Below, one piece after another: positions 1 through 64,000 of a stretch of 64,000 nucleotides of DNA. Below the pieces are notes generated by a model. That model was not told where the DNA came from, ran no database searches, and worked only from the letters and a program-made list of their open reading frames with translations. The position numbers and the translations under genes are program-made. Origin of the DNA: Cystobacter ferrugineus (lineage in GTDB: Bacteria; Myxococcota; Myxococcia; Myxococcales; Myxococcaceae). Each line of letters begins with the position of its first letter. Position 1 is the first letter of the stretch. The stretch lies in contig NZ_MPIN01000018.1 of NCBI RefSeq assembly GCF_001887355.1, positions 124,001 through 188,000 of the forward strand. The letters are read 5' to 3'.

Positions 1-566
1 TCCTTCACCTTCAGGTTGGCGGCGAGGAAGGGAAAGCCGCCGAGCTGCTGGTTCTTCTGGAACTGCTCCCGCCCGAAGTCCAGCTCGTGGTTGCCCAGCG
101 CGGACGCGGCATAGCCCATGCGGCCCATCACCGTGGCGGTGGACTCGCCGTAGAGGAAGGAAGAGAGGGCGGGGCCATTCCAGGCGTCGCCGATGGTCAG
201 CGCCAGCGTGGAGGCGTTCTCACACGAGGCCTGCCCGTCCTTGAGCGGGCCGGGACAGTGCTTCTCCTTGGCCTCCCACCAGCCGAGTAGCTGCGCCGCG
301 CCGGGCGGCGTCGTGCCCTCCTCGGTGGGCGTGGGGGCGAGCTGACCATTGACGCTGCCGGTGACGAGCACCGTCACCGTCGTCGGCTGGGGCGCGGGGG
401 CGGGCGCCGGAGCCGAGGGAGCCGGGGCCGGCGCGGGCTCCGGGGTGGACTTCTTGTCGTCGCAGCCGGTGAGCGCGCCCACGAGTGAGAGGGCCAGGAC
501 ACCGGAAGCGCGGCGCCACGGCTTCATCGCGCGAAACACCGGCTTGGAATCGAACTCTGGAGGCAT
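1..566 (-). CDS. Metallophosphatase / 5'-nucleotidase-like lipoprotein, 3' end outside window
   Basis: The product is exported by a lipoprotein signal ending in the lipobox LTGC, followed by a Pro/Ala-rich linker. The calcineurin-like fold of the UshA/5'-nucleotidase family is suggested by a GD step and the motif GNHELDFG near the window edge. The family's first metal motif, normally TNDxHG, reads TGSVNG here, so the Asp and His ligands look replaced and activity is doubtful. The start at 566 has GGAGA just upstream; an in-frame ATG at 527 would put the signal peptide at the very N-terminus and is an equally good choice. The C-terminal nucleotidase domain would lie beyond base 1. Family membership is fairly sure, catalysis is not. 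Confidence 0.75.
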   Translation of the reverse strand, partial: MPPEFDSKPVFRAMKPWRRASGVLALSLVGALTGCDDKKSTPEPAPAPAPSAPAPAPAPQPTTVTVLVTGSVNGQLAPTPTEEGTTPPGAAQLLGWWEAKEKHCPGPLKDGQASCENASTLALTIGDAWNGPALSSFLYGESTATVMGRMGYAASALGNHELDFGREQFQKNQQLGGFPFLAANLKVK

Positions 567-679
567 GCGGTCTCCGAAGGGGTTGACGCTGCGATCGGGC
601 GAATAGCACACCTCCCGCTCCGGAGCCTCAGAAAGGGGGCCTCCCCGGCCCCCGGAGGCCCCGTGCTAACGTCCTGCCC

Positions 680-1783
680 GTGCATGGCCATCACCAGAAG
701 GCTCCTGCTGCACCGGCGCGGGGCGGACCGGGACAGCACTCCTCCCACGAACAGACCCTGTGGAGTGTGTGGGACAACGTAAGACGTCACGCGGAACACC
801 TGCCGTGGCAGGTGGCTTCTCCGCCCGTGAGTCGTTGGGGCCAATTCGTTCAGGGGTTTTGTCTGCCTTTCCAGTTGGTCAGGGTTCTGCTGACGGATCC
901 GGGGACGCGGCGGCACTACCTGACGGTGGGCTTCACCCAGGCGGCCGTCATCATCGCGCTGGTGGTGATGTTCCCGGAGTGGAAGGACGACGTCGCGCGC
1001 GAGGTGGGCAAGCTCACGGGAGTCGAGCTGTGGCTGGTGTACTCGGCGGCGATCCTGTCCTCGCTGCAGCTCGTCCAGTGGATTGTCATCGCCCTGTCGC
1101 GCGATCACCACACGGAGCTGTCGCGCGAGGCGAGCGTGCGCACGGGGCTGGAGCCGGAGGATGAGCCGCTCGAGCCCCGGGTCCGGCTCAACATTCCCTG
1201 GCTGGTCAAGAAGCTGAAGCAGCACTGGCGGGCGATGTGGCTGTTCGCCTGGGGCATGCCCGTGCTCTGGGGGGCAAATCGGCTGGGCCGCCTGGCCTAC
1301 GGCAACGTGCTCGGGGAGACGGGGTTGATGCCGATCCTGGCCTCGCTGTGGGGCGCGTGGTGGTTCGTGGTCTTCACCGCCGGCAAGAGCGCGCGGGCCT
1401 GGACCCAGGAGAACGCGCGCGCGCCCTGGTTCCTGCGCGCCTGGGACTGGCTCGGCTCGCGCGTCGCGCCGTTGGGCTCCTATGGCCGGCGCTGGGCGCG
1501 CGTCACCCACCCGGTGTACTCCCCCGCGGCGTGCGTGGAGCAGCGGCCCTGGGGGCTCATGGGGCTCGCGCTGGCGCGGGCCCTGTCGGCGCTCCCGCTG
1601 GTGAGGTGTTTCCTGCGCCCCACCATTCCCGTGGCCGCCGCGCACCTGCTCGCGGCGGAGGGTCATCCCGTGCGGAGTGCTAACCCGCCTGCTTCCGCTC
1701 TGGCGGCGGTGGGGTCTCTTCCGCCGGACGCGACTCCAGCGTCACCACCTCTCCCGGTTGCCGGGGCTCGGCCGCCTGGATGA
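680..1783 (+). CDS. Polytopic membrane protein of unknown function
   Basis: I do not recognise a family. The 367-residue protein has a hydrophilic N-terminus, then about five hydrophobic segments, including AAVIIALVVMF (about 95), YSAAILSSLQLVQWIVIA (about 120), AMWLFAWGMPVLWG (about 190) and a Trp-rich stretch near 220. A Pro/Ala-rich tail follows. A YIP1-type fold is possible but not demonstrable by eye. The last 104 bases overlap the 3' end of the convergent nucleotide-transporter-like gene, so the tail may be a by-product of the overlap. No strong ribosome binding site precedes the ATG, so the start is uncertain. Confidence 0.65.
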   Translation: MHGHHQKAPAAPARGGPGQHSSHEQTLWSVWDNVRRHAEHLPWQVASPPVSRWGQFVQGFCLPFQLVRVLLTDPGTRRHYLTVGFTQAAVIIALVVMFPEWKDDVAREVGKLTGVELWLVYSAAILSSLQLVQWIVIALSRDHHTELSREASVRTGLEPEDEPLEPRVRLNIPWLVKKLKQHWRAMWLFAWGMPVLWGANRLGRLAYGNVLGETGLMPILASLWGAWWFVVFTAGKSARAWTQENARAPWFLRAWDWLGSRVAPLGSYGRRWARVTHPVYSPAACVEQRPWGLMGLALARALSALPLVRCFLRPTIPVAAAHLLAAEGHPVRSANPPASALAAVGSLPPDATPASPPLPVAGARPPG

Positions 1784-4757
1784 CGGCGCGCAACTGCTGG
1801 CTCACCGCGCGGAAGAAGCCCGTGAGCAGCTCCGGCCGGTCCGCCAGCAGATCGAGGAAGTCGCGCCGGTCGATGACGAGCGCCCGCGTGTCCTCCGTCG
1901 CGACGGCGTCGGTGGGGCGGGGCGCGCCGTCCAGCAGGCTCAGCTCGCCGAAGGTCTCCTTGGCGCGCATGCGCATCACGTGCTCGCCATTGCTGACGGC
2001 GTCCACGGAGCCCTCGATGATGACGTAGAGCGCGTCGCCCGGGTCTCCCTCGCTGTAGACGCGCTCGCCCGCGCGGAAGCGTGCCTCGCGGGCGATGGCC
2101 GCCACCGCCGCCACGTCATCCACGTCGTTCTGCGAGAAGACGTGCACCCCTTCCAGCAGGAAGAGCTTCTGCACCGTTGCCTGACTCATGTCCGACTCCT
2201 GGGCCTCTGGCACGTCCAAGCCGATCCGGCCCGCCACCTGGCGTGCGCACGCGCGCAGCACCACGTCCTCGCTCCGGCACAACCACGCCAGGTGTGCCTC
2301 CAGCCGCCCCGTCTCTCCCGGCGGGAGATCCCGATGGTGTTTCTCCACCTGCTCGCGCACGAGCGACCGGTCGTCGTCGTCCGTGAGCGCCTCCAGCAGC
2401 TCCAGCGCGTAGGCCCGGCGCCGCGCGTCCTGTCCCGCCACGTGCTGGTGCACGCGCCGCATCACCTGGGGCGGGTGCAACAGACCCAGCAGGAAGAAGG
2501 ACAGCTCCAGCGCCTGATCCAACCGGTCGCACATCACGCGCGTGAGCAGCGCCTGGTCTCCCAGCTCCGCGCGCACGTCGCGGTAGGGCCCCACGAGCGC
2601 CCGGTACACGTCGCGCCGGCGGATGAGCGCCTCGCGCACGCGATCCAGATCCACCGGGTGCTCGGGGTGCTCGTCGCGCAGACGCGACAGCTCCGCGCCG
2701 ATGCGGAAGTGCAGGCGGGCGTCATCGCGCACGTTGGAGAAGAGCAGGGCGTGCAGCGCCGCCGGCGTACCGATGAGGCGCAGCACGCGTGGCACCTGCA
2801 GCCGCATGGGCAGCGGCGCCGAGAGATCGTTGAGCGTCGTCTCCAGGAGGGGCGTCACCGCGTCGCCCAGCTCGGCGAGCGCCCCACGCGCCTCGCGCCG
2901 CTCCTCGCGCCAGGTGAGGAAGGTGAGCAGCCGGGGCGCCAGCTTCACGTAGCCGCCCTGGCCCACGGAGCGCACCGCCACGCGCCGCACGGAGCTGTCC
3001 GGATCGCTCAGGAAGGGCGTGAGCATGGGCTGGTAGGTGGTGTCCCTCAGCCGGCCGAAGAGCCCCGCCACCTCGCGCCGGTCCGCCACCGGGGCCTGCG
3101 AGCCCCGCGCCGCCAGCGCTCCCAGGGACACGCGCGCCGCCGCGTTCCACCGGGTGCTCAAGAGCGCGCCGATCGCCGCGCAGCGCAGCCCCACGTCCGG
3201 GCTCTGCAACAGCGGCGGCAGCAGCACCTCGGCCCGCTCCGGCGCGAGCTTGGAGAGCGCCCACACCGCGCGGTCGCGTGGACGGCGCGTGCCCTGCGTC
3301 ACCAGTTGCTCGAGGAGGGGCGCCGTCTCCGTGGCCCCCAGCTCCAGGGCGAGCTCCACGGCGCGCTCCTGCACCCGCTCGTGCGAGTGGCGCAGCAGCA
3401 CGGGCAGGTGCGGCCTCAGGGGCAGCCCTTCCTGGGCCAGCAGCTCCACCGAGTTGAGCACCCGCTCCGGCGCGCTCGAGGTGAGCGCCTCCACCAGCAG
3501 CCGGCGGTCCTCGCCGCCCAGCACCTCGTCCTCCTCGGAGGTGGCGCCCACCTGCTCACCCAGCGCCTCCACGTACGCGGGCCGCAGGCGCATGAGCAGC
3601 ACGCCGAGCAGGCCGCACAGGGCCACCACCGCCAGCGCCATGGAGACGCCGTCGGCCGCGCGGCCCGCGCCGATGAGCAGCACGCCCGCGACCACCGTGC
3701 CGCCCTTGCGCAACAGCCCCTCCACCGCGGCGCGCAAGGACTCGCGCTCGCTGTCGGGCACCGCCGCGTAGAGAAGCTGCACGCCCACCGGCAGCAGCGA
3801 GTAGTTGACGGCGTTCTCCAGCAGCCGCAACAGGTGCACCGGCCAGAGCTGCTGCGTCACCAGCGACGCCACCGCCAGGGGCGCCATGATGCCCGGCAGC
3901 AGCGCCAGGTAGGCCATCAGCCCCAGCCGCTTGAGCAGCCGCTCGGCCAGGAAGAGCTGGAAGAAGACGCACACCAGGCCAATCCAGAGCTGCAGCGAGC
4001 CGAAGAGCGCCGCCAGCCCGTCCTCGCTCAGCGTGCGCTCCACGCGCAGGCGGAAGAGGTAGTCGACGAAGGAGGAGAGCACCGCGAAGCTCACCCCCAG
4101 GGCCGCCAGCACCCGGGCGTAGTTGCTGGTGGCCAGGTACTCCCACGCCGCCACGGGCGGGGCGAGGTGGCGCGAGCGCACCGGGGCGGGCGCCTCCTCG
4201 GGTTGGAAGTGGAAGGCCAGTCCCGCGACGAGCAGCGACAGCGCGCCGCCCACCACGATGGCCACGGTGCCCAGCCGCTCGGCGAGCCCCTGTACCAGCA
4301 GTCCCCCGAGCATGCCTCCCGCCATGCCCACCCCGTTGAGCGCGGTGAAGGCCCGCCGCGCCTCGCGCGCGTCGAAGGCCGCCGCCATCTGCCCCCAGAA
4401 GCGCAGGGAGATGAAGGTCGTGAACACGTCCACGAAGAGGTAGAGCGCCAGCGCCGGCAGCCGGTGGCCGAGCGACACCCCCACCGCGAGCGCCCCCACC
4501 ACCAGCGCCCCCAGGCCCATGAGCAACCGCAGCGACGCGGCCGGCTCTCCCGGCCGGGGCCGGGGCAGCAGCGAGATCGTCGCCACCAGCAGCGCCCCCA
4601 CCAGGTACAGGTAGGGCAGCACGTGCGACTCGAAGCGCGACAACACGAGGGCGTTCACAGCCGTCTTGAGCTGTGTCACACCGGCGATGAGGGCGAACTG
4701 GAAGGTCGCCGCGGGCCACAGACGCTGGCCCCAGGACTGCGGCTCTGGAGATGCCAC
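1680..4757 (-). CDS. Npt-type (ATP/ADP translocase-like) transporter fused to HEAT repeats and a cyclic-nucleotide-binding domain
   Basis: Three parts are visible in 1025 residues. Residues 1-400 hold about 12 hydrophobic helices resembling the Npt/MFS nucleotide transporter superfamily. Residues 415-860 are Leu/Ala/Arg-rich helical repeats with the look of HEAT repeats (for example the segment VRRVAVRSVGQGGYVKLAPR). Residues 895-990 form a CRP-like cNMP-binding domain with SEGDPGDALYVI and a phosphate-cassette-like GELSLLDGAPRPTD containing the expected Arg. Myxobacterial genomes carry Npt1/Npt2-annotated proteins of this kind. I infer a transporter or receptor gated by a nucleotide, at the inner membrane. 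The start ATG gives MASPEPQSWG just before helix 1. The gene is monocistronic and convergent with the preceding gene. Confidence 0.85.
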   Translation of the reverse strand: MASPEPQSWGQRLWPAATFQFALIAGVTQLKTAVNALVLSRFESHVLPYLYLVGALLVATISLLPRPRPGEPAASLRLLMGLGALVVGALAVGVSLGHRLPALALYLFVDVFTTFISLRFWGQMAAAFDAREARRAFTALNGVGMAGGMLGGLLVQGLAERLGTVAIVVGGALSLLVAGLAFHFQPEEAPAPVRSRHLAPPVAAWEYLATSNYARVLAALGVSFAVLSSFVDYLFRLRVERTLSEDGLAALFGSLQLWIGLVCVFFQLFLAERLLKRLGLMAYLALLPGIMAPLAVASLVTQQLWPVHLLRLLENAVNYSLLPVGVQLLYAAVPDSERESLRAAVEGLLRKGGTVVAGVLLIGAGRAADGVSMALAVVALCGLLGVLLMRLRPAYVEALGEQVGATSEEDEVLGGEDRRLLVEALTSSAPERVLNSVELLAQEGLPLRPHLPVLLRHSHERVQERAVELALELGATETAPLLEQLVTQGTRRPRDRAVWALSKLAPERAEVLLPPLLQSPDVGLRCAAIGALLSTRWNAAARVSLGALAARGSQAPVADRREVAGLFGRLRDTTYQPMLTPFLSDPDSSVRRVAVRSVGQGGYVKLAPRLLTFLTWREERREARGALAELGDAVTPLLETTLNDLSAPLPMRLQVPRVLRLIGTPAALHALLFSNVRDDARLHFRIGAELSRLRDEHPEHPVDLDRVREALIRRRDVYRALVGPYRDVRAELGDQALLTRVMCDRLDQALELSFFLLGLLHPPQVMRRVHQHVAGQDARRRAYALELLEALTDDDDRSLVREQVEKHHRDLPPGETGRLEAHLAWLCRSEDVVLRACARQVAGRIGLDVPEAQESDMSQATVQKLFLLEGVHVFSQNDVDDVAAVAAIAREARFRAGERVYSEGDPGDALYVIIEGSVDAVSNGEHVMRMRAKETFGELSLLDGAPRPTDAVATEDTRALVIDRRDFLDLLADRPELLTGFFRAVSQQLRAVIQAAEPRQPGEVVTLESRPAEETPPPPERKQAG

Positions 4758-4962
4758 GGGTCGGGTATCCTAACCGTCCAATACCGGAATTTCCAGAAGC
4801 TAGCACTCGGGGGCGAGGCGATCGGAAGGGGAGCGACCAGGCGTCGGGCCACCCCGCGACGTACCGCCAGTGATGACCATCGAGCACGACGTGGGCCGCC
4901 GGTTGCTGGAGGGCCCCCGCTCGATTGAGTATGGGGCGCACTGGTTCTACGCTGGGGGATAA

Positions 4963-5652
4963 ATGATCGCCGCAGTCCTGCTCGCCCTCGTCTGTTCGAC
5001 TCCCGAGGCCTCCGGCGGCTCCCTGCCGCCCGAAGCCCTGGGTGCTCCACCCCAAACCAATGCCCTGCCCACCGCCTGGGCCTGCACCGTGGACACGCTG
5101 CGCGCGGGCCGCGAATGCATCTTCGAGTCCGAGGTGTCCTCCTCCTCCAACGTGAGGGAGCAGTCGTCGGGCAACGTGCGCACGCTCACGGACATCGGCC
5201 ATGCGCTGTGCACGCAGGCGGCCCGGCCGTCCTCGGGGCTCGCGCCGGACAAGGAGCTCGTGGCGCAGTGCGAGCGCCGCTACTCCGATGCCGCGCAGGA
5301 CTTCTGTGCTCTGGAGGGCAAGGTGCCCGTCATCGACGCCAAGGGCCGCTTCGCCCCGGAGGCGCGCGCCTGCTACCGCCAGTTGTCGCTGGTGCTGCAG
5401 GACATCTCCACGATGGCCACGGTGGCCAGCGCCTGCTGCCAGTGTGCCCAGAAGCGGGGCTGTCCCGGGGCGGGCGACTACTGCCATGAGAACGTGTCCC
5501 AGCAGAAGCTGGGCGCCAGTGCGCTCGCGTGCCTGTCCAACCAGTGCAGCTCGGCGTGTGACCTGATGATGCCGGCGGGCCCGTCCTCGTCCGAGGAGAG
5601 CCGGTCCACGGAACAGGCCCGGCGGCCCTCCCGGACCGGGGGCTCGCTGTAG
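4963..5652 (+). CDS. Secreted Cys-rich protein of unknown function
   Basis: The 229-residue protein starts with a short Sec-type signal (MIAAVLLALVCSTPEAS). It contains about 14 cysteines, clustered at 150-195 in CCQCAQKRGCPG and LSNQCSSACDL. The cysteine density suggests disulfide stabilisation outside the cytoplasm. No family is recognised. GGGG sits just upstream of the ATG (ctggggataa), a fair ribosome site. The stop lies 30 bases before the next lipoprotein gene, so the two are probably co-transcribed. Confidence 0.7.
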   Translation: MIAAVLLALVCSTPEASGGSLPPEALGAPPQTNALPTAWACTVDTLRAGRECIFESEVSSSSNVREQSSGNVRTLTDIGHALCTQAARPSSGLAPDKELVAQCERRYSDAAQDFCALEGKVPVIDAKGRFAPEARACYRQLSLVLQDISTMATVASACCQCAQKRGCPGAGDYCHENVSQQKLGASALACLSNQCSSACDLMMPAGPSSSEESRSTEQARRPSRTGGSL

Positions 5653-5682
5653 GTGGCAACCGGTTCAACGGAGCAAGCAATC

Positions 5683-6663
5683 ATGTCTGCCTTCCTGAAG
5701 ATGACGAAGGGCCTGGCGCGCTCGGGCGCGGCCCTGGTGTGCGCGGCGGCCCTCGTGGGCTGTGGTGGGCACTCGCACGCGGTGGCGTCGCGCGACAGAG
5801 CCCGCTCGCTCATCCCCCCGGAGCCGCCCCCCCTCCCGGAGCGCTCCTCGTCCGTCCCCGAGCCCGTCCGTCCGGAGGAGAGGGCCTTCGGGGCTCGCTA
5901 CGCGACGCCCTCCCAGTGCGAGGCGGCGGCGCGGGCGCTTCAGGCCTCGTCCCGGGACTCGGCCTGGGCGGCGCTCAAGTCCTGCGTGGATCGCACCCAC
6001 TTCACCCTCCTGGGCGCGCTCCTCTCGGACGCGTGGGCCGAGGACCTGCGGGTGCGGCCGGACGCGGCGCGGATCATCGCCCACGTGGTGGCCCTGCGCG
6101 GTGGCAGCGTGCCGGGGGAGCTGTCGCTCCTGCACGAGCACAGGGTGCCCATCTTCGGGTTGTCGGACGCCATCGCCCAGCCGGACACCTACAAGGGCCG
6201 CTACCTGCTGCTGCGCGCCCAGGTGGCCGATGTGCGCAGTGACGAGGACAAGCCCACGGTGTGGCTCGTCGAGCAGTCGGTGGGCTCGGTGGTGCGCGAG
6301 CAGCCCGTGGGCACCATCACCCGCCGCGAGTCCGTGAAGGTGCGCTCGGGCTCGCTCGGCGGCGACGTGGGCACGTTCGGCCGCGCCAACGTGGGCGGTC
6401 AGCTCGTCACCCGGGAGAGCGAGCAGACCGCCTCCAGCGTGTCGCGCTACGACAACCTCTCCGACGAGACGGGGCGCGAGGCACTCGGCCGCCTGGCGAG
6501 CGCGGATCCCTTCTTCGCTCCGGGCAAGGACTTCGTCGTGCTCGCCCGCTTCGATGGGCTGCGCACCACCTCGAGCGGCGGTGACGAGGAGGAGGACGCG
6601 CCCAAGCTGCCCGTGCTCACCATCGTCAGCTACCACGCGCCCCATCCGCTCGTCGTCTACTGA
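5683..6663 (+). CDS. Lipoprotein of unknown function
   Basis: The signal peptide ends in a good lipobox (ALVGCGG), so the protein should be anchored to a membrane. After a Pro-rich linker it has a mixed alpha/beta region. Around residues 160-300 there is a segment (GRYLLLRAQVADVRSDEDKPTVWLVEQ) recalling the OB-like folds seen in myxobacterial lipoproteins that test membrane or nucleic-acid ligands. That resemblance is weak. The ATG at 5683 is preceded by GGAG nine bases upstream and places the signal peptide correctly; a GTG at 5653 would add ten residues. It lies in the same transcription unit as the preceding Cys-rich protein. Confidence 0.7.
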   Translation: MSAFLKMTKGLARSGAALVCAAALVGCGGHSHAVASRDRARSLIPPEPPPLPERSSSVPEPVRPEERAFGARYATPSQCEAAARALQASSRDSAWAALKSCVDRTHFTLLGALLSDAWAEDLRVRPDAARIIAHVVALRGGSVPGELSLLHEHRVPIFGLSDAIAQPDTYKGRYLLLRAQVADVRSDEDKPTVWLVEQSVGSVVREQPVGTITRRESVKVRSGSLGGDVGTFGRANVGGQLVTRESEQTASSVSRYDNLSDETGREALGRLASADPFFAPGKDFVVLARFDGLRTTSSGGDEEEDAPKLPVLTIVSYHAPHPLVVY

Positions 6664-6683
6664 CGCCCGGCGAGCCGTCCTCC

Positions 6684-6712
6684 CCCGGCGTTGTCCACCG
6701 CACAACGCCGGG
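6684..6712 (+). terminator. GC-rich hairpin after the lipoprotein gene
   Basis: There is a perfect 11-bp stem (cccggcgttgt with acaacgccggg) and a 7-base loop, 20 bases after the lipoprotein stop. No T run follows, so it is a terminator-like or RNA-stabilising hairpin rather than a textbook intrinsic terminator. Confidence 0.5.
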
Positions 6713-6814
6713 CGCGCGCGACGTTCACGGTGTGACGTCGTACCTGTCCTGGGGTCTCACCCCGTGGGGACCCTGTGGTGAATTCCCCCTGTCTCGCAGC
6801 ACAGGGGTGCCCGA

Positions 6815-8662
6815 GTGCCCGTGCGTTTCGCTTCACGATTGATGCTCGTGCTCTGCCTGGTGGGCGTGGTGCCCGTGCTGCTCTTCGGCGCACTGTCCTT
6901 CCATGCCAACCGGCGCGAGCTGCATCGTGTGGTGGGTGGACTCCAGACGCAGGCCGCCATGGACTTCGCGCGCTCCTGCCACCAGCTCGTCCTGTCTGGC
7001 GTGGACAACCTGCGCCTGGCCTCCAGGTACCTCCCCCTCGAGGGGCTCACGCCCGAGCAGCTCTCCCAGGTGCTGGACATCCCCATGCGCCAGCTCCCGG
7101 CCTTCAACCTGCTCGTGCTGGTGGATGAGCGCGGCCATGCGCTCGCCCCGGCCGTGTACTCGCCGGAGGAGGACGAGCGCCCACAGCGCGTCACCGAGGC
7201 GAGCCTCGCGCTCTTCTCGAGCCAGGCGCCCGTGCGGGCCGCGCTCGCCGCGGGCGCCGCCATCGGCCCGCCCTACCAGTTGCCCGAGTCCCCCGGCGGC
7301 CGGGTGGCGCTCGCGGTGCGCGTGGGCACGGACGCCTCCCGCGTCCTGCTCGCGGAGCTGTCGCTCGCCGAGCTGGGCCAGCGCGTGGAGGAGCTCTCCG
7401 AGGACGGGGGCCGCGCCTTCGTGGTGGATGCCGAGGGCCAGCCGGTGATCGCCTCGCCCGCCAACCGCGAGCTGAGCGCGGAGGAGCTCCAGCTCGTGCG
7501 CGAGGGCCTGTCCCGGGGCACGTCCGCGGTGCGCACCGTGTCCGGCGCGGACGGGGTGGAGTACCTCGCCGCCTTCGCGCCCGTGCCGGATCTCGGCTGG
7601 GGGGTGGTGGTGTCGCGCCAGGCCCACGCCGCCTTCGCGCCCGCCGAGCAGGTGCGGCGCTCCACGCTGCTGGGCGCCCTGGTGGCGCTGGCGGCCACCG
7701 CCGGACTCGGCTTCGTGCTCGCCCGGGGCGTGAGCCAACCCGTCGCCCGGCTGTCCGAGGGCGTGGCCGCGCTCGCCTCCGGCCGCTACGACCAGCGCGT
7801 CGTCGAGCAGGGCCGTGATGAGCTCGGACAGCTCGCCCGCTCCTTCAACCACATGGCCGGCGAGCTGCAGCGGCGCGACGCCGAGCTGCGGCGCTGGAGC
7901 GAGGAGCTGCAGCAGCGCGTGGACGAGCGCACCCGGCAGTTGCGCGAGGCGCAGGATCAGATCGCGCGCACCCGGCGGCTGGCGGCGCTCGGCTCGTTCA
8001 GCGCGGGGCTCGCCCACGAGCTCAACAATCCGCTCACCGGCATCCTCGGGCTGCTGTCCCTGGCGTGTGAGGAGGTCCCGGAGGGCACGCCCCTGCGTGA
8101 GAGCCTGGAGATGTCGCTCGAGCAGTCGCGCCGCATGTGCGTCATCATCCGGCAGATGCGCCAGATAGCGGAGCAGGAGCGCAGCGGAGGGGGGCGGCCG
8201 TTGAATCCGGTGCAGCCCGTGCGCGCCGCGCTCCATGAGGTGGACCCGGAGCTGCGCGCGCGGGGCATCACCCTCGATTGCGCGTTGAACGAGCCGATGC
8301 CCCAGGTGCTGGGACACGCGGAGCAGTTGCAGAGCGTGGTGACCCACCTGTTGCGCAACGCCGTCACCGCCATGCCCGCCGGAGGCACCCTGTCGGTGGG
8401 GCTCGGCACGGTGGAGGGCGATGCGGTGTGCCTGTCGGTGAAGGACACCGGCAAGGGCATCCCCGAGTCCCTGCGCGATCGCATCTTCGATCCCTTCTTC
8501 ACGACGAAGGACGAGCCCGGGCGGATCGGGCTAGGCTTGACGGTGGCGCACGGCATCGTCGAGGCGCACCACGGCCGCATCCGGGTGGAGAGCGCCGAGG
8601 GGCGAGGCACCACCATCACCGTCATTCTTCCCGCGGTGGGCGCCGAGGCCCACCTGGTGTAG
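6815..8662 (+). CDS. Membrane sensor histidine kinase (periplasmic sensor, HAMP, HisKA, HATPase)
   Basis: The 615-residue kinase has TM1 at about 8-27, a periplasmic sensor of about 250 residues resembling dCache/Cache domains, TM2 at about 283-305, a HAMP linker and a short coiled coil. The HisKA box is LAHELNNPLTG with His401, and the ATPase has DTGKGIP and GLGLTVAHGIV. All catalytic motifs are intact. No receiver domain or response regulator adjoins it. It is the first gene of a tight unit with a FecR-like protein, a surface protein and a lipoprotein, so the signal may concern the cell envelope. The GTG start is preceded by an AGGGG-like stretch. The cognate regulator is unknown. Confidence 0.9.
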   Translation: MPVRFASRLMLVLCLVGVVPVLLFGALSFHANRRELHRVVGGLQTQAAMDFARSCHQLVLSGVDNLRLASRYLPLEGLTPEQLSQVLDIPMRQLPAFNLLVLVDERGHALAPAVYSPEEDERPQRVTEASLALFSSQAPVRAALAAGAAIGPPYQLPESPGGRVALAVRVGTDASRVLLAELSLAELGQRVEELSEDGGRAFVVDAEGQPVIASPANRELSAEELQLVREGLSRGTSAVRTVSGADGVEYLAAFAPVPDLGWGVVVSRQAHAAFAPAEQVRRSTLLGALVALAATAGLGFVLARGVSQPVARLSEGVAALASGRYDQRVVEQGRDELGQLARSFNHMAGELQRRDAELRRWSEELQQRVDERTRQLREAQDQIARTRRLAALGSFSAGLAHELNNPLTGILGLLSLACEEVPEGTPLRESLEMSLEQSRRMCVIIRQMRQIAEQERSGGGRPLNPVQPVRAALHEVDPELRARGITLDCALNEPMPQVLGHAEQLQSVVTHLLRNAVTAMPAGGTLSVGLGTVEGDAVCLSVKDTGKGIPESLRDRIFDPFFTTKDEPGRIGLGLTVAHGIVEAHHGRIRVESAEGRGTTITVILPAVGAEAHLV

Positions 8663-8739
8663 GCCGGCGCATGGGAGCGAGGAGACGTGATGCGGACAGG
8701 ACCGAGGGTACAGTCCACGAGACTCCGGGGAGCGCGGGC

Positions 8740-9687
8740 GTGAGCAAGCGCCAGGAGCCGTTCGGACGCGCCCGAGGGTGGATGCTGGTGCTGGTGCTGC
8801 TGCTGGCCCTGGGGGCCGGGGGGTTCTTCCTCGGCCGCTCCGCGCCGGACGCGCCGGGGCCCGGGGTGGCCGCGCCCATGGCTCCCACTCCGGTTCCGGT
8901 CGCGGAGGTGGCGCCGCGCGCCCAGGTGGTCGAGGTGGTGGGTGAGGTGGAGCGCGCCCGGGGCGAGGCCTGGATGGAGCTGCGGGTGGGCGACTCGCTC
9001 GCTCCGGACGAGTCGGTGCGCACCGGCCCCGGAGCCCGGGTGGAGCTCCAGGTGGGGGATGAGGCGTCACGGCTGTCCATCCCCGAGCGCTCCGAGGTGC
9101 GGGTGGGCGAGCTCACGCGTGCCCGGCACACCCTCCGCCTGGAGCGGGGCCGCATCGACGTGGACTACCGCGAGAGCCAGGAGCGCGTCCTGCGGGTGCA
9201 GAGCCAGGGCGGCGCGGTGGCCGAGACGCGCGAGGCGCGCTTCACCATGATTCGCCGCGGCACCACGGTGGCGGTGGTGACGCGGGGTGGGGCGGTGGAC
9301 CTGTCGTCCGCGGGCACCAGCATCCAGGTGGGGGCGGGCCAGCAGGGCATCGTGTTCGACGGCGCGAGGCCGGTTGGCCCCGAGCCCATTCCCCTGGACG
9401 TGCTGTTGAAGGTGGCCAGGGCGCCCACCGCGAACACGCTGTGCCTGTCGCTCTCGGGCAAGGTGCGCGTGGGCACGGAGGTCTGGGTGGAGGATGAGCC
9501 CGCGGAGGTGTCCGCGGATGGGAGCTTCCGCGCGGACGTGCCCCAGGCTCCGGGCCGCACGCGGGTGAAGGTGTTCGCGCGGGAGCCGGGTGGCGCCACG
9601 CGGGAGGTCTCCCTGACCTGTCGTTTCCGGACCCCGGCGGGCCCTCCGGCGGAGTCGGTGAAGTTCCACTGGCACGAGGCCCCCTGA
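8740..9687 (+). CDS. FecR-domain membrane-anchored protein
   Basis: The GTG at 8740 has GGGGAG seven bases upstream and puts the transmembrane segment (WMLVLVLLLALGAGGFFLG) close to the N-terminus. The ATG at 8671 is a longer alternative. After the anchor and a Pro linker, residues 60-200 show the FecR pattern: VGEVERARGEAWMELRVGD, SVRTGPGARVEL, then a beta-rich repeat ending VGAGQQGIVF. A C-terminal beta-sandwich follows (PTANTLCLSLSGKVRVG). FecR folds bind sigma regulators or act as structural scaffolds; no sigma factor is adjacent, so a structural or sensing role at the envelope is likelier. It is flanked by the kinase and the surface protein in one operon. Confidence 0.8.
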   Translation: MSKRQEPFGRARGWMLVLVLLLALGAGGFFLGRSAPDAPGPGVAAPMAPTPVPVAEVAPRAQVVEVVGEVERARGEAWMELRVGDSLAPDESVRTGPGARVELQVGDEASRLSIPERSEVRVGELTRARHTLRLERGRIDVDYRESQERVLRVQSQGGAVAETREARFTMIRRGTTVAVVTRGGAVDLSSAGTSIQVGAGQQGIVFDGARPVGPEPIPLDVLLKVARAPTANTLCLSLSGKVRVGTEVWVEDEPAEVSADGSFRADVPQAPGRTRVKVFAREPGGATREVSLTCRFRTPAGPPAESVKFHWHEAP

Positions 9688-9688
9688 C

Positions 9689-11629
9689 GTGAGGCGGGCG
9701 TACCGGGTGCCATGCGTGCTGCTCCTCGTGGGCGTGATGGCGGGGCTCCTCCCCGTGCACGCGGCCCGGGCGGACGCCGCGAGCCTCCCTCCCCAGGGCA
9801 TCCGGCTCGTGTGTCGGCCCGCGCACGTGGTGCTCGGAGGGGGAGGCGAGGTGGAGGTGCGGGTGGAGCTGCCACCGGACGCCACGCGGCTCGAGGTGTT
9901 CGCGAGCACGGGGCAGGTGGGCACGCCGACGTCCGTGGCACCGGGCGTCTTTCGCGCCACCTACGTTCCGCCCCGGCAGAGCCGCCCCGGAGAGGTCCTC
10001 TTCGTCGCGCGGGCGCGGGGGCCTCGAGGCGCTCTGGAGGGGTGGAGCGTCCTGCCGCTCTGGGGCCAGGGTGAGGCCGAGGTGCGTACCCGGGCCCGTG
10101 CTCCCGTTTCCCTCCGGGTGGGTGCGCAGACCTTCGGGCCGATTCCCGCGGACGCGAAAGGGCTGGCGCGAGTTCCCATCACCGTGCCTCCCGGGGTGTC
10201 GGCGGCCTTCTTCGGCTCCCGGCGCATCGAGCTCGGGCTGCCCCCGTGGCCGTACGTGCATGCCGTCCCCAGCCGCCGGGAGGTGTGGGCCGATCGCGAG
10301 GAGACCGTGGAGGTGTGGCTCCATCTGTCGCGCCTCGCGGGCACGCCCCAGCGGCCGCCCCGTGCCTTCTCCTTCTCCGTGTCGCGCGGCCGCGTGAGCG
10401 CGCCCGTCGAGCGGGCGCCGGGTGTCTTCCTCGTGAGCTGGACCGTGCCGCCGGGGCCCATGGGCCCGCTGGAGCTGCGGGGCACGGTGGGCCGCGAGGC
10501 GCGCTGGTCCCTGCGCGTCCAGGTGGAGGCGCGGCCCGGCCCGGCCCAGCACTTCGAGATGCGGTTGGATCGCGACGAGTTCGTGGCGTCCGAGGAGGCC
10601 CGGGTGCGCGTGGAGGTCTCCGCTCGCGACGCCGTGGGCAATCCCACGCACGCCGGACTGCGGCTCGTGTCGGATCTCTCGGAGGAGCTGGCGCTCGTCG
10701 AGCAGCGGGCGGGGGAGTACGCCGCGCGGCTGGCGCTTCCCCCGCGCTTCGCGGGCCGCGAGTCCGTGGAACTGCGGCTGTTGCGCGAGGGGAGCGAAAC
10801 GCCGGTGGTGACGCGCCGCTTGAAGCTGTGCGCGGGCGCGATCGCCCGGGTGAGGATGGAGCCGCTGCGGCCCGTGCTGGTGGCGGACGGCCTGTCGGAG
10901 GCGGCCTGGCACATCTCCTTGGAGGACCGGTTCGGCAACCCCGTCTTGGGCTCCCGGCCCGAGGCCACGCTCCCAGGGGGCCTGGAGGGGACGCTCCTGG
11001 CGAAGGCGCCGGGCCAGTACGAGCTGCGCTACGTGCCGCCCGAGTCCCACGTGGATCAACTGTCCGAGGTGGTGGTGCGCGTGGGCGAGTTGATCGAACA
11101 CGGCACGCTGCCGCTGCTGCGCCGCAGCGTGCTGTCCCTGGCGCCGCGCGTGGGGATGATGACGAACCTGGCGGATGTGCGGGCGGGCTCCGCGGGGCTG
11201 CGCGTGGAGGCGTGGCCGGTGCGCGCGTGGCCCTCCGTGGGGGTGTGGCTCGATACCGGCTACCTGTGGTTCTCGCGCGCGGGCGGAACGGCGGTGCCCG
11301 GCTTCTCCGGGGAGAATGAGATCCTCGACACCTCGCTGGCCTTGGGGTTGCGCACGCCGCGCGAGTACAGGATTCAGGGATGGGCCGGGGCGGGCGTGGG
11401 CGTGGCGTGGGTGAGGGGTCGCGCGAAGTGGGGCGAGGGACTCGTGCTGGAGCAGAGCACCCTGGTGCTCGGGGCGCAGGCGACGTTGGGCGCGGGGGTG
11501 AGGGTGGGGCCCGGGCAGCCGTTCGCCGAGGTGCGTTTCTTCCGTTTCAATGATCCGGCCCTGCCCGTGCTGAGGGGCGTGCTCCAGGGGGCCGGGTTCC
11601 ACGTGGGGTACCGGCTTGAGCTCTTCTGA
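9689..11629 (+). CDS. Ig-like repeat protein with C-terminal outer-membrane beta-barrel-like region
   Basis: The GTG start sits one base after the previous stop, so translational coupling is likely. The signal peptide ends near ARADAASLPP. Residues 30-430 contain at least four beta-sandwich repeats of bacterial Ig/invasin style (for example SARDAVGNPTHAGLRLVSD, and LEDRFGNPVLGSRPEATLPGG). Residues 460-646 alternate polar and apolar residues and finish with a terminal aromatic-like GYRLELF, a hallmark of outer-membrane strands. I infer an exported barrel with periplasmic or surface Ig domains. The function is unknown; it probably works with the FecR-like protein and the lipoprotein around it. 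Confidence 0.75.
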   Translation: MRRAYRVPCVLLLVGVMAGLLPVHAARADAASLPPQGIRLVCRPAHVVLGGGGEVEVRVELPPDATRLEVFASTGQVGTPTSVAPGVFRATYVPPRQSRPGEVLFVARARGPRGALEGWSVLPLWGQGEAEVRTRARAPVSLRVGAQTFGPIPADAKGLARVPITVPPGVSAAFFGSRRIELGLPPWPYVHAVPSRREVWADREETVEVWLHLSRLAGTPQRPPRAFSFSVSRGRVSAPVERAPGVFLVSWTVPPGPMGPLELRGTVGREARWSLRVQVEARPGPAQHFEMRLDRDEFVASEEARVRVEVSARDAVGNPTHAGLRLVSDLSEELALVEQRAGEYAARLALPPRFAGRESVELRLLREGSETPVVTRRLKLCAGAIARVRMEPLRPVLVADGLSEAAWHISLEDRFGNPVLGSRPEATLPGGLEGTLLAKAPGQYELRYVPPESHVDQLSEVVVRVGELIEHGTLPLLRRSVLSLAPRVGMMTNLADVRAGSAGLRVEAWPVRAWPSVGVWLDTGYLWFSRAGGTAVPGFSGENEILDTSLALGLRTPREYRIQGWAGAGVGVAWVRGRAKWGEGLVLEQSTLVLGAQATLGAGVRVGPGQPFAEVRFFRFNDPALPVLRGVLQGAGFHVGYRLELF

Positions 11630-13040
11630 TCGGATCCGCTGGGGTGGGGTGTGGCTGGGGCTGCTCGGGCTGTCCTGTTCCCAGAGCAGCGGGTACGAGC
11701 CCCAGGTGCACCGGCTGGTGCCCGGCTGGGGGCTGACCACGGCGCCGGTGTCCGGCGTCATCGAGGGCGAGAACTTCCTGAGTGTCCCCACCCAGCACGT
11801 GGGCGGTACGGACGCGGTGACGCTGGACTCCCACTTCGAGGTCCACCTGGGCTCGCGCGCGCTCGACGATGTCGCGTGGACGGATACGCGCACGCTGAGG
11901 GTCCAGATTCCCGAGGGACTCGCTCCCGGCTGGTATCCGCTGACGGTGGTGACGCCCATGGGGGGCCGCGTGGAGCTGCCCCGGGCGTACTACGCCTCGG
12001 ATCGGCCGCTCGCGTCGTTGACCGCCCAGGGCTTCGTGGAGCGGCCGCGGTTGTGGACGGGCGAGGAGACCCACCTGGTGCTGACGGTGAACAACCCGGG
12101 AGGCACGCGCGCGCTCGGCGTCCGGGCGCTGCTGCGTCCGGTGGAACCGGGGGGCGTGGAGCTCCGCTCCGAGCCCGAGCCGGAGCCCCAGGACGTGGAT
12201 CCGGGGGGACAGGCCTCCTTCTCATGGAAGCTCGCTGCCCTCACGAAGGGGACGGTGCACTTCGCGCTGGAGGTCCAGGGCCACGAGGAGATCACCGGGC
12301 AGGCGCTCCAAGCGGCCCCCCAGACACTCCAGGTGGAAGTCCGCCCCCGGCCTTCCGGCGCGCTCTTCGCCTGGCCCTCGGTGGTGACCGTGGGCCAGCC
12401 CTTTCTCCTCACCCTGCGCGTGAAGAACGACGGCGAGGGCTGGTTGCGCGGCGTGTGGCCCTGGATGCCCTCCGTCGAGGGCGTGAGCGTGACCCTGTCT
12501 CGCGAGCCCATTCCCAGGCTCGTGGACATCGGGCCCAACGAGAGCCGGGACTTCGTCTGGAACGCCTACGCCACCTCCTCCGGAGAGGGGCGCTTCAAGG
12601 CCCGCGCGGCTGGCATCGATGAGCTCACCGGCGGCGAGGTGTCCATCGAGGAGGTCACCTCGCCCCCCTTCACCGTCCTGAAACCAGGGGAGCTGGCGGT
12701 GCGCTTCAGCCAGGTGCCCCCCAGCGCCCGGGTGGGCGAGGTGTTCGACGTCGAGGTCTCGGTGGACAACCCTGGCCAGTCCGAGGTGCTGGGCGTGGCG
12801 CTCGAGGGCGCGGGCCTCGTGCAGGGCGGCCAGACGTGCCAGGTGCGGCTCGTCTCGGGAATCACGCCCCAGAAGGTGAATCTGGCCGGCGGGCAACAGG
12901 CCGTGTTCAGCGCGCGACTGCAGGTCCAACAGCCGGGGGCCTGTTCCTTCCGCGTGGGCGCCCAGGGTCAGGACGGGACGAGCGGCCAGTCCGTGGTGGC
13001 CGAGTACGCCACCTCCGCGACCATGCCCGTCACCCGGTAG
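11616..13040 (+). CDS. Lipoprotein with CARDB/Ig-like repeats
   Basis: The gene starts at a TTG that overlaps the end of the preceding gene by 14 bases, typical of coupled translation. The signal peptide ends at the lipobox LGLSC. The body is a string of beta-sandwich modules: an IPT/TIG-like unit around 40-125 (VSGVIEGENFLSV, LAPGWYPLTVVTPMGG), then CARDB-like modules with TVNNPGGTRALGV, TLRVKNDGEGW and VSVDNPGQSEVLGV. Such modules serve as spacers and adhesion surfaces. It closes the four-gene unit that begins with the histidine kinase and ends about 20 bases before the convergent receiver-kinase gene. Confidence 0.75.
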   Translation: MSSSDRIRWGGVWLGLLGLSCSQSSGYEPQVHRLVPGWGLTTAPVSGVIEGENFLSVPTQHVGGTDAVTLDSHFEVHLGSRALDDVAWTDTRTLRVQIPEGLAPGWYPLTVVTPMGGRVELPRAYYASDRPLASLTAQGFVERPRLWTGEETHLVLTVNNPGGTRALGVRALLRPVEPGGVELRSEPEPEPQDVDPGGQASFSWKLAALTKGTVHFALEVQGHEEITGQALQAAPQTLQVEVRPRPSGALFAWPSVVTVGQPFLLTLRVKNDGEGWLRGVWPWMPSVEGVSVTLSREPIPRLVDIGPNESRDFVWNAYATSSGEGRFKARAAGIDELTGGEVSIEEVTSPPFTVLKPGELAVRFSQVPPSARVGEVFDVEVSVDNPGQSEVLGVALEGAGLVQGGQTCQVRLVSGITPQKVNLAGGQQAVFSARLQVQQPGACSFRVGAQGQDGTSGQSVVAEYATSATMPVTR

Positions 13041-13062
13041 CCCGCGCGGCGCGGCACGCGCC

Positions 13063-14280
13063 TCACGAGGCCGCGATGGACATCGGCGCCAGGGAGTCCG
13101 TGGTGTTGGCGCTGCGCAGGTGGGGCGGCAGCGAGATGCGGAACGTGGTGCCCTGTCCCGGACGGCTGCTCACGGTGATGGTGCCGTCGAAGGACTCGAT
13201 GATGGACTTGCAGATGAAGAGGCCCAGGCCCGTGCCCTCGCCCCGGGGCTTGGTGGTGAAGAAGGGCTCGAACAGCCGCGCCATGTTCTCCGCGGAGATG
13301 CCCGTGCCGGTGTCCTCCACCTCCGCGCAGGCCTCGCCCTTGGCGCCCGTCCACAGCCGCACGCTGATCTGATGCGAGCTCCCATCCTCGGGAATGGCCT
13401 GGGCGGCGTTCACCACGAGGTTGAGGAACACCTGCGCCAGCCGCGGCTCGTTGGCCATCACCAGGGGCACCTCCTGGTAGTCGCGCACCACGCGGGCCCG
13501 GTAGCGGATGTGCACCAGCGCCATCTTCAGCGCCGCGTCGAGCACCTCGCGCAGGTCCACGAGCATGCCCGCGTCGTCCGAGTCCCGCGCGAACGCCTTC
13601 ACGTCCCGGGCGATGTCGCGCACGCGCTCGGCGCCCTCGCGGATGTCGCGCAGGGTGCTCTCCACCATCTCCAGGCGCTGCACGAGCGAGCCCGTCTCCC
13701 CGTTCGCGCCCGTCGCGCCGCGCAGCGCCTGGCGCACCAGGGGCAGCTCCTCGTCGAGCCAGTCCAGGTTGGACAGGATGTAGGCCAGGGGCGTGTTCAC
13801 CTCGTGCACCACGCCGGCGGCCAGGAGCCCCAGCGAGGCCAGGCGATCGGACTGCACCAGCATGGCCTGCATGCGCTCGCGCTCCTGCCGCATCTGGTAC
13901 TGCTGCAGGGCGAGCTTGAGGCGGTGCTCCAGGGCATCCACCTCGAAGGGCTTGAGCAGGTAGTCGAAGGCCCCCAGCCGCAGCGCCTCCACGGCGCTGT
14001 CCACGTTGCCGTAGGCCGTGACGATCAGGGCGTTGCAGCCGGGCTGGGCCGAGCGCAGCCACTTGAGGAACTCCAGGCCGCTCTCCCCGGGCATGTTCTT
14101 GTCGATGAGCGCGCAGGCGAAGGACTGCTCCGTGGCGAGCTTGCGCGCGGTGGCCGCGTCCGGTGCCAGCACCGGGTGCGCGCCCGCGCGCTGCACCACG
14201 AAGGACAGGAGGGTGCGCAGGGTCGGCTCGTCATCGACCACCAGCACGGACTCGGCCGCGGGATTGGGAGTCGTTCTCAT
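13063..14280 (-). CDS. Response-regulator receiver fused to histidine kinase
   Basis: The protein is cytosolic, 405 residues. The receiver domain (10-125) has VVDDEP, the phospho-acceptor Asp60 in LIDKNMPG, and Lys110 in YLLKPFE. The HisKA box has His159 (VVHEVNTPLAYIL). The ATPase domain has a clear N box, DTGTGIS and GTGLGLFICKSI. All catalytic residues are present. The order REC-HisKA-HATPase means it probably accepts phosphate from another kinase, or is modulated by it, before signalling on. The upstream membrane kinase at 6815-8662 has no partner of its own and is a plausible neighbour in a relay, which is inference. The start has GGAGG eight bases upstream; a longer reading to 14433 lacks this. 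Confidence 0.9.
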   Translation of the reverse strand: MRTTPNPAAESVLVVDDEPTLRTLLSFVVQRAGAHPVLAPDAATARKLATEQSFACALIDKNMPGESGLEFLKWLRSAQPGCNALIVTAYGNVDSAVEALRLGAFDYLLKPFEVDALEHRLKLALQQYQMRQERERMQAMLVQSDRLASLGLLAAGVVHEVNTPLAYILSNLDWLDEELPLVRQALRGATGANGETGSLVQRLEMVESTLRDIREGAERVRDIARDVKAFARDSDDAGMLVDLREVLDAALKMALVHIRYRARVVRDYQEVPLVMANEPRLAQVFLNLVVNAAQAIPEDGSSHQISVRLWTGAKGEACAEVEDTGTGISAENMARLFEPFFTTKPRGEGTGLGLFICKSIIESFDGTITVSSRPGQGTTFRISLPPHLRSANTTDSLAPMSIAAS

Positions 14281-14493
14281 CTGCGGGACCTCCAGTTGCT
14301 GGAACTCCTGGAGACATTCCCCCCACCCGGGTGGAGGAGGAGAACCCCGTCCCGGATGAAGCTCCAGAAGGTAGGGCAAACTGCGGACTTCCCCCGGGGA
14401 TTGCAAGGGAGCAGGCGCAGTCCGGCCTGTCATGTCATCAAGGAATTACATGAGGTATCCCATCCTGGAAGGAGAATCACCCCAGGGGCCGGC

Positions 14494-17406
14494 CTAAAGC
14501 GCGATACCCACCAAATGCAGGTGGCCCAACCCGTCGTCGAAGCGCCGGGCGTATTGATAGAAAAGCGACACGGGGAAGGATTGTCCGAAGCGGGTGCGCA
14601 GGAAGAACGCGCCGCCCACGGCCCGGTGATCCGCGCGTCCGTCCGTGCGCGCCCAGGAGCCGAAGGCCTCCGCCTCCAACTGACTGATGAAGAAGGACGG
14701 CGCCAGCCAGAGGAAGGACGTCCAGCCGTAGTCGAAGATGATGCGGTAGCGGTAGCGCGCGGTGGCGATGAGGACATGGCGCGCACTGAGCGCGAAGTCC
14801 TCATAGCCGCGCAGGTTCTCCACGAAGCTCAGTCCGGGCTGCAGGCGCAGGGGCATGTTGCGGGCGTCCTCGGGGCCCTGGCGCCGCTGGAGGGCGAAGG
14901 AGCCGATGGGCACACCACCCACCTGGAGCAGCCCCTCGGGGGAGTTGGGCAGGGCGCGGCCCACGAGCGACAGTTGCAGGCTGTCGCGCCGCACGAAGGG
15001 CAGTCCGGGCAGGTAGGCGCTCAGCTCGGCGCGCACGTCCGCGAAGGGCCGGGTCTCGTCGAAGGCCAGGGGGTACACGCCCGCGCCCAGCGCCAGGCCG
15101 ATTCCCCGCTGCGTCCCGCCGTAGGAGGTGCTCTCCCCGGCGAAGTAGGACACGCTGGCCGAGGGGCCAATGAGTGAGGTGCGCACGCCCGGGCGCCTGG
15201 ACGTGGCGTACCAGTCGCGGCGCAGCCCGAGCAGGCTGAATCTCACGGGCGTGGTCCAGAAGGTCCGCGACAGGGACAGCGAGGCCTGGAGATCCCTCCG
15301 GTTCTCCTGGACGGCGCGCGCCGCGGACAGCCGCAGGTACCAGGGGGCGGGCAGGGCGTTGCCGTAGTCGAAGGTGATGCTCGGATCCCTCAGCCGCGTG
15401 TCGGCCTCGATCCCGAGCGCGTACTGGTGGAAGCCCAGCCTGTCCTGCCCCGCGAGCAACAGGCCCCCGTAGCCGATGAACCGGCCGGGCGCGCTCGCGT
15501 CGGGCAGCGCGTAGACATAGGGCGCGCGCAGCTCCGGCAGGAAGAAGCGCTCCAGGGGGGAGTAGGGCTCGTCGGAGTGGATGTCGAGCCGGTGCTCCAC
15601 GAGGGGCGCGGGCTCGGGGGGAAGGGCCGCGGGCTCGGGCGCCTGGGCGAGGGCCTCGGGCGGGACGAGTGGAACGAGGGGCGCGGCATCCAGCGAGAAG
15701 TCGAAGCCGTGGCGGTTGAGGAAGACCACCTCCGAGCCGCCGTGTGGCGCCACGTCCATGACGAGGTGGGGTGCATCGGTGACGCGCAGGGGCTCTCCGC
15801 CCGCGAGATCGAACACGTGCGCCTGCCAGCGGTCCTCGTGCTCGCGCAGGAAGACGATCCGGCCCGCGTCCAGCCAGCGGGGCGAGTAGTTGAAGTGCGC
15901 GTCGTCGGTGAGCGGACGCACGGTGCCATCGGTCTCGCGCAGCGCGAGGTTCCATCCCCGTGCGGTGCGGCGGGGGAAGACGATGCGCCCGTCGGCGGAC
16001 ACGGCCGGAGGCCCGAGCGACACCTGGCCCTCGAAGTGGGTGAGCGGGGTGCGCGCGCCGGTGGCGAGCTCCAGCCGGACGAGGTTGGCGGTGTCGCCCT
16101 GGACCTGGACGAAGACATACGCCTGGCCATCCGGCGTGACGCCGCCGCCCATGCCCTCGAGGCCCTCCCACGTCCGCACCACCTCGCCGGTGCGCGCGTC
16201 CACCCGCCACACCCGCGACCGGTAGCTGCCCAGGGCGTCGACATCCGCGGCCACGAGGAAGAGCGACTGACCATCGGCGGTGAAGGACAGGCCGCTCATG
16301 TTGAGCGGGTGGGTGGAGATCCACCGGCGCCCGGGGAGGAACTGGGTGAGCGAGCGGCGGAAGCGCGGCGAGCCATCGCGCTCGCGCACGGTGAGGTGGG
16401 GCACCGCGTCACGGCCCACGTCCACGGTGGCCAGGGCGCCGTCGGTGGGCGAGGCCGCGAGTCGGGCGAAGTAGCCCACCTCGGGGGCGAGCACCCGCTG
16501 CGTGGGGGGGCGCTCGCGCCGTGGGAGCTCCCGGGCGAGCTGCTCGGTGAACGCGTCGAAGAGCGTGCCGAGGGTGGCGCCGTACACGTCCTTGAAGCGC
16601 AGCGTCACCGCCACGGGAGGAATGAGGGTGGTGCCCTGGGCCTCCACCAGCCGCCACAGCCGCTCCTCCCCGTAGGTGCGCGCCAGCCACTCCACGAAGT
16701 GGCTGCCAATGAGGTAGTTGCCCCCGAAGGGATCCATCCGCCGGTGCTCGGGGGAGAGGTAGCCCGCGTGGAAGTCTCCGCCGAGCCCCTGGGCGGCGGC
16801 CTCGAAGAAGCCCCTCCAGACCGGGCTGTGTGGCCGGCCCTGGTGCTGGCCCAGCCGCCCCTCGTAGTAGACGGCCAGTCCCTCGAGGAACCAGGACTCG
16901 GTGAGGGTGTTGGGTTGGAACAGGCCCCCCGTCACGGTGTTGACCAGCCCCCACAGGCCCCCCGTCTGCTCCATCTGCACGTAGTGCACGGCCTCGTGAC
17001 AGCCCACCGAGCCCAGCTCCGCGGGGCCAAAGCCCAGGAGGTTGAAGAGCTCCTGCGACATGTGCGCCGGCAACACCATCTGCTGGGGGCGGCTGGAGTA
17101 GTCCGGGGCGACGTAGGCGTTGTTGAAGTCCTCGCCCGTCAGGTAGACGAGTACCCGGGAGCGCGAGTGGGCGGGGCGGGGCAGCAGGCGCAGCCGCTCG
17201 ACGCAGTCCTCCACCCGCGCCGCGATGCGCAAGGCGCTGGGGCGCAGCCGGGCGGGGTAGTACAGCTCGAGCGTGCGCGTGGTCAGCTTGCGCATGTCCG
17301 CCCGGACGAAGTCCGTCTGGACGTTCTGCTCGAAGCGGGGTGTGACGAAGGCGCACCCCGCGAGGGAGAGCAGGAGTACCAGGACGGGGAGGAAGCGGCG
17401 CGGCAT
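14494..17406 (-). CDS. Lipoprotein combining gluzincin-type metallopeptidase, TolB-like beta-propeller and C-terminal barrel-like region
   Basis: The 970-residue protein has a lipobox LAGC at 15-18. HEAVH at residues 137-141 followed by ESWFLEGLAVYYEG at 170-183 fits the HExxH..E(G/A)xA pattern of gluzincin or peptidase-MA-like enzymes; Glu175 is the likely third ligand. From about 320 to 560 there are WD40/TolB-type blades (for example VSADGRIVFPRRTARGWNL, FNYSPRWLDAGRIVF). The remaining 400 residues alternate polar and hydrophobic, contain YGG-rich loops and end in HLHLVGIAL, resembling a surface-antigen (Omp85-like) barrel. This suggests an outer-membrane protease with a propeller. ATG at 17406 is chosen because it starts the signal peptide; a frame extending to 17472 is open but lacks support. 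Confidence 0.8.
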   Translation of the reverse strand: MPRRFLPVLVLLLSLAGCAFVTPRFEQNVQTDFVRADMRKLTTRTLELYYPARLRPSALRIAARVEDCVERLRLLPRPAHSRSRVLVYLTGEDFNNAYVAPDYSSRPQQMVLPAHMSQELFNLLGFGPAELGSVGCHEAVHYVQMEQTGGLWGLVNTVTGGLFQPNTLTESWFLEGLAVYYEGRLGQHQGRPHSPVWRGFFEAAAQGLGGDFHAGYLSPEHRRMDPFGGNYLIGSHFVEWLARTYGEERLWRLVEAQGTTLIPPVAVTLRFKDVYGATLGTLFDAFTEQLARELPRRERPPTQRVLAPEVGYFARLAASPTDGALATVDVGRDAVPHLTVRERDGSPRFRRSLTQFLPGRRWISTHPLNMSGLSFTADGQSLFLVAADVDALGSYRSRVWRVDARTGEVVRTWEGLEGMGGGVTPDGQAYVFVQVQGDTANLVRLELATGARTPLTHFEGQVSLGPPAVSADGRIVFPRRTARGWNLALRETDGTVRPLTDDAHFNYSPRWLDAGRIVFLREHEDRWQAHVFDLAGGEPLRVTDAPHLVMDVAPHGGSEVVFLNRHGFDFSLDAAPLVPLVPPEALAQAPEPAALPPEPAPLVEHRLDIHSDEPYSPLERFFLPELRAPYVYALPDASAPGRFIGYGGLLLAGQDRLGFHQYALGIEADTRLRDPSITFDYGNALPAPWYLRLSAARAVQENRRDLQASLSLSRTFWTTPVRFSLLGLRRDWYATSRRPGVRTSLIGPSASVSYFAGESTSYGGTQRGIGLALGAGVYPLAFDETRPFADVRAELSAYLPGLPFVRRDSLQLSLVGRALPNSPEGLLQVGGVPIGSFALQRRQGPEDARNMPLRLQPGLSFVENLRGYEDFALSARHVLIATARYRYRIIFDYGWTSFLWLAPSFFISQLEAEAFGSWARTDGRADHRAVGGAFFLRTRFGQSFPVSLFYQYARRFDDGLGHLHLVGIAL

Positions 17407-17513
17407 CGGCGCCCATCCTAGGGGGGTGCGCAATTGATGGCGATGAACTTGGATTTCGCGGTAAGGGGGCATTCGTTTCGTTACGGTCGACTGTCCCGTA
17501 AGAGGAATCCTTC

Positions 17514-18797
17514 ATGGCCCATCCCGCCCCTCCGCATGTCCAATCCGCCCAGGCCCAGGTCGCCGCCGCCCTCGAGCAGCTCGCGGGCAAGCCCGTGGAT
17601 CTCCTGAAGACGCCCTGGCCGGAGGTGGAATCCGCCCTCCCCAACCTGCTCGGCGGCGCCTTTGATCCGAACAACCAGAACCACCAGGTGCTCGCGCTGG
17701 GAATCGGCGGAGCGCTGGCCGAGCGTCTGGCGGGCGAGCATGGCGCGTTCTGGTTCCTCAACCGCGAGTCCCCCGAGGGGGCGTCGCTGGGCTTCCCCGA
17801 CGCGCTCATCGTGCTGTCGCCGTTTGGCGAGGTGATGAACTCGCTCATCGCCGGCAAGCTGTCGCGCCTGGACGAGCTGACCGCGAACATCCGCGGCATG
17901 CTGGGCAAGGCGCGCTTTGGCGGCGCGGGTGGCGGGCAGAAGCTGGGCCCGGCGGACTACCAGCGGCTCATCGATCCGGGCTTCATGCAGTTCCTGGTGA
18001 TGGATCCGGCCAAGACGGTCAAGGCGCTGGACTCCACGCCGGACGCGCTGGCGCGGGAGATCCGCGACGCGCTGGGCCGGGCGCAGATTCCGAAGGAAGT
18101 GCGCCAGCAGTTCGAAGGCCAGGTGCTCACGGCGCTGCAGCAGATGCAGCCGGGCAAGAAGCTGTCGGAGCAGGTGGACGTGGCGCCGCGCATCGTGGAG
18201 CTGATGGCGCACCTGTTCGGCACGCAGGCGAGCACGGGAGCGGCGCAGAACGAGTTCTGGGGCCACCTCATCCTGCCCATGCTCTTCATCGGCACGCCGC
18301 AGGACTTCCCGCCCGTGGACGAGGAGGAGATCCAGGCGTTCACCCAGGGCGTGGCGCCCATGGAGCTGTTCGTGGACGTGGTGCCGCACTCGGTGCAGGC
18401 GCCGGACGAGGGGCTCTTGGGCGCGTTCGATCGCACCGAGGTGAGCCCGCTGCACGCGAGCTTCGAGCGCTCGCGCGCGCCCTTGCACCTGCTCAAGCTG
18501 AACATGGAGCGGCTCAAGCCGGTGCTGGCCAGTTTCGACCCGAACCAGATGGTGGACACGGTGCGCCGCTTCACCAAGTACATGGAGGAGAAGGCTGGCA
18601 AGGGCGCTCCCCCCAACCCGCAGAACGAGGAGATGCTCAAGGCGGCCTCGGTGCTGCTGGGCGACCTCAAGAAGCTGGTGGTGGAGGGCAAGGGCGACGT
18701 GTGCCTGCGCCAGATGACCGAGGGCGACGCCATGTCCGAGCGGGACCTGGCCGCGGTGCGCAACGCCCTGCAGGGGCCTCGCATCATCCTGAGCTAG
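17514..18797 (+). CDS. Cytosolic protein of unknown function
   Basis: I do not recognise this 427-residue protein. It has no signal peptide or membrane segment, is rich in Ala, Leu, Glu and Lys and is probably mostly helical. Notable stretches are FWFLNRESPEGASLGFPDA (about 80-98) and EFWGHLILPMLFIGTPQDFPPVDEEE (about 245). The ATG has AGGA eight bases upstream. It stands alone between a divergent gene to the left and a convergent operon to the right, with a hairpin just after its stop. Confidence 0.75.
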   Translation: MAHPAPPHVQSAQAQVAAALEQLAGKPVDLLKTPWPEVESALPNLLGGAFDPNNQNHQVLALGIGGALAERLAGEHGAFWFLNRESPEGASLGFPDALIVLSPFGEVMNSLIAGKLSRLDELTANIRGMLGKARFGGAGGGQKLGPADYQRLIDPGFMQFLVMDPAKTVKALDSTPDALAREIRDALGRAQIPKEVRQQFEGQVLTALQQMQPGKKLSEQVDVAPRIVELMAHLFGTQASTGAAQNEFWGHLILPMLFIGTPQDFPPVDEEEIQAFTQGVAPMELFVDVVPHSVQAPDEGLLGAFDRTEVSPLHASFERSRAPLHLLKLNMERLKPVLASFDPNQMVDTVRRFTKYMEEKAGKGAPPNPQNEEMLKAASVLLGDLKKLVVEGKGDVCLRQMTEGDAMSERDLAAVRNALQGPRIILS

Positions 18798-18808
18798 GCC
18801 CTGCCCGC

Positions 18809-18843
18809 GCGGCGCGAGGGACGCCAACCGTCCCGAGCGCCGC
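18809..18843. terminator. Hairpin between convergent genes
   Basis: The arms gcggcgc..gggacg and cgtccc..gcgccgc pair over 13 bases with a 2-base internal loop and the loop ccaac. The hairpin lies between the stops of two convergent genes and could end transcription from both sides. There is no T run. Confidence 0.5.
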
Positions 18844-18855
18844 GTGGAGTGGAAG

Positions 18856-21714
18856 TCAGTCCGCGCGGGCGAACTGGAACTGCAACTCCTGTCCATTCGC
18901 GCGCCGGATGCCGAGCTGGATGGGGCTCGCTGGCGCGCCCAGGGTGCGCTGCTCGGCCTCCACGCGGCTGCGTACCACCTGCCCGTCCACCCTCAGCACC
19001 TGGTCTCCCACGCGCAGCCCCGCCTGCTCCGCGGGGCCCTGCGGCGTCAGCCATGCCACGGAGACCCAGCCGCGCTCCTCGCTGAAGCCCGCGCCCACCG
19101 TGCCCGAGGCCGCCTTGCTCCTCGACACCGGCACGTCCCCCAGGTCCACCGTCTCGCCCGAGGCCACCGTCACCGTGCGCGTCTCGGGGATGCCATTGAG
19201 CGGGTAGAGCCGCAGGATGTGTTGGCCGGGTGCCACGTCGTCCAACCGGAAGCGGCCATCCGTCCCGGTGCTCGCATCGACCGCGCCCGCCATGGGCTTG
19301 TCCAGGTAGAGGGCCACGTTCTCCGCCGGTGCGCGATTGCTCCAGACGGCCCTGCCCGAGATGGAGGCCGTGCCCCCCGTGAGCGCGAGCTCCACCCGCG
19401 CGCTCTGTCCCGGCTCGAGCTTCACCGAGGCCTCTCCCGTGCGCCCGTCCGTCGTGCGCACGCTCACGCGCAAGGGGAGGCCTGGTGCCTCGGTCAGGAC
19501 GAAGGAGTCCCCCGTGAAGGAGCGCTCGACGACCGCGTGCGTCTCCCACGGCAGCGCCGTGCCGTCCTCCTGGAGGAGCTTGAGGAGGAAGCCCTGGGGC
19601 GCGCCGCCGCCGCGGGTCACGATCTTCCCGTGCAGGGTGGCCGCGGGGCGTAGCTGGATGACGGACTCCTCCCTCTCCTTCGCCACGGCGAGCTCGCCCA
19701 CCCGGCCCGCGTTGTGCGCCAGCAGCCGCAGGGGCGTGGCATTCGCCCCTCGCGGTGGGAAGGCGAAGCGTCCTTCCTCGTCCGCTCGAATGGTGCTGGT
19801 GATGGCGTACTGTCCTGTCTGGATGCCGGCCACCTGGGCGTTCGGGCTGGGGACGCCGGAGGGTTCCAGGACCGTCCCCTCCACGCCGCGATCATCGACC
19901 AGCGTCAGGTCCTGCACCACCGCCGCTCCCGCCGCCACCGTCACCGTGGGCTCATCCTCCCGGAAGACGGTGATGCGCGAGCCGGGCAGGAGCGCGGCGA
20001 GCTGGTAGTTGGCCGCGGGCAGCTCGAGCGAGTAGCGGCCCTGCGCGTCCGTGTCCGCGTAGGTGACTTCTCCCCCCCGGAGCTGGGACTCCAGGGCGCG
20101 GGCGCGCACCGTCACCGGCTGCGACGGGGGCGCCCCGGACGCCAGCTTCACCTGACCCCTCACGGTGCCCGTCTCGCCCAGGGTGAAGTCCAGCCGGGTG
20201 GTCTCTCCCGCCTTCGTGCTCGTGGCCCGTGTCGTCCAGTGCGCCGAGTCCTGCCGCCGCGCCATCGCCGGGAAGCTGCCCACCTCCAGCCCTTCCAGGC
20301 GGTAGGTTCCATCCGAGTCCGTGCGCGTGGTGCGCCCGTGCGCCCGGACATGGGCGCCCGTCACCGGCCTCCCGTCCGGGTCGGACACCACGCCCGTGAG
20401 GATTCCCGCCGCCTGGAGCTGGAAGTCCACGGCCACGCGCTGGCCTGGCACCACCACCAGGGCGGCGCGCACCCCGCGGCTCAGGCGCGGGGCCAGCGCC
20501 ACCACGTCGTATTCGCCCGGTGGCAGGTTGAACGTGTAGCGCCCCTCCGAGTCCGCGGCGGTCCGGCTCACCTCGCCATCCTCACCCGCGGGACTGGCCA
20601 CCAGGCGCGCTCCCGGCACCGGTGCACCGCTGGCCGCCTCCGTCACCGAGCCCGTCAGGCCGCTCCCGGAGCCGAGGGTGATGCGCAACTCGCCGCGCGT
20701 CTCTCCTGGCCCCACCGAGAGCAGGCCTGGAACGCGACCCAGACGCTCGCCGTGCCGCGCCGCCAGCAACCAGGTGCCATTGGCCACCTCCAGCGAGAAC
20801 GCCCCCGTGGCGCTCGTGGTGACATGGGGCACCTGCGTCCTGCCCAGGGCCAGTACCTCGGCGCCCTCGACGGGCTGGCCGTCCTCGCCCACCACGAAAC
20901 CCTCCAGCACGCTCGCGCTCCACAACCCCACCTCCAGCTCGCCGGCGAACGGCACCGTGACGAGGCGCATCGTGCGCCGGCTGTGGCCCGGTGCCTCCGC
21001 GGTGAGCGCATAGCGGCCCGGCGACAACCCGGAGAAGGTGAAGTGGCCGTGGGCGTTCGCGACCGTCACCGCCGTCTCCTCCGGCAGCTCCACGGCACGC
21101 GACGTCGGGCGGAGCGCCTCCGTATAGGGACGCAGCGACAGCTCCGCGAGGGGAACGGGCTCGCCGCGCCCGGCGGCGATGACGCGGCCTCGCAGCTCCA
21201 CGGCCGCGCTCAGCGACAACTCCACCGCCGTCTCCATTTCACCGGCCGGGCGATCCACCTCGCGGCGCGCGGGACCATGGCCCTCGGCGGCCGCGCTCAG
21301 CAGATAGGCTCCTGGCGCCGCGGGCAGCCGCAGCGTTCCACCCGGCCCCGTCGTCCCCGCGCCGGCCCGGAGCCAGTGCACCTGGCCCGTGCCCTCATCC
21401 GGCCCTCGCAGGTACGCCTGCACCCGTGCGCCCTCGAGGGGCCGGCCCTCCGCCACCACACGCACCACGAAGGCCCCCTCGCTGGAGAGCGCGGGAGTCT
21501 CCAGGAGGGGAGTGGCGCGCGGGGCCTCTTCGGTCGAGGCCAGGCCACCGGCGAGGGGCACCCGCCTGGCGGTGGGGATGGGGGAAGGAGCGCGCTCGGC
21601 GGGGCGCTCCATCGAGCCCTCTTCCGTGGGTTGCGACCACAGCAGGAGGGAGGCGAGGACCGCCAATCCCATGGCGAGGGCGAGCGGCAGTCGAACACGA
21701 TTGGACACGCTCAT
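18856..21714 (-). CDS. Membrane-anchored CarboxypepD_reg repeat protein with C-terminal PDZ domain
   Basis: The 952-residue protein begins with one transmembrane segment (LPLALAMGLAVLASLLLW). About eight repeats of the transthyretin-like carboxypeptidase regulatory fold follow, with recurring patterns such as GxVxxxxGxPVxGAxVxAxG and DSEGRYTFNLPPGEYDVVA. The last 85 residues form a PDZ domain (PAEQAGLRVGDQVLRVDGQVV). There is no protease domain. It starts 11 bases after the C39-ABC exporter stop and reads in the same direction, so it is probably the last gene of the RiPP operon. A role in holding or presenting the exported product is inferred; many CarboxypepD_reg proteins are surface scaffolds. 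The ATG at 21714 precedes the TM directly. Confidence 0.85.
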   Translation of the reverse strand: MSVSNRVRLPLALAMGLAVLASLLLWSQPTEEGSMERPAERAPSPIPTARRVPLAGGLASTEEAPRATPLLETPALSSEGAFVVRVVAEGRPLEGARVQAYLRGPDEGTGQVHWLRAGAGTTGPGGTLRLPAAPGAYLLSAAAEGHGPARREVDRPAGEMETAVELSLSAAVELRGRVIAAGRGEPVPLAELSLRPYTEALRPTSRAVELPEETAVTVANAHGHFTFSGLSPGRYALTAEAPGHSRRTMRLVTVPFAGELEVGLWSASVLEGFVVGEDGQPVEGAEVLALGRTQVPHVTTSATGAFSLEVANGTWLLAARHGERLGRVPGLLSVGPGETRGELRITLGSGSGLTGSVTEAASGAPVPGARLVASPAGEDGEVSRTAADSEGRYTFNLPPGEYDVVALAPRLSRGVRAALVVVPGQRVAVDFQLQAAGILTGVVSDPDGRPVTGAHVRAHGRTTRTDSDGTYRLEGLEVGSFPAMARRQDSAHWTTRATSTKAGETTRLDFTLGETGTVRGQVKLASGAPPSQPVTVRARALESQLRGGEVTYADTDAQGRYSLELPAANYQLAALLPGSRITVFREDEPTVTVAAGAAVVQDLTLVDDRGVEGTVLEPSGVPSPNAQVAGIQTGQYAITSTIRADEEGRFAFPPRGANATPLRLLAHNAGRVGELAVAKEREESVIQLRPAATLHGKIVTRGGGAPQGFLLKLLQEDGTALPWETHAVVERSFTGDSFVLTEAPGLPLRVSVRTTDGRTGEASVKLEPGQSARVELALTGGTASISGRAVWSNRAPAENVALYLDKPMAGAVDASTGTDGRFRLDDVAPGQHILRLYPLNGIPETRTVTVASGETVDLGDVPVSRSKAASGTVGAGFSEERGWVSVAWLTPQGPAEQAGLRVGDQVLRVDGQVVRSRVEAEQRTLGAPASPIQLGIRRANGQELQFQFARAD

Positions 21715-21724
21715 GTGCTGTCAC

Positions 21725-23884
21725 CTACCTCGGAAACAATTTGCGGTAATGCCCATCACGGAGCTGGAGTTCCTCGTGCGTGCCTTGCTCGACGAGCTCG
21801 CCCTTCGACAACACCATCACCCTGTCCGCTTCCATCGCCGTGCTGAGCTTGTGGGTGATGATGAGGGTGGTGCGCCCCTTGCGCGCCTCCTTGATCGCCG
21901 CCATGACCCCGCGCTCCGTGGCGCTGTCGAGATTGCTCGTGGACTCATCGAGGATCAGGATGGGCGCGTCCTTCATGATCGCCCGGGCGATGTTGATGCG
22001 CTGCAATTGACCGGTCGACAGGTTCGCGCCGCCTTGCGCCACCTGGGCGTTGTAGCCCTGGGGGATGGACTCGATGAACGAGGCGATGTTCGCCACGTGC
22101 GCGATGCGCGAGACATCGTCCGGACGCAGGGGATGCATCATCGTGATGTTGTCATTGATGGACTGCTGGAACACATGGCTGCCCTGGAACATGACGCTCA
22201 CGTGCCGCCGCAGCTCTCGGGGATCGAGTTCCCGGGTGCTCACGCCGTCGATCCGGACATCGCCGGAGGTGGGCAGGTAGAAGGCGGCCAGCAGGTTCGC
22301 GATCGTGCTCTTGCCCGAGCCGGTCTCTCCGATGACCGCCACGCACTCGCCCGCGGAGATCTGGAAGCTGACGTTCTTGAGGACGGGGCGGCGGTGCTTG
22401 TATTCGAAGCAGACACGGTCGAACTGGAGATGCCCCTGCACGGACGCAAGGGTAATGGGACTGGAGGCCCGGGTCTCCTCCGCGGGCAGTTTCAGCACCT
22501 CGTCCAGCCGCGCCATTCCGATGAAGGCCGAGTGAAGATTGAGCAGCATCGTCGGCAGGCGTTGGAGGGGGTTGAGGTGCAGCGCCACCATGCCGAAGAT
22601 CACCAACAACTCCCCCGCGCTGATGTGCTGCGCCAGCACGCGAGTCCCGCCGTACCAGAGCACGGCGCCGATGACCAACGTGGACGTCAACATGCTCCAC
22701 AGCAAGGGCAGGAGCATCGCGACGCGCAGCTCGTGCCGGGCCTTCACGAGCGTGTCGAACTTGTCGAGCAGCAGCTGGCTATAACCCTTCTCGGCGGAGG
22801 AGATCTTGATGACCCGGATTCCCTCGAAGACCTCGAGCAGCCGGCCCGCGAACTCATCTCCCTGGGTCATCGAGTCGAGCTGGGCCGACCTGACGCGCTC
22901 CGACAGGAAGAACGTCCCCAGCAGGACGGGGGGGAGCGCGCAGAGCGAGAAGAGGGCCAGGACCGGGTCCAGGGACACGATGATTCCCAATGTCCCCGTG
23001 AACACCAGACCCTCGACGACCAGCGCGACCAGCCCCTCGGTGAGCGCGCCCTGGATGGCGTCGAGCTGATTGACGCGCATGACGAAGCCCGAGATGTTCC
23101 TGCTGTCGAACACGCGCATGGGCAGCGTCATCAGGTGCTGGATGAATTGTCTGCCATATGTCCGTTGCAGCGCATGTCCCACGCGGGCCGTCAGCCACAT
23201 GCGGAAGAACTGCAACAAGGACTGCAAGAGACCCGCGGCCACGAGCGCGGCCCCCAGCAACTTCAGGGAGTCATGGGCGCGTGCCGGAAGGATGTCATCG
23301 AAGAAGCTCTTGAGGAAGAACGAGGTGCTCCACCCCAGGGCCGTGGCGAGCACGGAGATGCCCAGCGCCAGCAGCAGTGGATTCACATGGGGCAGCAGGG
23401 TACGCACGAGCGCGGTCAACGCCTGGAAGTCAGGGGGGCGGGTGCGCAACGTGGCCGTGGGGTGGAACTCCACGGCATAACCCGACCAGGAGGACTCGAG
23501 CTGCTGGCGCGACATGCGGCGCGGCCCCACCCGTGGATCCACGAGGGCCACGTCCTCGGGCGTCCACTCGTCCAGGACGACGTAATGCCCGGCGTCGTCC
23601 TTGAGATGCAGGATGGCGGGCAGCTTCACCTGGCCCAGGGCTTCATAGGTCGCCCGGGCGGGCCGGGCATCGAAGCCGATCGCCCGCCCACCATCCCGGA
23701 GTCCCGCGAGGGAAGTCCCATCCCGGTCGGTGCCGACCAGGGACCGGGCGTGTTCGAGGGAGATGTGGTGCCGATGATGACCCGCGATGCTGGCGAACGC
23801 GGCCGCGCCACAGTCGGAGGGATCCGAGGCGCGTACCCACGGCGAGCGCCGGCCCATGCCCCAGCTACCCAGCAGCAACAGCAC
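21725..23884 (-). CDS. C39-peptidase-containing ABC exporter (bacteriocin/RiPP type)
   Basis: The 719-residue PCAT protein has an N-terminal C39 peptidase with a DCGAA motif (Cys25), His100 in GHYVVLDEW and Asp116 in LVDP, so the catalytic triad is complete. The exporter transmembrane domain spans about 155-450. The ATPase has Walker A GETGSGKST (about 518), a signature LSTGQLQ in place of LSGGQ, Walker B ILILDESTSNLD and the H-loop THK. Such proteins remove a leader and export the core peptide. The GTG start with an AAGGAGG box overlaps the ATP-grasp gene by 20 bases, which fixes the start; an internal ATG at 23857 lacks such a site. The substrate is presumably the small precursor at 25039-25299. 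Confidence 0.92.
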   Translation of the reverse strand: MLLLLGSWGMGRRSPWVRASDPSDCGAAAFASIAGHHRHHISLEHARSLVGTDRDGTSLAGLRDGGRAIGFDARPARATYEALGQVKLPAILHLKDDAGHYVVLDEWTPEDVALVDPRVGPRRMSRQQLESSWSGYAVEFHPTATLRTRPPDFQALTALVRTLLPHVNPLLLALGISVLATALGWSTSFFLKSFFDDILPARAHDSLKLLGAALVAAGLLQSLLQFFRMWLTARVGHALQRTYGRQFIQHLMTLPMRVFDSRNISGFVMRVNQLDAIQGALTEGLVALVVEGLVFTGTLGIIVSLDPVLALFSLCALPPVLLGTFFLSERVRSAQLDSMTQGDEFAGRLLEVFEGIRVIKISSAEKGYSQLLLDKFDTLVKARHELRVAMLLPLLWSMLTSTLVIGAVLWYGGTRVLAQHISAGELLVIFGMVALHLNPLQRLPTMLLNLHSAFIGMARLDEVLKLPAEETRASSPITLASVQGHLQFDRVCFEYKHRRPVLKNVSFQISAGECVAVIGETGSGKSTIANLLAAFYLPTSGDVRIDGVSTRELDPRELRRHVSVMFQGSHVFQQSINDNITMMHPLRPDDVSRIAHVANIASFIESIPQGYNAQVAQGGANLSTGQLQRINIARAIMKDAPILILDESTSNLDSATERGVMAAIKEARKGRTTLIITHKLSTAMEADRVMVLSKGELVEQGTHEELQLRDGHYRKLFPR

Positions 23885-24944
23885 GGTCCGCCTCCTTCCA
23901 CGCGAGGCTCGAGGGGGCCAGGGGATAGTGGATGCTCCCCGCGCGCAGCATGGAGGCCAGGTTCTCGTAGATGGGCAGTCCGGCCAGTTGGGCGATCCAA
24001 TCGAATTGCCCGTTGGGATTCACTTCCAGGAAGACGAACCGGCCCTCGGTGGTCACGATCATGTCGACACTGCCGAACACGAGCCCCAGGCGATCCATGA
24101 GCCGCAAGAGCTTGTCACCCACCTGCGCGGGCAACTCGTAGGGCTCGTGCCGCACATGCTCCAGCCGCTGGTAGCGCCGCCAGTCCGTCCGGGTGCGCCG
24201 GCTGTCCTGGGAGTGGATGGCGCACGCGAAGAGCCGCCGGCCGACGATGACGATCCGCAACTCCAACTGCTTGTCGACGTAGGGCTGGAAGATGCCTGGC
24301 GTGGGCACCCGGCCTTCGTCCTCTTGCAAGTCCTCTTCCTTGACCTTGCTCGTGTAGAGCGTCCCCACCCGCTCGGGACGTTCCGCCGTTCCACCACTCG
24401 TCCTGATGAAGGGGGTGAAGGGTTTGTAGATGATGGAACCCGCCTGCTGGTGGTGGAAGTCGCGGGCGAAGCGCAGGTCCGCCGTGTAGAGCGTGGAGGG
24501 AACGTCGAGCCCCTCCTGGGCGGCGACGAGCAGTTGCGCGCACTTCTCCTCGTAGGCGGTGTTGAAGGGGGGCGGGTTCACGCAGAAGACATCGCTGGCC
24601 TTGAGCGCCAGGCCCAGACCCGAGCAGAACGACTTCCACTCCCGCTTGTAGAACGCCCACTCCCTCGCCTTGGACGCGAGCCCCTTGAGCGCCGGATCAT
24701 GGGAGAAGCGCTGCCATCCACGCCACAACAGGGCCGACTTGATCTCCGATGCGTCGAAGCGGCGTTCTCCCATCTGGAGTTGCAGACGTCCGCGGCCCGT
24801 CTCGCTCTGGGAAACATGGACGGCGACGGAGCTCTCCACCGACCGCGTGTCGAGCACCACGGGTTGCTCGCCCGCCGCCGTCAGGACCTCCTGGAGCCGC
24901 AATACCGTGTTGTCTTGGGCGTACGCCGTCACGAGCAGGATCAC
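23865..24944 (-). CDS. Graspetide-type (MvdC/MvdD-like) ATP-grasp ligase
   Basis: The 359-residue enzyme has a pre-ATP-grasp N-domain (NTVLRLQEVLTAAGEQPVV), then VNPPPFNTAYEEKCAQLLVA, GLDVPSTLYTADL, IIYKPFTPF, IFQPYVDKQLELRIVIVG and the hallmark metal-binding end FLEVNPNGQFDWI (Glu307, Asn309). These are the features of peptide-modifying ATP-grasp enzymes that form omega-ester or omega-amide links between Ser/Thr/Lys and Asp/Glu side chains. The GTG at 24944 (MILLVTAYAQDN) with GAGG five bases upstream is preferred; the frame is open to 25079. It lies between the precursor and the exporter. Family assignment is firm, reaction on this precursor is inferred. Confidence 0.88.
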   Translation of the reverse strand: MILLVTAYAQDNTVLRLQEVLTAAGEQPVVLDTRSVESSVAVHVSQSETGRGRLQLQMGERRFDASEIKSALLWRGWQRFSHDPALKGLASKAREWAFYKREWKSFCSGLGLALKASDVFCVNPPPFNTAYEEKCAQLLVAAQEGLDVPSTLYTADLRFARDFHHQQAGSIIYKPFTPFIRTSGGTAERPERVGTLYTSKVKEEDLQEDEGRVPTPGIFQPYVDKQLELRIVIVGRRLFACAIHSQDSRRTRTDWRRYQRLEHVRHEPYELPAQVGDKLLRLMDRLGLVFGSVDMIVTTEGRFVFLEVNPNGQFDWIAQLAGLPIYENLASMLRAGSIHYPLAPSSLAWKEADRAVAAG

Positions 24945-25038
24945 ACGAGCCTCATCGAAAAAGGAGACACGGTGGAGGAGGGCGCGTCCGGCATGGCCGG
25001 AGCGCCCAACTCCATCCCATGGAACGAAGGACTCTCGA

Positions 25039-25299
25039 CTAGACCGAGAGCTCCATGTCGGACACGTCGAAGCCATCACCGCACAGCTTGATGGTCACGG
25101 CCGGCGTGGTGGGCGTGGTGGGCTCGAGCGAGCCGGTGGACAACCCGGTGCAACCGACGACATCGAGGAGGTTCGCCTCCTCGTCCTCGATGTACTGCAA
25201 TCCGAAAATGGGCGACTTCTGGCTGTTGTTCGTCTCGGTCAGCATAAACACCTTTCCGGGGTTGAGGAATTCAATCCCATGAGCATTGTACTGAGTCAT
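25039..25299 (-). CDS. Candidate RiPP precursor peptide (86 aa)
   Basis: This is the only small gene between the repeat array and the ATP-grasp gene, in the same orientation, and ends 95 bases before it. From Met1 to about residue 50 it is a leader-like region with an acidic helix (IEDEEANLLDVVGC). Then comes a Thr/Ser/Pro-rich stretch (T61, T62, T64, T65, T69, K71) and an acidic tail with D75, D78, D81 and E83. That gives acceptor and donor groups for side-chain ester or amide links, as in graspetides. Two cysteines (C50, C73) could bridge. No GG/GA site for C39 cleavage is clear; VVGC or LSTG is the nearest. No good ribosome site precedes the ATG, and the frame runs further upstream, so the start is provisional. 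Confidence 0.68.
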   Translation of the reverse strand: MTQYNAHGIEFLNPGKVFMLTETNNSQKSPIFGLQYIEDEEANLLDVVGCTGLSTGSLEPTTPTTPAVTIKLCGDGFDVSDMELSV

Positions 25300-25336
25300 G
25301 ATGTCTGTGGAAAGGGCCGAGCGTGTATTGCTTGTT

Positions 25337-25440
25337 GTTGCTTTGGAGGCAACAGGTGAGAGGCGTTGCCTCGGAAACAACAGATGAGAGGTGTTGCTTT
25401 GGGAGCAACAGGTGAGAGGTGTTGCCTCGGAAACAACAGG
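25337..25440. repeat. 28-bp tandem repeat with internal hairpin, 3.7 copies
   Basis: Copies start at 25337, 25365, 25393 and 25421 (the last is 20 bases). Consensus on + is gttgcYtYggRRRcaac, a short inverted repeat, followed by aggtgagaggt. Units alternate between a ggag-like and a cggaa-like loop. The array ends about 40 bases before the precursor ATG in its upstream direction, so it lies in the 5' region of the RiPP operon. Nothing else in the window matches it. A regulatory or RNA-structure role is possible but unproven. It has no unique spacers, so it is not CRISPR. Confidence 0.85.
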
Positions 25441-25470
25441 CCGGGTGCTTCCCCCCTCTTCGTGGCCATC

Positions 25471-25511
25471 AAAACGAGAAGGGGGGCGAACCACCCTGGT
25501 GGTCGCCCCCC
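25471..25511 (-). terminator. Intrinsic terminator after the P450 gene
   Basis: A strong stem (ggggggcg.accacc paired with ggtggtcgcccccc, one bulged base) ends with the minus-strand T-rich run ttctcgtttt. It is 20 bases past the P450 stop and separates the P450 and TetR genes from the RiPP operon downstream. Confidence 0.75.
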
Positions 25512-25532
25512 TCGGATGCCTGGCCTTATCGC

Positions 25533-26774
25533 TCAAGCGCTCGCGTGAGCGCCCGGCGCGGGCTCCGTGCGGAGCCGCAGGGACTTGAGGCCCCGGAGGG
25601 CGAAGTGCGGCACCTGCTCCAGGTGCTGGCCCGGGGCCAGGGAGAGCTTGCGGTCCGGCGTGAGCAGTTCCTCCAGCGCCACCTTGGCCTCCAGCCGCGC
25701 CAGGGGCGCTCCGAGGCAGAAGTGGATGCCGTGGCCGAAGGCGACCTGGCCCACCACATTGCGTGTCACGTCGAAGCGATCCGGATCCTGGAACTTGCGC
25801 GGGTCGCGGTTGGCGGAGCCGAAGAGCAACAGGACGCTCGCCCCCGCGGGGATGCGCGTGCCGGACACCTCCACCTCCTGCGTCGTCTTGCGGAAGAGCG
25901 CCTGCGCGGCCGAGTCGTAGCGGAGCATCTCCTCCACCGCGTTGGGGATCAGCGAGGGCTCGCGCGTGAGCCGCTCCAGTTGATCCGGATGGCTCAGCAG
26001 CGCGCGCATGCCGTTGCCGAGCAGGTTGGTGGTGGTCTCGTTGCCCGCCACGAGCAGCAGCCGGCAGAAGGCGACCGCGTCGTCCACGGAGAGCAGGCCC
26101 TCGCGCACGCCGTTGTCCAGCAGCGCCTGGATGAGATCCTCCCGGGGCTGCTGGCGGCGCGCTTCCAGGGCCCGCGCCATGTAGTCGGCCATCTCGCGGG
26201 CGCTGCCCTCGATGCCGGACAACTCCGCGCCCTTGGCGAGCGCGTAGGAGGTGGCGATGGCGTCATCGGACCAGAGCTTGAACTCGTGCCGGCGCTCCGG
26301 CTCCACGCCCAGCATCTCCGCGATGACGATCATGGGCAGCGGCTCGGCCAGGTCCTTGATGAGATCGAACTCGCCCGAGCGGGGGAGCTGGGAGATGAGC
26401 TCGCGGGCGAGCTGACGGATACGGGGCTCCATCTCGGCGATGCGCTTGGGGGTGAAGGCCCGGGTCACCAGGTTCCGGGTCTTCGTATGGGTAGGCGGAT
26501 CCTCGCTGATGAGGACGCCCCGGCGGAAGGAGCGCACGGCGGTGGGGGCCACCCTCTCCGCCGCGTCGAGCTGCTCTGGCCGCACGATGGCGCGCGCGGA
26601 GGAGAAGACCGCCGGGTTCTTGGTGATGGCGACGACGTCCTCGTAGCGGCTGACGATGTACCAGCCGAGCTGCTCGTTGAAGTAGACGGGGGCGTTCTCC
26701 CGGAGCGTCGCGTAGTACGGATAGGGATCGGCCTGCACCGCGGACATCAAGGGGTTGTAGTCACTGGCGTGCAT
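25533..26774 (-). CDS. Cytochrome P450, bacterial class I type
   Basis: The 413-residue soluble P450 has the I-helix motif VAGNETTTN, the ExxR pair EEMLR, the PERF-like region DPDRFDV and the heme loop FGHGIHFCLG with Cys353 as axial ligand. It has no N-terminal membrane anchor, as expected for bacterial monooxygenases fed by ferredoxin. No ferredoxin gene is adjacent. It is about 50 bases downstream of a TetR gene read in the same direction, so control by that regulator is likely. ATG at 26774 fits the family N-terminus (MHASDYNPLMSAVQADPYPYY); an earlier GTG at 26813 would add 13 residues. The substrate is unknown. A terminator lies behind it, so it is probably not part of the RiPP operon. 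Confidence 0.92.
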   Translation of the reverse strand: MHASDYNPLMSAVQADPYPYYATLRENAPVYFNEQLGWYIVSRYEDVVAITKNPAVFSSARAIVRPEQLDAAERVAPTAVRSFRRGVLISEDPPTHTKTRNLVTRAFTPKRIAEMEPRIRQLARELISQLPRSGEFDLIKDLAEPLPMIVIAEMLGVEPERRHEFKLWSDDAIATSYALAKGAELSGIEGSAREMADYMARALEARRQQPREDLIQALLDNGVREGLLSVDDAVAFCRLLLVAGNETTTNLLGNGMRALLSHPDQLERLTREPSLIPNAVEEMLRYDSAAQALFRKTTQEVEVSGTRIPAGASVLLLFGSANRDPRKFQDPDRFDVTRNVVGQVAFGHGIHFCLGAPLARLEAKVALEELLTPDRKLSLAPGQHLEQVPHFALRGLKSLRLRTEPAPGAHASA

Positions 26775-26823
26775 GGGAATAGGGGCTTTCTTGAGGGGTA
26801 GGGGGGCGACCACGGGTTGCGAC

Positions 26824-27468
26824 TCAGCGCTTCTTCCCCGCCCCCTTCAGGAAGAAGTCGCGAAAGGGTTCCATCAGCGCGATGAGCGGACCGGGTGAGT
26901 CCGTGTACCGGTCATGGACGATGGCGGAGCGGAGCATTCCGAGCAGCAGCGCCGGATAGAGCGCCGCGAACTCGGGCTTGAGCACGCCCTCGGCCACGCC
27001 GCGCCGCACGAGCCGCTCCGCGCAGGCGTGGACGTCGTCGAGTCCCGAGCCACTCCGCTTCTCCGCCGCGCTGGTGTGGCGAGGAGCGGTCATCTCGCCC
27101 TGGACGAGGATGGAGAAGAAGCGGCGGTGCTGTTCCAGGAAGGTGAGCGTGGCGCGCAGGAAGGCATCGAACTCCTCGTGCCAGGGCTTGCCCCGGGCTC
27201 CTTCGCTCACCTCGTCCAGCACCTTCACGAGCTCCGCGCGACGGCGGGCCATGAGCGCGGCGAGCAACTCCTCGCGGTCCTCGAAGTAGTTGTAGAGCGT
27301 GCCCACGGCCACGCCCGCCCGCTTCGAGATGTCCTCGATGCGCGTGCCGCCCACTCCCTGCTCGGCGAAGACCTGCTCACCCGCTTCGAGGAGGGCTTGT
27401 TCCGTCTCCTCGCGCAGGCGTTCCCGGAGTGTCTTCGTTCCCGGCTCGGGTGGTGAGCGTTTCTTCAT
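26824..27468 (-). CDS. TetR/AcrR-family transcriptional regulator
   Basis: The 214-residue repressor has the TetR helix-turn-helix at about 18-64 (ALLEAGEQVFAEQGVGGTRIEDISKRAG, with the recognition end VAVGTLYNYF), then an all-helical ligand domain. A perfect 14-bp palindrome lies 5-18 bases upstream of its ATG and is the obvious operator, so it should repress itself and the P450. The divergent small gene at 27677 could also respond. The ligand is unknown and probably relates to the P450 substrate. Confidence 0.92.
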   Translation of the reverse strand: MKKRSPPEPGTKTLRERLREETEQALLEAGEQVFAEQGVGGTRIEDISKRAGVAVGTLYNYFEDREELLAALMARRRAELVKVLDEVSEGARGKPWHEEFDAFLRATLTFLEQHRRFFSILVQGEMTAPRHTSAAEKRSGSGLDDVHACAERLVRRGVAEGVLKPEFAALYPALLLGMLRSAIVHDRYTDSPGPLIALMEPFRDFFLKGAGKKR

Positions 27469-27472
27469 TGGA

Positions 27473-27486
27473 TGAAGATATCTTCA
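27473..27486. promoter_or_regulatory. Palindromic operator candidate for TetR
   Basis: The perfect inverted repeat tgaagatatcttca, flanked by GG and CC on the two sides, sits immediately before the TetR start codon. Position, length and symmetry fit a TetR autorepression site. Confidence 0.7.
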
Positions 27487-27676
27487 CCCAGAGGCAGGAA
27501 CAAGCGGGTGCGCAACGCCAGGGGCGGAGTGCCGCACGGGCGACCTCCGCTCTGTTGACAGCCCGTCATCCGGGCGGTGGGGCGGGCGCTTCGCCTGTCG
27601 CGGGGGAAGGTGATGCTTGGAGTGCGGCGCTCCACCGGAGGGAGTGCCTGCTTCGGGTGGGGACGAGAGGAACGTC

Positions 27677-27940
27677 ATGGCCCTGCGGAACGACTACAAG
27701 GACGTGCTCGACGTTGCGAAGAACGTGGGGGCGAAGGTCGAGTCCCGCGAGGAGAACGGCAAGCTCATCATCCAGGGGACGGTGGAGCACGCCTGGGATC
27801 GGGAGCGCATGTGGGATCAGATCAAGGCCAAGCACGCCAACTGGCAGAACGAGATCGTGGTGATGCTGAACGTGACTCACGCGGAGCCCTACGGTGTGTA
27901 CACCGTGAAGCTGCCGCCCAAGTCGATCGCCACTTCTTGA
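27677..27940 (+). CDS. Small protein, BON/LysM-like domain
   Basis: This 87-residue protein contains a single alpha/beta module (VAKNVGAKVESREENGKLIIQGTVEH, then VVMLNVTHAEPYGVYTVK) recalling the BON part of LysM/BON or phospholipid-binding domains. The call is weak. The ATG has GAGAGG seven bases upstream; a longer frame from 27617 lacks this. It has no signal peptide. It is divergent from the TetR gene, separated by about 210 bases that contain the palindrome. Confidence 0.6.
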   Translation: MALRNDYKDVLDVAKNVGAKVESREENGKLIIQGTVEHAWDRERMWDQIKAKHANWQNEIVVMLNVTHAEPYGVYTVKLPPKSIATS

Positions 27941-28060
27941 GGTCGAGGGCAGGCCTTCTCGACGGGCCCGGTTCGGTCGTCTGCGGGCGGCAGCAAGGTG
28001 CTGTGCCGCCCCTTTTTCCGATGCCTCCGCAGCCGAGCTATGTAGGCTGCGGGCATCTCG

Positions 28061-28636
28061 ATGAACACGCGCGAACTCCTCATCAAGGCCACGGACTTCC
28101 TCGCGGGGATGGGGAGCACCCCTCAATCCCAGGAGCAGCAGGAGTTTCTGGACGTCATCTTCGACGCCCTTCTCTTCATCGAATCCACGGGTCAGACATA
28201 CGTCTTCGAGGACTATCGCAAACACCTCGTGTCCGATGATCCTCCGCGCGTGGTCGCGTCCTTCAACACGCGTGAGGAGGCGGATTCCTGGCTGAGCGAA
28301 CTCGCGGAGCCGCCTTCTTCCGCCTACGTCCTGGTGGCGGACCAGTATCATCATCTCATCTACATTCGAGAGAAGAACCACCGCCGCCTCTTTCCTCATC
28401 CTGTCCTCGAGTATTATCTCGGCACACGGATGCGCGAGGGATTACCCCCGCCCGTGGCATCCTTTGGAACGAGGGGAGAAGCTGAATCGTGGCTCCAGGG
28501 GCAGACCTCGCCGCCCAGACAGGTCGTCATCCAGATTTCAGGCGAGCCCTACCTCGCCGTGTATCATCCCAACATCAATCATCGATCAATATACCCATTC
28601 TCCATCGCCGCTCGCGTGGAGGTGCCTGAAGGATAG
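28061..28636 (+). CDS. Internally duplicated protein of unknown function
   Basis: The protein (191 aa) holds two copies of a roughly 50-residue unit. They run VASFNTREEADSWLSEL..AYVLVADQYHHLIYIREKNHRRLFP at about 65-110 and VASFGTRGEAESWLQGQ..VVIQISGEPYLAVYHPNINHRSIYP at about 140-185. No signal peptide or known family is recognised. Codon use is visibly less GC-extreme than its neighbours. It could be a myxobacteria-specific gene. A helical N-terminal part (1-60) precedes the repeats. Confidence 0.7.
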   Translation: MNTRELLIKATDFLAGMGSTPQSQEQQEFLDVIFDALLFIESTGQTYVFEDYRKHLVSDDPPRVVASFNTREEADSWLSELAEPPSSAYVLVADQYHHLIYIREKNHRRLFPHPVLEYYLGTRMREGLPPPVASFGTRGEAESWLQGQTSPPRQVVIQISGEPYLAVYHPNINHRSIYPFSIAARVEVPEG

Positions 28637-28701
28637 GAGTTGGAGTCCGTCGGAGCGCCCTCCGACGCCGTCAGTCGTCGCTCCCCAGGGGCTGGCTGTC
28701 T

Positions 28702-29541
28702 TCAATCGAGAATTGTCTTCAGCCTGGCCAGGGCCTCGGCGGGGAGGCGGTGGCCGACGAGTGACAATCCTCGCAGGGACAGGGGCCGGTAGACCGCGGC
28801 CGCGTCCGGTGGGAGCGCCGCGAGGTGTGCCGCTACTACCTCCGCGTCTCCCCGGGCGATGGGCCCTGTGTAACCCGCCGCGAGGCCCCGCGCCTCCACC
28901 CCCCGCAGCGCCGAGCGCGTGAGGGGCAACAGCGCCGCGAGCGCCTCCTCCTCGGAAATGCCCGCCACGCGCAGGGCCTCCACGGCCGCGGACAGGGCCG
29001 CCACCACGCCCCCGGCGCTCAGCACCGCCCCGGCATGGTAGGCCGCCCGCTGCCGCTCCTTCACCCGGAGCGCATGCAGTCCCACGTCCTTCGCCATCCG
29101 CTCCAACACCTCGCGCAGCCAGCGCGAGCGGGTGCTCAGGGCCACCGAGTTGCCCGCCAGCGAGTCGCGCGCGTCCGACACCGCGACGAGCGGGTGGAAG
29201 GAGCCCAACACCCGACCCCGGGGCGCACCGAGCGCCTCCAACGACAGGGCTCCCGCGCAGTGCACCAGGGCCGCGCCCCGCGCGAGCCGGGGCTTCCACT
29301 CCTCGGCCGCCGGGGACACCGCCTTGTCCGGCACGCACAACAGGCACACACGGGCACTCGCGATGTCCTTCTCCGTCGCGAGCCCGAGCCCCCAGTCCCT
29401 CACGCGGCGCCGCGCCTCCTCGGAGCGCGCCCACACGCGCACGGGCCAGCGCTTCGCGGAGAGCGCCAGCGCCAGCGCGCCACCCAGCCGGCCCGCGCCC
29501 ACCACCACCACCCTCGGGCGACTGGGACGCGCGGCGCTCAC
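28702..29541 (-). CDS. Rossmann-fold and DUF2520 domain protein
   Basis: The 279-residue protein begins with VVVVGAGRLGGALALALS, a NAD(P)-binding Rossmann motif, followed by a C-terminal helical DUF2520 domain (AYHAGAVLSAGGVVAALSAAVEAL). Such proteins resemble ketopantoate or pyrroline-carboxylate reductases, but their substrate is not settled. GTG start, four bases after the ClpA-like gene's stop, so probably co-transcribed with it. The final Leu-rich helix carries no motif I recognise. Confidence 0.85.
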   Translation of the reverse strand: MSAARPSRPRVVVVGAGRLGGALALALSAKRWPVRVWARSEEARRRVRDWGLGLATEKDIASARVCLLCVPDKAVSPAAEEWKPRLARGAALVHCAGALSLEALGAPRGRVLGSFHPLVAVSDARDSLAGNSVALSTRSRWLREVLERMAKDVGLHALRVKERQRAAYHAGAVLSAGGVVAALSAAVEALRVAGISEEEALAALLPLTRSALRGVEARGLAAGYTGPIARGDAEVVAAHLAALPPDAAAVYRPLSLRGLSLVGHRLPAEALARLKTILD

Positions 29542-29545
29542 GGGC

Positions 29546-32173
29546 TCAACGCTCCTCGCGCTGGAACTGCAACTCCCCGGCCTGCACGCTCACCCGCACA
29601 CGGTCGCCCGTCATGAACTCGCCCGCGAGGATGCGCTCGGCCAGGGGGGCCTCCACCAGCCGCTGCACCACCTGGCGCATCGGCCGGGCGCCCAGCTTCG
29701 GATCGAACCCGCCCGACTTCATGAGCAGCTCCACCACGTCCGGCCCGGCCACGTACTCGATGCTCTTCTCCGTGGCGAGCCGCTTGCGGCTCTCGTCCAG
29801 GAGCAGGGTGGCGATGCGCGCCACGTCCGCCTCGCCCAGGGGACGGAAGGGGAGCCGCTCGTCGATGCGGTTCCACAGCTCCGGCGGCATCGCCTGGCGC
29901 GCGGCGTTGCTCGCCGCGTCCATGTCGCCCGCGGGCGTGGCGCTCTTGGCCAGCGGATTGCCGAAGCCGAGCAGCCGGCTCTTGCTGTGGAAGGCCTCCG
30001 CGCCCAGGTTCGTCGTGAGGACGATGACGGTGTTGGAGAAGTCGATGTGCCTTCCCTTGCCGTCCGTCAGCCGGCCTTCCTCGAGCACCTGGAGCAGCAG
30101 GAGCTGCACCTCGCGGTGGGCCTTCTCGATCTCGTCCAGCACCACCACGCACGAGGGGCGGCGGCGCACCGGCTCGGTGAGCTGCCCCCCGTCCCCATAG
30201 CCCACGTAGCCCGCGGGTGAGCCGATGAGGCGCGAGACGCCATGGCTCTCGGACATCTCGCTCATGTCCAGACGCACCAGCAGGTCCTTGCTGCCGAAGA
30301 GCACCTCGGCCAGCGCGCGCGCCATCTCCGTCTTGCCCACGCCCGTGGGGCCGAGGAAGAGGAAGGAGCCCATGGGCCGGCGCGAGGCGAAGCCCGCGTA
30401 GTTGCGGCGGATGACACGCGAGATGCGGGAGATGGCGTCCTCGTGGCCGATGACGCGCTCGCCCAGGTCCGCCTCCAGCCGCAACAGCCGCGCCGAGTCC
30501 GTCATCAACAGGCGCTCCTCGGGGATGCCGGCGATCTTCGCCACCACGCGCGCCACGTCCCCGGCCTCCACCAGCTCCTTGCCCTCGCGCTTGCACCGCG
30601 AGCCGGCCAGGTCCACCACGGAGATGGCCTTGTCCGGCATGAACCTGTCCGTCACGTAGCGCGACGCCAGCGACGCGGCGGCCACCAGCGCCTCGGGCTC
30701 GTAGCGCAGGCCGTGGTGGTCCTCGTAGCGGCCGATGATGCCCTGGAGGATCTCCACCGTCTCCGGCACCGACGGCTCGTGCACCACCACGGGGGTGAAG
30801 CGCCGCTCGAGCGCCGGATCCTGCGAGATGAACTTGCGGTACTCGTCGTGCGTGGTGGCGCCGATACAGGGAAACTCCCCCCGCGCCATGGCCGTCTTCA
30901 GCTCGTTGGCGGCGTCCTGGGGTCCCTCTCCCGTGGAGCCCGCGCCCACCAGCGTGTGGATCTCATCGATGAACACCACCACGCGGCCGTCCGCCCGCCG
31001 CACCTCTTCCTTGAGGGCGTTGAGCTTCTCGGAGAAGGCGCCGCGCAACTGGGTGCCCGCCACCAGCGTGGCCATGTCCAGCTCGATGAGAATTTTCTCC
31101 GCGAGGCTGCCGCGCAGCTCCAGGAGGCGCTGAGCCACGCCCTCCACCACCGCCGTCTTGCCCACGCCCGCTTCGCCCAGCAGGCACGGGTTGTTGGTGC
31201 GCCGCTTGCCGAGCACGTCGATGACTTCCTCGATCTCCTTGGCACGGCCCACCACCGGGTCCAGCTTTCCCTCCTGGGCGAGCCGGCTCAGGTTGCGGCC
31301 CTGCGAGGTGAGCACGGGGAAGCGCTTCTCGTCGAGCACCAGGGGCGCGGCGGAGCGGGCCGGAGCCGCCGGACGGGAGGCGGGCGGAGGCGTGGGAGCG
31401 GGGCGGGGGGCCGCCGGAGGGGTGGCCGGAGCGGCCACGGGGGCGGCTGCCGTCGAGGGCGTGGCCGTCGAGGGAGCCGCCGTCGGGGGCGGTGCCGTCA
31501 CGGGAGCGGGTGCCGCCGGAGGGGGAACGGGCGCGGGGGTGCGCGAGGGAGCGCGGGCCGCGGGCGGCGAGGGGGGCGCCACGTCCTCGTGCACCTCGTC
31601 GATGAGATCTCGCGGGGAGAGGGCGGGCCGGGATGGCGCGCGCAGGGGGGGCAGGGGGCGCGACACGCTCGCGGCGAGGATGGAGGGAGGGGGAGCCGAG
31701 GGGGGCGAGCCCGGAGGCCGGGTGGGCCGGGGCATCGTCAGGGGCATGTTCGTGCGGCCCGGCTGGTAGCGCCGGGGCGTGCTCCCACTGACGCAGTAGG
31801 AGAGCGCCGTGTTGGCCAGGTTCATCAACGGCGAGCACGTCTTGGCCAGCAGATCCCTCGCGGTGCAGGGCACGCGCGTGAACGCCACCAGCAGGTGCAG
31901 GCAGTCCGCCTCGCGCGAGCCGATGCTCTGGGCGATCTCCCGCGCCCGCATGCACAGGGTGCGCACCAGACCGTCCTGCTCCGCGTCGTGCGCCGGCAGT
32001 TGCTCCAGGAGGTTGTCCTCGTTGACCCCTTTTTCCCGAAGGAGCAACTGAGCCCGGTTCTCCACCGTGAAGAGAGCCAGCAGCACGTGCGCAGAGGTGA
32101 GCTTGTGCTCAACGCTCTGGGCGATGTCCGAGGCTTCGTGGAGTACCTGAGCGAAATCCGAGCTGTCGACCAT
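29546..32173 (-). CDS. ClpA/ClpC-type AAA+ unfoldase with long disordered linker
   Basis: This 875-residue protein has a Clp_N repeat domain (1-130), then about 150 residues of Pro/Ala/Ser-rich linker, D1 with Walker A GEAGVGKT (333-340) and Walker B FIDEIHTLVGAG, and D2 with Walker A GPTGVGKT (608-615) and Walker B VLDEIEKAH. There is no long coiled-coil middle domain, so it is ClpA-like rather than ClpB. D2 contains LGFG, matching the ClpP-docking loop [LIVM]-G-[FL], so coupling to ClpP is likely. The linker is unusual. Its ATG has GGAG six bases upstream. The DUF2520 gene follows at once. Confidence 0.88.
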   Translation of the reverse strand: MVDSSDFAQVLHEASDIAQSVEHKLTSAHVLLALFTVENRAQLLLREKGVNEDNLLEQLPAHDAEQDGLVRTLCMRAREIAQSIGSREADCLHLLVAFTRVPCTARDLLAKTCSPLMNLANTALSYCVSGSTPRRYQPGRTNMPLTMPRPTRPPGSPPSAPPPSILAASVSRPLPPLRAPSRPALSPRDLIDEVHEDVAPPSPPAARAPSRTPAPVPPPAAPAPVTAPPPTAAPSTATPSTAAAPVAAPATPPAAPRPAPTPPPASRPAAPARSAAPLVLDEKRFPVLTSQGRNLSRLAQEGKLDPVVGRAKEIEEVIDVLGKRRTNNPCLLGEAGVGKTAVVEGVAQRLLELRGSLAEKILIELDMATLVAGTQLRGAFSEKLNALKEEVRRADGRVVVFIDEIHTLVGAGSTGEGPQDAANELKTAMARGEFPCIGATTHDEYRKFISQDPALERRFTPVVVHEPSVPETVEILQGIIGRYEDHHGLRYEPEALVAAASLASRYVTDRFMPDKAISVVDLAGSRCKREGKELVEAGDVARVVAKIAGIPEERLLMTDSARLLRLEADLGERVIGHEDAISRISRVIRRNYAGFASRRPMGSFLFLGPTGVGKTEMARALAEVLFGSKDLLVRLDMSEMSESHGVSRLIGSPAGYVGYGDGGQLTEPVRRRPSCVVVLDEIEKAHREVQLLLLQVLEEGRLTDGKGRHIDFSNTVIVLTTNLGAEAFHSKSRLLGFGNPLAKSATPAGDMDAASNAARQAMPPELWNRIDERLPFRPLGEADVARIATLLLDESRKRLATEKSIEYVAGPDVVELLMKSGGFDPKLGARPMRQVVQRLVEAPLAERILAGEFMTGDRVRVSVQAGELQFQREER

Positions 32174-32200
32174 TCAGACTCCAGAAGGCGAGCAGGCGAG

Positions 32201-32229
32201 CACATACACCCTTCGGATCCGCGCGGCAA
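32201..32229 (-). promoter_or_regulatory. Putative sigma-70-like promoter for the ClpA-like gene
   Basis: On the minus strand, ttgccg and tatgtg lie 17 bases apart and 28 bases before the ATG. The match to -35 and -10 consensus is only partial (4 and 3 of 6). The intergenic region (32174-32395) is divergent and must hold a promoter for both sides. I see no clear site for the rightward gene. Confidence 0.3.
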
Positions 32230-32395
32230 AATTTCCGTTACAGGCCGCTACACCTTGACTCTGCCCTGGGCGATGATGGTGGGGAAGAGGCAAGCCGCCT
32301 GCCTGTTGGGGGTGACAGGGGTCAGGCGCATTTGCAATGAAGTGCGTCCTCCCGCGTACATTCTCGCGCCGCCTCCGACCACCTCCTCCTTGACT

Positions 32396-33112
32396 ATGAT
32401 CTCACTCGCTCAACCTGCCCGGGTGCTTCTCGATCCGCTCGACGCGACACGCGTCGCGGTCGAGGCCCATCGCTGGGTGTGGCCCCTGCTGCTGCTCGTC
32501 CTCTGTGTGTCCGCCTCGGGCATGGCGTTCTCCCTGCGCTGGAACGCGAGCGCCTCGGTGGTGCAGCAGTTGCAGATGACGGGCCAACTCGATCGGATGA
32601 CGGAGAGCGAGCTGTCCGAGGAGATCCAGAGCGCTCCGCGCAAGGCGCTGATCATGGGCCTCCTCAAGGGAGTGCTCGTCATGCCGCTGCAGACGCTGCT
32701 CCTGGCGGCGCTGCTGTGGGTGTGCGCGTGGCTGTTCGACCGGAGCGCTCCCTTTGGCCGGCTGCTGTCGGCGGCGGCGCTGGCGATGCTGCCCATCGCG
32801 CTCTACCACCTCGTCTTCACGATCTGTGCCTTCGCCCAACCCTCCCTGTCCGAGGCGCGCGTGCAGGATCTGGTGCCCTCGAGCCTGGCCGTGCTGGAGG
32901 GCCTGTCGCCCAAGGTGGAGCGGGCGCTGCGCGGGGTGGACTTCTTCAACCTGTGGAGCGTGTTGCTGCTCGGGCTGGGCTTCTCCGCGGCCACGGGCAT
33001 GAGCCGGACCCGGGCGGTGGTGCTCGGGTGCGTCCTCTATATGATGTTCATCGGCGTGGTCTTCGTGGGGCTGCCCGGCATCGCGGCGGCGAAGATGGGA
33101 GGTGCGGCATGA
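32396..33112 (+). CDS. Yip1-family membrane protein
   Basis: The 238-residue protein starts with an amphipathic stretch and has about five hydrophobic segments (WPLLLLVLCVSASGMAFSL, LLLAALLWVCAWLF, LAMLPIALYHLVFTI, LWSVLLLGLGFS, VVLGCVLYMMFIGVVFVGLP), the layout of the YIP1 family. It overlaps the TolC gene by 4 bases and heads the efflux operon, so a role in assembly or lipid handling at the inner membrane is possible. This is unproven. ATG at 32396 is preferred; a TTG lies two codons upstream. Confidence 0.8.
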   Translation: MISLAQPARVLLDPLDATRVAVEAHRWVWPLLLLVLCVSASGMAFSLRWNASASVVQQLQMTGQLDRMTESELSEEIQSAPRKALIMGLLKGVLVMPLQTLLLAALLWVCAWLFDRSAPFGRLLSAAALAMLPIALYHLVFTICAFAQPSLSEARVQDLVPSSLAVLEGLSPKVERALRGVDFFNLWSVLLLGLGFSAATGMSRTRAVVLGCVLYMMFIGVVFVGLPGIAAAKMGGAA

Positions 33113-34437
33113 ACGCGCTCATGCTCGCGGCGGTGCTCGCCGCCGCTCCCACGCCCATCCAGCTCGAGGAGGCGCGGGCCCGCAGCCGGGAGAACACCCA
33201 GTCGCTCACGGCCCTGCTCCAGGTGGCCGTCGCCGAGCAGGATGTGCGCATCGCGCGCTCCTCGCTGCTGCCCCAGGTGGGCCTCCAGGTGGGGGCGACG
33301 GGCGTGTACGCGGGTCCCTCGCGCAGCTACAACGTCGTGCCCTCGCCGGGGGGTGGCTACGTGAACCAGCCGGTGGACGTGCCAGCGGCGTCCTTCTTGG
33401 ACTACGGCGTGGCCGTGTCCATCCGCCAGGTCATCTATGACCGGTCCATCTGGGCGCGGCTGGAGCAGAGCGGCGCCCAGCTCGAGTCGCAGCGGGGCCA
33501 GGCGCTGGAGGATCGGGACGCCAGCGAGCTGGAGGGCATCCAGCGCTTCTTCCTGCTCTACCGCACCCAGGCCACCATCCAGGTGCTGCAGGCCAACGTG
33601 AAGCGCAGCGAGGAGCAGCTCGAGCGCGCCCGGGCGATGTTCGAGGCGGGCCGGGTGGGCAAGGCCGAGGAGCTGTCCGCGCAGGTGAACCTGGGCAACG
33701 ACCGCATCGCCGTGGTGACGCAGCTGTCCCAGCTCGCGGGCAACCAGGTGCAGCTCGCCACGTGGCTGGCCCTGCCGGGTGCCGAGGAGGTGGCGGCGGT
33801 GGAGCCGGAGCTGCTGCGCCAGACCCCCGCGCCGGCCATTCCCCTGTCGCAAGCGCTCGAGGAGGCGCGGGCCCGCCGTCCGCTGTTGGTGGCGCTGCGC
33901 GAGCAACTGCGCGCCTCGGAGCTCCAGGAGAGCATCGCCCACGCGGGCTTCCTGCCGCAGCTGTCCCTCTCCGTGGACTTGCAGCGCGGGGGTCCGGACG
34001 CGGACATCGTCTTCCTCCAGCCGCGGTTGCAGAACTCGGTGCGCGGGGGCATCGCGCTGTCGTGGGATTTGTTCAACGGCTGGGCCACGACGGCGCAGCA
34101 GGGCCGGGCCCGCGCCCAGAGCCGGGTGGCCGAGCTGAACCTGCGGCAGGCGGAGCGGGATCTGGAAGGGCAGGTGCGCCAGGCGCATGCGACGCTGGAG
34201 GCGCAGATCGTCGCCACCGAGCTGGCCGAGGCCAACCGCAAGGCGGCCGCCGATGCCCTGGCGCTCGCCAGCGAGCGCTTCAACGCGGGCGTCAGCTCGA
34301 CGCTCGAGGTGCGCGACGCGCAGCTCAAGCTCACGCAGGCGGAGCTGACCCTGCTCGAGAACAGGATTGATGTGGAGATCGCCCGTTTCGCGCTGATGCG
34401 CGCCATGGGAACGCTGAATCCGGGAGAAGCGAAATGA
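33109..34437 (+). CDS. TolC-family outer-membrane efflux protein
   Basis: This protein (442 aa) has a short signal (MNALMLAAVLAAAPTP) and two long helical halves with the alternating pattern of outer-membrane efflux proteins (SRENTQSLTALLQVAVAEQDVRIARSSLLPQVGLQ and SERFNAGVSSTLEVRDAQLKL). It should form the outer-membrane channel for the downstream MacA-like adaptor and ABC parts. The ATG overlaps the Yip1 stop with GGGAGG upstream; its own stop overlaps the adaptor start. The partners are all present in this operon. Confidence 0.93.
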   Translation: MNALMLAAVLAAAPTPIQLEEARARSRENTQSLTALLQVAVAEQDVRIARSSLLPQVGLQVGATGVYAGPSRSYNVVPSPGGGYVNQPVDVPAASFLDYGVAVSIRQVIYDRSIWARLEQSGAQLESQRGQALEDRDASELEGIQRFFLLYRTQATIQVLQANVKRSEEQLERARAMFEAGRVGKAEELSAQVNLGNDRIAVVTQLSQLAGNQVQLATWLALPGAEEVAAVEPELLRQTPAPAIPLSQALEEARARRPLLVALREQLRASELQESIAHAGFLPQLSLSVDLQRGGPDADIVFLQPRLQNSVRGGIALSWDLFNGWATTAQQGRARAQSRVAELNLRQAERDLEGQVRQAHATLEAQIVATELAEANRKAAADALALASERFNAGVSSTLEVRDAQLKLTQAELTLLENRIDVEIARFALMRAMGTLNPGEAK

Positions 34438-35687
34438 AGTGGTGGAAGGCGGTCATCGCGGGCGGTTTGTTCCTCGGGGCGGCGGCCATCACCGCGGGAG
34501 GGCTGAAGGACAGGCCTCCTCCCTCGGTGGAGGCCCAGTTGACGAAGGCCCGCAAGGGCGGAATCACCCGCACCATCACCGGCGCCGGCAAGGTCCAGGC
34601 GGCGACCACGGTGAAGATCTCCTCCAATCTCTCCGGAGACCTGGTGGAGCTGAAGGTGCGGGAAGGAGAGCGGGTGTCCAAGGGTCAGGTGCTCGGCCGC
34701 ATCGATCCGCGCCGGTACGCGGCCGGGGTGAAGCAGGCCCAGGCGGCGCAGGCCGCGGCGCGCTCGGACGCGCAGGTCGTCCAGGTGGAAGTGGATCGCA
34801 CCAACGCGGAGCTCGCGCGCGTGGAGGCGCTGGCGAACAAGCAGCTCGCCTCGGCGGCCGAGCTGGATCAGGCCAGGTCCACGCGGGACGCGGCCGTGGT
34901 GCGGCTGGCGGCGGCGCAGCAGCGTCTGTCCCAGGCGTCCGCCGTGTACGAGGAGCAGAGCAACAACCTCGCCCAGACGACGCTCCTGTCGCCCATCGAC
35001 GGCAACGTCATCGAATTGTCGCGCGAGGTGGGTGAGCGCGTGCGCGGCTCGGACCTGTCCGAGGACGTGGTGATGACCATCGCCGCGCTCAACGTGATGG
35101 AGGTGAAGTTCGAGGTGGGCGAGCACGAGGTGGTGCACCTCAAGCCCGGCCAGCCGGCGGAGATCACCGTGGACGCGCTCGAGGGCGAGTCCTACGAGGG
35201 CGCGGTGGTGGACATCGCCCAGAAGGCGCTCATCAAGAACCCGGGCACCGAGTCGGAGGTGACGAGCTTCCCGGTGACGGTGGCGCTGAGCACGCGGCCG
35301 CCCCGGGTGTTGCCGGGCATGAGCGCCGAGGTGCGCATCTCCGCCGAGGTGCACAACGACACGGTGCTCGTCCCCATCCAGGCGGTGACGGTGCGGCCGG
35401 AGAAGAGCCTGCCGGACTACAAGCCGCCGGTGGAGGGCGGCCTGACGGCGCCCCACCGCGCGGAGTCGCTCGCCAAGGTGGTCTTCGTGGTGGACGCGGA
35501 CAACAAGGCGCAGGCGCGCCGGGTGCGCACGGGCATCGCCTCGGACACGGACCTGGAGATCCTCGAGGGCATCCAGGAGGGGGATCGCGTGGTGGAGGGC
35601 CCCTACCGCACGCTGTCCAAGGAGCTCAAGTCGGGAGATCTGGTGCGCGAGCCGATGCTGGGTGGGCCGGGTGGTGGCAAGTCGTGA
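34434..35687 (+). CDS. MacA-like periplasmic adaptor (HlyD/RND family)
   Basis: The 417-residue adaptor has a single N-terminal transmembrane segment ([20 protein letters not shown]), a lipoyl half ([24 protein letters not shown]), a coiled-coil hairpin of about 90 residues, and the second half [22 protein letters not shown] with a barrel-type domain. No extra domain is seen. It joins TolC to the ABC permeases. It is coupled by ATGA overlaps on both sides. Confidence 0.92.
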
Positions 35688-36442
35688 GCACGGCGGCGCT
35701 CCCGGGTGACGCCCGGCTCATCGACGTGCGGGACGTGACGCGCGTCTTCCACGTGGGCGGCGAGGAGGTGCGCGCGCTGCGCGGCGTCTCCTTCGGCATC
35801 CGCCGGGGCGAGTGGGTGGCCATCATCGGCCAGTCCGGCTCGGGCAAGAGCACGCTCATGAACGTGCTGGGCTGCCTGGACACGCCCACCAGCGGCAGCT
35901 ACCTGCTCAACGGCAAGGACGTGTCGCACATGGTCGACGACGAGCTGGCCGTGGTGCGCAACGAGGAGATCGGCTTCATCTTCCAGACGTTCCAGCTCCT
36001 GCCGCGCGAGACGGCGCTGGCCAACGTGGAGCTGCCCCTGGTGTACCGGGGCCTGGGGGCGAAGGAGCGGCGCGAGCGGGCCCGGGCGGCGCTCGCCAAG
36101 GTGCACCTGGAGCACCGCATGCACCACCGGCCCAACGAGCTGTCCGGCGGTCAGCGCCAGCGCGTGGCCATTGCCCGGGCGCTCGTGGCCGAGCCCTCCA
36201 TGCTGCTGGCGGACGAGCCCACGGGCAACCTGGACTCGGCCACGGGCGAGGAGATCGTCCGCCTGTTCGAGGAGCTGCACCGCGCGGGCAACACGCTGGT
36301 GCTCGTCACGCACGAGCCCAAGCTGGCGGCGCGCTGTCCGCGGGCCATCCGCATCAGCGACGGGCAGATCGTCGCGGATGGGCCCGGGCGCGAGGTGGCC
36401 CTGGGCCATGGCGCTCCGCTGCAGGCGGTGGAGGGCGCATGA
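35684..36442 (+). CDS. MacB/LolD-type ABC transporter ATPase
   Basis: This ATPase (252 aa) contains Walker [11 protein letters not shown], signature [15 protein letters not shown], Walker [16 protein letters not shown] and the H-loop THEP. It is a separate protein, where E. coli MacB is fused to its permease. GTG start overlaps the adaptor stop by 4 bases. It should drive both permeases downstream. Confidence 0.94.
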
Positions 36443-37671
36443 AGCGGGTGGTGAGGGTGGACCTGTTGGAGGGGGCGCGCATCGCGCTCTTCTCGCTGAG
36501 CGCCAACCGGATGCGCACGGTGCTCACCACGGTGGGCATCGGCATTGGCGTGGCCACGCTGCTGGCCATTGTCGGCATCATCCAGGGGCTCAACAGCTCC
36601 TTCGACAAGCAGCTCGCCAGCATGGGCACCAACTCCCTCTACGTCTCCAAGTTCCCCTGGGTGATGACGGGGGACTGGTGGATGTACCGCAACCGCAAGA
36701 ACTTCACCCTGCCGCAGCTCGAGCAGATCCGCGCGCAGTCCAGCTACATCTCCGGGATGTCGCCGGTGGTGAACCGCGTGGGAGACGTGGCCTTCAATGG
36801 CGAGCAGGTGTCCACCGTGGAGATCACCGGCGCCACGCACGAGTACCTGTCCGTCGCCGCCTATCAGCTCCAGTCCGGCCGGCCCCTCACCGAGGCGGAT
36901 GACGCCGTGACGCGGCCGGTGGTCGTGCTCGGCTCCAGCGTGGTGAGCTCGCTCTTCTCCGGGCTCAATCCCGTGGGCCGCACGGTGCGCATCGATGGCC
37001 GCCCCTTCCAGGTGGTGGGCACGCTCGCGTCCAAGGGCAAGCTGCTGGGCAATGATCAGGATCTCAAGGTGGTCATGCCCTTCAAGACGTTCTACTCCAC
37101 CTTCGGCAAGGGCCGGCCCTTCAGCATCGCCATCTCCATCGAGCGCCCCGAGGACATGAAGAAGGCGGAGGATCAGCTCGTGGGCATCCTGCGGCGCGTG
37201 CGCTCCACGCCCCCGGGTGCCCCGGACGACTTCTCCATCAACAAGCCGGAGATGATGGCCAAGACGTACGAGCAGCTCACCGGCGCGCTCTTCGGCGTGG
37301 CGGTGGGGGTGGGCTTCATCACCCTGCTGGTGGGCGGCATCGGCATCATGAACATCATGCTCGTGTCGGTGCGCGAGCGGACGCGGGAGATCGGCATCCG
37401 CCGCGCGCTCGGGGCACGCAAGCGCACCATCGTGCTGCAGTTCCTCATGGAGGCCTCGGCCGTGTCCGCGCTCGGGGGTCTGACGGGCACGATCGTGGGT
37501 CTGGGCACGGCGAAGATCCTCTCGATGCTCACCCCCCTGGCCGCGGACGTGCAGTGGGCCACCGTCGTGGGCGGCGTGCTCTTCGCCGCGCTGGTGGGCC
37601 TGTTGTTCGGCATCTGGCCGGCGGCGCGCGCGGCCAACCTGGATCCCGTGGAAGCGCTTCGCTACGAATGA
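36439..37671 (+). CDS. MacB-type ABC permease, first copy
   Basis: The 410-residue permease has TM1 ([19 protein letters not shown]), a periplasmic MacB core (about 60-280), then the FtsX part with [40 protein letters not shown] and a final TM pair. It overlaps the ATPase by 4 bases. The second permease follows by another 4-base overlap. The pair may work as a heterodimer. Confidence 0.92.
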
Positions 37672-38933
37672 GTCTCCCCATGCTCCGACGCTTCCGCGCT
37701 TCCTGGCTCGCGGCCACCGACAACCTGCGGCTCGCCGTGGGCACCTTCCTGGGCAACCCCCTGCGCTCGCTGCTCACGCTGCTGGGCATCGTCATCGGGG
37801 TCATGACGGTCATCACCATGATGGCGCTCATCGAGGGGTTGCGCCTCAAGGTGAACAAGGATCTGTCCCAGCTCGGCGCCAACACCTTCCAGGTGAGCAA
37901 GTGGCCCGTGGGCTTCGGCCGGGTGAACTGGCGCAAGTACGCCATGCGCCAGAACATGACGCTCGAGGACGTGCGCGCCATCCTGGAGACGTGTCCCTCG
38001 GTGCTCCAGGTGTCCGCGTCGGACAGCGAGGGGGGACAGAAGCTGTCCACCGCGAACATGGAGACGCGGCCCTCGGTGGACGTCACCGGCGCCACCCCCG
38101 AGTACCTGGAGACGAGTGGCATCAGCATCGCCTCGGGGCGTTTCTTCGGCCCGGTGGACGAGGTGGATGGGCGTCAGGTGGTGGTGCTGGGCATGGACGT
38201 GGTGGACGCGCTCTTCCCGGGCATGAATCCCATCGGCCAGCAACTGCGCATCAAGGGCCGGCCCTTCACCGTGGTGGGCGTCACGCAGCGGCGCGGCAGC
38301 TTCCTGGGCATGGTGAGCATGGACAACGAGGTCTTCGTGCCCCTGCGCGTCTACAAGCTGCTCTATGGCGCGGGTGGCTCGCTGCAGCTCTCGGTGCAGG
38401 CCACCTCGCCGGAGCTGTTGTCCAAGGCGCAGGAGGAGGTGACCAACCTCATGCGCCGCCGGCGCGAGGTGGCCCCGCTCGAGCCCAACGACTTCGAGAT
38501 CCACACCAACGAGTCGATGACCCAGACCTTCAACAGCCTCTCCCAGGTCATCACCATCGCCAGCTTCGGCGTGTGCCTGCTGTCGCTCGTGGTGGGCGGC
38601 ATCGGCATCCTCAACATCATGCTGGTGTCGGTGACGGAGCGGACCAAGGAGATCGGCATCCGCAAGGCGCTGGGCGCGCGCAAGGCACGCATCCTCGGCC
38701 AGTTCGCCACCGAGGCGGTGATGATGGCGCTGTTGGGCGGCGCCATCGGCGTGGGACTGGGCTTCGGACTGGCCTTCCTCGTGCGCTGGGTGCTGGGCTT
38801 CAACACCGTGGTGCCCGCCTGGGCCGTGTTCCTCTCGCTGGGGATGAGCTCGGGCGTGGGGCTCATCTTCGGCATCTACCCCGCGGCGCGCGCCGCGAGG
38901 TTGGATCCCGTCGAGGCCATGCGTACGGAGTAG
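37668..38933 (+). CDS. MacB-type ABC permease, second copy
   Basis: A 421-residue paralogue of the gene before it. TM1 is LLTLLGIVIGVMTVITMMAL; the FtsX motif is VVGGIGILNIMLVSVTERTKEIGIRKALGARK. The two copies have diverged clearly in the periplasmic part. It ends the efflux operon and lies 8 bases before the convergent msrA stop. A start at 37680 (MLRRFRASW) is also possible. The cargo, perhaps a peptide, lipid or macrolide, cannot be deduced. Confidence 0.92.
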   Translation: MSLPMLRRFRASWLAATDNLRLAVGTFLGNPLRSLLTLLGIVIGVMTVITMMALIEGLRLKVNKDLSQLGANTFQVSKWPVGFGRVNWRKYAMRQNMTLEDVRAILETCPSVLQVSASDSEGGQKLSTANMETRPSVDVTGATPEYLETSGISIASGRFFGPVDEVDGRQVVVLGMDVVDALFPGMNPIGQQLRIKGRPFTVVGVTQRRGSFLGMVSMDNEVFVPLRVYKLLYGAGGSLQLSVQATSPELLSKAQEEVTNLMRRRREVAPLEPNDFEIHTNESMTQTFNSLSQVITIASFGVCLLSLVVGGIGILNIMLVSVTERTKEIGIRKALGARKARILGQFATEAVMMALLGGAIGVGLGFGLAFLVRWVLGFNTVVPAWAVFLSLGMSSGVGLIFGIYPAARAARLDPVEAMRTE

Positions 38934-38941
38934 CCGCGGAG

Positions 38942-39601
<660 letters not shown>

Positions 39602-39709
39602 GCCGGCGAGTCTAGCGCCGGGGGTGGGCGCGCGCCGCTCTTCCTGTTCTGTCGCCTCGTGGGCAGACAGGCGCCTGGGGGACGCCGTCTGGGTTACAGT
39701 GAAAGTCCG

Positions 39710-39988
39710 ATGACGGACTCCGATTCCACACCCCCTGACTCCTCCGAGACGTCCGCCCCCGGCCGTCCCCGTCTGCTCATCAACGGGGTGCCCGTGCGTC
39801 CGGAAGATCTGGGCCGGCACCTGCCCGTGACGGTCCAGCGCCGCTTGAGCACCGAGCTGGACCGCGCCGACCGGACCCCGGAGTACGTGCCCATCATCCG
39901 CAAGCGCCGCCCCCTCTGGATGCTGGGCCTCGGGGCGGTCCTGGGGCTGGCCGCCCTGGTCCTGGCGGTGTGGTTCTGGTGGAAGTGA
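39710..39988 (+). CDS. Small tail-anchored membrane protein
   Basis: This short protein (92 aa) has a polar, Ser/Pro-rich N-terminus, a conserved-looking [21 protein letters not shown] segment and a single C-terminal hydrophobic helix ([22 protein letters not shown]). It is divergent from msrA, with about 108 bases between them. The ATG follows ACAGTGAAAGTCCG, a weak ribosome site. Function unknown. Confidence 0.65.
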
Positions 39989-39995
39989 GTCCGCG

Positions 39996-40295
39996 CTAGG
40001 GAGCGGCCTCGCAGCCACAGCCGCAACGGTCGCTGAAGTAGTTCGGCTTGACGGGGGGCGTGGAGTCCGCCGGATTCGGGCAGACGAACCGGATGCGAGC
40101 GCACTGCTCGGGCTCCCGCGAGACGTAGTACCGGTTCGGATCCTCGTAGTCGCAGCGCCCGCTCATCTCGTCCTCGAGCGGCCTGTTCTGCGCGTCCTCC
40201 GGCGCCATGCCGCTCCTGGCGCACCCCACCGTGCCCACCCCCAGCAACGCCGCTCCCACCGCCAGCCACCCCACCATCCTCGTGCCCGTGGTCAT
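39996..40295 (-). CDS. Small Cys-rich lipoprotein
   Basis: This is a 99-residue lipoprotein with lipobox VGTVGC and six cysteines in the mature part, ending CGCGCEAAP. It has a very good Shine-Dalgarno (AAGGAGGG five bases upstream). The three convergent or divergent small genes here do not suggest a shared operon. No family is recognised. Confidence 0.75.
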
Positions 40296-40457
40296 GACTC
40301 CCTCCTTAGGAGAGGGGAAGATCGGCCGCCGGGTGGAAATCGGGAAGGGGACGAGCGGGCAGGCGAGGCCCGTGCCGGGTGCTCCATCCGTCCAGAAGGA
40401 GGACGCCAGAGGTGAATTTTCCTCCCGGGGGGCTTCGGGGTAGAGGGGACTACCCCC

Positions 40458-41372
40458 ATGAGCAGCCGGACCATCAAGCTGAAGCAGCAGGGCCCCCCCT
40501 CGGGCCGGACGAAGACGAGCAAGACGTCCCCCGGGAGCAAGACACCCAAGCCCTCCAAGGCGCCCAAGGCGGCCTCCTCCTCCCCGGGGCTCCGGTGGCC
40601 GGGCCGGATCCTGGGCGCGCTGTTCCTGGGGCTCGTGGCGTTCGCGTCCTACGAGTACGCGCGCCTTCCGGACGCCGAGCCGCTGCTCAAGCAGAACCCG
40701 AAGACGACGGCCCTCATCGAGCAGCGCGCCGAGGAGGCGCGCGCGGCCAACCAGAAGCCCCGGCGCCGGCAGACCTGGGTGAGCCTGTCCAACGTGTCCA
40801 AGCACGCCATCGCCGCGGTGGTGCTCTCCGAGGACGCGAGCTTCTTCCTCCATGAAGGTGTGGACACCAAGGAGTTGGAGAACGCCCTGGATGATGCGGT
40901 CCGCCAGGGGAAGCTGGGACGGGGGGCCTCCACCATCACCCAGCAACTGGCCAAGAACCTGTGGCTGTCCACGGACCGCAGCCTCTTGCGCAAGGCGAAG
41001 GAGCTGGTGCTCACGTGGCGGCTGGAGAAGGCGCTGCCCAAGCGCCGCATCCTCGCGCTCTACCTGAACGTGGTGGAGTGGGGGAACGGGGTGTACGGAA
41101 TCGAGGCGGGCGCCCGGGAGCACTTCGGGGTTTCCGCCGCGGAGCTCAGCCCGGCGCAGGGGGCCCTCCTCGCGTCCATGCTGCCCGCGCCCCGGCGGCG
41201 CTCGCCGGCCTCGGGCTCGCCGGCCCTCAAGCGGCGCGCCCACTGGGTCATCGAGCAGATGCAGGGGGTGAAGCGGCTCGACGCGCAGCAGGCCGCCGCC
41301 GCGCACGCGGAGATCGACGCGCTGATGAGCGGCAAGAAGGCGGACGGGGCCGGGGACGACGAGGAGACGTGA
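40458..41372 (+). CDS. mtgA: Monofunctional peptidoglycan glycosyltransferase (GT51)
   Basis: The protein polymerises lipid II glycan strands. It has a Lys/Pro-rich cytosolic tail, one TM (ILGALFLGLVAFASYEYA, about 51-68) and the GT51 core: SEDASFFLHEG with catalytic Glu125, GASTITQQLAKNL (156-168), RKAKELVLTWRLE and KRRILALYLNVVEWG. No transpeptidase domain follows, so it is the monofunctional type. It sits just upstream of the macroglobulin operon, where other bacteria often keep PBP1C. Coupling to that system is plausible. Length 304 is slightly above E. coli MtgA because of the basic tail. Confidence 0.9.
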   Translation: MSSRTIKLKQQGPPSGRTKTSKTSPGSKTPKPSKAPKAASSSPGLRWPGRILGALFLGLVAFASYEYARLPDAEPLLKQNPKTTALIEQRAEEARAANQKPRRRQTWVSLSNVSKHAIAAVVLSEDASFFLHEGVDTKELENALDDAVRQGKLGRGASTITQQLAKNLWLSTDRSLLRKAKELVLTWRLEKALPKRRILALYLNVVEWGNGVYGIEAGAREHFGVSAAELSPAQGALLASMLPAPRRRSPASGSPALKRRAHWVIEQMQGVKRLDAQQAAAAHAEIDALMSGKKADGAGDDEET

Positions 41373-41394
41373 GCCCCGAGCAAAACCATCCGCC

Positions 41395-41690
41395 TTGAAG
41401 TACATGTGGCGCGCGTTGCTGGCGCTCACCGACCGCCGCGTCGCCTTCAGGAGCCAGGGATTCGCGTATTGTACTGGATCGACGAGCCCGGCCGGGAGTT
41501 CGCCATCGCGGGGGGGGGGGCTGCTCATGCTCTACAACCACTCGGCCCGGCCCAACGTCAAACTGAAGGACGGCCCGCATCCGGACACCTTCCTGGTGGA
41601 GGCCCTGCGGCAGATCGACCCTGGAGAAGAGCTGACGTTCGACTACAATTGCGAGCTGGGGTTCCCAGCCGCTCTGACCCTCCTTCCCCT
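41395..41690 (+). pseudogene. Broken SET-domain protein lysine methyltransferase gene
   Basis: Two frames together give a SET-like sequence: REFAIAGGG up to the G tract, then LLMLYNHSARPN and DPGEELTFDYN in the other frame. Losing one G would restore one reading frame through the junction. The N-terminal half of a SET domain is missing, and the frame does not end before the next gene. I call this a remnant; a phase-variable state cannot be excluded, nor can a sequencing error at the tract. Confidence 0.7.
41510..41520. repeat. Homopolymer tract of 11 G
   Basis: Eleven consecutive G separate the two SET-domain frames. G10 or G13 would keep them in phase. Such tracts are slippage-prone. Confidence 0.95.
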
Positions 41691-41707
41691 CCACTCACGA
41701 GCTCCCG

Positions 41708-42637
41708 ATGCTGTCCGTCCTCCTGGCCGTGTTGCTCACCCAGGCCCCGCCCGCGCCTCCGCGGCAGCAGGGCGTCCCCATCGGAAAGGGCAAGACGCCC
41801 CCCACCGTGCGCCTCACCGCTCCCTCGGGAGGGTGGACGGTGGACCGGATGCTGCTCGTGGAGGGAACGGTGAGTGACACCACCATCGATCCAGTGGTGC
41901 TCTCCATCAACGGAGACCGCTACCTGATGCGCACCTTCGGGGGTCGCTTCCGGCGCAAGTTCCCCGCCGCCAGCGGCAAGAACGTCGTCACGGTGATGGC
42001 CACCAACCAGGGGGGCACCACGCGCGCCCAGGCCACCAGCTACGCGCAGATTCCCCCCGTGCCCCTCAAGGCCATCCTCACCAGCGACACCGAGGGCGTC
42101 TACACGGACCTGCACATCTACGAGCCCACCCAGGACAGCGTCACGCCGGGCAAGGACGGCAAGGGCGCGCAACTGGACCTGCGCAAGATGGCTCACGTGT
42201 ACTGGGCCAACACCGAGAGCCCCAGCGGGGGCACCTTCTTCCTCAACGAGCAGGGCGAGTCGTCCTTCGACGATCCCGCCTACGGCCCCTACCTCTACGT
42301 GCACCGGGCTCCGCCCCAGGGCGTCTACCTCATCGCCACCAACTACTGGCCCAGCGGCGACAAGGCCCACACCGTGGCCACGCTCAACGTGGCGCTCTAC
42401 GAGGGCACGCCCCAGGAGGTGCGCCGCATGGTGCGCATCCCGCTCGCCACGCCCGGCTCCACGCGGGTGCTCGCGTGGGTGAACGTGCTGGGCGAGGGCA
42501 AGGCCGAGGTGTACGTGCCCGGCCAGGGTCCGGCCCCCAAGTCCCCCGCGTGGCCCGTCAACCTGGAGGACGCCGTCAAGAAGCTCACCCAGGGGGGCGG
42601 CTTGGACGAAGGCGGCGGCGAAGGCGAAGGCGAGTGA
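41708..42637 (+). CDS. yfaP: YfaP-like protein (DUF2135)
   Basis: A secreted protein of 309 residues with a short signal peptide (MLSVLLAVLLTQAPPA), an Ig-like segment (PTVRLTAPSGGWTVDRMLLVEGTVSD) and the DUF2135 region (TDLHIYEP..HVYWANTESPSGG..FLNEQGESSFDDPAYGPYLYVHRAPP). That part contains conserved Asp, Glu and Tyr residues typical of the family. The same five families cluster in E. coli as yfaA-T-S-Q-P, so the symbol is by homology and synteny. It is first here and starts right after the SET remnant. A Gly/Glu-rich tail ends it. Probably periplasmic. Confidence 0.85.
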   Translation: MLSVLLAVLLTQAPPAPPRQQGVPIGKGKTPPTVRLTAPSGGWTVDRMLLVEGTVSDTTIDPVVLSINGDRYLMRTFGGRFRRKFPAASGKNVVTVMATNQGGTTRAQATSYAQIPPVPLKAILTSDTEGVYTDLHIYEPTQDSVTPGKDGKGAQLDLRKMAHVYWANTESPSGGTFFLNEQGESSFDDPAYGPYLYVHRAPPQGVYLIATNYWPSGDKAHTVATLNVALYEGTPQEVRRMVRIPLATPGSTRVLAWVNVLGEGKAEVYVPGQGPAPKSPAWPVNLEDAVKKLTQGGGLDEGGGEGEGE

Positions 42638-42652
42638 GGGCCCCGGCCCGCC

Positions 42653-43225
42653 ATGCTCTCCCTGCTCCTGCTCCTGTCGCTCCACGCCGCGCCCGCCAGC
42701 GCCGGGGAGGCCCCGCTGCGCCGCGAGGTGGCCCGCGTGGCGATCGCCCAGGTGCGCCAGATGGACCCCGCGTGGCACCCGGCGCAGCGCGATTGCGCGG
42801 GCTTCGTGCGCTTCGTCTTCCGCGGGGCCTACCGGCGCTGGCGCCCCGCGCGGCTCACCACGCCCCTGTGGCGTGACGCCCGGGGAGAGCCCAGTGACTT
42901 CGCGGACGCCGAGACGCTGCTCGCCCAGAGCTTCGCGCCGCTCGGCCGGGACGAGGCCACGCGCGAGTCGTTGCGCACCGGGGACGTGGTGGCCTTCCGT
43001 CTGGAGCGCGACGCGGGCCCCATCTTCCACCTGATGCTCGTGGTGCGCCCCGAGGACAAGGCGCATGCCCCCACGCGCGTCGTCTATCATCCGGGGGAGC
43101 CGGGCACCGCGGTGCGCACCGGCGTCCTCCAGTCGCTCGTCACCGAGGCGCCCCTGGAGTGGCGTCCGGTGCCCCAGAACACCGCCTTCCTCGGCTTCTT
43201 CCGCTTCAAGGAGTGGACACGATGA
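42653..43225 (+). CDS. yfaT: YfaT-like protein (DUF1175), NlpC/P60-like
   Basis: The 190-residue protein has a signal peptide and an NlpC/P60-like arrangement: RDCAGFVRFVF with Cys48 and FHLMLVV with His126. A cysteine peptidase or amidase role on cell-wall peptides is plausible, though DUF1175 activity has not, to my knowledge, been settled. It lies between yfaP and yfaA and overlaps the latter by 4 bases. Confidence 0.85.
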   Translation: MLSLLLLLSLHAAPASAGEAPLRREVARVAIAQVRQMDPAWHPAQRDCAGFVRFVFRGAYRRWRPARLTTPLWRDARGEPSDFADAETLLAQSFAPLGRDEATRESLRTGDVVAFRLERDAGPIFHLMLVVRPEDKAHAPTRVVYHPGEPGTAVRTGVLQSLVTEAPLEWRPVPQNTAFLGFFRFKEWTR

Positions 43226-44844
43226 ACCCTCCCTCATCCCCGCCGGGCGCTCCGCCGCCCCCCACGCCTCCGGGCCGCAAGGGTCCTCCCCGTGCCCTGC
43301 TCGTGGGGGCTGGCGTCGCCGTGCTCGCGGGCGTGTTCGCCGCCGCCTTCTTCCTCGGCCGGGGCAGTGCTCCCTCCCCGGCTTCCTCCGGCGGCCCCGG
43401 CGCGGGCGCCCCCGTGTCCTCCGGTGACGCCTCGAGCGGCACGGGCCTCTTGCAGGCCCTGCCGCCCGCGCCCGACAAGCCCCGGAAGATGGACGTGCCC
43501 TCCGAGGCCGTGCGCCCCGCCTTCTGGGTGGACGTCTACACGCCGGGCGAGGTGCGCGAGGCGCTCACGGGCAACGCGTGGCTCCAGGAGCAGCTACGCA
43601 AGCCGCTCGGCCAGGGCTTCGTGGGCGGTTGGGCCGCGATGCTCGGCACCCGGAGCGAGGATCTCGGCCTGGGCTTCAAGGGCGCCGTGTTCGATCTGCT
43701 CGCCGGGCAGCTCCTGTCGGCGCCCTTCCGCGTGGTGTGGTTCTCCGGCGACACCCGCACCGGCACTCCCGCCATCCTCGTGCCCGAGCCGGGCAACACC
43801 GTCATGGCCGCCTTCGACGGGATGGCCGGGGCGGTGCGCCGCGACGTCCTCACCGCGGATGCGTGTCCGGGAGGGCAGGGCGAGGTGCCCGGCAAGGGCT
43901 TCACGCTGACGCGCTGGCTCGTGGCCGAGCAGTCCCTGTGGGCGGCGCGCACGGATGACCGGATGGTGTTCGGCCGGACTTCGGCCGTCGTGCTGCAGGG
44001 CCTGTGCGAGCCCCACCTGGACCTGGAGCCGCCCGAGGAGGTGGACCTGGAGCTGGGCTTCTCCCCCGAGACGCTCGGCCGCGAGGCGCAGCTCCTCACG
44101 CACGTGATGGGCGTGTCCCAGGGCATCCGCTTCCAGTTCGCCGCCGAGGGCAACCGGCTGGTGGGCCGGGGCATCACCGGGCCCGTGGCGGACGATCCCC
44201 GGCTGGACAGCGCCCCCCTGTCCGAGGAGTTGCTCAAGCTCATTCCCGAGGAGACGCCCGTGCTGCTCGCGCTCCAGCTCAAGCTGCCCGAGCTGCTCGA
44301 CGCGGCCAGCCTCAAGGCCTTCTGGTCGGGCGGGAGCGCGGACATGACGGTGCGCACGCGTCAGGTGGCGCTGGTGTGGACGCCCCGGGGGGATGCGAGC
44401 CTGCCCTCCGAGGTGGCCCTCGTCTGGGGCCGGCCCGAGGACGCGGTGGCGCTCGACACGCTCTTCTCCGGGCCCAACCGGATGGAGCGCGAGACGATAT
44501 GCGGCCACCACGTGCTGGCCTCCACCCCCGCCGTGCTCGAGCGGCTGCGCAAGGCGTGCGCGGGCCAGGTGCCCAACCTGCTGCACGCGGCCCCCGCGGT
44601 GGTGGCGGGGCTGCGCGAGAAGGGCTCGGTGTCCTTCGGCCTGCGCACGGGCACGCTGCTCGGCGGGTTGATGGTGGACGGGTACACGTCGCAGCTCTCC
44701 TCCGCGGAAGGCGCGAAGCCGCCCGCGCGCACGGTGCCCGCGGAGATCGAGGCCGCGCGCAAGGATCTCGAAACGCTTCCGTACATCGGCCTGCGCGGCA
44801 CGGTGGATGGCAACCGGCTGGTGCCGGGAGGGTTTGGTTCATGA
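43222..44844 (+). CDS. yfaA: YfaA-like protein (DUF2138)
   Basis: The 540-residue protein is close in length to E. coli YfaA (about 560). It has a Pro-rich cytosolic tail, one TM (ALLVGAGVAVLAGVFAAAFFLG) and a large periplasmic domain with WVDVYTPGEVREALTG, LGLGFKGAVFDLLAGQLL and LIPEETPVLLALQLKLPELLD. AAGGAG upstream of the ATG at 43222 fixes the start. The last bases overlap the yfaS start (ATGA). Function unknown in any organism as far as I know; the operon implies a place next to the macroglobulin. Confidence 0.8.
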   Translation: MNPPSSPPGAPPPPTPPGRKGPPRALLVGAGVAVLAGVFAAAFFLGRGSAPSPASSGGPGAGAPVSSGDASSGTGLLQALPPAPDKPRKMDVPSEAVRPAFWVDVYTPGEVREALTGNAWLQEQLRKPLGQGFVGGWAAMLGTRSEDLGLGFKGAVFDLLAGQLLSAPFRVVWFSGDTRTGTPAILVPEPGNTVMAAFDGMAGAVRRDVLTADACPGGQGEVPGKGFTLTRWLVAEQSLWAARTDDRMVFGRTSAVVLQGLCEPHLDLEPPEEVDLELGFSPETLGREAQLLTHVMGVSQGIRFQFAAEGNRLVGRGITGPVADDPRLDSAPLSEELLKLIPEETPVLLALQLKLPELLDAASLKAFWSGGSADMTVRTRQVALVWTPRGDASLPSEVALVWGRPEDAVALDTLFSGPNRMERETICGHHVLASTPAVLERLRKACAGQVPNLLHAAPAVVAGLREKGSVSFGLRTGTLLGGLMVDGYTSQLSSAEGAKPPARTVPAEIEAARKDLETLPYIGLRGTVDGNRLVPGGFGS

Positions 44845-47800
44845 AGTCCATCGCTCGCATCGCGGCCCTGGCCGCGCTGGTGTCCGCCGGGGTGGCCGCG
44901 GCCAAGCCCCTCTACCTCACCGTGCCCCGCGCCTACGGCAGCCACGAGCCCGTCGCCGTGGACGTGGCCTTCGAGAGCAAGGGGCCCGTGGAGCTGCGGG
45001 TGCTCAAGCCCGACAACCTCGAGGCCTTCATCCGCGCGCAGGGCGACATCCGCCGCGCGTACGAGACGCCGCCCACGCTCGCCAATCCGGGCAACGCGCT
45101 CAGCCGTGGCCTCAACGCCACGCGCTCCCCGGGCACCTTCCTGCTCAACGCGCTGGGCACCGACTTCCGCGAGGCGCTGGCGCCGCGTCTGCCCGCGCGG
45201 CCTCCTCCTCCTCCGGGCCAGCCGCTGGCCCGCGTGGCCGAGGGCGCACGCAAGCTCGTGGGGGTGCCCGCCGGCTTCACCGCGGTGCGCAGCCAGTGGT
45301 TGAACCTGGACCTGGGCGGCTCGGATCGCGAGTTCAGCGTGCCGGGCTTCGACACCTCGTTCTACGACAGTGGCTTCCAGGAGCGCCGCGTGACGCTCGC
45401 GCCCCTGCCGACCGGCACCTACCTGCTCCAGCTCGTCCAGGGCCGCGTGGAGGGGCAGGTGGTGCTCGTCGTCACGGACCTCACCGTGCAGCTCAAGCAG
45501 ACGGATGGCCAGGTGCTGGTGCGCGTGGCGGGGAGGGATCAGCGGCCCCGCGTGGGCGCCCAGGTGCAGGTGTACCTGCCCAACGGCAAGGGCCCCTCGG
45601 GCTCCACGGACGCGCAGGGCGAGGTGCGGCTGCCCGTGCAGGAGCCGCGCATCATCGCCACCGCCACGGCCGACGGGGACACGGCGCTCGTGGACACGGA
45701 CTTCTACTCGTCGCTCGCGGTGGCGCCCGACGTGTTCATCTACAGCGACAGGCCCATCTACAAGCCGGGCGACGAGGTGAAGTTCCGCGGGCTCGTGCGC
45801 CAGCCGGACAGCTTCCTCGCGCGCCTGTTCACCCCCCGCCGCCGCGACGTGGCGGTGAAGCTCGTGTCGGCCGAGGGCCGCGAGGTGAAGACGCAGGCGC
45901 GGGTGGACGAGTTCGGCGCCTTCAACGGAAGCGTGAAGGTGCCCGAGGACCTGGGCACCGGCGTGCTGCGCGTCACGGCCGAGCTGGACAGCCAGCCGCA
46001 CCAGGGCGAGGCGCGCGTGCAGGACTACGTGAAGCCCACCTTCTACCTGGAGCTGCGGCCCGGGTCGGAGACGGTGGTGCCGGGCCAGTCCATCAAGGCC
46101 ACGGTGCAGGCGCGCCGGTATGACGGCGCCGTGCCCGCGGAGACGCGCTACGAGGTGTTCCTCTACCGCACGCTGCTGGACGCGCCGGCCTGGGTGGATG
46201 ACGCGGGCCTGGGCGGGCAGGGCAGCGCGGTGACGTACGGCAGCGCCTCCACCACGGAGGGCAAGCTGAGCGTGCCCGAGCGCCTGTACTCCACGGTGGC
46301 CCAGCGCGAGGTGGAGGAGGACCCGTGGGCGAGCGCCGCGACGTTCGACGCCGAGGGCAACGCGGTGATTGAGATCCCCGTGCCCGCGCTCAAGCCGGGC
46401 GAGGAGCGCCTGCCGTACCGCTATACCCTCACGGTGCGCGCGCGGGATGACCAGCAGACGTTCGCCAACGCGAGCGCCGCCTTCTTCCTCTCCAAGGTGG
46501 AGGTGCTGGGCAGCGCGCGCTACTCGGCGGCGGTGGTGAAGAAGGGCGGCGAGGCGGTGCTGAGCGTGCGCGCCACCACGCTGTCCGGCAAGCCCTACGG
46601 CGTCACGCCGGGCGAGGTGGAGTTCGTGCTGCGCCGCGCGGATGGCGAGGAGAAGAGCCTGGGCAAGAAGAGCTTCACCACGGGGCCGGATGGCACGGCA
46701 CGCGAGAAGGTGCCCACCTCGGACGCGGGCGCGGTGCTGGCGCGCGTCACGGTGAAGGACAAGGGCGGTGAGACGTGGACGGGCGAGGAGCAACTGCTCG
46801 TCATCGGCGCGGAGAGCGAGCCGGTGGCCCAGGTGCCCACGCTGACGCTGGCGGCGCTCGCGAGCACGCTGTCTCCGGGTGACACGGCGCAGCTCGTGGG
46901 CCTCTTGCCCCAGGGCTTTGGCCCCAATGGCACGGACGGCGGCCCGGTGTGGGTGACGCTGTCGGGCGCGGGGGTGTACGGCACGAAGCTCGTCGAGTTG
47001 AAGGGCCGCACGCTCGTGTACGACTTCGAGGTGGAGAAGCGCTTTGGCAGCGCGGTGTACGCGTCGGTGGCGTACCCCACGGCGGCGGGCGGCTGGGAGG
47101 AGCGCACGGTGGGCTTCCGCATCGTCCCCGCCGAGCGCACGCTGCGCGTGTCGTTGCAGCCCCGGCGCGCCGAGGCCACGCCCCTCACCGAGCAGGTCAT
47201 CGACGTGCGGGTGACGAACCACGAGGGCGAGGGCGTGGTGTCGCAGGTGTCCGTGGGCGTGGTGGACAAGGCCGTCTACGCCATCCAGAGCGAGTTCCGC
47301 CCCCGGGTGCTCGACTTCTTCTACCCGCCGGGCCGCGACAACGTGGCCACCTTCGTGTCCTCCGAGTTCCAGGGCTACGGCTACGGCGAGGCCATCGCCC
47401 GCAAGCTCTCGGGACTGCCGGACCATGCCTTCGCCTCCATCAAGCCGCCCACGCGGCAGGCGAAGGACCTCGAGCGCGACACGGCCTTCTGGAGCCCCAC
47501 CCTCGTCACCGACCGGGATGGGCGGGCCACGGTGCGCTTCAAGCTGCCCTCCAACCAGACGCTCTGGGTGGTGACGGGCGTGGCGGCGGACACCTCGGGC
47601 CGCTTCGGCGAGGGCACGGCGGAGTTCGCCACGCGCGGCGGGCTCGCCCTGTACGCGGCGCTGCCGCAGTTCCTCCGCCAGGGAGACGAGGCGCGCGCGT
47701 CGGTGCGCCTGTCGGCGGGGGAGAAGTCCCCGGACAGCCAGCAGTTGAACGTGCGGCTCGTGGCGTCGGGCGTGCTCGACGCCGCCGAGGATCAGCGCAA

Positions 47801-49553
47801 GGTGCAGCTCGCCAAGGGAGGAGAGCAGGTGCTGCCCCTCCAGCTCAAGACGAAGGGCGCGGGCCTGGCGCAGCTCGCGGTGGAGGTGACGGGGGGCAAG
47901 GAGCCGCTGAGGGACAAGCACGTGCTGGACGTGCGCCCGGCGGTGCTCGAGGAGCCGGTGAAGGTGTCGAAGTGGGGCGGCGGCGAGCTGTCCCTGCCCG
48001 CGGCGCCGAGCGCGAAGGTGGCGGACGTGGAGCTGGTGTTGCAGCCCTCGCTCGTGGACGCGGCGCTCGCCAACGTGCGGGAGCTGCTCACCTACCCGTA
48101 CGGGTGCCTGGAGCAGCTCGTGTCCACCACGGTGCCCAACGTGGCGCTGTACCAGACGCTGAAGAAGGCGGGCGTGCTGGAGTCGCTCGACACGGACAGC
48201 CAGGGCCTGCTCGCCGAGGCGCGCAGCCGCGCGGTGCAGGGCACGGCGCGCATCCTGGACATGGGCGTGAAGGGCGGCGGCTTCACCTGGTTCAGCGGCT
48301 ACAGCCAGGCGGATCTGCCCATGACGCTCATCGCGCTGGACGGGCTCGCGTACGCGATGGAGGCGGGGCTCGTGGACCGCAACGAGCCGCGCATCACCGA
48401 GAGCCTGCGCTGGCTGGAGGCGCAGGAGGGCCTGCCCTTCGAGTGGGACGCCACGCGGGCGTGGGTGCTGGCGCGCATGGACGGCGAGCGGCAGGCGGCC
48501 CGGGTGCGCGCGCTGGTGGAGGCCGCGCCGCCGGGAGACCTCTACCCGCTGGCGCTGGCGGTGCTGGCGGCGGAGAAGGCGGGGGTGATGAAGGAGCCCG
48601 CGCTCAAGGGCCGCATCGACGCGCTGGTGGCCCAGAGCAACGAGGGCTTCGTCACCCTGGCGAAGCTGCCCGCGCCGAGCGAGGCCATGTGGCGCTATCC
48701 GCTGCGCCGGGTGGGCCTCACGGCGATCCTCGCCCACGCGGCGTCCTTCGGGTCGCTGGACGTGGCCAAGGCGCGCCGGCGGCTCCTGGAGGCGCTGTCG
48801 GAGCCGGGGCTGTCCACCTTTGATAGAAGCACGGCGCTCCTGCACTCGCTGTGGCTCATCGAGCGGGACGCGAAGGAGTTCCGCAAGCTGCCGCCGCCCG
48901 AGGTGAAGGGGACGAAGAGCCCGGTGCGCTTCAGCCCGCGGGGCATGGGGCTGGTGGCGGTGCTGGAGCCGGGCACGCGCGGCGTGCAGGTGGCGGACTT
49001 CCAGGGCGTGGCGAGCCTGCGGGGCACGGCGGCCACGCCGCTCACGGACGTGAAGCCCATGGCCGAGGGCATGAGCCTCACGCGCGCCTATTACGTCCTG
49101 CGCGAGAGCGGCAAGGTGCGGCTCGAGCCGGGCACTTCGCTCAACCAGGGCGAGGTGGTGTACGTGGAGCTGACGCTGGACGCGCGCGGGGAGAACCGCA
49201 ACCGCTCGGCGTACTACGTGGTGGAGGACGCGGTGCCGGCGGGCTTCACGCCGCTCGTCGAGGACAAGGAGTACCGGGCGGCTCCGCACGAGCTGCCCCT
49301 GGCCCCCGAGGCGCTCAAGCGCCGCTCGCTCAGCCCCCAGCGCGCCACGTTCTTCTTCGAGGAGCCGGCGTGGTGGAGCGACAGTCCGCGCACGGTGGGG
49401 TACGTGATGCGGGCGCAGTTCGTGGGCACCTTCTCCGCGCCGCCCGCCGTCATCGAGGACATGTACGTCACGAGCATCCGCGGCCGCACGGGCACGGACG
49501 TGCTGAAGGTGGAGGCCTCGCGGACGGACGTGGGGCCGGGCGGAGGAGGGTGA
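44841..49553 (+). CDS. yfaS: Bacterial alpha-2-macroglobulin with thioester
   Basis: The 1570-residue protein has a Sec signal (MKSIARIAALAALVSAGVAAA) but no lipobox, then a series of macroglobulin beta-sandwiches. The motif YSDRPIYKPGDEVKFRGLVR is typical of bacterial A2Ms. The thioester GCLEQ is at 1088-1092, with Cys1089 and Gln1092, in TYPYGCLEQL. The complement-like toroid follows (to about 1350), then a C-terminal domain with VEDAVPAGFTPL. The intact CxEQ should let it trap attacking proteases covalently. As I recall, E. coli YfaS lacks the thioester and YfhM has it, so this is a mixed type. It should be a soluble periplasmic protein. Confidence 0.95.
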   Translation: MKSIARIAALAALVSAGVAAAKPLYLTVPRAYGSHEPVAVDVAFESKGPVELRVLKPDNLEAFIRAQGDIRRAYETPPTLANPGNALSRGLNATRSPGTFLLNALGTDFREALAPRLPARPPPPPGQPLARVAEGARKLVGVPAGFTAVRSQWLNLDLGGSDREFSVPGFDTSFYDSGFQERRVTLAPLPTGTYLLQLVQGRVEGQVVLVVTDLTVQLKQTDGQVLVRVAGRDQRPRVGAQVQVYLPNGKGPSGSTDAQGEVRLPVQEPRIIATATADGDTALVDTDFYSSLAVAPDVFIYSDRPIYKPGDEVKFRGLVRQPDSFLARLFTPRRRDVAVKLVSAEGREVKTQARVDEFGAFNGSVKVPEDLGTGVLRVTAELDSQPHQGEARVQDYVKPTFYLELRPGSETVVPGQSIKATVQARRYDGAVPAETRYEVFLYRTLLDAPAWVDDAGLGGQGSAVTYGSASTTEGKLSVPERLYSTVAQREVEEDPWASAATFDAEGNAVIEIPVPALKPGEERLPYRYTLTVRARDDQQTFANASAAFFLSKVEVLGSARYSAAVVKKGGEAVLSVRATTLSGKPYGVTPGEVEFVLRRADGEEKSLGKKSFTTGPDGTAREKVPTSDAGAVLARVTVKDKGGETWTGEEQLLVIGAESEPVAQVPTLTLAALASTLSPGDTAQLVGLLPQGFGPNGTDGGPVWVTLSGAGVYGTKLVELKGRTLVYDFEVEKRFGSAVYASVAYPTAAGGWEERTVGFRIVPAERTLRVSLQPRRAEATPLTEQVIDVRVTNHEGEGVVSQVSVGVVDKAVYAIQSEFRPRVLDFFYPPGRDNVATFVSSEFQGYGYGEAIARKLSGLPDHAFASIKPPTRQAKDLERDTAFWSPTLVTDRDGRATVRFKLPSNQTLWVVTGVAADTSGRFGEGTAEFATRGGLALYAALPQFLRQGDEARASVRLSAGEKSPDSQQLNVRLVASGVLDAAEDQRKVQLAKGGEQVLPLQLKTKGAGLAQLAVEVTGGKEPLRDKHVLDVRPAVLEEPVKVSKWGGGELSLPAAPSAKVADVELVLQPSLVDAALANVRELLTYPYGCLEQLVSTTVPNVALYQTLKKAGVLESLDTDSQGLLAEARSRAVQGTARILDMGVKGGGFTWFSGYSQADLPMTLIALDGLAYAMEAGLVDRNEPRITESLRWLEAQEGLPFEWDATRAWVLARMDGERQAARVRALVEAAPPGDLYPLALAVLAAEKAGVMKEPALKGRIDALVAQSNEGFVTLAKLPAPSEAMWRYPLRRVGLTAILAHAASFGSLDVAKARRRLLEALSEPGLSTFDRSTALLHSLWLIERDAKEFRKLPPPEVKGTKSPVRFSPRGMGLVAVLEPGTRGVQVADFQGVASLRGTAATPLTDVKPMAEGMSLTRAYYVLRESGKVRLEPGTSLNQGEVVYVELTLDARGENRNRSAYYVVEDAVPAGFTPLVEDKEYRAAPHELPLAPEALKRRSLSPQRATFFFEEPAWWSDSPRTVGYVMRAQFVGTFSAPPAVIEDMYVTSIRGRTGTDVLKVEASRTDVGPGGGG

Positions 49554-49560
49554 GGCGGTG

Positions 49561-51777
49561 ATGGGGTGGGCCGCGGTCACGGCCGTCCTGCTGGCGGCCA
49601 CCCCCGTCTTCGTCACCCGCGGAGACGTCACTCCCGAGGCGGCGCTGCGCTCCGAGGCGGAGGCCACCTGGCGCTCCCTGGAGGCGCGCTACGTGGCCGA
49701 GGCGGGAGGCGCGCCCGCCCGGGCACCGGCCACCGTGCTGCTCAAGCGTGGGGAGACGCTGTTGCCCTCGCGCAACGGGCAGGGCCGGCCGGGGGTGGTG
49801 GAGCTGCGGCAGGAGCGCGCCGGGGTGCTGGACGCGCGGCTGCGCGTGGCGCTCCGGCACGAGCTGGCGCACCAGCTTCTCTGGTGGGCCTGTCCGGCAT
49901 CGGCGGAGGATCGGTTGTTCCACGAGGCCTTCGCGCTGGCGGTGAGCGGCGAGCTGGCCGAGTGGCGCGAGGCACCCTACCAGTCGCTGGCGAGCGCCTC
50001 GGTGGAGCTGGCGCGGAGCCCGGACGTGGACACGCCGAGGGCGCGCCGGGCGCTGGCGCGCGTGCTGAACGAGGACGCGGGCTTTCCGAGGGCCCTGACA
50101 CGGCGGCTGCGGCGGTGCCAGGAGGGGACGCGCTGGACGGTGCCTCTGTCCGTGGGGGAGCTGGCCGGACACGCGGAGCGGAGCGCCGCCCAGGCCACGG
50201 TGGTGCTCAGCCGGCACTCGGGCGAGGTGCTCTTCTCCGAGGGGGCGTTTCGCACGGCCATGCCCTACGGCTCGACGCTCAAGCCCTTCGTGGTGGCGGG
50301 GAGCACGGTGGCGCCTCCGGTGCTCGCGCCCCGGGCGGAGGTCGCGGAGTGGGTGTGCGGCGAGCGGATGCCGGAGCGGATGGACGTGAAGACGGCGCTG
50401 TTGCGCTCGTGCAACGGCTACTTCCTGGACTGGGAGGGGAGGGGGAGCGCGCCGAGGGCCTTCGGGGCCTGGGGCGCGGTGCTGTCGGCGGTGGGCCTGT
50501 CGAGCGAGCCGCTGGACATGGCGGACGCCATCGGCCTGCGCGCGACGCTGAGCCTGTCTCCGTGGGGGCTGGCGCAGGCGTACCGGTTGCTGGCCGAGGC
50601 GCGGCCGGACCTCATGGCATGGCTCGCGGACAACGCGGCGCGGGGGACGCTGTCGGAGCTGCCCGCGTCGAAGGACTACGCGGGGGTGGCGACGAAGACG
50701 GGCACGGTGCGGGACGCGGAGAGCCGGCCGGTGCTCGGGTGGATTGTCGCGGTGGACGCGGACCTGGTGGCGGTGGTGGCGAGGCCGGGGAAGATGCCGC
50801 GGGCCTTCGCGGACGAGGTGCCCCGGTTGCTCGCGCGGGTGAGGAGCCAGCGCGGGGGACTGGAGGCGGCGCGGGTGCAGGTGCTGGGGCTGGTGTCCCC
50901 GGACGTGCTCGAGGCGCGGTGCCCGGGAGCGGGTTTCGTGCTGGAGGACGGCACGCCGCGGGCGGTGTCGGGAGACTTCACGAAACTGGAGCCGCGGGTG
51001 AAGAAGGGCGGAGCGGTGTGCCTGGGCAGTCCCTGGCGGGTTCGCTTCCCCGAGGTGCCCGCGGGCCGCGACTACGCGGGGGTGCTCACCTGGTCGCCGC
51101 CGCCGCCCTACGCGCCTCCGGCGGGCGTGCCCACGAGTCCCACGGCGCTCAAGGCGAGGCGGGGCTCGGCGTATGTCTTTCGCACCACGCGGCTGCAATA
51201 CACGGCCGGGGTGGTGACGGCGGAGGACGCGGCGTTGAAGGGGGAGGCGAGGGTGGCGCTGGCGCGGGTGGTGGCGCACAACGAGCGGCACGCGGACAGC
51301 CGCCATCCGGGCCGGCCCCTCTGCGATACGACGCATTGCCAGTCCTTCCAGGGCACCGTGCGCATCGCGCCCGAGGACGCGCGGGCACTCCGAGCCCCGG
51401 CACTGCGCTGGCGCGAGTGGCTGACCTTCTCCAAGGGAGGAGCGGAGCCCTGGACGCAGACGCGTGCTCGAGCCCAGGTGGAGTCGCTCTTGGGCCGGGG
51501 CGTGACGGCGGTGCGTTTCGCCAAGGGGCGCGTGCATTACCTGCGCACGAGGAACGAGGGCGGAGCGGTGTTCGACGCGCCCGAATCCCTGCCCTGCGAG
51601 GTGCTGCGCTCCACGCTGAAATTGCCCGCGTGTCCCCGGAGCGCCGCCTTCGAGGGCACGCGCGTCACGTTCCAGGGACAGGGCCAGGGACATGGCGAGG
51701 GGCTCGACGTCGAGGCGGCGAAGGCGAGCGGGGCCCCACAGGAACAACTCCTGGAGGCCGCCTACGGCGCCCGGTGA
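49561..51777 (+). CDS. yfaQ: YfaQ-like (DUF2300) protein: HExxH region, PBP-like transpeptidase and SpoIID-like domain
   Basis: Three parts are readable in 738 residues after a short signal peptide. HELAH at 100-104 with HEAFALAVSG downstream looks like a gluzincin fold. The next part contains the three penicillin-binding motifs in order: STLK (Ser238, Lys241), SCN (283-285) and KTGT (379-382). The last 260 residues resemble SpoIID: LCDTTHCQSFQG and GQGHGEGL. E. coli YfaQ is about 550 residues. I chose ATG 49561, with GAGG five bases upstream, over GTG 49558. The combination suggests wall cross-linking plus glycan cleavage beside the macroglobulin, inferred from motifs only. Confidence 0.85.
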   Translation: MGWAAVTAVLLAATPVFVTRGDVTPEAALRSEAEATWRSLEARYVAEAGGAPARAPATVLLKRGETLLPSRNGQGRPGVVELRQERAGVLDARLRVALRHELAHQLLWWACPASAEDRLFHEAFALAVSGELAEWREAPYQSLASASVELARSPDVDTPRARRALARVLNEDAGFPRALTRRLRRCQEGTRWTVPLSVGELAGHAERSAAQATVVLSRHSGEVLFSEGAFRTAMPYGSTLKPFVVAGSTVAPPVLAPRAEVAEWVCGERMPERMDVKTALLRSCNGYFLDWEGRGSAPRAFGAWGAVLSAVGLSSEPLDMADAIGLRATLSLSPWGLAQAYRLLAEARPDLMAWLADNAARGTLSELPASKDYAGVATKTGTVRDAESRPVLGWIVAVDADLVAVVARPGKMPRAFADEVPRLLARVRSQRGGLEAARVQVLGLVSPDVLEARCPGAGFVLEDGTPRAVSGDFTKLEPRVKKGGAVCLGSPWRVRFPEVPAGRDYAGVLTWSPPPPYAPPAGVPTSPTALKARRGSAYVFRTTRLQYTAGVVTAEDAALKGEARVALARVVAHNERHADSRHPGRPLCDTTHCQSFQGTVRIAPEDARALRAPALRWREWLTFSKGGAEPWTQTRARAQVESLLGRGVTAVRFAKGRVHYLRTRNEGGAVFDAPESLPCEVLRSTLKLPACPRSAAFEGTRVTFQGQGQGHGEGLDVEAAKASGAPQEQLLEAAYGAR

Positions 51778-51828
51778 GTGGGAGAACGCACCCTTCCCAG
51801 GACATCACCGAAGGAGGGAGAGGCGTGG

Positions 51829-52071
51829 TCAGCAAATGCGGACGCAGCTGCTCTCGCAAATGGAACGCTGCGCATTGCAGATTTCGATCCCCACCCTGGT
51901 GTTGCCGGAGCTGTTCAAGCACCGCTGGAACTGCGGGTTGCAGGTCGAACAGCAGTTTCCTGTCGGCAGTTGGGCCGCTTCATTCGCCTCGGCTTCGTGC
52001 GCGGGGAAGGCCACGGCGCCGATCGAGCCCATCGCCAGCCCCAGAAGCCCCATCTTCAATGTCTTCATCAT
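51829..52071 (-). CDS. Small secreted Cys-rich protein, paralogue A
   Basis: This 80-residue precursor has a signal peptide (MMKTLKMGLLGLAMGSIGAVAFPAHEAEA) and a mature part with eight cysteines: CCSTCNPQFQRC, then C at the end of ..VGIEIC, then NAQRSIC, ESSC and VRIC. The spacing is C-C-x2-C-x6-C-x13-C-x6-C-x3-C-x3-C. AAGGGG precedes the ATG. Signal peptide and downstream sequence match paralogue C at 54511, so the pair comes from a duplication. The small size and disulfide pattern recall antimicrobial or adhesion peptides, but the family is not known to me. Confidence 0.8.
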   Translation of the reverse strand: MMKTLKMGLLGLAMGSIGAVAFPAHEAEANEAAQLPTGNCCSTCNPQFQRCLNSSGNTRVGIEICNAQRSICESSCVRIC

Positions 52072-52161
52072 GATCCAACCCCTTGTTGATGTGTTGTGTT
52101 GCTCTTCATCCCTGGTCAGGCCGGCACCGATCCGGCCAGCAGGCGAGGGCATCGCGTCTTC

Positions 52162-52404
52162 TCAGCAGGTGCGATAGCAGATGCTCTCGCAATTGTTGCG
52201 CGTCTGCACACAGCGAGAGATCGCCGACGAGTTGTTTCCAGCGTTGGTCAGGCAGTGCTGATAGTTGGGGTTGCAGTACGAGCAGCAGTTGAACGGCTCC
52301 GCGGGGATGATCACCTGCGCGGTGGCTTCATGCGCGGGGAAGGTCACGGCGCCGAGCGCGCCCATCGCCAGTCCGAAAAGTCCCGCCTTCAATGCCTTCA
52401 TCAT
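52162..52404 (-). CDS. Small secreted Cys-rich protein, paralogue B
   Basis: Eight cysteines (CCSYCNPNYQHC, SRC, NNC, ESIC, YRTC) in the same spacing follow the signal peptide MMKALKAGLFGLAMGALGAVTFPAHEATA; 80 residues in all. It is closest to paralogue F at 55434, including the upstream bases (ggctcaactcctttt). AAAGGAG lies before the ATG. It sits 90 bases upstream of paralogue A in transcription order, so they are likely one unit. Confidence 0.82.
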   Translation of the reverse strand: MMKALKAGLFGLAMGALGAVTFPAHEATAQVIIPAEPFNCCSYCNPNYQHCLTNAGNNSSAISRCVQTRNNCESICYRTC

Positions 52405-52574
52405 GGCTCAACTCCTTTTGTTGGTTGTGTTCTACTGGTTGTGACGAGAGGTTCAGCTCTTCGTGCTCTTGCCGTCAGGCGGCCAGCTCGCGACTCCCTG
52501 TTCCGCCAGGCGAGGGGCTCCCGAGCAGGATTCAGGGGGCCCGGGAGTCCTGTTCAATTCCCGTCTTCGTTTCT

Positions 52575-52835
52575 ATGCCGGGAACGTTACGATTTGTCAA
52601 ACTAGAGCAATACACCCGGGCTGTTTTTGACTTCTCATTGTCCGGAGTCCGCACTCCAATTTTTGATAAAGCGCGCATCGTCCCGGGAATTCCTCCCCGC
52701 GCGGGCGTGCCGTGCGAGTCTGTCTTCTGGTCCTGCCGACTCGAGGAGGAGTCCCATGACGTCACCGAAGCACCAACCCATCGTTTCCCCGAACCTGCCC
52801 AAACCCGCCGGTCCCTACTCCCCAGGCATGTAATT
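52575..52835. repeat. Direct repeat of 261 bp, copy 1 (ridA upstream region and first codons)
   Basis: Bases 52575-52835 align end to end, without net gaps, to 55843-56103. Both carry the same intergenic region, the gaggaggagt ribosome site and the first 25 codons of ridA. Copy 1 then stops at a TAA and diverges. An inverted repeat ggagt-ccgc-actcc at 52644-52657 is perfect here and imperfect in copy 2. The rest of the gap, 52405-52574, is upstream sequence of paralogue B with no gene. Confidence 0.9.
52756..52833 (+). pseudogene. ridA 5' remnant (25 codons)
   Basis: MTSPKHQPIVSPNLPKPAGP.. is nearly identical to the start of the intact ridA at 56024 and ends at a stop after SPGM. It keeps a good Shine-Dalgarno, so it may still be translated into a 25-residue peptide, though nothing suggests a function. 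Confidence 0.85.
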
Positions 52836-52921
52836 CCCGAGCGGCCTTCCGGATTGACCTTCCGGGTCTGTACATCCGCCCGACATCCGGAGTAGGAAGG
52901 CGGGGTGTGCAAGGAGGCCAG

Positions 52922-53686
52922 ATGAGTGACACGAGGGAGTGGAAGGGCCAGCACATCGGCCCGTACCGGATTGGCGAGCGGTACCGGGAGGTGCCCGAGG
53001 GCGAGGGCCAACTCCACGAGGCACACCACGTCGAGACGGGAGCTCCCGCGCTGGCGATGATCCCACCCGGTGGTGAGGACTGGCGCCTGCCCACGCCCTG
53101 GAGCCTGCGGACCACGAACTTCCCCGATGCCGGCGTCCTCATCGTGGACGCCGAGCCAGGGGCTGACGCTCCGGTGCCGACCACGCACGAGCTGGCCCTG
53201 GGCGCCATCCGCACGGCGGGGGCCCTCGCGAGCCTTGATGCTTCGGGAGAAACCCCGGCGCACTTCGCGCGGAAGTCGCCTCCCGCGCGTGCACGTCACC
53301 AGGGGCTGTGCCAGGCCCTCGCGGGAGTGGGGCTCGTGTTCGCGGCGGGAGTCGCGCTGATGCTCTGGCCAGACACCCCCGGCCCCACTCCGGCACACCT
53401 CGCACACGACGGGGGACTGCCGTTCCTGCCGGAGGAGCCCATCGCCTTCGGCAACGCGCGGCAGCCCTCCCTGCCCATTGTGATCGGCTATCCCATGCCG
53501 GAGAAACCCTTCAAGCAACAGGCGACGCCACCCTGCATCCCCGTGACGGAAGTAGAGATTCGAGGTGGCTGCTGGATCCCGCACGCCCAGAGCGCCCCCT
53601 GCCCTCGCAGCACCGCCGAGTACCAGGGCAAGTGCTACATCCCCTCCAAGAAGGAAGAGCCCCAGCCACGGTCGGTTGAACAGTGA
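52922..53686 (+). CDS. Kinase-remnant membrane protein with Cys-containing C-terminus
   Basis: The 254-residue protein opens like the N-lobe of a Ser/Thr kinase (GPYRIGERYREVPEGEGQLHEAHHVETG..PAL) but lacks the catalytic lobe. One TM (LAGVGLVFAAGVALMLW) is at about 140-160. The C-terminus has CIPVTEVEIRGGCWIPHAQSAPCP..YQGKCYIP, a pattern I have seen in myxobacterial proteins. AAGGAGG five bases before the ATG fixes the start. It is an inactive kinase relative, perhaps a membrane sensor. It sits between two copies of the Cys-peptide block, so it may be a later insertion. Confidence 0.75.
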   Translation: MSDTREWKGQHIGPYRIGERYREVPEGEGQLHEAHHVETGAPALAMIPPGGEDWRLPTPWSLRTTNFPDAGVLIVDAEPGADAPVPTTHELALGAIRTAGALASLDASGETPAHFARKSPPARARHQGLCQALAGVGLVFAAGVALMLWPDTPGPTPAHLAHDGGLPFLPEEPIAFGNARQPSLPIVIGYPMPEKPFKQQATPPCIPVTEVEIRGGCWIPHAQSAPCPRSTAEYQGKCYIPSKKEEPQPRSVEQ

Positions 53687-53725
53687 TGTGAACGCACCGG
53701 GTTGATTCCCGGGTCTCCATGGACG

Positions 53726-54328
53726 TCACCTCCCCGCGGGTTCACCCCGCGCTCTCCCACCCGGCGGCCACCAGAGGGCACCCAGCCTCAACGCGAGCGC
53801 GTCGAACGGCTCCGCGAAAACGTCCTGGTCGCCCGTGTGACGGGCGATGAGCCGCCAGCTCCGTGCTCGTCGGCGGTGGATCTCCAGGGTCTGGGTGGGC
53901 GGGTCCACCAGCCAGACATGTCCCACGCCCTCGCGGTGATAGAGCGGAAGCTTGCGCTCCCGGTCAATGTTCACCGACGCGGGGGAGAGGATCTCGCAGA
54001 TCCAGTCCGGAGCGACCGTGGCGAAGGGCGCGTCCTTGAAGGAGGGAACAGGCACCCGCTCGCGGCGCCACCCGGCGAGATCCGGAACGAGGACGTTTCC
54101 GCCCAGGTGAAGCTCCGGCTCGTAGAGGAGCCACCAGCCGCCACGCGTCTCGGGCTGTCCCAGATCGAAGGCCATGCCCAGCAGGGCACTGAGCGCCAGA
54201 CCCACCCGGGCATGGGGCAGGGCGGGCCTCGGTGAGGCCACCAGTTCGTCCTCCAGGATTTCCCCCACCCATCCGACCGGCAGCGCCTCGATGTCCTCAT
54301 AGGTCGCCGCGCGCTTGCTCTTCTTCAT
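53726..54328 (-). CDS. Uma2-family restriction-endonuclease-like protein
   Basis: The 200-residue protein shows the Uma2 (DUF820) pattern: VGEILEDELVASPRPALPHARV, VPDLAGWRRERVP, CEILSPASVNIDRERKLPLYHREGVGHVWLVDP. The PD..ExL..K spacing of PD-(D/E)xK nucleases is present. Function in myxobacteria is unknown; the family is often multi-copy and near mobile regions. AGGAG lies about 12 bases upstream. It separates the kinase-remnant gene from paralogue C. Confidence 0.88.
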   Translation of the reverse strand: MKKSKRAATYEDIEALPVGWVGEILEDELVASPRPALPHARVGLALSALLGMAFDLGQPETRGGWWLLYEPELHLGGNVLVPDLAGWRRERVPVPSFKDAPFATVAPDWICEILSPASVNIDRERKLPLYHREGVGHVWLVDPPTQTLEIHRRRARSWRLIARHTGDQDVFAEPFDALALRLGALWWPPGGRARGEPAGR

Positions 54329-54510
54329 GTCCGACCCCCGCTCCTGGTGAGCCCGTGGCTTGCCCGACGCGGGCTACCACGTGACTTCTCCCATTCTACG
54401 CCGGGGTCTGACTTCTCCAGGAGGGGAACGCCGTCACGGCGTGCCCCATCGGACAGCCAGCTTGCGATGCTCCGCTTGCTCCGCGAGCTGTCCGGGAGAA
54501 CGAGGCGTGG

Positions 54511-54771
54511 TCAGCAAGTGCGAGCGCAGCTGTTCTGACAAATGTCACGCTGCATATTGCATACGAGGATCTGCAGCGAGTTGTTGCCGGCGCTGTTCAA
54601 GCACCGCTGAAACTGCGGGTTGCAGTTCGAGCAGCAGTTGACCGGCTGGGCCGGTGTGGCCGGTGTGGGTGTGCCCTGGCTCTGCGCCGCGGCTTCATGT
54701 GCGGGGAAGGCCACGGCGCTCAGCGCGCCCAGGGCAAGTCCGAAAAAACCCATCTTCAATGTCTTCATCAT
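54511..54771 (-). CDS. Small secreted Cys-rich protein, paralogue C
   Basis: The signal peptide MMKTLKMGFFGLALGALSAVAFPAHEAAA leads into a mature chain with a Thr/Pro linker and eight cysteines (CCSNCNPQFQRC, LVC, DIC, QNSC, ARTC) in the family spacing. Length 86. It is last of four in a leftward tandem unit (F, E, D, C) with gaps of 44-68 bases. AAGGAG precedes the ATG. Close to paralogue A. Confidence 0.82.
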   Translation of the reverse strand: MMKTLKMGFFGLALGALSAVAFPAHEAAAQSQGTPTPATPAQPVNCCSNCNPQFQRCLNSAGNNSLQILVCNMQRDICQNSCARTC

Positions 54772-54815
54772 GGTCCAACTCCTTGTCGAGATGTTGCGAG
54801 GGTTCAGATGAGGGC

Positions 54816-55067
54816 TCAGCAAGTGCTGTAACAGGAGCTCTCGCAGTAGCTGCGCACCTGCACACAGCTGGAGATCTTCGACGAGTTGTTGCCAGCGCTG
54901 ACCAGGCAGGCCTGATAGTTGGGGTTGCACTTCGAGCAGCAGACGGAATTCGGCACGCAGCTCGTGGGGAAACAGGACTGCGCCTCGGCCTCTTGCGTGG
55001 GGAAGGCCACGGCGCCCATCACACCCAGGGCCAGCCCGAAAAGCCCCATCTTCAATGCATTCATCAT
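54816..55067 (-). CDS. Small secreted Cys-rich protein, paralogue D
   Basis: Ten cysteines make this the most cysteine-rich copy: SCFPTSC precedes CCSKCNPNYQAC, then SSC, SYC, ESSC, YSTC. The signal peptide (MMNALKMGLFGLALGVMGAVAFPTQEAEA) differs slightly from the others. It has 83 residues. CAGGAG precedes the ATG. Confidence 0.82.
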   Translation of the reverse strand: MMNALKMGLFGLALGVMGAVAFPTQEAEAQSCFPTSCVPNSVCCSKCNPNYQACLVSAGNNSSKISSCVQVRSYCESSCYSTC

Positions 55068-55125
55068 GTTGAATCTCCTGGTGGTTGGTTGGGAACGGCG
55101 AAACGCCTCTGACGGACACCGCGCG

Positions 55126-55365
55126 CTAGCACCCCGGCTTGCAGGTGCTCTCGCAATAATTGCGATTCATCAAACAGATGGCGTCACCCATCATGCCGGT
55201 GGACTTGGCCATGCAGTTCACGTAGTTGGGGTTGCAATACGAGCAGCAGTAGAGTGGCGGCTGCGCCGGGGTCGTCTGCGCCTCGGCCACTTGCGTGGGA
55301 AGCGCCACGGCGCCGAGCGCGCCCATCGCCAGTCCGAAAAGTCCCGCCTTCAATGCCTTCATCAT
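55126..55365 (-). CDS. Small secreted Cys-rich protein, paralogue E
   Basis: Signal peptide MMKALKAGLFGLAMGALGAVALPTQVAEA, then CCSYCNPNYVNC, AIC, NYC, ESTC, KPGC. The middle interval is one residue shorter (x12) than in the rest. It has 79 residues. CAGGAG precedes the ATG, as in paralogue D. Confidence 0.82.
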   Translation of the reverse strand: MMKALKAGLFGLAMGALGAVALPTQVAEAQTTPAQPPLYCCSYCNPNYVNCMAKSTGMMGDAICLMNRNYCESTCKPGC

Positions 55366-55433
55366 GTTGAATCTCCTGGGGAAGCGATTCTCTTCAGGTC
55401 TTGCTGAATTGTGTGCCTCGAGCCGGGACGCGC

Positions 55434-55670
55434 TCAGCAGGTACGGTTACAGGTGCTCTCGCAAGAGGTGCGATTCACCGCGCATTGGGCGATCTTCGCC
55501 TGGCTGGTGCCAGCGCTGATCAAGCACTGCTGAAACCACGGATTGCAGGCCGAACAGCAGCCGATGTACTTGGCCGGTTCGTCCGCGGCGGCTTCCTGCG
55601 CGGGAAGGGCCACGGCGCCGAGCGCGCCCATCGCCAGCCCGAAAAGTCCCGCCTTCAATGCCTTCATCAT
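55434..55670 (-). CDS. Small secreted Cys-rich protein, paralogue F
   Basis: Signal peptide MMKALKAGLFGLAMGALGAVALPAQEAAA, then CCSACNPWFQQC, AQC, TSC, ESTC, NRTC in the standard spacing. This 78-residue copy is first in its unit and lies divergent from the intact ridA. Its 5' flank matches paralogue B's. Confidence 0.82.
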   Translation of the reverse strand: MMKALKAGLFGLAMGALGAVALPAQEAAADEPAKYIGCCSACNPWFQQCLISAGTSQAKIAQCAVNRTSCESTCNRTC

Positions 55671-55842
55671 GGCTCAACTCCTTTTACTGGTGATGTGTTG
55701 TGTTCTACTGGTCCAGGCGCGGGTCTCCCGCGCAGGAAGAACCCAACACCGCTCGGACCGTCTGGAGCGGAAGGTGCTGTCTTCCTCCTGTCCAAGGTTT
55801 CTTGGATATCGGGAATGCTCAGTGCTTCACGTATTCAACTTT

Positions 55843-56103
55843 ATGCCGGGAACGTTGTGATTTGTCAAACTGGATTTGTACACCCAGGCTGTTCGCGTTT
55901 TCTCATTGTCTGGGGTCCACACTCCAGTTTCTGATAAAAGGCGCATCGTCCCGGGAGTTCCTCCCCGCGCGGGCGTGCTGTGTGAGTCAATCTCCCGGTC
56001 CCACCGATTCGAGGAGGAGTCCCATGACGTCACCGAAGCACCAGCCCATCGTTTCCCCAAACCTGCCCAAACCCGCCGGTCCCTACTCCCCCGGCATGCA
56101 ATT
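55843..56103. repeat. Direct repeat of 261 bp, copy 2
   Basis: This is the intact partner of 52575-52835; it leads into the full ridA. The remainder of the gap, 55671-55842, is the upstream region of paralogue F; I see no gene in it. Confidence 0.9.
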
Positions 56104-56416
56104 GGACCGGCTGCTCTTCATCTCCGGGCAGGGCGCCACCGATCCAGCCACCGGCCAGCAGGCCGAGGGTATCGAGGCCCAGACGGAACAGGTGCTGCGC
56201 AACCTGGAGCGCATTCTCGTGGCGGGAGGTTCCTCCCTGCGGCACGTCCTGCGCTGTGGCGTCTTCCTCGTGGACATGAAGGAGTTCCCGAGGATGAACG
56301 CCGTCTACGATCGTGTCTTCGCCGGGCACCGGCCCGCGCGCACCACCGTGCAGGTGTCTGCTCTGCCCGAGCCGGGCCTGCGCGTGGAGATTGACTGCAT
56401 CGCGTACGTGCCCTGA
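56024..56416 (+). CDS. ridA: RidA-family enamine/imine deaminase
   Basis: A 130-residue protein of the YjgF/RidA family, which hydrolyses reactive enamines. It shows GPYSPGMQLDRLLFISGQGATDPATG, FLVDMKEFPRMNAVYDRVF and RPARTTVQVSALPEPGLRVEIDCIAYV, including the conserved Arg of the active site. GAGGAGGAG precedes the ATG, so the longer open frame is not needed. The family size (about 130) matches. It is divergent from the Cys-peptide unit, which does not suggest a functional link. Confidence 0.94.
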   Translation: MTSPKHQPIVSPNLPKPAGPYSPGMQLDRLLFISGQGATDPATGQQAEGIEAQTEQVLRNLERILVAGGSSLRHVLRCGVFLVDMKEFPRMNAVYDRVFAGHRPARTTVQVSALPEPGLRVEIDCIAYVP

Positions 56417-56587
56417 GCATCCGGCCCGCGCGCTCATGACGGACAACGAGCCGCGCCAGGTGTTGTGCTCCGCGTTTCGGCGCGCGGGTGGATGGCCTTG
56501 GTCCTCACGGCCCGCGCCCGAGCGGCACTCCAGGCCGGGCTTTCCGAGCGGGATGAACTCAACCCGCTCAGAAGCTGGAATTCAGCC

Positions 56588-56803
56588 TTACTTGCAGAGC
56601 GCGTACTGCATCTGGCACACGGCGAGCGCTGCCGCGTTGCCATTCGCGCCAGCAATGCAAGCCGCGTAGCTTGCTATGCAAATAGGGCTTTTCCCGTTTG
56701 GACTCGAATCACCCTGGGCATGGGCGTCTTGCGCGGGAAGTGCCACGGCGCCAATCACGCTCATCGCCAGCCCGAAAAGGCCCACCTTCACTGACTTCAT
56801 CAT
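56588..56803 (-). CDS. Small secreted protein, reduced paralogue G
   Basis: This is a diverged 71-residue family member: signal peptide MMKSVKVGLFGLAMSVIGAVALPAQDAHA, then only four cysteines in the core spacing C-x6-C-x13-C-x6-C (CIASYAAC, LAVC, YALC), ending CK. The two outer CC..C and C-x3-C elements are missing. It shows which cysteines form the common core. CAGGAG precedes the ATG. Confidence 0.78.
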   Translation of the reverse strand: MMKSVKVGLFGLAMSVIGAVALPAQDAHAQGDSSPNGKSPICIASYAACIAGANGNAAALAVCQMQYALCK

Positions 56804-57016
56804 GTCGCATCTCCTGATTGTTGGTTTTGTACGGTAAGTCCGTATTTGTATTTTGGACCTGAAATCCATGAGTCGTCAATGAGAGGGAATCGCTCGTCCT
56901 GTTGTTTTTTTCTCATCATTTGGAGTTCACGTTCTCGGGAAATGAATCCTTTCTCGAAAGTTGAGAGATGACCCCAGGATCGCGAGATGATGACCGGCCC
57001 CGAAAGGATGCTCCCC

Positions 57017-57394
57017 ATGAAGAGAACCGCCGCGCTGGTGTTCCTCGCCAGTTCCTTGTGGCCAAGGCGGGCTTGGTGGAGCTGGCCAACAGCGGCATCA
57101 TCATCGAGCACTACTACTTCGACATGACGGCCAATACCAACCCCTGGAACACGATGGGCGAGTACAACGAGGGCAAGGCCTCGATGTGTTCAACCTGGCG
57201 TTGGCCGGACCTTCCATTTCGAGACCAGCGGCGCGATGAAGATGTTCGTGTACACGGCCTACTACGATGCCGCGAGCGCGAGCGCGAACGTGGTGGACCG
57301 TGGCTTGAACGTGGGGCTGCCTTTCTTCGGCTCCGCGCCGGACTTGGGCGCCAGTGAGTACGGGTTGCCCACGGGCACCATCGACCTGAAGTAG
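57017..57394 (+). pseudogene. Frameshifted secreted-protein gene
   Basis: A signal peptide (MKRTAALVFLASSLW) begins at 57017 with an AAAGGA ribosome site. The body continues in another frame (VELANSGIIIEHYYFDMTANTNPWNTMGEYNEG), then shifts again to TFHFETSGAMKMFVYTAYYDAASAS.. and ends at a TAG at 57394. At least two frameshifts break one original gene. Sequencing error is possible. The family is not recognised. Confidence 0.7.
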
Positions 57395-57520
57395 AAGAGT
57401 CCACGTAGGGCAGATGCCGCGGCCTCCGGGGTCCGTCCCGAAGCAGGGGCGGGCCCCGTGTGTCGAGCGGCCACCGGAAGGCTGTGACTTGCCACGGGCG
57501 CGCGTCTACACTCCCGCCGC

Positions 57521-59341
57521 TTGGACGAGACACGTATCGAGCTTCTGGGTGGTGCTCGGATTCTGGAGGAGCGCCACAAATCGAGGCCGCTGGAGCGGAA
57601 GACCGCGGCATTCCTGGCCTACCTGTCGCTGGAGGGAGAAACGGCGCGGGGGACGCTCGCGGGCCTGCTCTGGCCGGAGTCACGCGAGGCCACGGCGCGC
57701 AACAACCTGTCCCAATTGCTGCGCCGCCTGGGTGAGCTGCTGGGCGAGGCCGCCGTGGAGGGCCGCAAGACGGTGCGGCTGCGTGATGATCTCCGGGTGG
57801 ACGTGCGCGAGCTCGTGCGTGGTCAGCTCTCGTGGAGTGCGAGTCCGGGGAACGAGCTGCTCGCGGGTTTGAATTACGACGACTGCGAGGCGTTGGAAGA
57901 CTGGCTGCGAGCCACCCGCGTGCGGGTGACGGCCCTGCAACGCAAGGCCTTGGAAGAGCAGTTGCGGCTGGAGGAGCGGGAAGGGCGGATGAACCTGGCC
58001 CTGGAGGCGGCCCAGCGGATGCTCGCGCTGGAGCCCACCTCCGAGGAGACGTTCCGTCACCTCATGCGGCTGCATCACCGGATGGGAAACCGAGACGCCG
58101 CGCTGCGCGTCTGGCGCCAGTGCGAGGAGGTGCTGACGCGCGAGCTGGGCATCCGGCCCTCGGCGGAGACGAGCCGGTTGGCGGGCGAGCTGGAGCGGCA
58201 GCCCACGGAGCAACCCCCCTCCGTGCACCCGGAGCGCAAGGCCCTTCCGCTCACCGTGGTGCACCCCTCGGTGCTGGCGGGCCGCGAGCGCGAGTGGGCG
58301 AAGCTGGAGGCGGCCCACGCGGCGCGCCGGCCCACCTTCGTCCTGGGGCCCGCGGGCGTGGGCAAGTCCCGGCTCATCGGGGACTTCGCCCGCTCGCGGG
58401 GCCGCTCGCTCCTGCTGACGTCACGCCCGGGTGACATCAACGTGCCCTTCTCCACGCATGCCCGGGGGGTGCGGACCATCCTGCGGCAGAACCCGGGGCT
58501 GGTGCTGGAGCCCTGGGTCCGCCGCGAGCTGTCGCGCCTGGTGCCGGAGCTGGGTCCCGAGCCCCTGCTCCTTCCGGGCACTCCGGAGGAGACCGCCCGC
58601 TTGTTCGCCGCCGTGCTCCACATGGCGCGCCAGGCGCTCAAGGAGCTGGACGTCCTCGTCTTCGACGATGCCCAGTACTCCGACGGCAGCAGCAGTGAGC
58701 TCAGCTTCTATCTCCTCGCCCAGCTCGAGGAGGACATGCTGGCCCGGCGCTTTCCGTGGATCCTCCTCAGCGAGCGCACGGACGAGAGCATCTGGAAGGG
58801 GGAGCGGATCCACATGCAGGTGGAGGCGGGGCTCGCGGAGCTCATCCAGCTCGAGCCCCTGGAGCTGCCCGAGGTGAGGACGCTGCTGCGCGGCATGAAC
58901 GAGCCCCGGCTGGAGGAGATGGCCGAGGACATCTCCCGCTACACCGGTGGCAATCCCCTGTTCATCGTGGAGACGGTCCGCCAGCTCATCGAGACCAACA
59001 GCCTCGGAGGGCGCTTTCCCGAGGGGCTGCCGCCTCCGGGCCGGGCGCGCTACATCATCCAGAAGCGTCTGGAGGGTCTGTCTCCCGAGGCGCTCCGGCT
59101 GGCGCAGTTGCTGGCGGTGGCCCGCGCGGACGTCGGCCTCGAGCAGGCGGCCGAGGTGTTGGAGGTGCCCGTGGCGCGGCTGGTGGAGGCCTGGCGGGAG
59201 CTGGAGGAGACGGCGCTGGTGCGCGGCGCGTGGTTCAGCCACAACCTGGTGGGCGAGGCGGTGCTGAGCGAGCTGCCCGCCTCCGTGCACACGCTGCTCG
59301 CCACGCGCCTGGGCCGCGGTGGGCCGGCGCCTGGCGCATGA
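57521..59341 (+). CDS. BTAD/SARP-type regulator with STAND-like ATPase
   Basis: The 606-residue protein has an N-terminal winged-helix-like region (RIELLGGARILEERHKSRPLERKTAAFLAYLSLEG), a BTAD tetratricopeptide-like region (about 100-225), then an AAA/NB-ARC-type ATPase with Walker A GPAGVGKS (276-283) and Walker B VLVFDDAQ. The winged helix is shorter than in typical SARPs. Such proteins switch on pathway genes after nucleotide-dependent activation. There is no obvious target next to it. The TTG start is at the front of the open frame. Confidence 0.8.
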   Translation: MDETRIELLGGARILEERHKSRPLERKTAAFLAYLSLEGETARGTLAGLLWPESREATARNNLSQLLRRLGELLGEAAVEGRKTVRLRDDLRVDVRELVRGQLSWSASPGNELLAGLNYDDCEALEDWLRATRVRVTALQRKALEEQLRLEEREGRMNLALEAAQRMLALEPTSEETFRHLMRLHHRMGNRDAALRVWRQCEEVLTRELGIRPSAETSRLAGELERQPTEQPPSVHPERKALPLTVVHPSVLAGREREWAKLEAAHAARRPTFVLGPAGVGKSRLIGDFARSRGRSLLLTSRPGDINVPFSTHARGVRTILRQNPGLVLEPWVRRELSRLVPELGPEPLLLPGTPEETARLFAAVLHMARQALKELDVLVFDDAQYSDGSSSELSFYLLAQLEEDMLARRFPWILLSERTDESIWKGERIHMQVEAGLAELIQLEPLELPEVRTLLRGMNEPRLEEMAEDISRYTGGNPLFIVETVRQLIETNSLGGRFPEGLPPPGRARYIIQKRLEGLSPEALRLAQLLAVARADVGLEQAAEVLEVPVARLVEAWRELEETALVRGAWFSHNLVGEAVLSELPASVHTLLATRLGRGGPAPGA

Positions 59342-59345
59342 AGAA

Positions 59346-59380
59346 GGGGAGCCCTCCCGGTGCACGCGGGAAGGCTCCCC
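59346..59380 (-). terminator. Hairpin terminator of the pectinacetylesterase-like gene
   Basis: The arms ggggagccctcccg and cgggaaggctcccc pair with one mismatch around a short loop. On the minus strand the stem is followed by ttcttc. It lies between convergent genes and may serve both. Confidence 0.6.
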
Positions 59381-59400
59381 CTCACGAGGCCCGGTGGGGA

Positions 59401-60708
59401 CTAGCCGCCGAGGGCGCCGTTGATGAGCGGCGCGAGCACCGACATGCCCGGATCGTCGGCGTTGTAGCCGTTGACGGGCTCGTAGATGCGCACGCGCTGG
59501 TTGTCATTGATGAAGCGCTGGAGGAAGGTGGACATGGACACCATCTCGCTGTTGCACTTGTAGTCCTGCCACGGCTCGTTGACGTACTCGTACCACTTCT
59601 TCTTCTCCATCCGCTGGCAGGCGTGCGCGCCCACGAAGGTGATGATCGTGCTGCAGTGGCTCGCGTTGATCTGCCGCTCGTGGGGGATGAAGTAGCTGTA
59701 GTTGTTGTAGAGGCTCAGCTCGGCGACGAGCTTGTCCTGGTCCGCCTTCCAGCGGGCGAGCACCGCCTCCTGATCATTGGGCGAGTAGAAGCGCTCGTAG
59801 GAGAAGCGCGAGTAGTTGTAGTCCCGCGAGTAGCCCGTGTAGGCGAGCTGATCATTCGGGAACTCAATGGCCAGCATGCGGTTGATGGTGCCCAGGTTGT
59901 TGCGATCGAAGGACGCGGGGAACTGGTTGAACACCGAGTCCAGGTTCCACGACTGGCGGATCTTGTCGTGCAGGGGGCGCGAGTTGTCGTTGACGTTGGG
60001 CGCCAGGTAGATGGGGCCCGAGTCGTTCAGGAAGTAGCCCTGGGCCGGATTGATGATGCGGCGCACGAAGTAGTACGAGGACGACGTCGCGGTGCCGCCC
60101 GCGCTGAACCCGGTGACGAGCAGCTTCTGCACGCGGGGGAACTGGGCCTTCGCGTAGTTGATGGCCGCGAGCGAGTTGGTGTAGCCGGAGTGGTGCCAGG
60201 TGAGCGGCGGCTGCGCTCCCGTCTGGTCGGCGTAGGTGGCGACGTTGTTGCCCACGTGAACGTCGCCCGTGCAATAGGGCAGGTAGACGATGTTCCAGTC
60301 CTTGGTCGCGATGTCCGTGCGGCTGCGGAAGGGCAGGCCCGGATCGGCGCCGTTGACGATGGGCGAGACGTACTTCGCCGTGAACTGCGTCATGTAGTCG
60401 TCGGTGATGCCGTTGGGATTGGCCGCGCCAATGACACCCGCGCGCCCGCTACACGTGTCGTAGTCCCAGCACGCGCCGCCACCTTCGAAGAAGAACAGCA
60501 GGTTCTGCGAGCCCGTGGTGCTGCGGTGGACGAAGAACTTGTACTGCGAGCCGTTGCCGCATTGGGTTCCAGGCAGCTCCACCTTGCTCCAGTCGTAGGT
60601 GTTTCCGCCGTCCACCAGGACGTCGACGATGCCGGAGACCAGCACCTCGGCGCTCGCGACGCCAGGTGCCGCGGCCAGGAGGAGGCCCATCAGCCATTGC
60701 TTTTTCAT
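59401..60708 (-). CDS. Secreted pectinacetylesterase-family hydrolase
   Basis: A 435-residue protein with a signal peptide cut after VASA (residue 20). The pectinacetylesterase/Notum-like fold is shown by [17 protein letters not shown] (70-86) and the nucleophile elbow GFSAGG with Ser202; NASHCSTI near 350 supplies the likely His. The family removes acetyl or other acyl groups from polysaccharides or lipidated proteins. The ATG with AGGAAC upstream is preferred; a longer open frame exists. It is monocistronic with a terminator behind it. Substrate not determined. Confidence 0.88.
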
Positions 60709-60843
60709 GTGCGTGTTCCTGTCGGGATTCGGGGTAAGGCTATTTCGATACAGCTCTCGACCATCCGGAAAGTTCGGACAATCGCGGCGCACTTTATAGC
60801 GCGGGGTTGCGAAGCGCGAGCGGTGCAAGGTATCTGGACCGCC

Positions 60844-61536
60844 ATGGGTGTCTCTCCGCGGTCGAAGGCTTTGCCATGGCTCGGCGCGTCAATCACTGTG
60901 GTGCTGATGGTTGTCCTGTGGTGGATGCCGTCGCGCGAGGACAATCCTCCTCCGGAGGAACCCGGACGCGAGGCGCGGAGCCGGCCCGCGCCGCCGGTGG
61001 TGGACACTCCGTCGCCCACGCCCTCCCGCTCTGTTGCTCCCCAGGCAACTCTTGCCGGCGAGCCCGATGCCGGCTCCGCCGCGCCCGAGCCGGAGCAGGC
61101 GCCCTCGTTCGAGGCGGCGCGCGAGCATCCCGTGAACCTGGAGAAACTTCGCGAGCAGATGCCCGATAATCTTTATTGGGAGCTGGGCGCCCCGACGAAG
61201 GATCCGGAGATCCTCCGCAGGCGCGAGGAGCAGGCGCGGCGCTGGAACACGTTGTTGGGCAAGGTTCAGTCGAACACGGCCACCGAGGAGGAGATCCACC
61301 AGTACTACGAGCACCGCCGCGCGGTGTCCGAGGACTTCATCGCGTTCGCCAGCCGGGTGCTCCAGGAGCATGGCGCTCAACTGTCGGAGCAGGAGCGCGG
61401 CCTGTATGAGTTGAGCATCCAGATGCACCGCACCCGCCTGGAAGAGATTCCGAGGCAGGTGGAGGACGCGCTCGCGCGCAAGGCGGTCCAGGATCGGCGC
61501 CGGGAGGAGTGGGAGCGCGGCAAGAAGGGCCCATGA
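60844..61536 (+). CDS. Membrane-anchored helical protein of unknown function
   Basis: The 230-residue protein has one N-terminal TM ([19 protein letters not shown]), a Pro/Ala/Ser-rich spacer (50-105) and a highly charged helical C-terminus (about 110-230; [42 protein letters not shown]). The charged part looks like a coiled coil. It is divergent from the hydrolase gene. No family recognised. Confidence 0.7.
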
Positions 61537-61560
61537 GGCGGGCCCTTGGGGGAGGGGGGT

Positions 61561-62013
61561 CTACTCCTCCATCGGCAGCTTGAGCTTGAAGGTCCCCGGA
61601 GGGGACTCCGCGGCCTGCTGCACCGCCTGCTCGAACTCCTTGCGCTGGGTGAACGTGGGAATGCCGCCCAGCTTGATGCTGGCCAGCGACACGCCCATGA
61701 GCACCACCTTCGAGCCGAACAGGACGCTCAGGGTGTTGATGTTCGGGGCGAGCGGCACGGCCCGCTCCGTCATCAGGGTCCGGGCCGGGGTGGCGTACAG
61801 CTCCATGTCTTCCCAGTCATGGAAGATGTCCACCCGGGGCTCGGAGGAGACGATGTCCTCGATGGCGCGCATGGCGAGATCCGCCAGGTGCGCATCGTAC
61901 ATCGCTCCCTTGAACTTCGTGACGATCACATGGGGGGCAGGCCGCCACAGCCGCTGCTCCCCATTCGGCGTGGTCCATGTCTTGGTCTCGTACATGACAC
62001 GAGGAGGGCGCAT
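61561..62013 (-). CDS. STAS/SpoIIAA-like protein
   Basis: The protein (150 aa) has a mixed alpha/beta fold with HVIVTKFKGAMYDAHLADLAMRAIEDIVSS and DIFHDWEDMELYATPARTLMTE, like SpoIIAA-like or STAS domains found in myxobacteria. Function is unknown. Possible starts are 62013 (MRPPRVMYETK), 61995 and a TTG at 62049; none has a good ribosome site. It has no clear partner nearby. Confidence 0.65.
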   Translation of the reverse strand: MRPPRVMYETKTWTTPNGEQRLWRPAPHVIVTKFKGAMYDAHLADLAMRAIEDIVSSEPRVDIFHDWEDMELYATPARTLMTERAVPLAPNINTLSVLFGSKVVLMGVSLASIKLGGIPTFTQRKEFEQAVQQAAESPPGTFKLKLPMEE

Positions 62014-62157
62014 GGCGGCCGAGTTACGGTACTGGACGTCCGGACGCAAGAGGTGGCCCCGTCCCGGGGTACACCGGCCAACCTCGTGCCCGGAGATTCC
62101 AGTGCTCGTGCCCTTGGACGAGGAGAATGAAACGGGCCCGCGTTAGGGTGTGAGCGC

Positions 62158-63804
62158 ATGAGCGACACGAAGGCATCCACCTGGAACCTGCCCTGGAGGG
62201 GCCTGGGCTTGAGCAGCAACCTCGACGCGGCGGACGCACCGCACCCCTACCGCCTGCTCGCCGAGGCTCCAGGCCTCTTCGACTTCGTCGAGTACAGCGC
62301 GCCGCTGTCGCTCGAGGAGACGCGGGCCGAGGCGTCGCTCTTCCCGGAGATGTGGGAGCGCCGGGGGGACGTCCCGGTGCTCTTCCATCCGGTGCACCTC
62401 AACCTCTACGGCCCCGAGCTGGAGCCGGAGCGGGCGCTCGCCGCCCTGGACGCGCACGCCCGGGCGGTGGGCAGCGCGTGGGTGGGCAACGACGTGGGGT
62501 GGTGGCACTCGGGGGGGCAGCCCTTCCCGGGCTACCTCTACTTCACCCCCCCTTTCACCGAGGCGGGCCTGCGCGACTGCGCCGCGCACGCGCTTCATGT
62601 CCAATCCCACCTGTCCGTGCCGCTCGCGCTGGAAAATCCCGCTGTCTTCGCCCGGCGGGGGGAGATGCACGTGCTGGACTTCATGGCCCGCCTGCACGCG
62701 CGTACCGGGCTGCCGCTGCTGATCGATCTGGGGCACCTGCTCAGCTACCAGCTCGCCGCCGGGCTGCCCCTGGACGCGGGACTCGCGGACTTCCCGTGGG
62801 ACCAGGTCATCGAGTTGCACCTCGCGGGGGGCGTCGTCACCCGGAGGGAGGGCCGGAGCCACTACGTGGATGACCACACCCAGCCGGTGCGCGAGGAGCT
62901 CTTCGGTCTATTGGAGATGCTCCTGCCGCGCTGCCCCGCGTTGCGCGCCGTCACCTTCGAGGGCGATGGACACCCGCTCGACGTGGCGCTCCTCACGCTG
63001 CGCCGCCTGCGCCGGCTCGTGCCTCCCGGGCCGCGGCCCGTGCTGTCCCTCCCCCCGGTGGAGCGGCCCGCGCCGCCCCTCGCCCGGGAGAGCGCGCCCT
63101 GGGCGCTCTTCGAGTCCGGGTATGGCGTGACGCCGGAGCACGGCGGCGACGACGAGGGGGCCCGGGCGGAGCAGGACTTCCGGCTCGCGGTGGTGGCCGA
63201 GGTGCTCGATCGCGACTGGCCCCTGTCCCGGTTGTTGCTCGCGGGCACGCGCGAGCGCCTGGGGGCGTTCTGCGCGTCGCGCGAGTTCCGCGAGCTCTTC
63301 GAGGGGCTGGGGCGCTCGCCCGGGCACGCGTTCGCGGCCTGGACGCGGCGGCGCCTGCGCGAGCATCCGGAGGAGGGGATCGCGGCGGCGGTCTCCTTCG
63401 AGACGTTCCTTCCCCACGCCGCGCGCGCGAAGCCCCGCGCCGCGCCGGGACCGGGCGAGGTGGGACTGGCCGAGGACGTGAGCCTGGGCCACTTCCCGGT
63501 GGACCTCACCGAGCTGGTCTTCGCCGCCCGGGCCCTGCGCCGCCACCTGACGGGGCGGGCCTGGGCGAGCGAGGCCCTGGAGGTGAGCGGGCTGGACGCG
63601 CTCGAGCAGGTGGCGCGGCGACCGGCTTCCGGGCCGTGGCGCTTCATCGTGCGGCGCAAGGGCCGGGGGCTGGAGGTGCTGACGGCGGCGCCCTCGGTGC
63701 TCGACGAGCTGGCCGCGCTGGAGCGGGCGCCCCGGTCCGCGCGGGAGGTGCCCGTTCAACGGCTCGCCGACGCGGGAGTGCTCGGCCTGCTGCGCTGGGG
63801 ATGA
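62158..63804 (+). CDS. DUF692 (MbnB/TglH-like multinuclear iron oxidase) with C-terminal extension
   Basis: The 548-residue enzyme starts with GLGLSSNLDAAD, then FHPVHLNLYG, PLALENPAVF, LLIDLGHLLSYQ, VIELHLAGG and YVDDHTQPVREELFGLLEML. The His, Glu, Asp and Asn ligands of the DUF692 barrel recur in this order. Known members modify cysteine or other residues of RiPP peptides. Residues 305-548 form an extra helical domain with no recognised motif, possibly a fused recognition partner. There is no precursor peptide in view; the Cys-rich fragment that follows convergently is an unlikely but noteworthy neighbour. Family firm, role inferred. Confidence 0.85.
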   Translation: MSDTKASTWNLPWRGLGLSSNLDAADAPHPYRLLAEAPGLFDFVEYSAPLSLEETRAEASLFPEMWERRGDVPVLFHPVHLNLYGPELEPERALAALDAHARAVGSAWVGNDVGWWHSGGQPFPGYLYFTPPFTEAGLRDCAAHALHVQSHLSVPLALENPAVFARRGEMHVLDFMARLHARTGLPLLIDLGHLLSYQLAAGLPLDAGLADFPWDQVIELHLAGGVVTRREGRSHYVDDHTQPVREELFGLLEMLLPRCPALRAVTFEGDGHPLDVALLTLRRLRRLVPPGPRPVLSLPPVERPAPPLARESAPWALFESGYGVTPEHGGDDEGARAEQDFRLAVVAEVLDRDWPLSRLLLAGTRERLGAFCASREFRELFEGLGRSPGHAFAAWTRRRLREHPEEGIAAAVSFETFLPHAARAKPRAAPGPGEVGLAEDVSLGHFPVDLTELVFAARALRRHLTGRAWASEALEVSGLDALEQVARRPASGPWRFIVRRKGRGLEVLTAAPSVLDELAALERAPRSAREVPVQRLADAGVLGLLRWG

Positions 63805-63811
63805 GGGCGTC

Positions 63812-64000
63812 TCAAGGGCAGCGGCCACAATCCGACTTGCAGTTGTCGTAGTCATTCTTGGTGCCGCACTTCTCGCTGATCTGACAGATGCCGTCTCCAC
63901 ACGTGTAGATGTCCTGCTCGCGCAGCCGCGTGGTGAGGGCCGGATAGGTGATGCCGTTGTAGGTGCAGGACGTGTAGGTGCCGCTCGCGGCATCCAGGGT
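63812..64000 (-). CDS. C-terminus of a secreted Cys-rich protein, 5' end outside window
   Basis: The 62 residues in view end CGDGICQISEKCGTKNDY..CKSDCGRCP. CGDG..C....C motifs are common at the ends of myxobacterial extracellular proteins and are disulfide-rich. The domain it belongs to is not visible. It is convergent with the DUF692 gene, 7 bases apart. Confidence 0.75.
   Translation of the reverse strand, partial: TLDAASGTYTSCTYNGITYPALTTRLREQDIYTCGDGICQISEKCGTKNDYDNCKSDCGRCP

Follow-up and report, generated by a model that had tools for sequence, protein, structure and literature searches.

A myxobacterial locus with a probable, horizontally gained Herpeto_peptide graspetide operon and an added envelope-protein gene

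Gene layout and regulatory elements

The window, a 64-kb stretch of the Cystobacter ferrugineus genome, contains four minus-strand genes between positions 18856 and 25299 that encode, in transcription order, a small precursor peptide, an ATP-grasp ligase, a C39 peptidase-ABC exporter, and a large protein referred to here as the scaffold (Table 1). All four are real and lie where an earlier note, made from the DNA alone, had placed them, and the gene types it proposed hold as well: the small gene matches PF14409, the ligase carries FLEVNPNGQF, the exporter joins C39 and ABC domains, and the 952-residue protein combines CarboxypepD_reg and PDZ domains. The ligase and exporter genes overlap by 20 bp and a 10-bp gap separates exporter from scaffold, both as previously described, while the gap between precursor and ligase measures 94 bp rather than 95 bp.

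Table 1 Coordinates of the features at the locus.
Feature	Position	Strand	Basis
Inserted block, approximate extent (ends set by eye)	18846..25522		Comparison with G074 and G073
Membrane-anchored CarboxypepD_reg-repeat protein with C-terminal PDZ (scaffold), 952 aa	18856..21714	-	Pfam, reading
C39 peptidase-ABC exporter, 719 aa	21725..23884	-	Pfam domains
ATP-grasp graspetide ligase, 359 aa, FLEVNPNGQF	23865..24944	-	MvdC/MvdD-type models, solved relatives, tree
Graspetide precursor, 68 aa with the preferred start codon (start at 25299: 86 aa)	25039..25245	-	PF14409, alignment, start-codon context
Sigma-70-like promoter, TTTCCA-17-TACAAT	25285..25313	-	Promoter scan
Tandem array: 28-bp unit, 3.8 copies, one GTTG-N9-CAAC dyad per unit	25336..25440		Tandem Repeats Finder
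G+C-rich hairpin, then TTCTCGTTTT; probably terminates the upstream P450 gene	25475..25514	-	RNA fold

The sigma-70-like sequence is the only promoter-like site in the 9.1 kb from 18500 to 27600 (mean of 0.3 in shuffled sequences). Upstream of it sits the tandem array, with dyads at 25337, 25365, 25393, and 25421. Two more copies of the dyad, both isolated, occur within the 64 kb, and a 27-base pattern of the unit finds three matches in the genome, all in the array, and none in three congeners. The repeats form a candidate regulator-binding array. A consensus scan listed nothing resembling a terminator in the gap that separates exporter and scaffold, and the three weak sites on the operon strand all fall within the exporter gene; the four genes are presumably transcribed together.

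Between the operon and the upstream P450 gene, the RNA of positions 25462–25526 folds with an energy of -38.4 kcal/mol (z = -4.1). The strong G+C-rich hairpin followed by TTCTCGTTTT makes a terminator plausible at this point, as proposed before, although the terminator-consensus scan did not list it. We reject the P450 as a pathway member because in congener G074 it adjoins the gene on the opposite flank with no block in between, and because the hairpin separates it from the operon. An Rfam search of the block returned two matches, both far under the gathering scores, which were disregarded.

The precursor, ligase, and exporter

The small gene, first called at 25039–25299 on the minus strand (86 residues), matches PF14409 (Herpeto_peptide), a known graspetide-precursor family, at 94.7 bits (cut-off 22; E = 3e-27). 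Translation probably starts at the internal ATG at 25245, since GGAAAGG ends five bases 5' of this codon, the sigma-70-like site lies 40 bases 5' of it, and this position roughly coincides with the beginning of the Pfam match and of the Herpetosiphon precursors. The leader, SPIFGLQYIEDEEANLLDVVGC, is followed by a core containing Thr/Ser/Lys and Asp/Glu; by reading, the C-terminal part VTIKLCGDGFDVSDMELSV offers hydroxyl or amine groups and acidic residues for cross-links. Alignment with 20 relatives shows that the motif FGLxYxE...VVGC is common to this leader and those of the Herpeto_peptide loci. All 20 precursors encoded next to this type of exporter have a leader ending in (V/I)(V/I)GC. 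They come from eight loci, several are near-identical, and they were chosen for their FGL motif and their resemblance to a segment including VVGC, so that precursors without VVGC could be missed. The precursor of G081, the sole one without an exporter, lacks this ending; it was recognized by reading, and the PF14409 profile has no match in that genome. Precursor-like genes occur in 2 of 195 Myxococcota genomes, and a genome-contig scan with the precursor pattern gave 593 pattern matches, none of which was confirmed.

The ligase matches the peptide-maturase models TIGR04185 (1.4e-55) and TIGR04184 (2.6e-52), though both scores fall below the curated equivalog cut-offs (MvdC, MvdD), and its relatives of solved structure are 5ig9, 7m4s (AMdnB), 5ig8, and 7mgv (CdnC). 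The HMM comparison suggested in the earlier note favors a peptide ligase. A RimK- or LysX-like enzyme that makes an amino-acid product, next to an unrelated small gene, would be a very improbable reading: the RimK and LysX models do match weakly (1.6e-7 and 7.8e-5), but the maturase models surpass them by more than 40 orders of magnitude in E-value, the solved relatives carry microviridin-type names such as AMdnB, and the small gene falls in a curated family of precursors. Together, these data largely refute a non-peptide ligase.

In the ligase tree, the window enzyme, that of G081, and seven Chloroflexota ligases form one clade (SH-aLRT 100), separate from the microviridin-type ligases of myxobacteria. 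Within it, the G081 ligase groups with those of Chloroflexota (86), and the window ligase falls outside that group. The Chloroflexota sequences come from a contig scan in which 55 pattern matches resolved into seven loci, all from Chloroflexota and six of them from Herpetosiphonaceae; because such scans rely on exact short patterns, this taxon range is a lower bound. In all seven loci an exporter directly follows the ligase (the contig of L011 ends inside the exporter), and each holds at least one PF14409-like precursor, 19 altogether by reading. The precursor family, the ligase clade, the exporter, and the recurrence of the trio in seven of seven loci all support the original graspetide reading.

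The window shares with the Herpeto_peptide loci of Herpetosiphon and other Chloroflexota the FGLxYxE...VVGC leader, the ligase (46–50% identity), the exporter, and the adjacency of the last two. It differs in carrying a single precursor before the ligase, as in L011, whereas the other six loci have one to five after the exporter; its core is different and longer, and it adds the scaffold gene. Microviridins are defined by a PFFARFL-type leader and paired MvdC/MvdD ligases. The window resembles these graspetides (MdnB/MdnC, MvdC/MvdD) in its ATP-grasp superfamily and in a core whose side chains are expected to form cross-links, but it has the leader SPIFGLQYIE without PFFARFL, one ligase instead of two, and a place in a separate clade, so it is not a microviridin. 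A microviridin-type locus is also present elsewhere in the same genome. The combination of a known precursor family with its usual ligase and exporter partners identifies the RiPP core as a further case of the known PF14409 trio, found here mainly in Chloroflexota, in an unexpected host.

In the proposed pathway, the FGLxYxE part of the leader would dock on the ligase, which would link Thr, Ser, or Lys side chains of the core to Asp or Glu as lactones or lactams, each link costing 18 Da. Cleavage after VVGC by the exporter's C39 domain would follow, and the ABC part would move the core to the periplasm.

The exporter contains PF03412 (C39), PF00664 (ABC membrane), and PF00005 (ABC ATPase), all above cut-off, and is 48% identical to the exporters beside Herpetosiphonaceae ligases (52% to the L011 piece). 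It resembles PCAT exporters (PCAT1, ComA, LahT, NHLM transporters) in its N-terminal C39 domain fused to an ABC exporter and in a complete Cys/His/Asp triad. Among the seven of eight exporters aligned (L009 was left out), Cys and His are kept in all and Asp in six, with Asn in L011. The window exporter departs from PCATs in having Ala instead of Gln at the oxyanion-hole position, six residues before the catalytic Cys, and in a substrate leader that ends in GC. That position is Ala in seven and Val in one of the eight exporters from the window and the seven Chloroflexota loci (the Ala of L009 was read separately), versus Gln in PCAT1, ComA, and all three other myxobacterial exporters read, these controls being the ones that matched a text pattern (L092 and L093 did not and were left out). 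According to PMC10885120, C39 substrate leaders usually end in GG, GA, or GS, and LahT150 reportedly failed to remove leaders that lacked hydrophobic side chains at -4, -7, and -12. The window leader deviates from this rule at its end and is acidic at -12.

Cleavage by the C39 domain is not certain, given the GC end, the acidic -12 residue, the missing oxyanion Gln, and the LahT150 result. These features, and the Asn in L011, could indicate a domain that is no longer a working peptidase and only binds the leader, which another protease would remove. We consider this unlikely: the catalytic Cys and His are invariant, the GC end is retained throughout the exporter-linked precursors, and a Gln-to-Ala change in CvaB had only minimal effect on secretion according to PMC3335142. 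We keep a cut after VVGC as the predicted step. A set of exporters that apparently work with leaders ending in GC and without the usual oxyanion glutamine could widen the rules for predicting RiPP leader cleavage.

Insertion and origin of the block

In G074, the genes flanking the block (97% and 91% identical) lie 98 bp apart with no block between them, and G073 has a different gene of 322 residues at its place. The block is a clean insertion. The usual site of the scaffold, near hrcA, is intact but scaffold-free in both this genome and G074. A tree of 23 of the 35 collected scaffold sequences (the 12 left out are all g19) places the window scaffold as sister to that of G081 with support of 100/99.8 and rejects a grouping with g3 (AU p = 0.00018), with the caution that it contains long branches (0.48 for the window, and paralogues). 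Plain identity is 61% to G081 versus 51–55% to g3. Conversely, a tree of the four genes neighboring the usual site, built from the 11 of 14 loci that have all four (L095, L103, and L104 were left out), unites this genome with g3 at 100/100 and rejects its grouping with G081 (p = 9e-99). This contradiction between the two trees marks the scaffold as foreign and leads us to reject vertical inheritance within the genus. Like the trio, the scaffold was therefore acquired horizontally.

The trees covered the ligase, the scaffold, and the usual-site neighbors. Because the G081 ligase falls with Chloroflexota and the window ligase outside them, a simple joint arrival of trio and scaffold from the G081 side does not match the data. 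The operon looks chimeric, with a graspetide trio of lower GC content (61.8–65.6%) joined to a GC-rich (73.8%) myxobacterial envelope-protein gene. Most likely, a Herpeto_peptide (PF14409) graspetide operon was gained by horizontal transfer and carries an envelope-protein gene in addition. A Chloroflexota-type pathway and an envelope protein that originates from myxobacteria thereby stand side by side in a myxobacterium, on a segment compact enough to clone in one piece.

The scaffold protein and its place in the pathway

The scaffold contains eight stretches of PF13620 (CarboxypepD_reg) and a PF17820 PDZ_6 domain, and by reading it has an N-terminal hydrophobic span, which suggests a single-span, periplasm-facing protein. 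Trio and scaffold make an unusual pairing for the production and export of a chemically stapled peptide in a soil bacterium. The first report of partner proteins for graspetide biosynthesis dates only from 2026, according to PMC13097080, which describes rosaritide and corallotide. Those loci likewise have extra genes, required or used by the pathway, next to the ligase, but the partners differ from the scaffold: MirC is a predicted PpiC-type isomerase and CorD the partner of an oxygenase (PMC13097080). The words 'PDZ' and 'carboxypeptidase' are absent from the main text of that paper. A literature search that covered few subscription papers found nothing joining graspetides with carboxypeptidase regulatory-like domains or Herpetosiphon, and nothing joining omega-ester, ATP-grasp, and Herpetosiphon.

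The shared insert, the 10-bp gap, and its own foreign origin tie the scaffold to the operon. Co-occurrence of all four genes in several genomes, put forward earlier as a check, was not found. By sequence similarity, the scaffold was found in none of the eight related ligase loci (the view of L011 stops within the exporter, and G081 has no exporter there), and ligase, exporter, and precursor turned up in none of the 14 scaffold-relative loci read (E 1e-10, at which a short precursor alone could escape), 10 of which lie near hrcA. The tie is seen in a single genome and does not amount to a conserved unit.

Made from the same transcript, the scaffold would form a string of beta-sandwiches facing the periplasm with the PDZ domain at its end. 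It may act at the envelope, on the peptide after export or on that peptide's target, by retention, presentation, or self-protection, or it may be a passenger; we regard the choice as about even. A passenger would be a myxobacterial envelope-protein gene, carried in or inserted without a role in a pathway whose trio functions alone, and we give this slightly less than an even chance. The distribution just described is consistent with it, as are the higher GC content of the scaffold gene and the abundance of PF13620 in this genome (60 matches, the scaffold's included). Against it stand membership in the same insert, the same strand and close spacing, AGGTG seven bases before the start codon, a junction free of terminator-like sites (the weak ones lying inside the exporter gene), and the long branch of the scaffold, 0.48 compared with 0.22 for G081. 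With segment limits set by hand, its excess divergence falls in repeats 6–7 and the PDZ domain, and not in repeats 1, 3, 4, and 5; the window PDZ is 60% and 59% identical to those of g3 and g19, versus 76% and 71% for the G081 PDZ.

With a probability well below one half, the scaffold may be a dedicated new recruit: a receiver tethered to the envelope, where it would hold, present, or neutralize the exported peptide, its PDZ domain possibly reading a peptide C-terminus. On this reading the exporter comes from a PCAT branch that pairs a GC leader end with a Gln-less C39 site.

Gene content, precursor family and spread of the core

Reading of the genes bore out the coordinates that the earlier note had proposed for four minus-strand genes, which domain searches assign as a small precursor, an ATP-grasp ligase, a C39-ABC exporter, and a 952-residue protein of CarboxypepD_reg repeats and a PDZ domain (the scaffold). 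The ligase matches peptide-maturase models at scores below the equivalog cut-offs, and among its relatives of solved structure are AMdnB and CdnC, which we take to be graspetide ligases. Profile matching places the precursor firmly in Pfam PF14409 (Herpeto_peptide), which a phylogenomic study of graspetides lists among their precursor families (PMC8939145). For the precursor gene, 25245 appears to be the better start, since GGAAAGG ends five bases before it, the region's sole promoter-like site is 40 bases upstream of it, and PF14409-type relatives start at a similar distance from their FGL motif. The dyads beyond the promoter, set at exactly 28-bp steps after the P450 hairpin, look like a candidate regulator-binding array; their unit pattern has three matches in the genome, all at the array, and none in three congeners.

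Coordinates of the operon and its surroundings
Feature	Position	Strand	Basis or location
Four-gene operon	18856-25299	minus	gene reading and domain matches
28-bp tandem array, four GTTG-N9-CAAC dyads	25336-25440		upstream of operon promoter
Predicted insert	~18846 to ~25522		comparison with congeners G074 and G073; P450 lies outside

A scan of genome contigs for ligase loci, using exact short patterns and one genome per species, returned seven loci, all in Chloroflexota (four Herpetosiphon species, two Herpetosiphonaceae assemblies, and one other). The exporter directly follows the ligase in 7/7, although the contig of locus L011 stops within it. By reading, each locus holds 1 to 5 precursors (19 in total), positioned downstream of the exporter in six of the seven and ahead of the ligase, as in the window, in L011. 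A Herpetosiphon aurantiacus locus (L008 12672-13740) reads as five consecutive PF14409-like precursors after one ligase-exporter pair. The graspetide assignment of the earlier note stands on the PF14409 precursor, the peptide-maturase-type ligase, and the occurrence of precursor, ligase, and exporter together in all seven loci; the scaffold, whose presence beside this trio in several genomes the note had named as support, turned up in none of the other ligase loci found. The core is of a known kind, represented here by a new family member in an unusual host.

Among 145 genomes of the order, the PF14409 model matches only this one. A 21-row precursor alignment matches two of 195 phylum genomes, this one and G081, another member of the family, both of which supplied rows to the alignment. 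In G081 a precursor accompanies a ligase that shares 48% identity with that of the window, and the 19.7 kb read there contains no exporter or scaffold relative. The G081 precursor (L041 9110-9331) has the same leader motif and a core of two MRMSYxGDPRDTG repeats; the genes next to its exporter-less ligase resemble, by reading, a thiolase and a fatty-acid oxidation enzyme. Full-length exporter matches in 19 relatives reach ~32% identity or less, among the matches listed.

Leader motifs and the C39 peptidase

FGLxYxE is invariant across the 21 aligned precursors and is likely a ligase-docking motif, by analogy with the microviridin PFFARFL (PMC8939145). A second motif, (V/I)(V/I)GC, occurs in 20/20 exporter-adjacent precursors and is absent from the exporter-less G081 precursor, a count weaker than it looks because the 20 come from eight loci, several are near-identical, and all were chosen by the FGL motif and similarity to the VVGC-containing stretch. 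Compared with the leader consensus for peptidase-exporters (PMC10885120, PMC6959990), Val at -4, Leu/Ile at -7, Tyr at -15, and Gly at -2 fit, as does Glu at -8 in Herpetosiphon, whereas an acidic -12 and Cys at -1, in place of the usual GG, GA or GS, do not. LahT150 reportedly fails to remove leaders without hydrophobic residues at -4, -7, and -12 (PMC10885120). Six residues before the C39 cysteine, the exporters of this set have Ala (7/8) or Val (1/8, L011), whereas PCAT1 and ComA have Gln; Gln is also found in 3/3 other myxobacterial exporters read. Because a Gln-to-Ala change in CvaB affected secretion only minimally (PMC3335142), an active peptidase is a likelier reading than an inactive one.

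Insertion of the block and origin of the scaffold

In G074, the genes flanking the block are 97% and 91% identical to those of the window and lie 98 bp apart, and comparison of these sequences identifies the block as an insertion. G073 carries another gene, of 322 residues, at this position (L109 7576-8544); the interval between the P450 and the gene beside it may therefore be a place where genes come and go.

Of 95 other genomes in the family, 32 encode full-length scaffold relatives at 48-62% identity, namely G081, 4/6 of genome group g3, and 27/27 of group g19. We read 14 scaffold loci, comprising 12 of these relatives and two paralogues at ~38%. Ten are close to hrcA, most of them also near a HAD hydrolase and a YegS-like kinase, and two g19 loci are situated elsewhere; at E 1e-10, no trio gene showed up in any of the 14. 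The hrcA site is intact and scaffold-free in both this genome and G074. There, the M50, HAD, and YegS genes of this genome are 71-82% identical to g3 and 63-67% to G081, whereas the scaffold is 61% identical to G081 and 51-55% to g3. The trees conflict likewise: the scaffold groups with G081 (100/99.8; grouping with g3 rejected), whereas four hrcA-site neighbour genes place this genome and G074 with g3 (100/100; grouping with G081 rejected). This disagreement argues firmly for horizontal acquisition of the scaffold from a donor lineage on the G081 side. The scaffold gene has a GC content of 73.8%, compared with 61.8-65.6% in the trio and 70.2% across the window.

In the simplest story, the operon would have been assembled in another myxobacterium and then transferred here as one piece. 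The ligase tree, a quick one, counts against this, as G081 groups there with Chloroflexota to the exclusion of the window (support 86); two independent insertions into one site are also a possible alternative.

A possible pathway role for the scaffold

The chances that the scaffold has some role in the pathway are about evenly balanced, and a role dedicated to the graspetide is rather unlikely. A role is favoured by the strand and insert shared with the exporter, the 10-bp gap, a good ribosome site, and the lack of any terminator-like site between the two genes in a terminator scan. It is also favoured by the long scaffold branch after the split from G081 and by excess divergence in the PDZ domain and sixth repeat, an excess that repeats 1, 3, 4, and 5 do not show. 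Against it, no other locus was seen to combine scaffold and trio.

Peptidase-exporters are described for many groups in a survey covering 21,584 predicted graspetides, which characterises partner proteins in two (PMC13097080). The terms 'PDZ' and 'carboxypeptidase' are both absent from the main text of this survey, as are 'PDZ' and 'carboxypeptidase regulatory' from the main text of PMC8939145; on this basis, the four-gene operon with its scaffold is a new arrangement around a core of an already-known family. The same genome also has a separate microviridin-type locus on contig C7 (L042 7403-9662), in which a precursor with a PFFARLL leader, a VTGG end, and two TQKYPSD cores precedes two ligases, which recur as a pair in G073 and G074.
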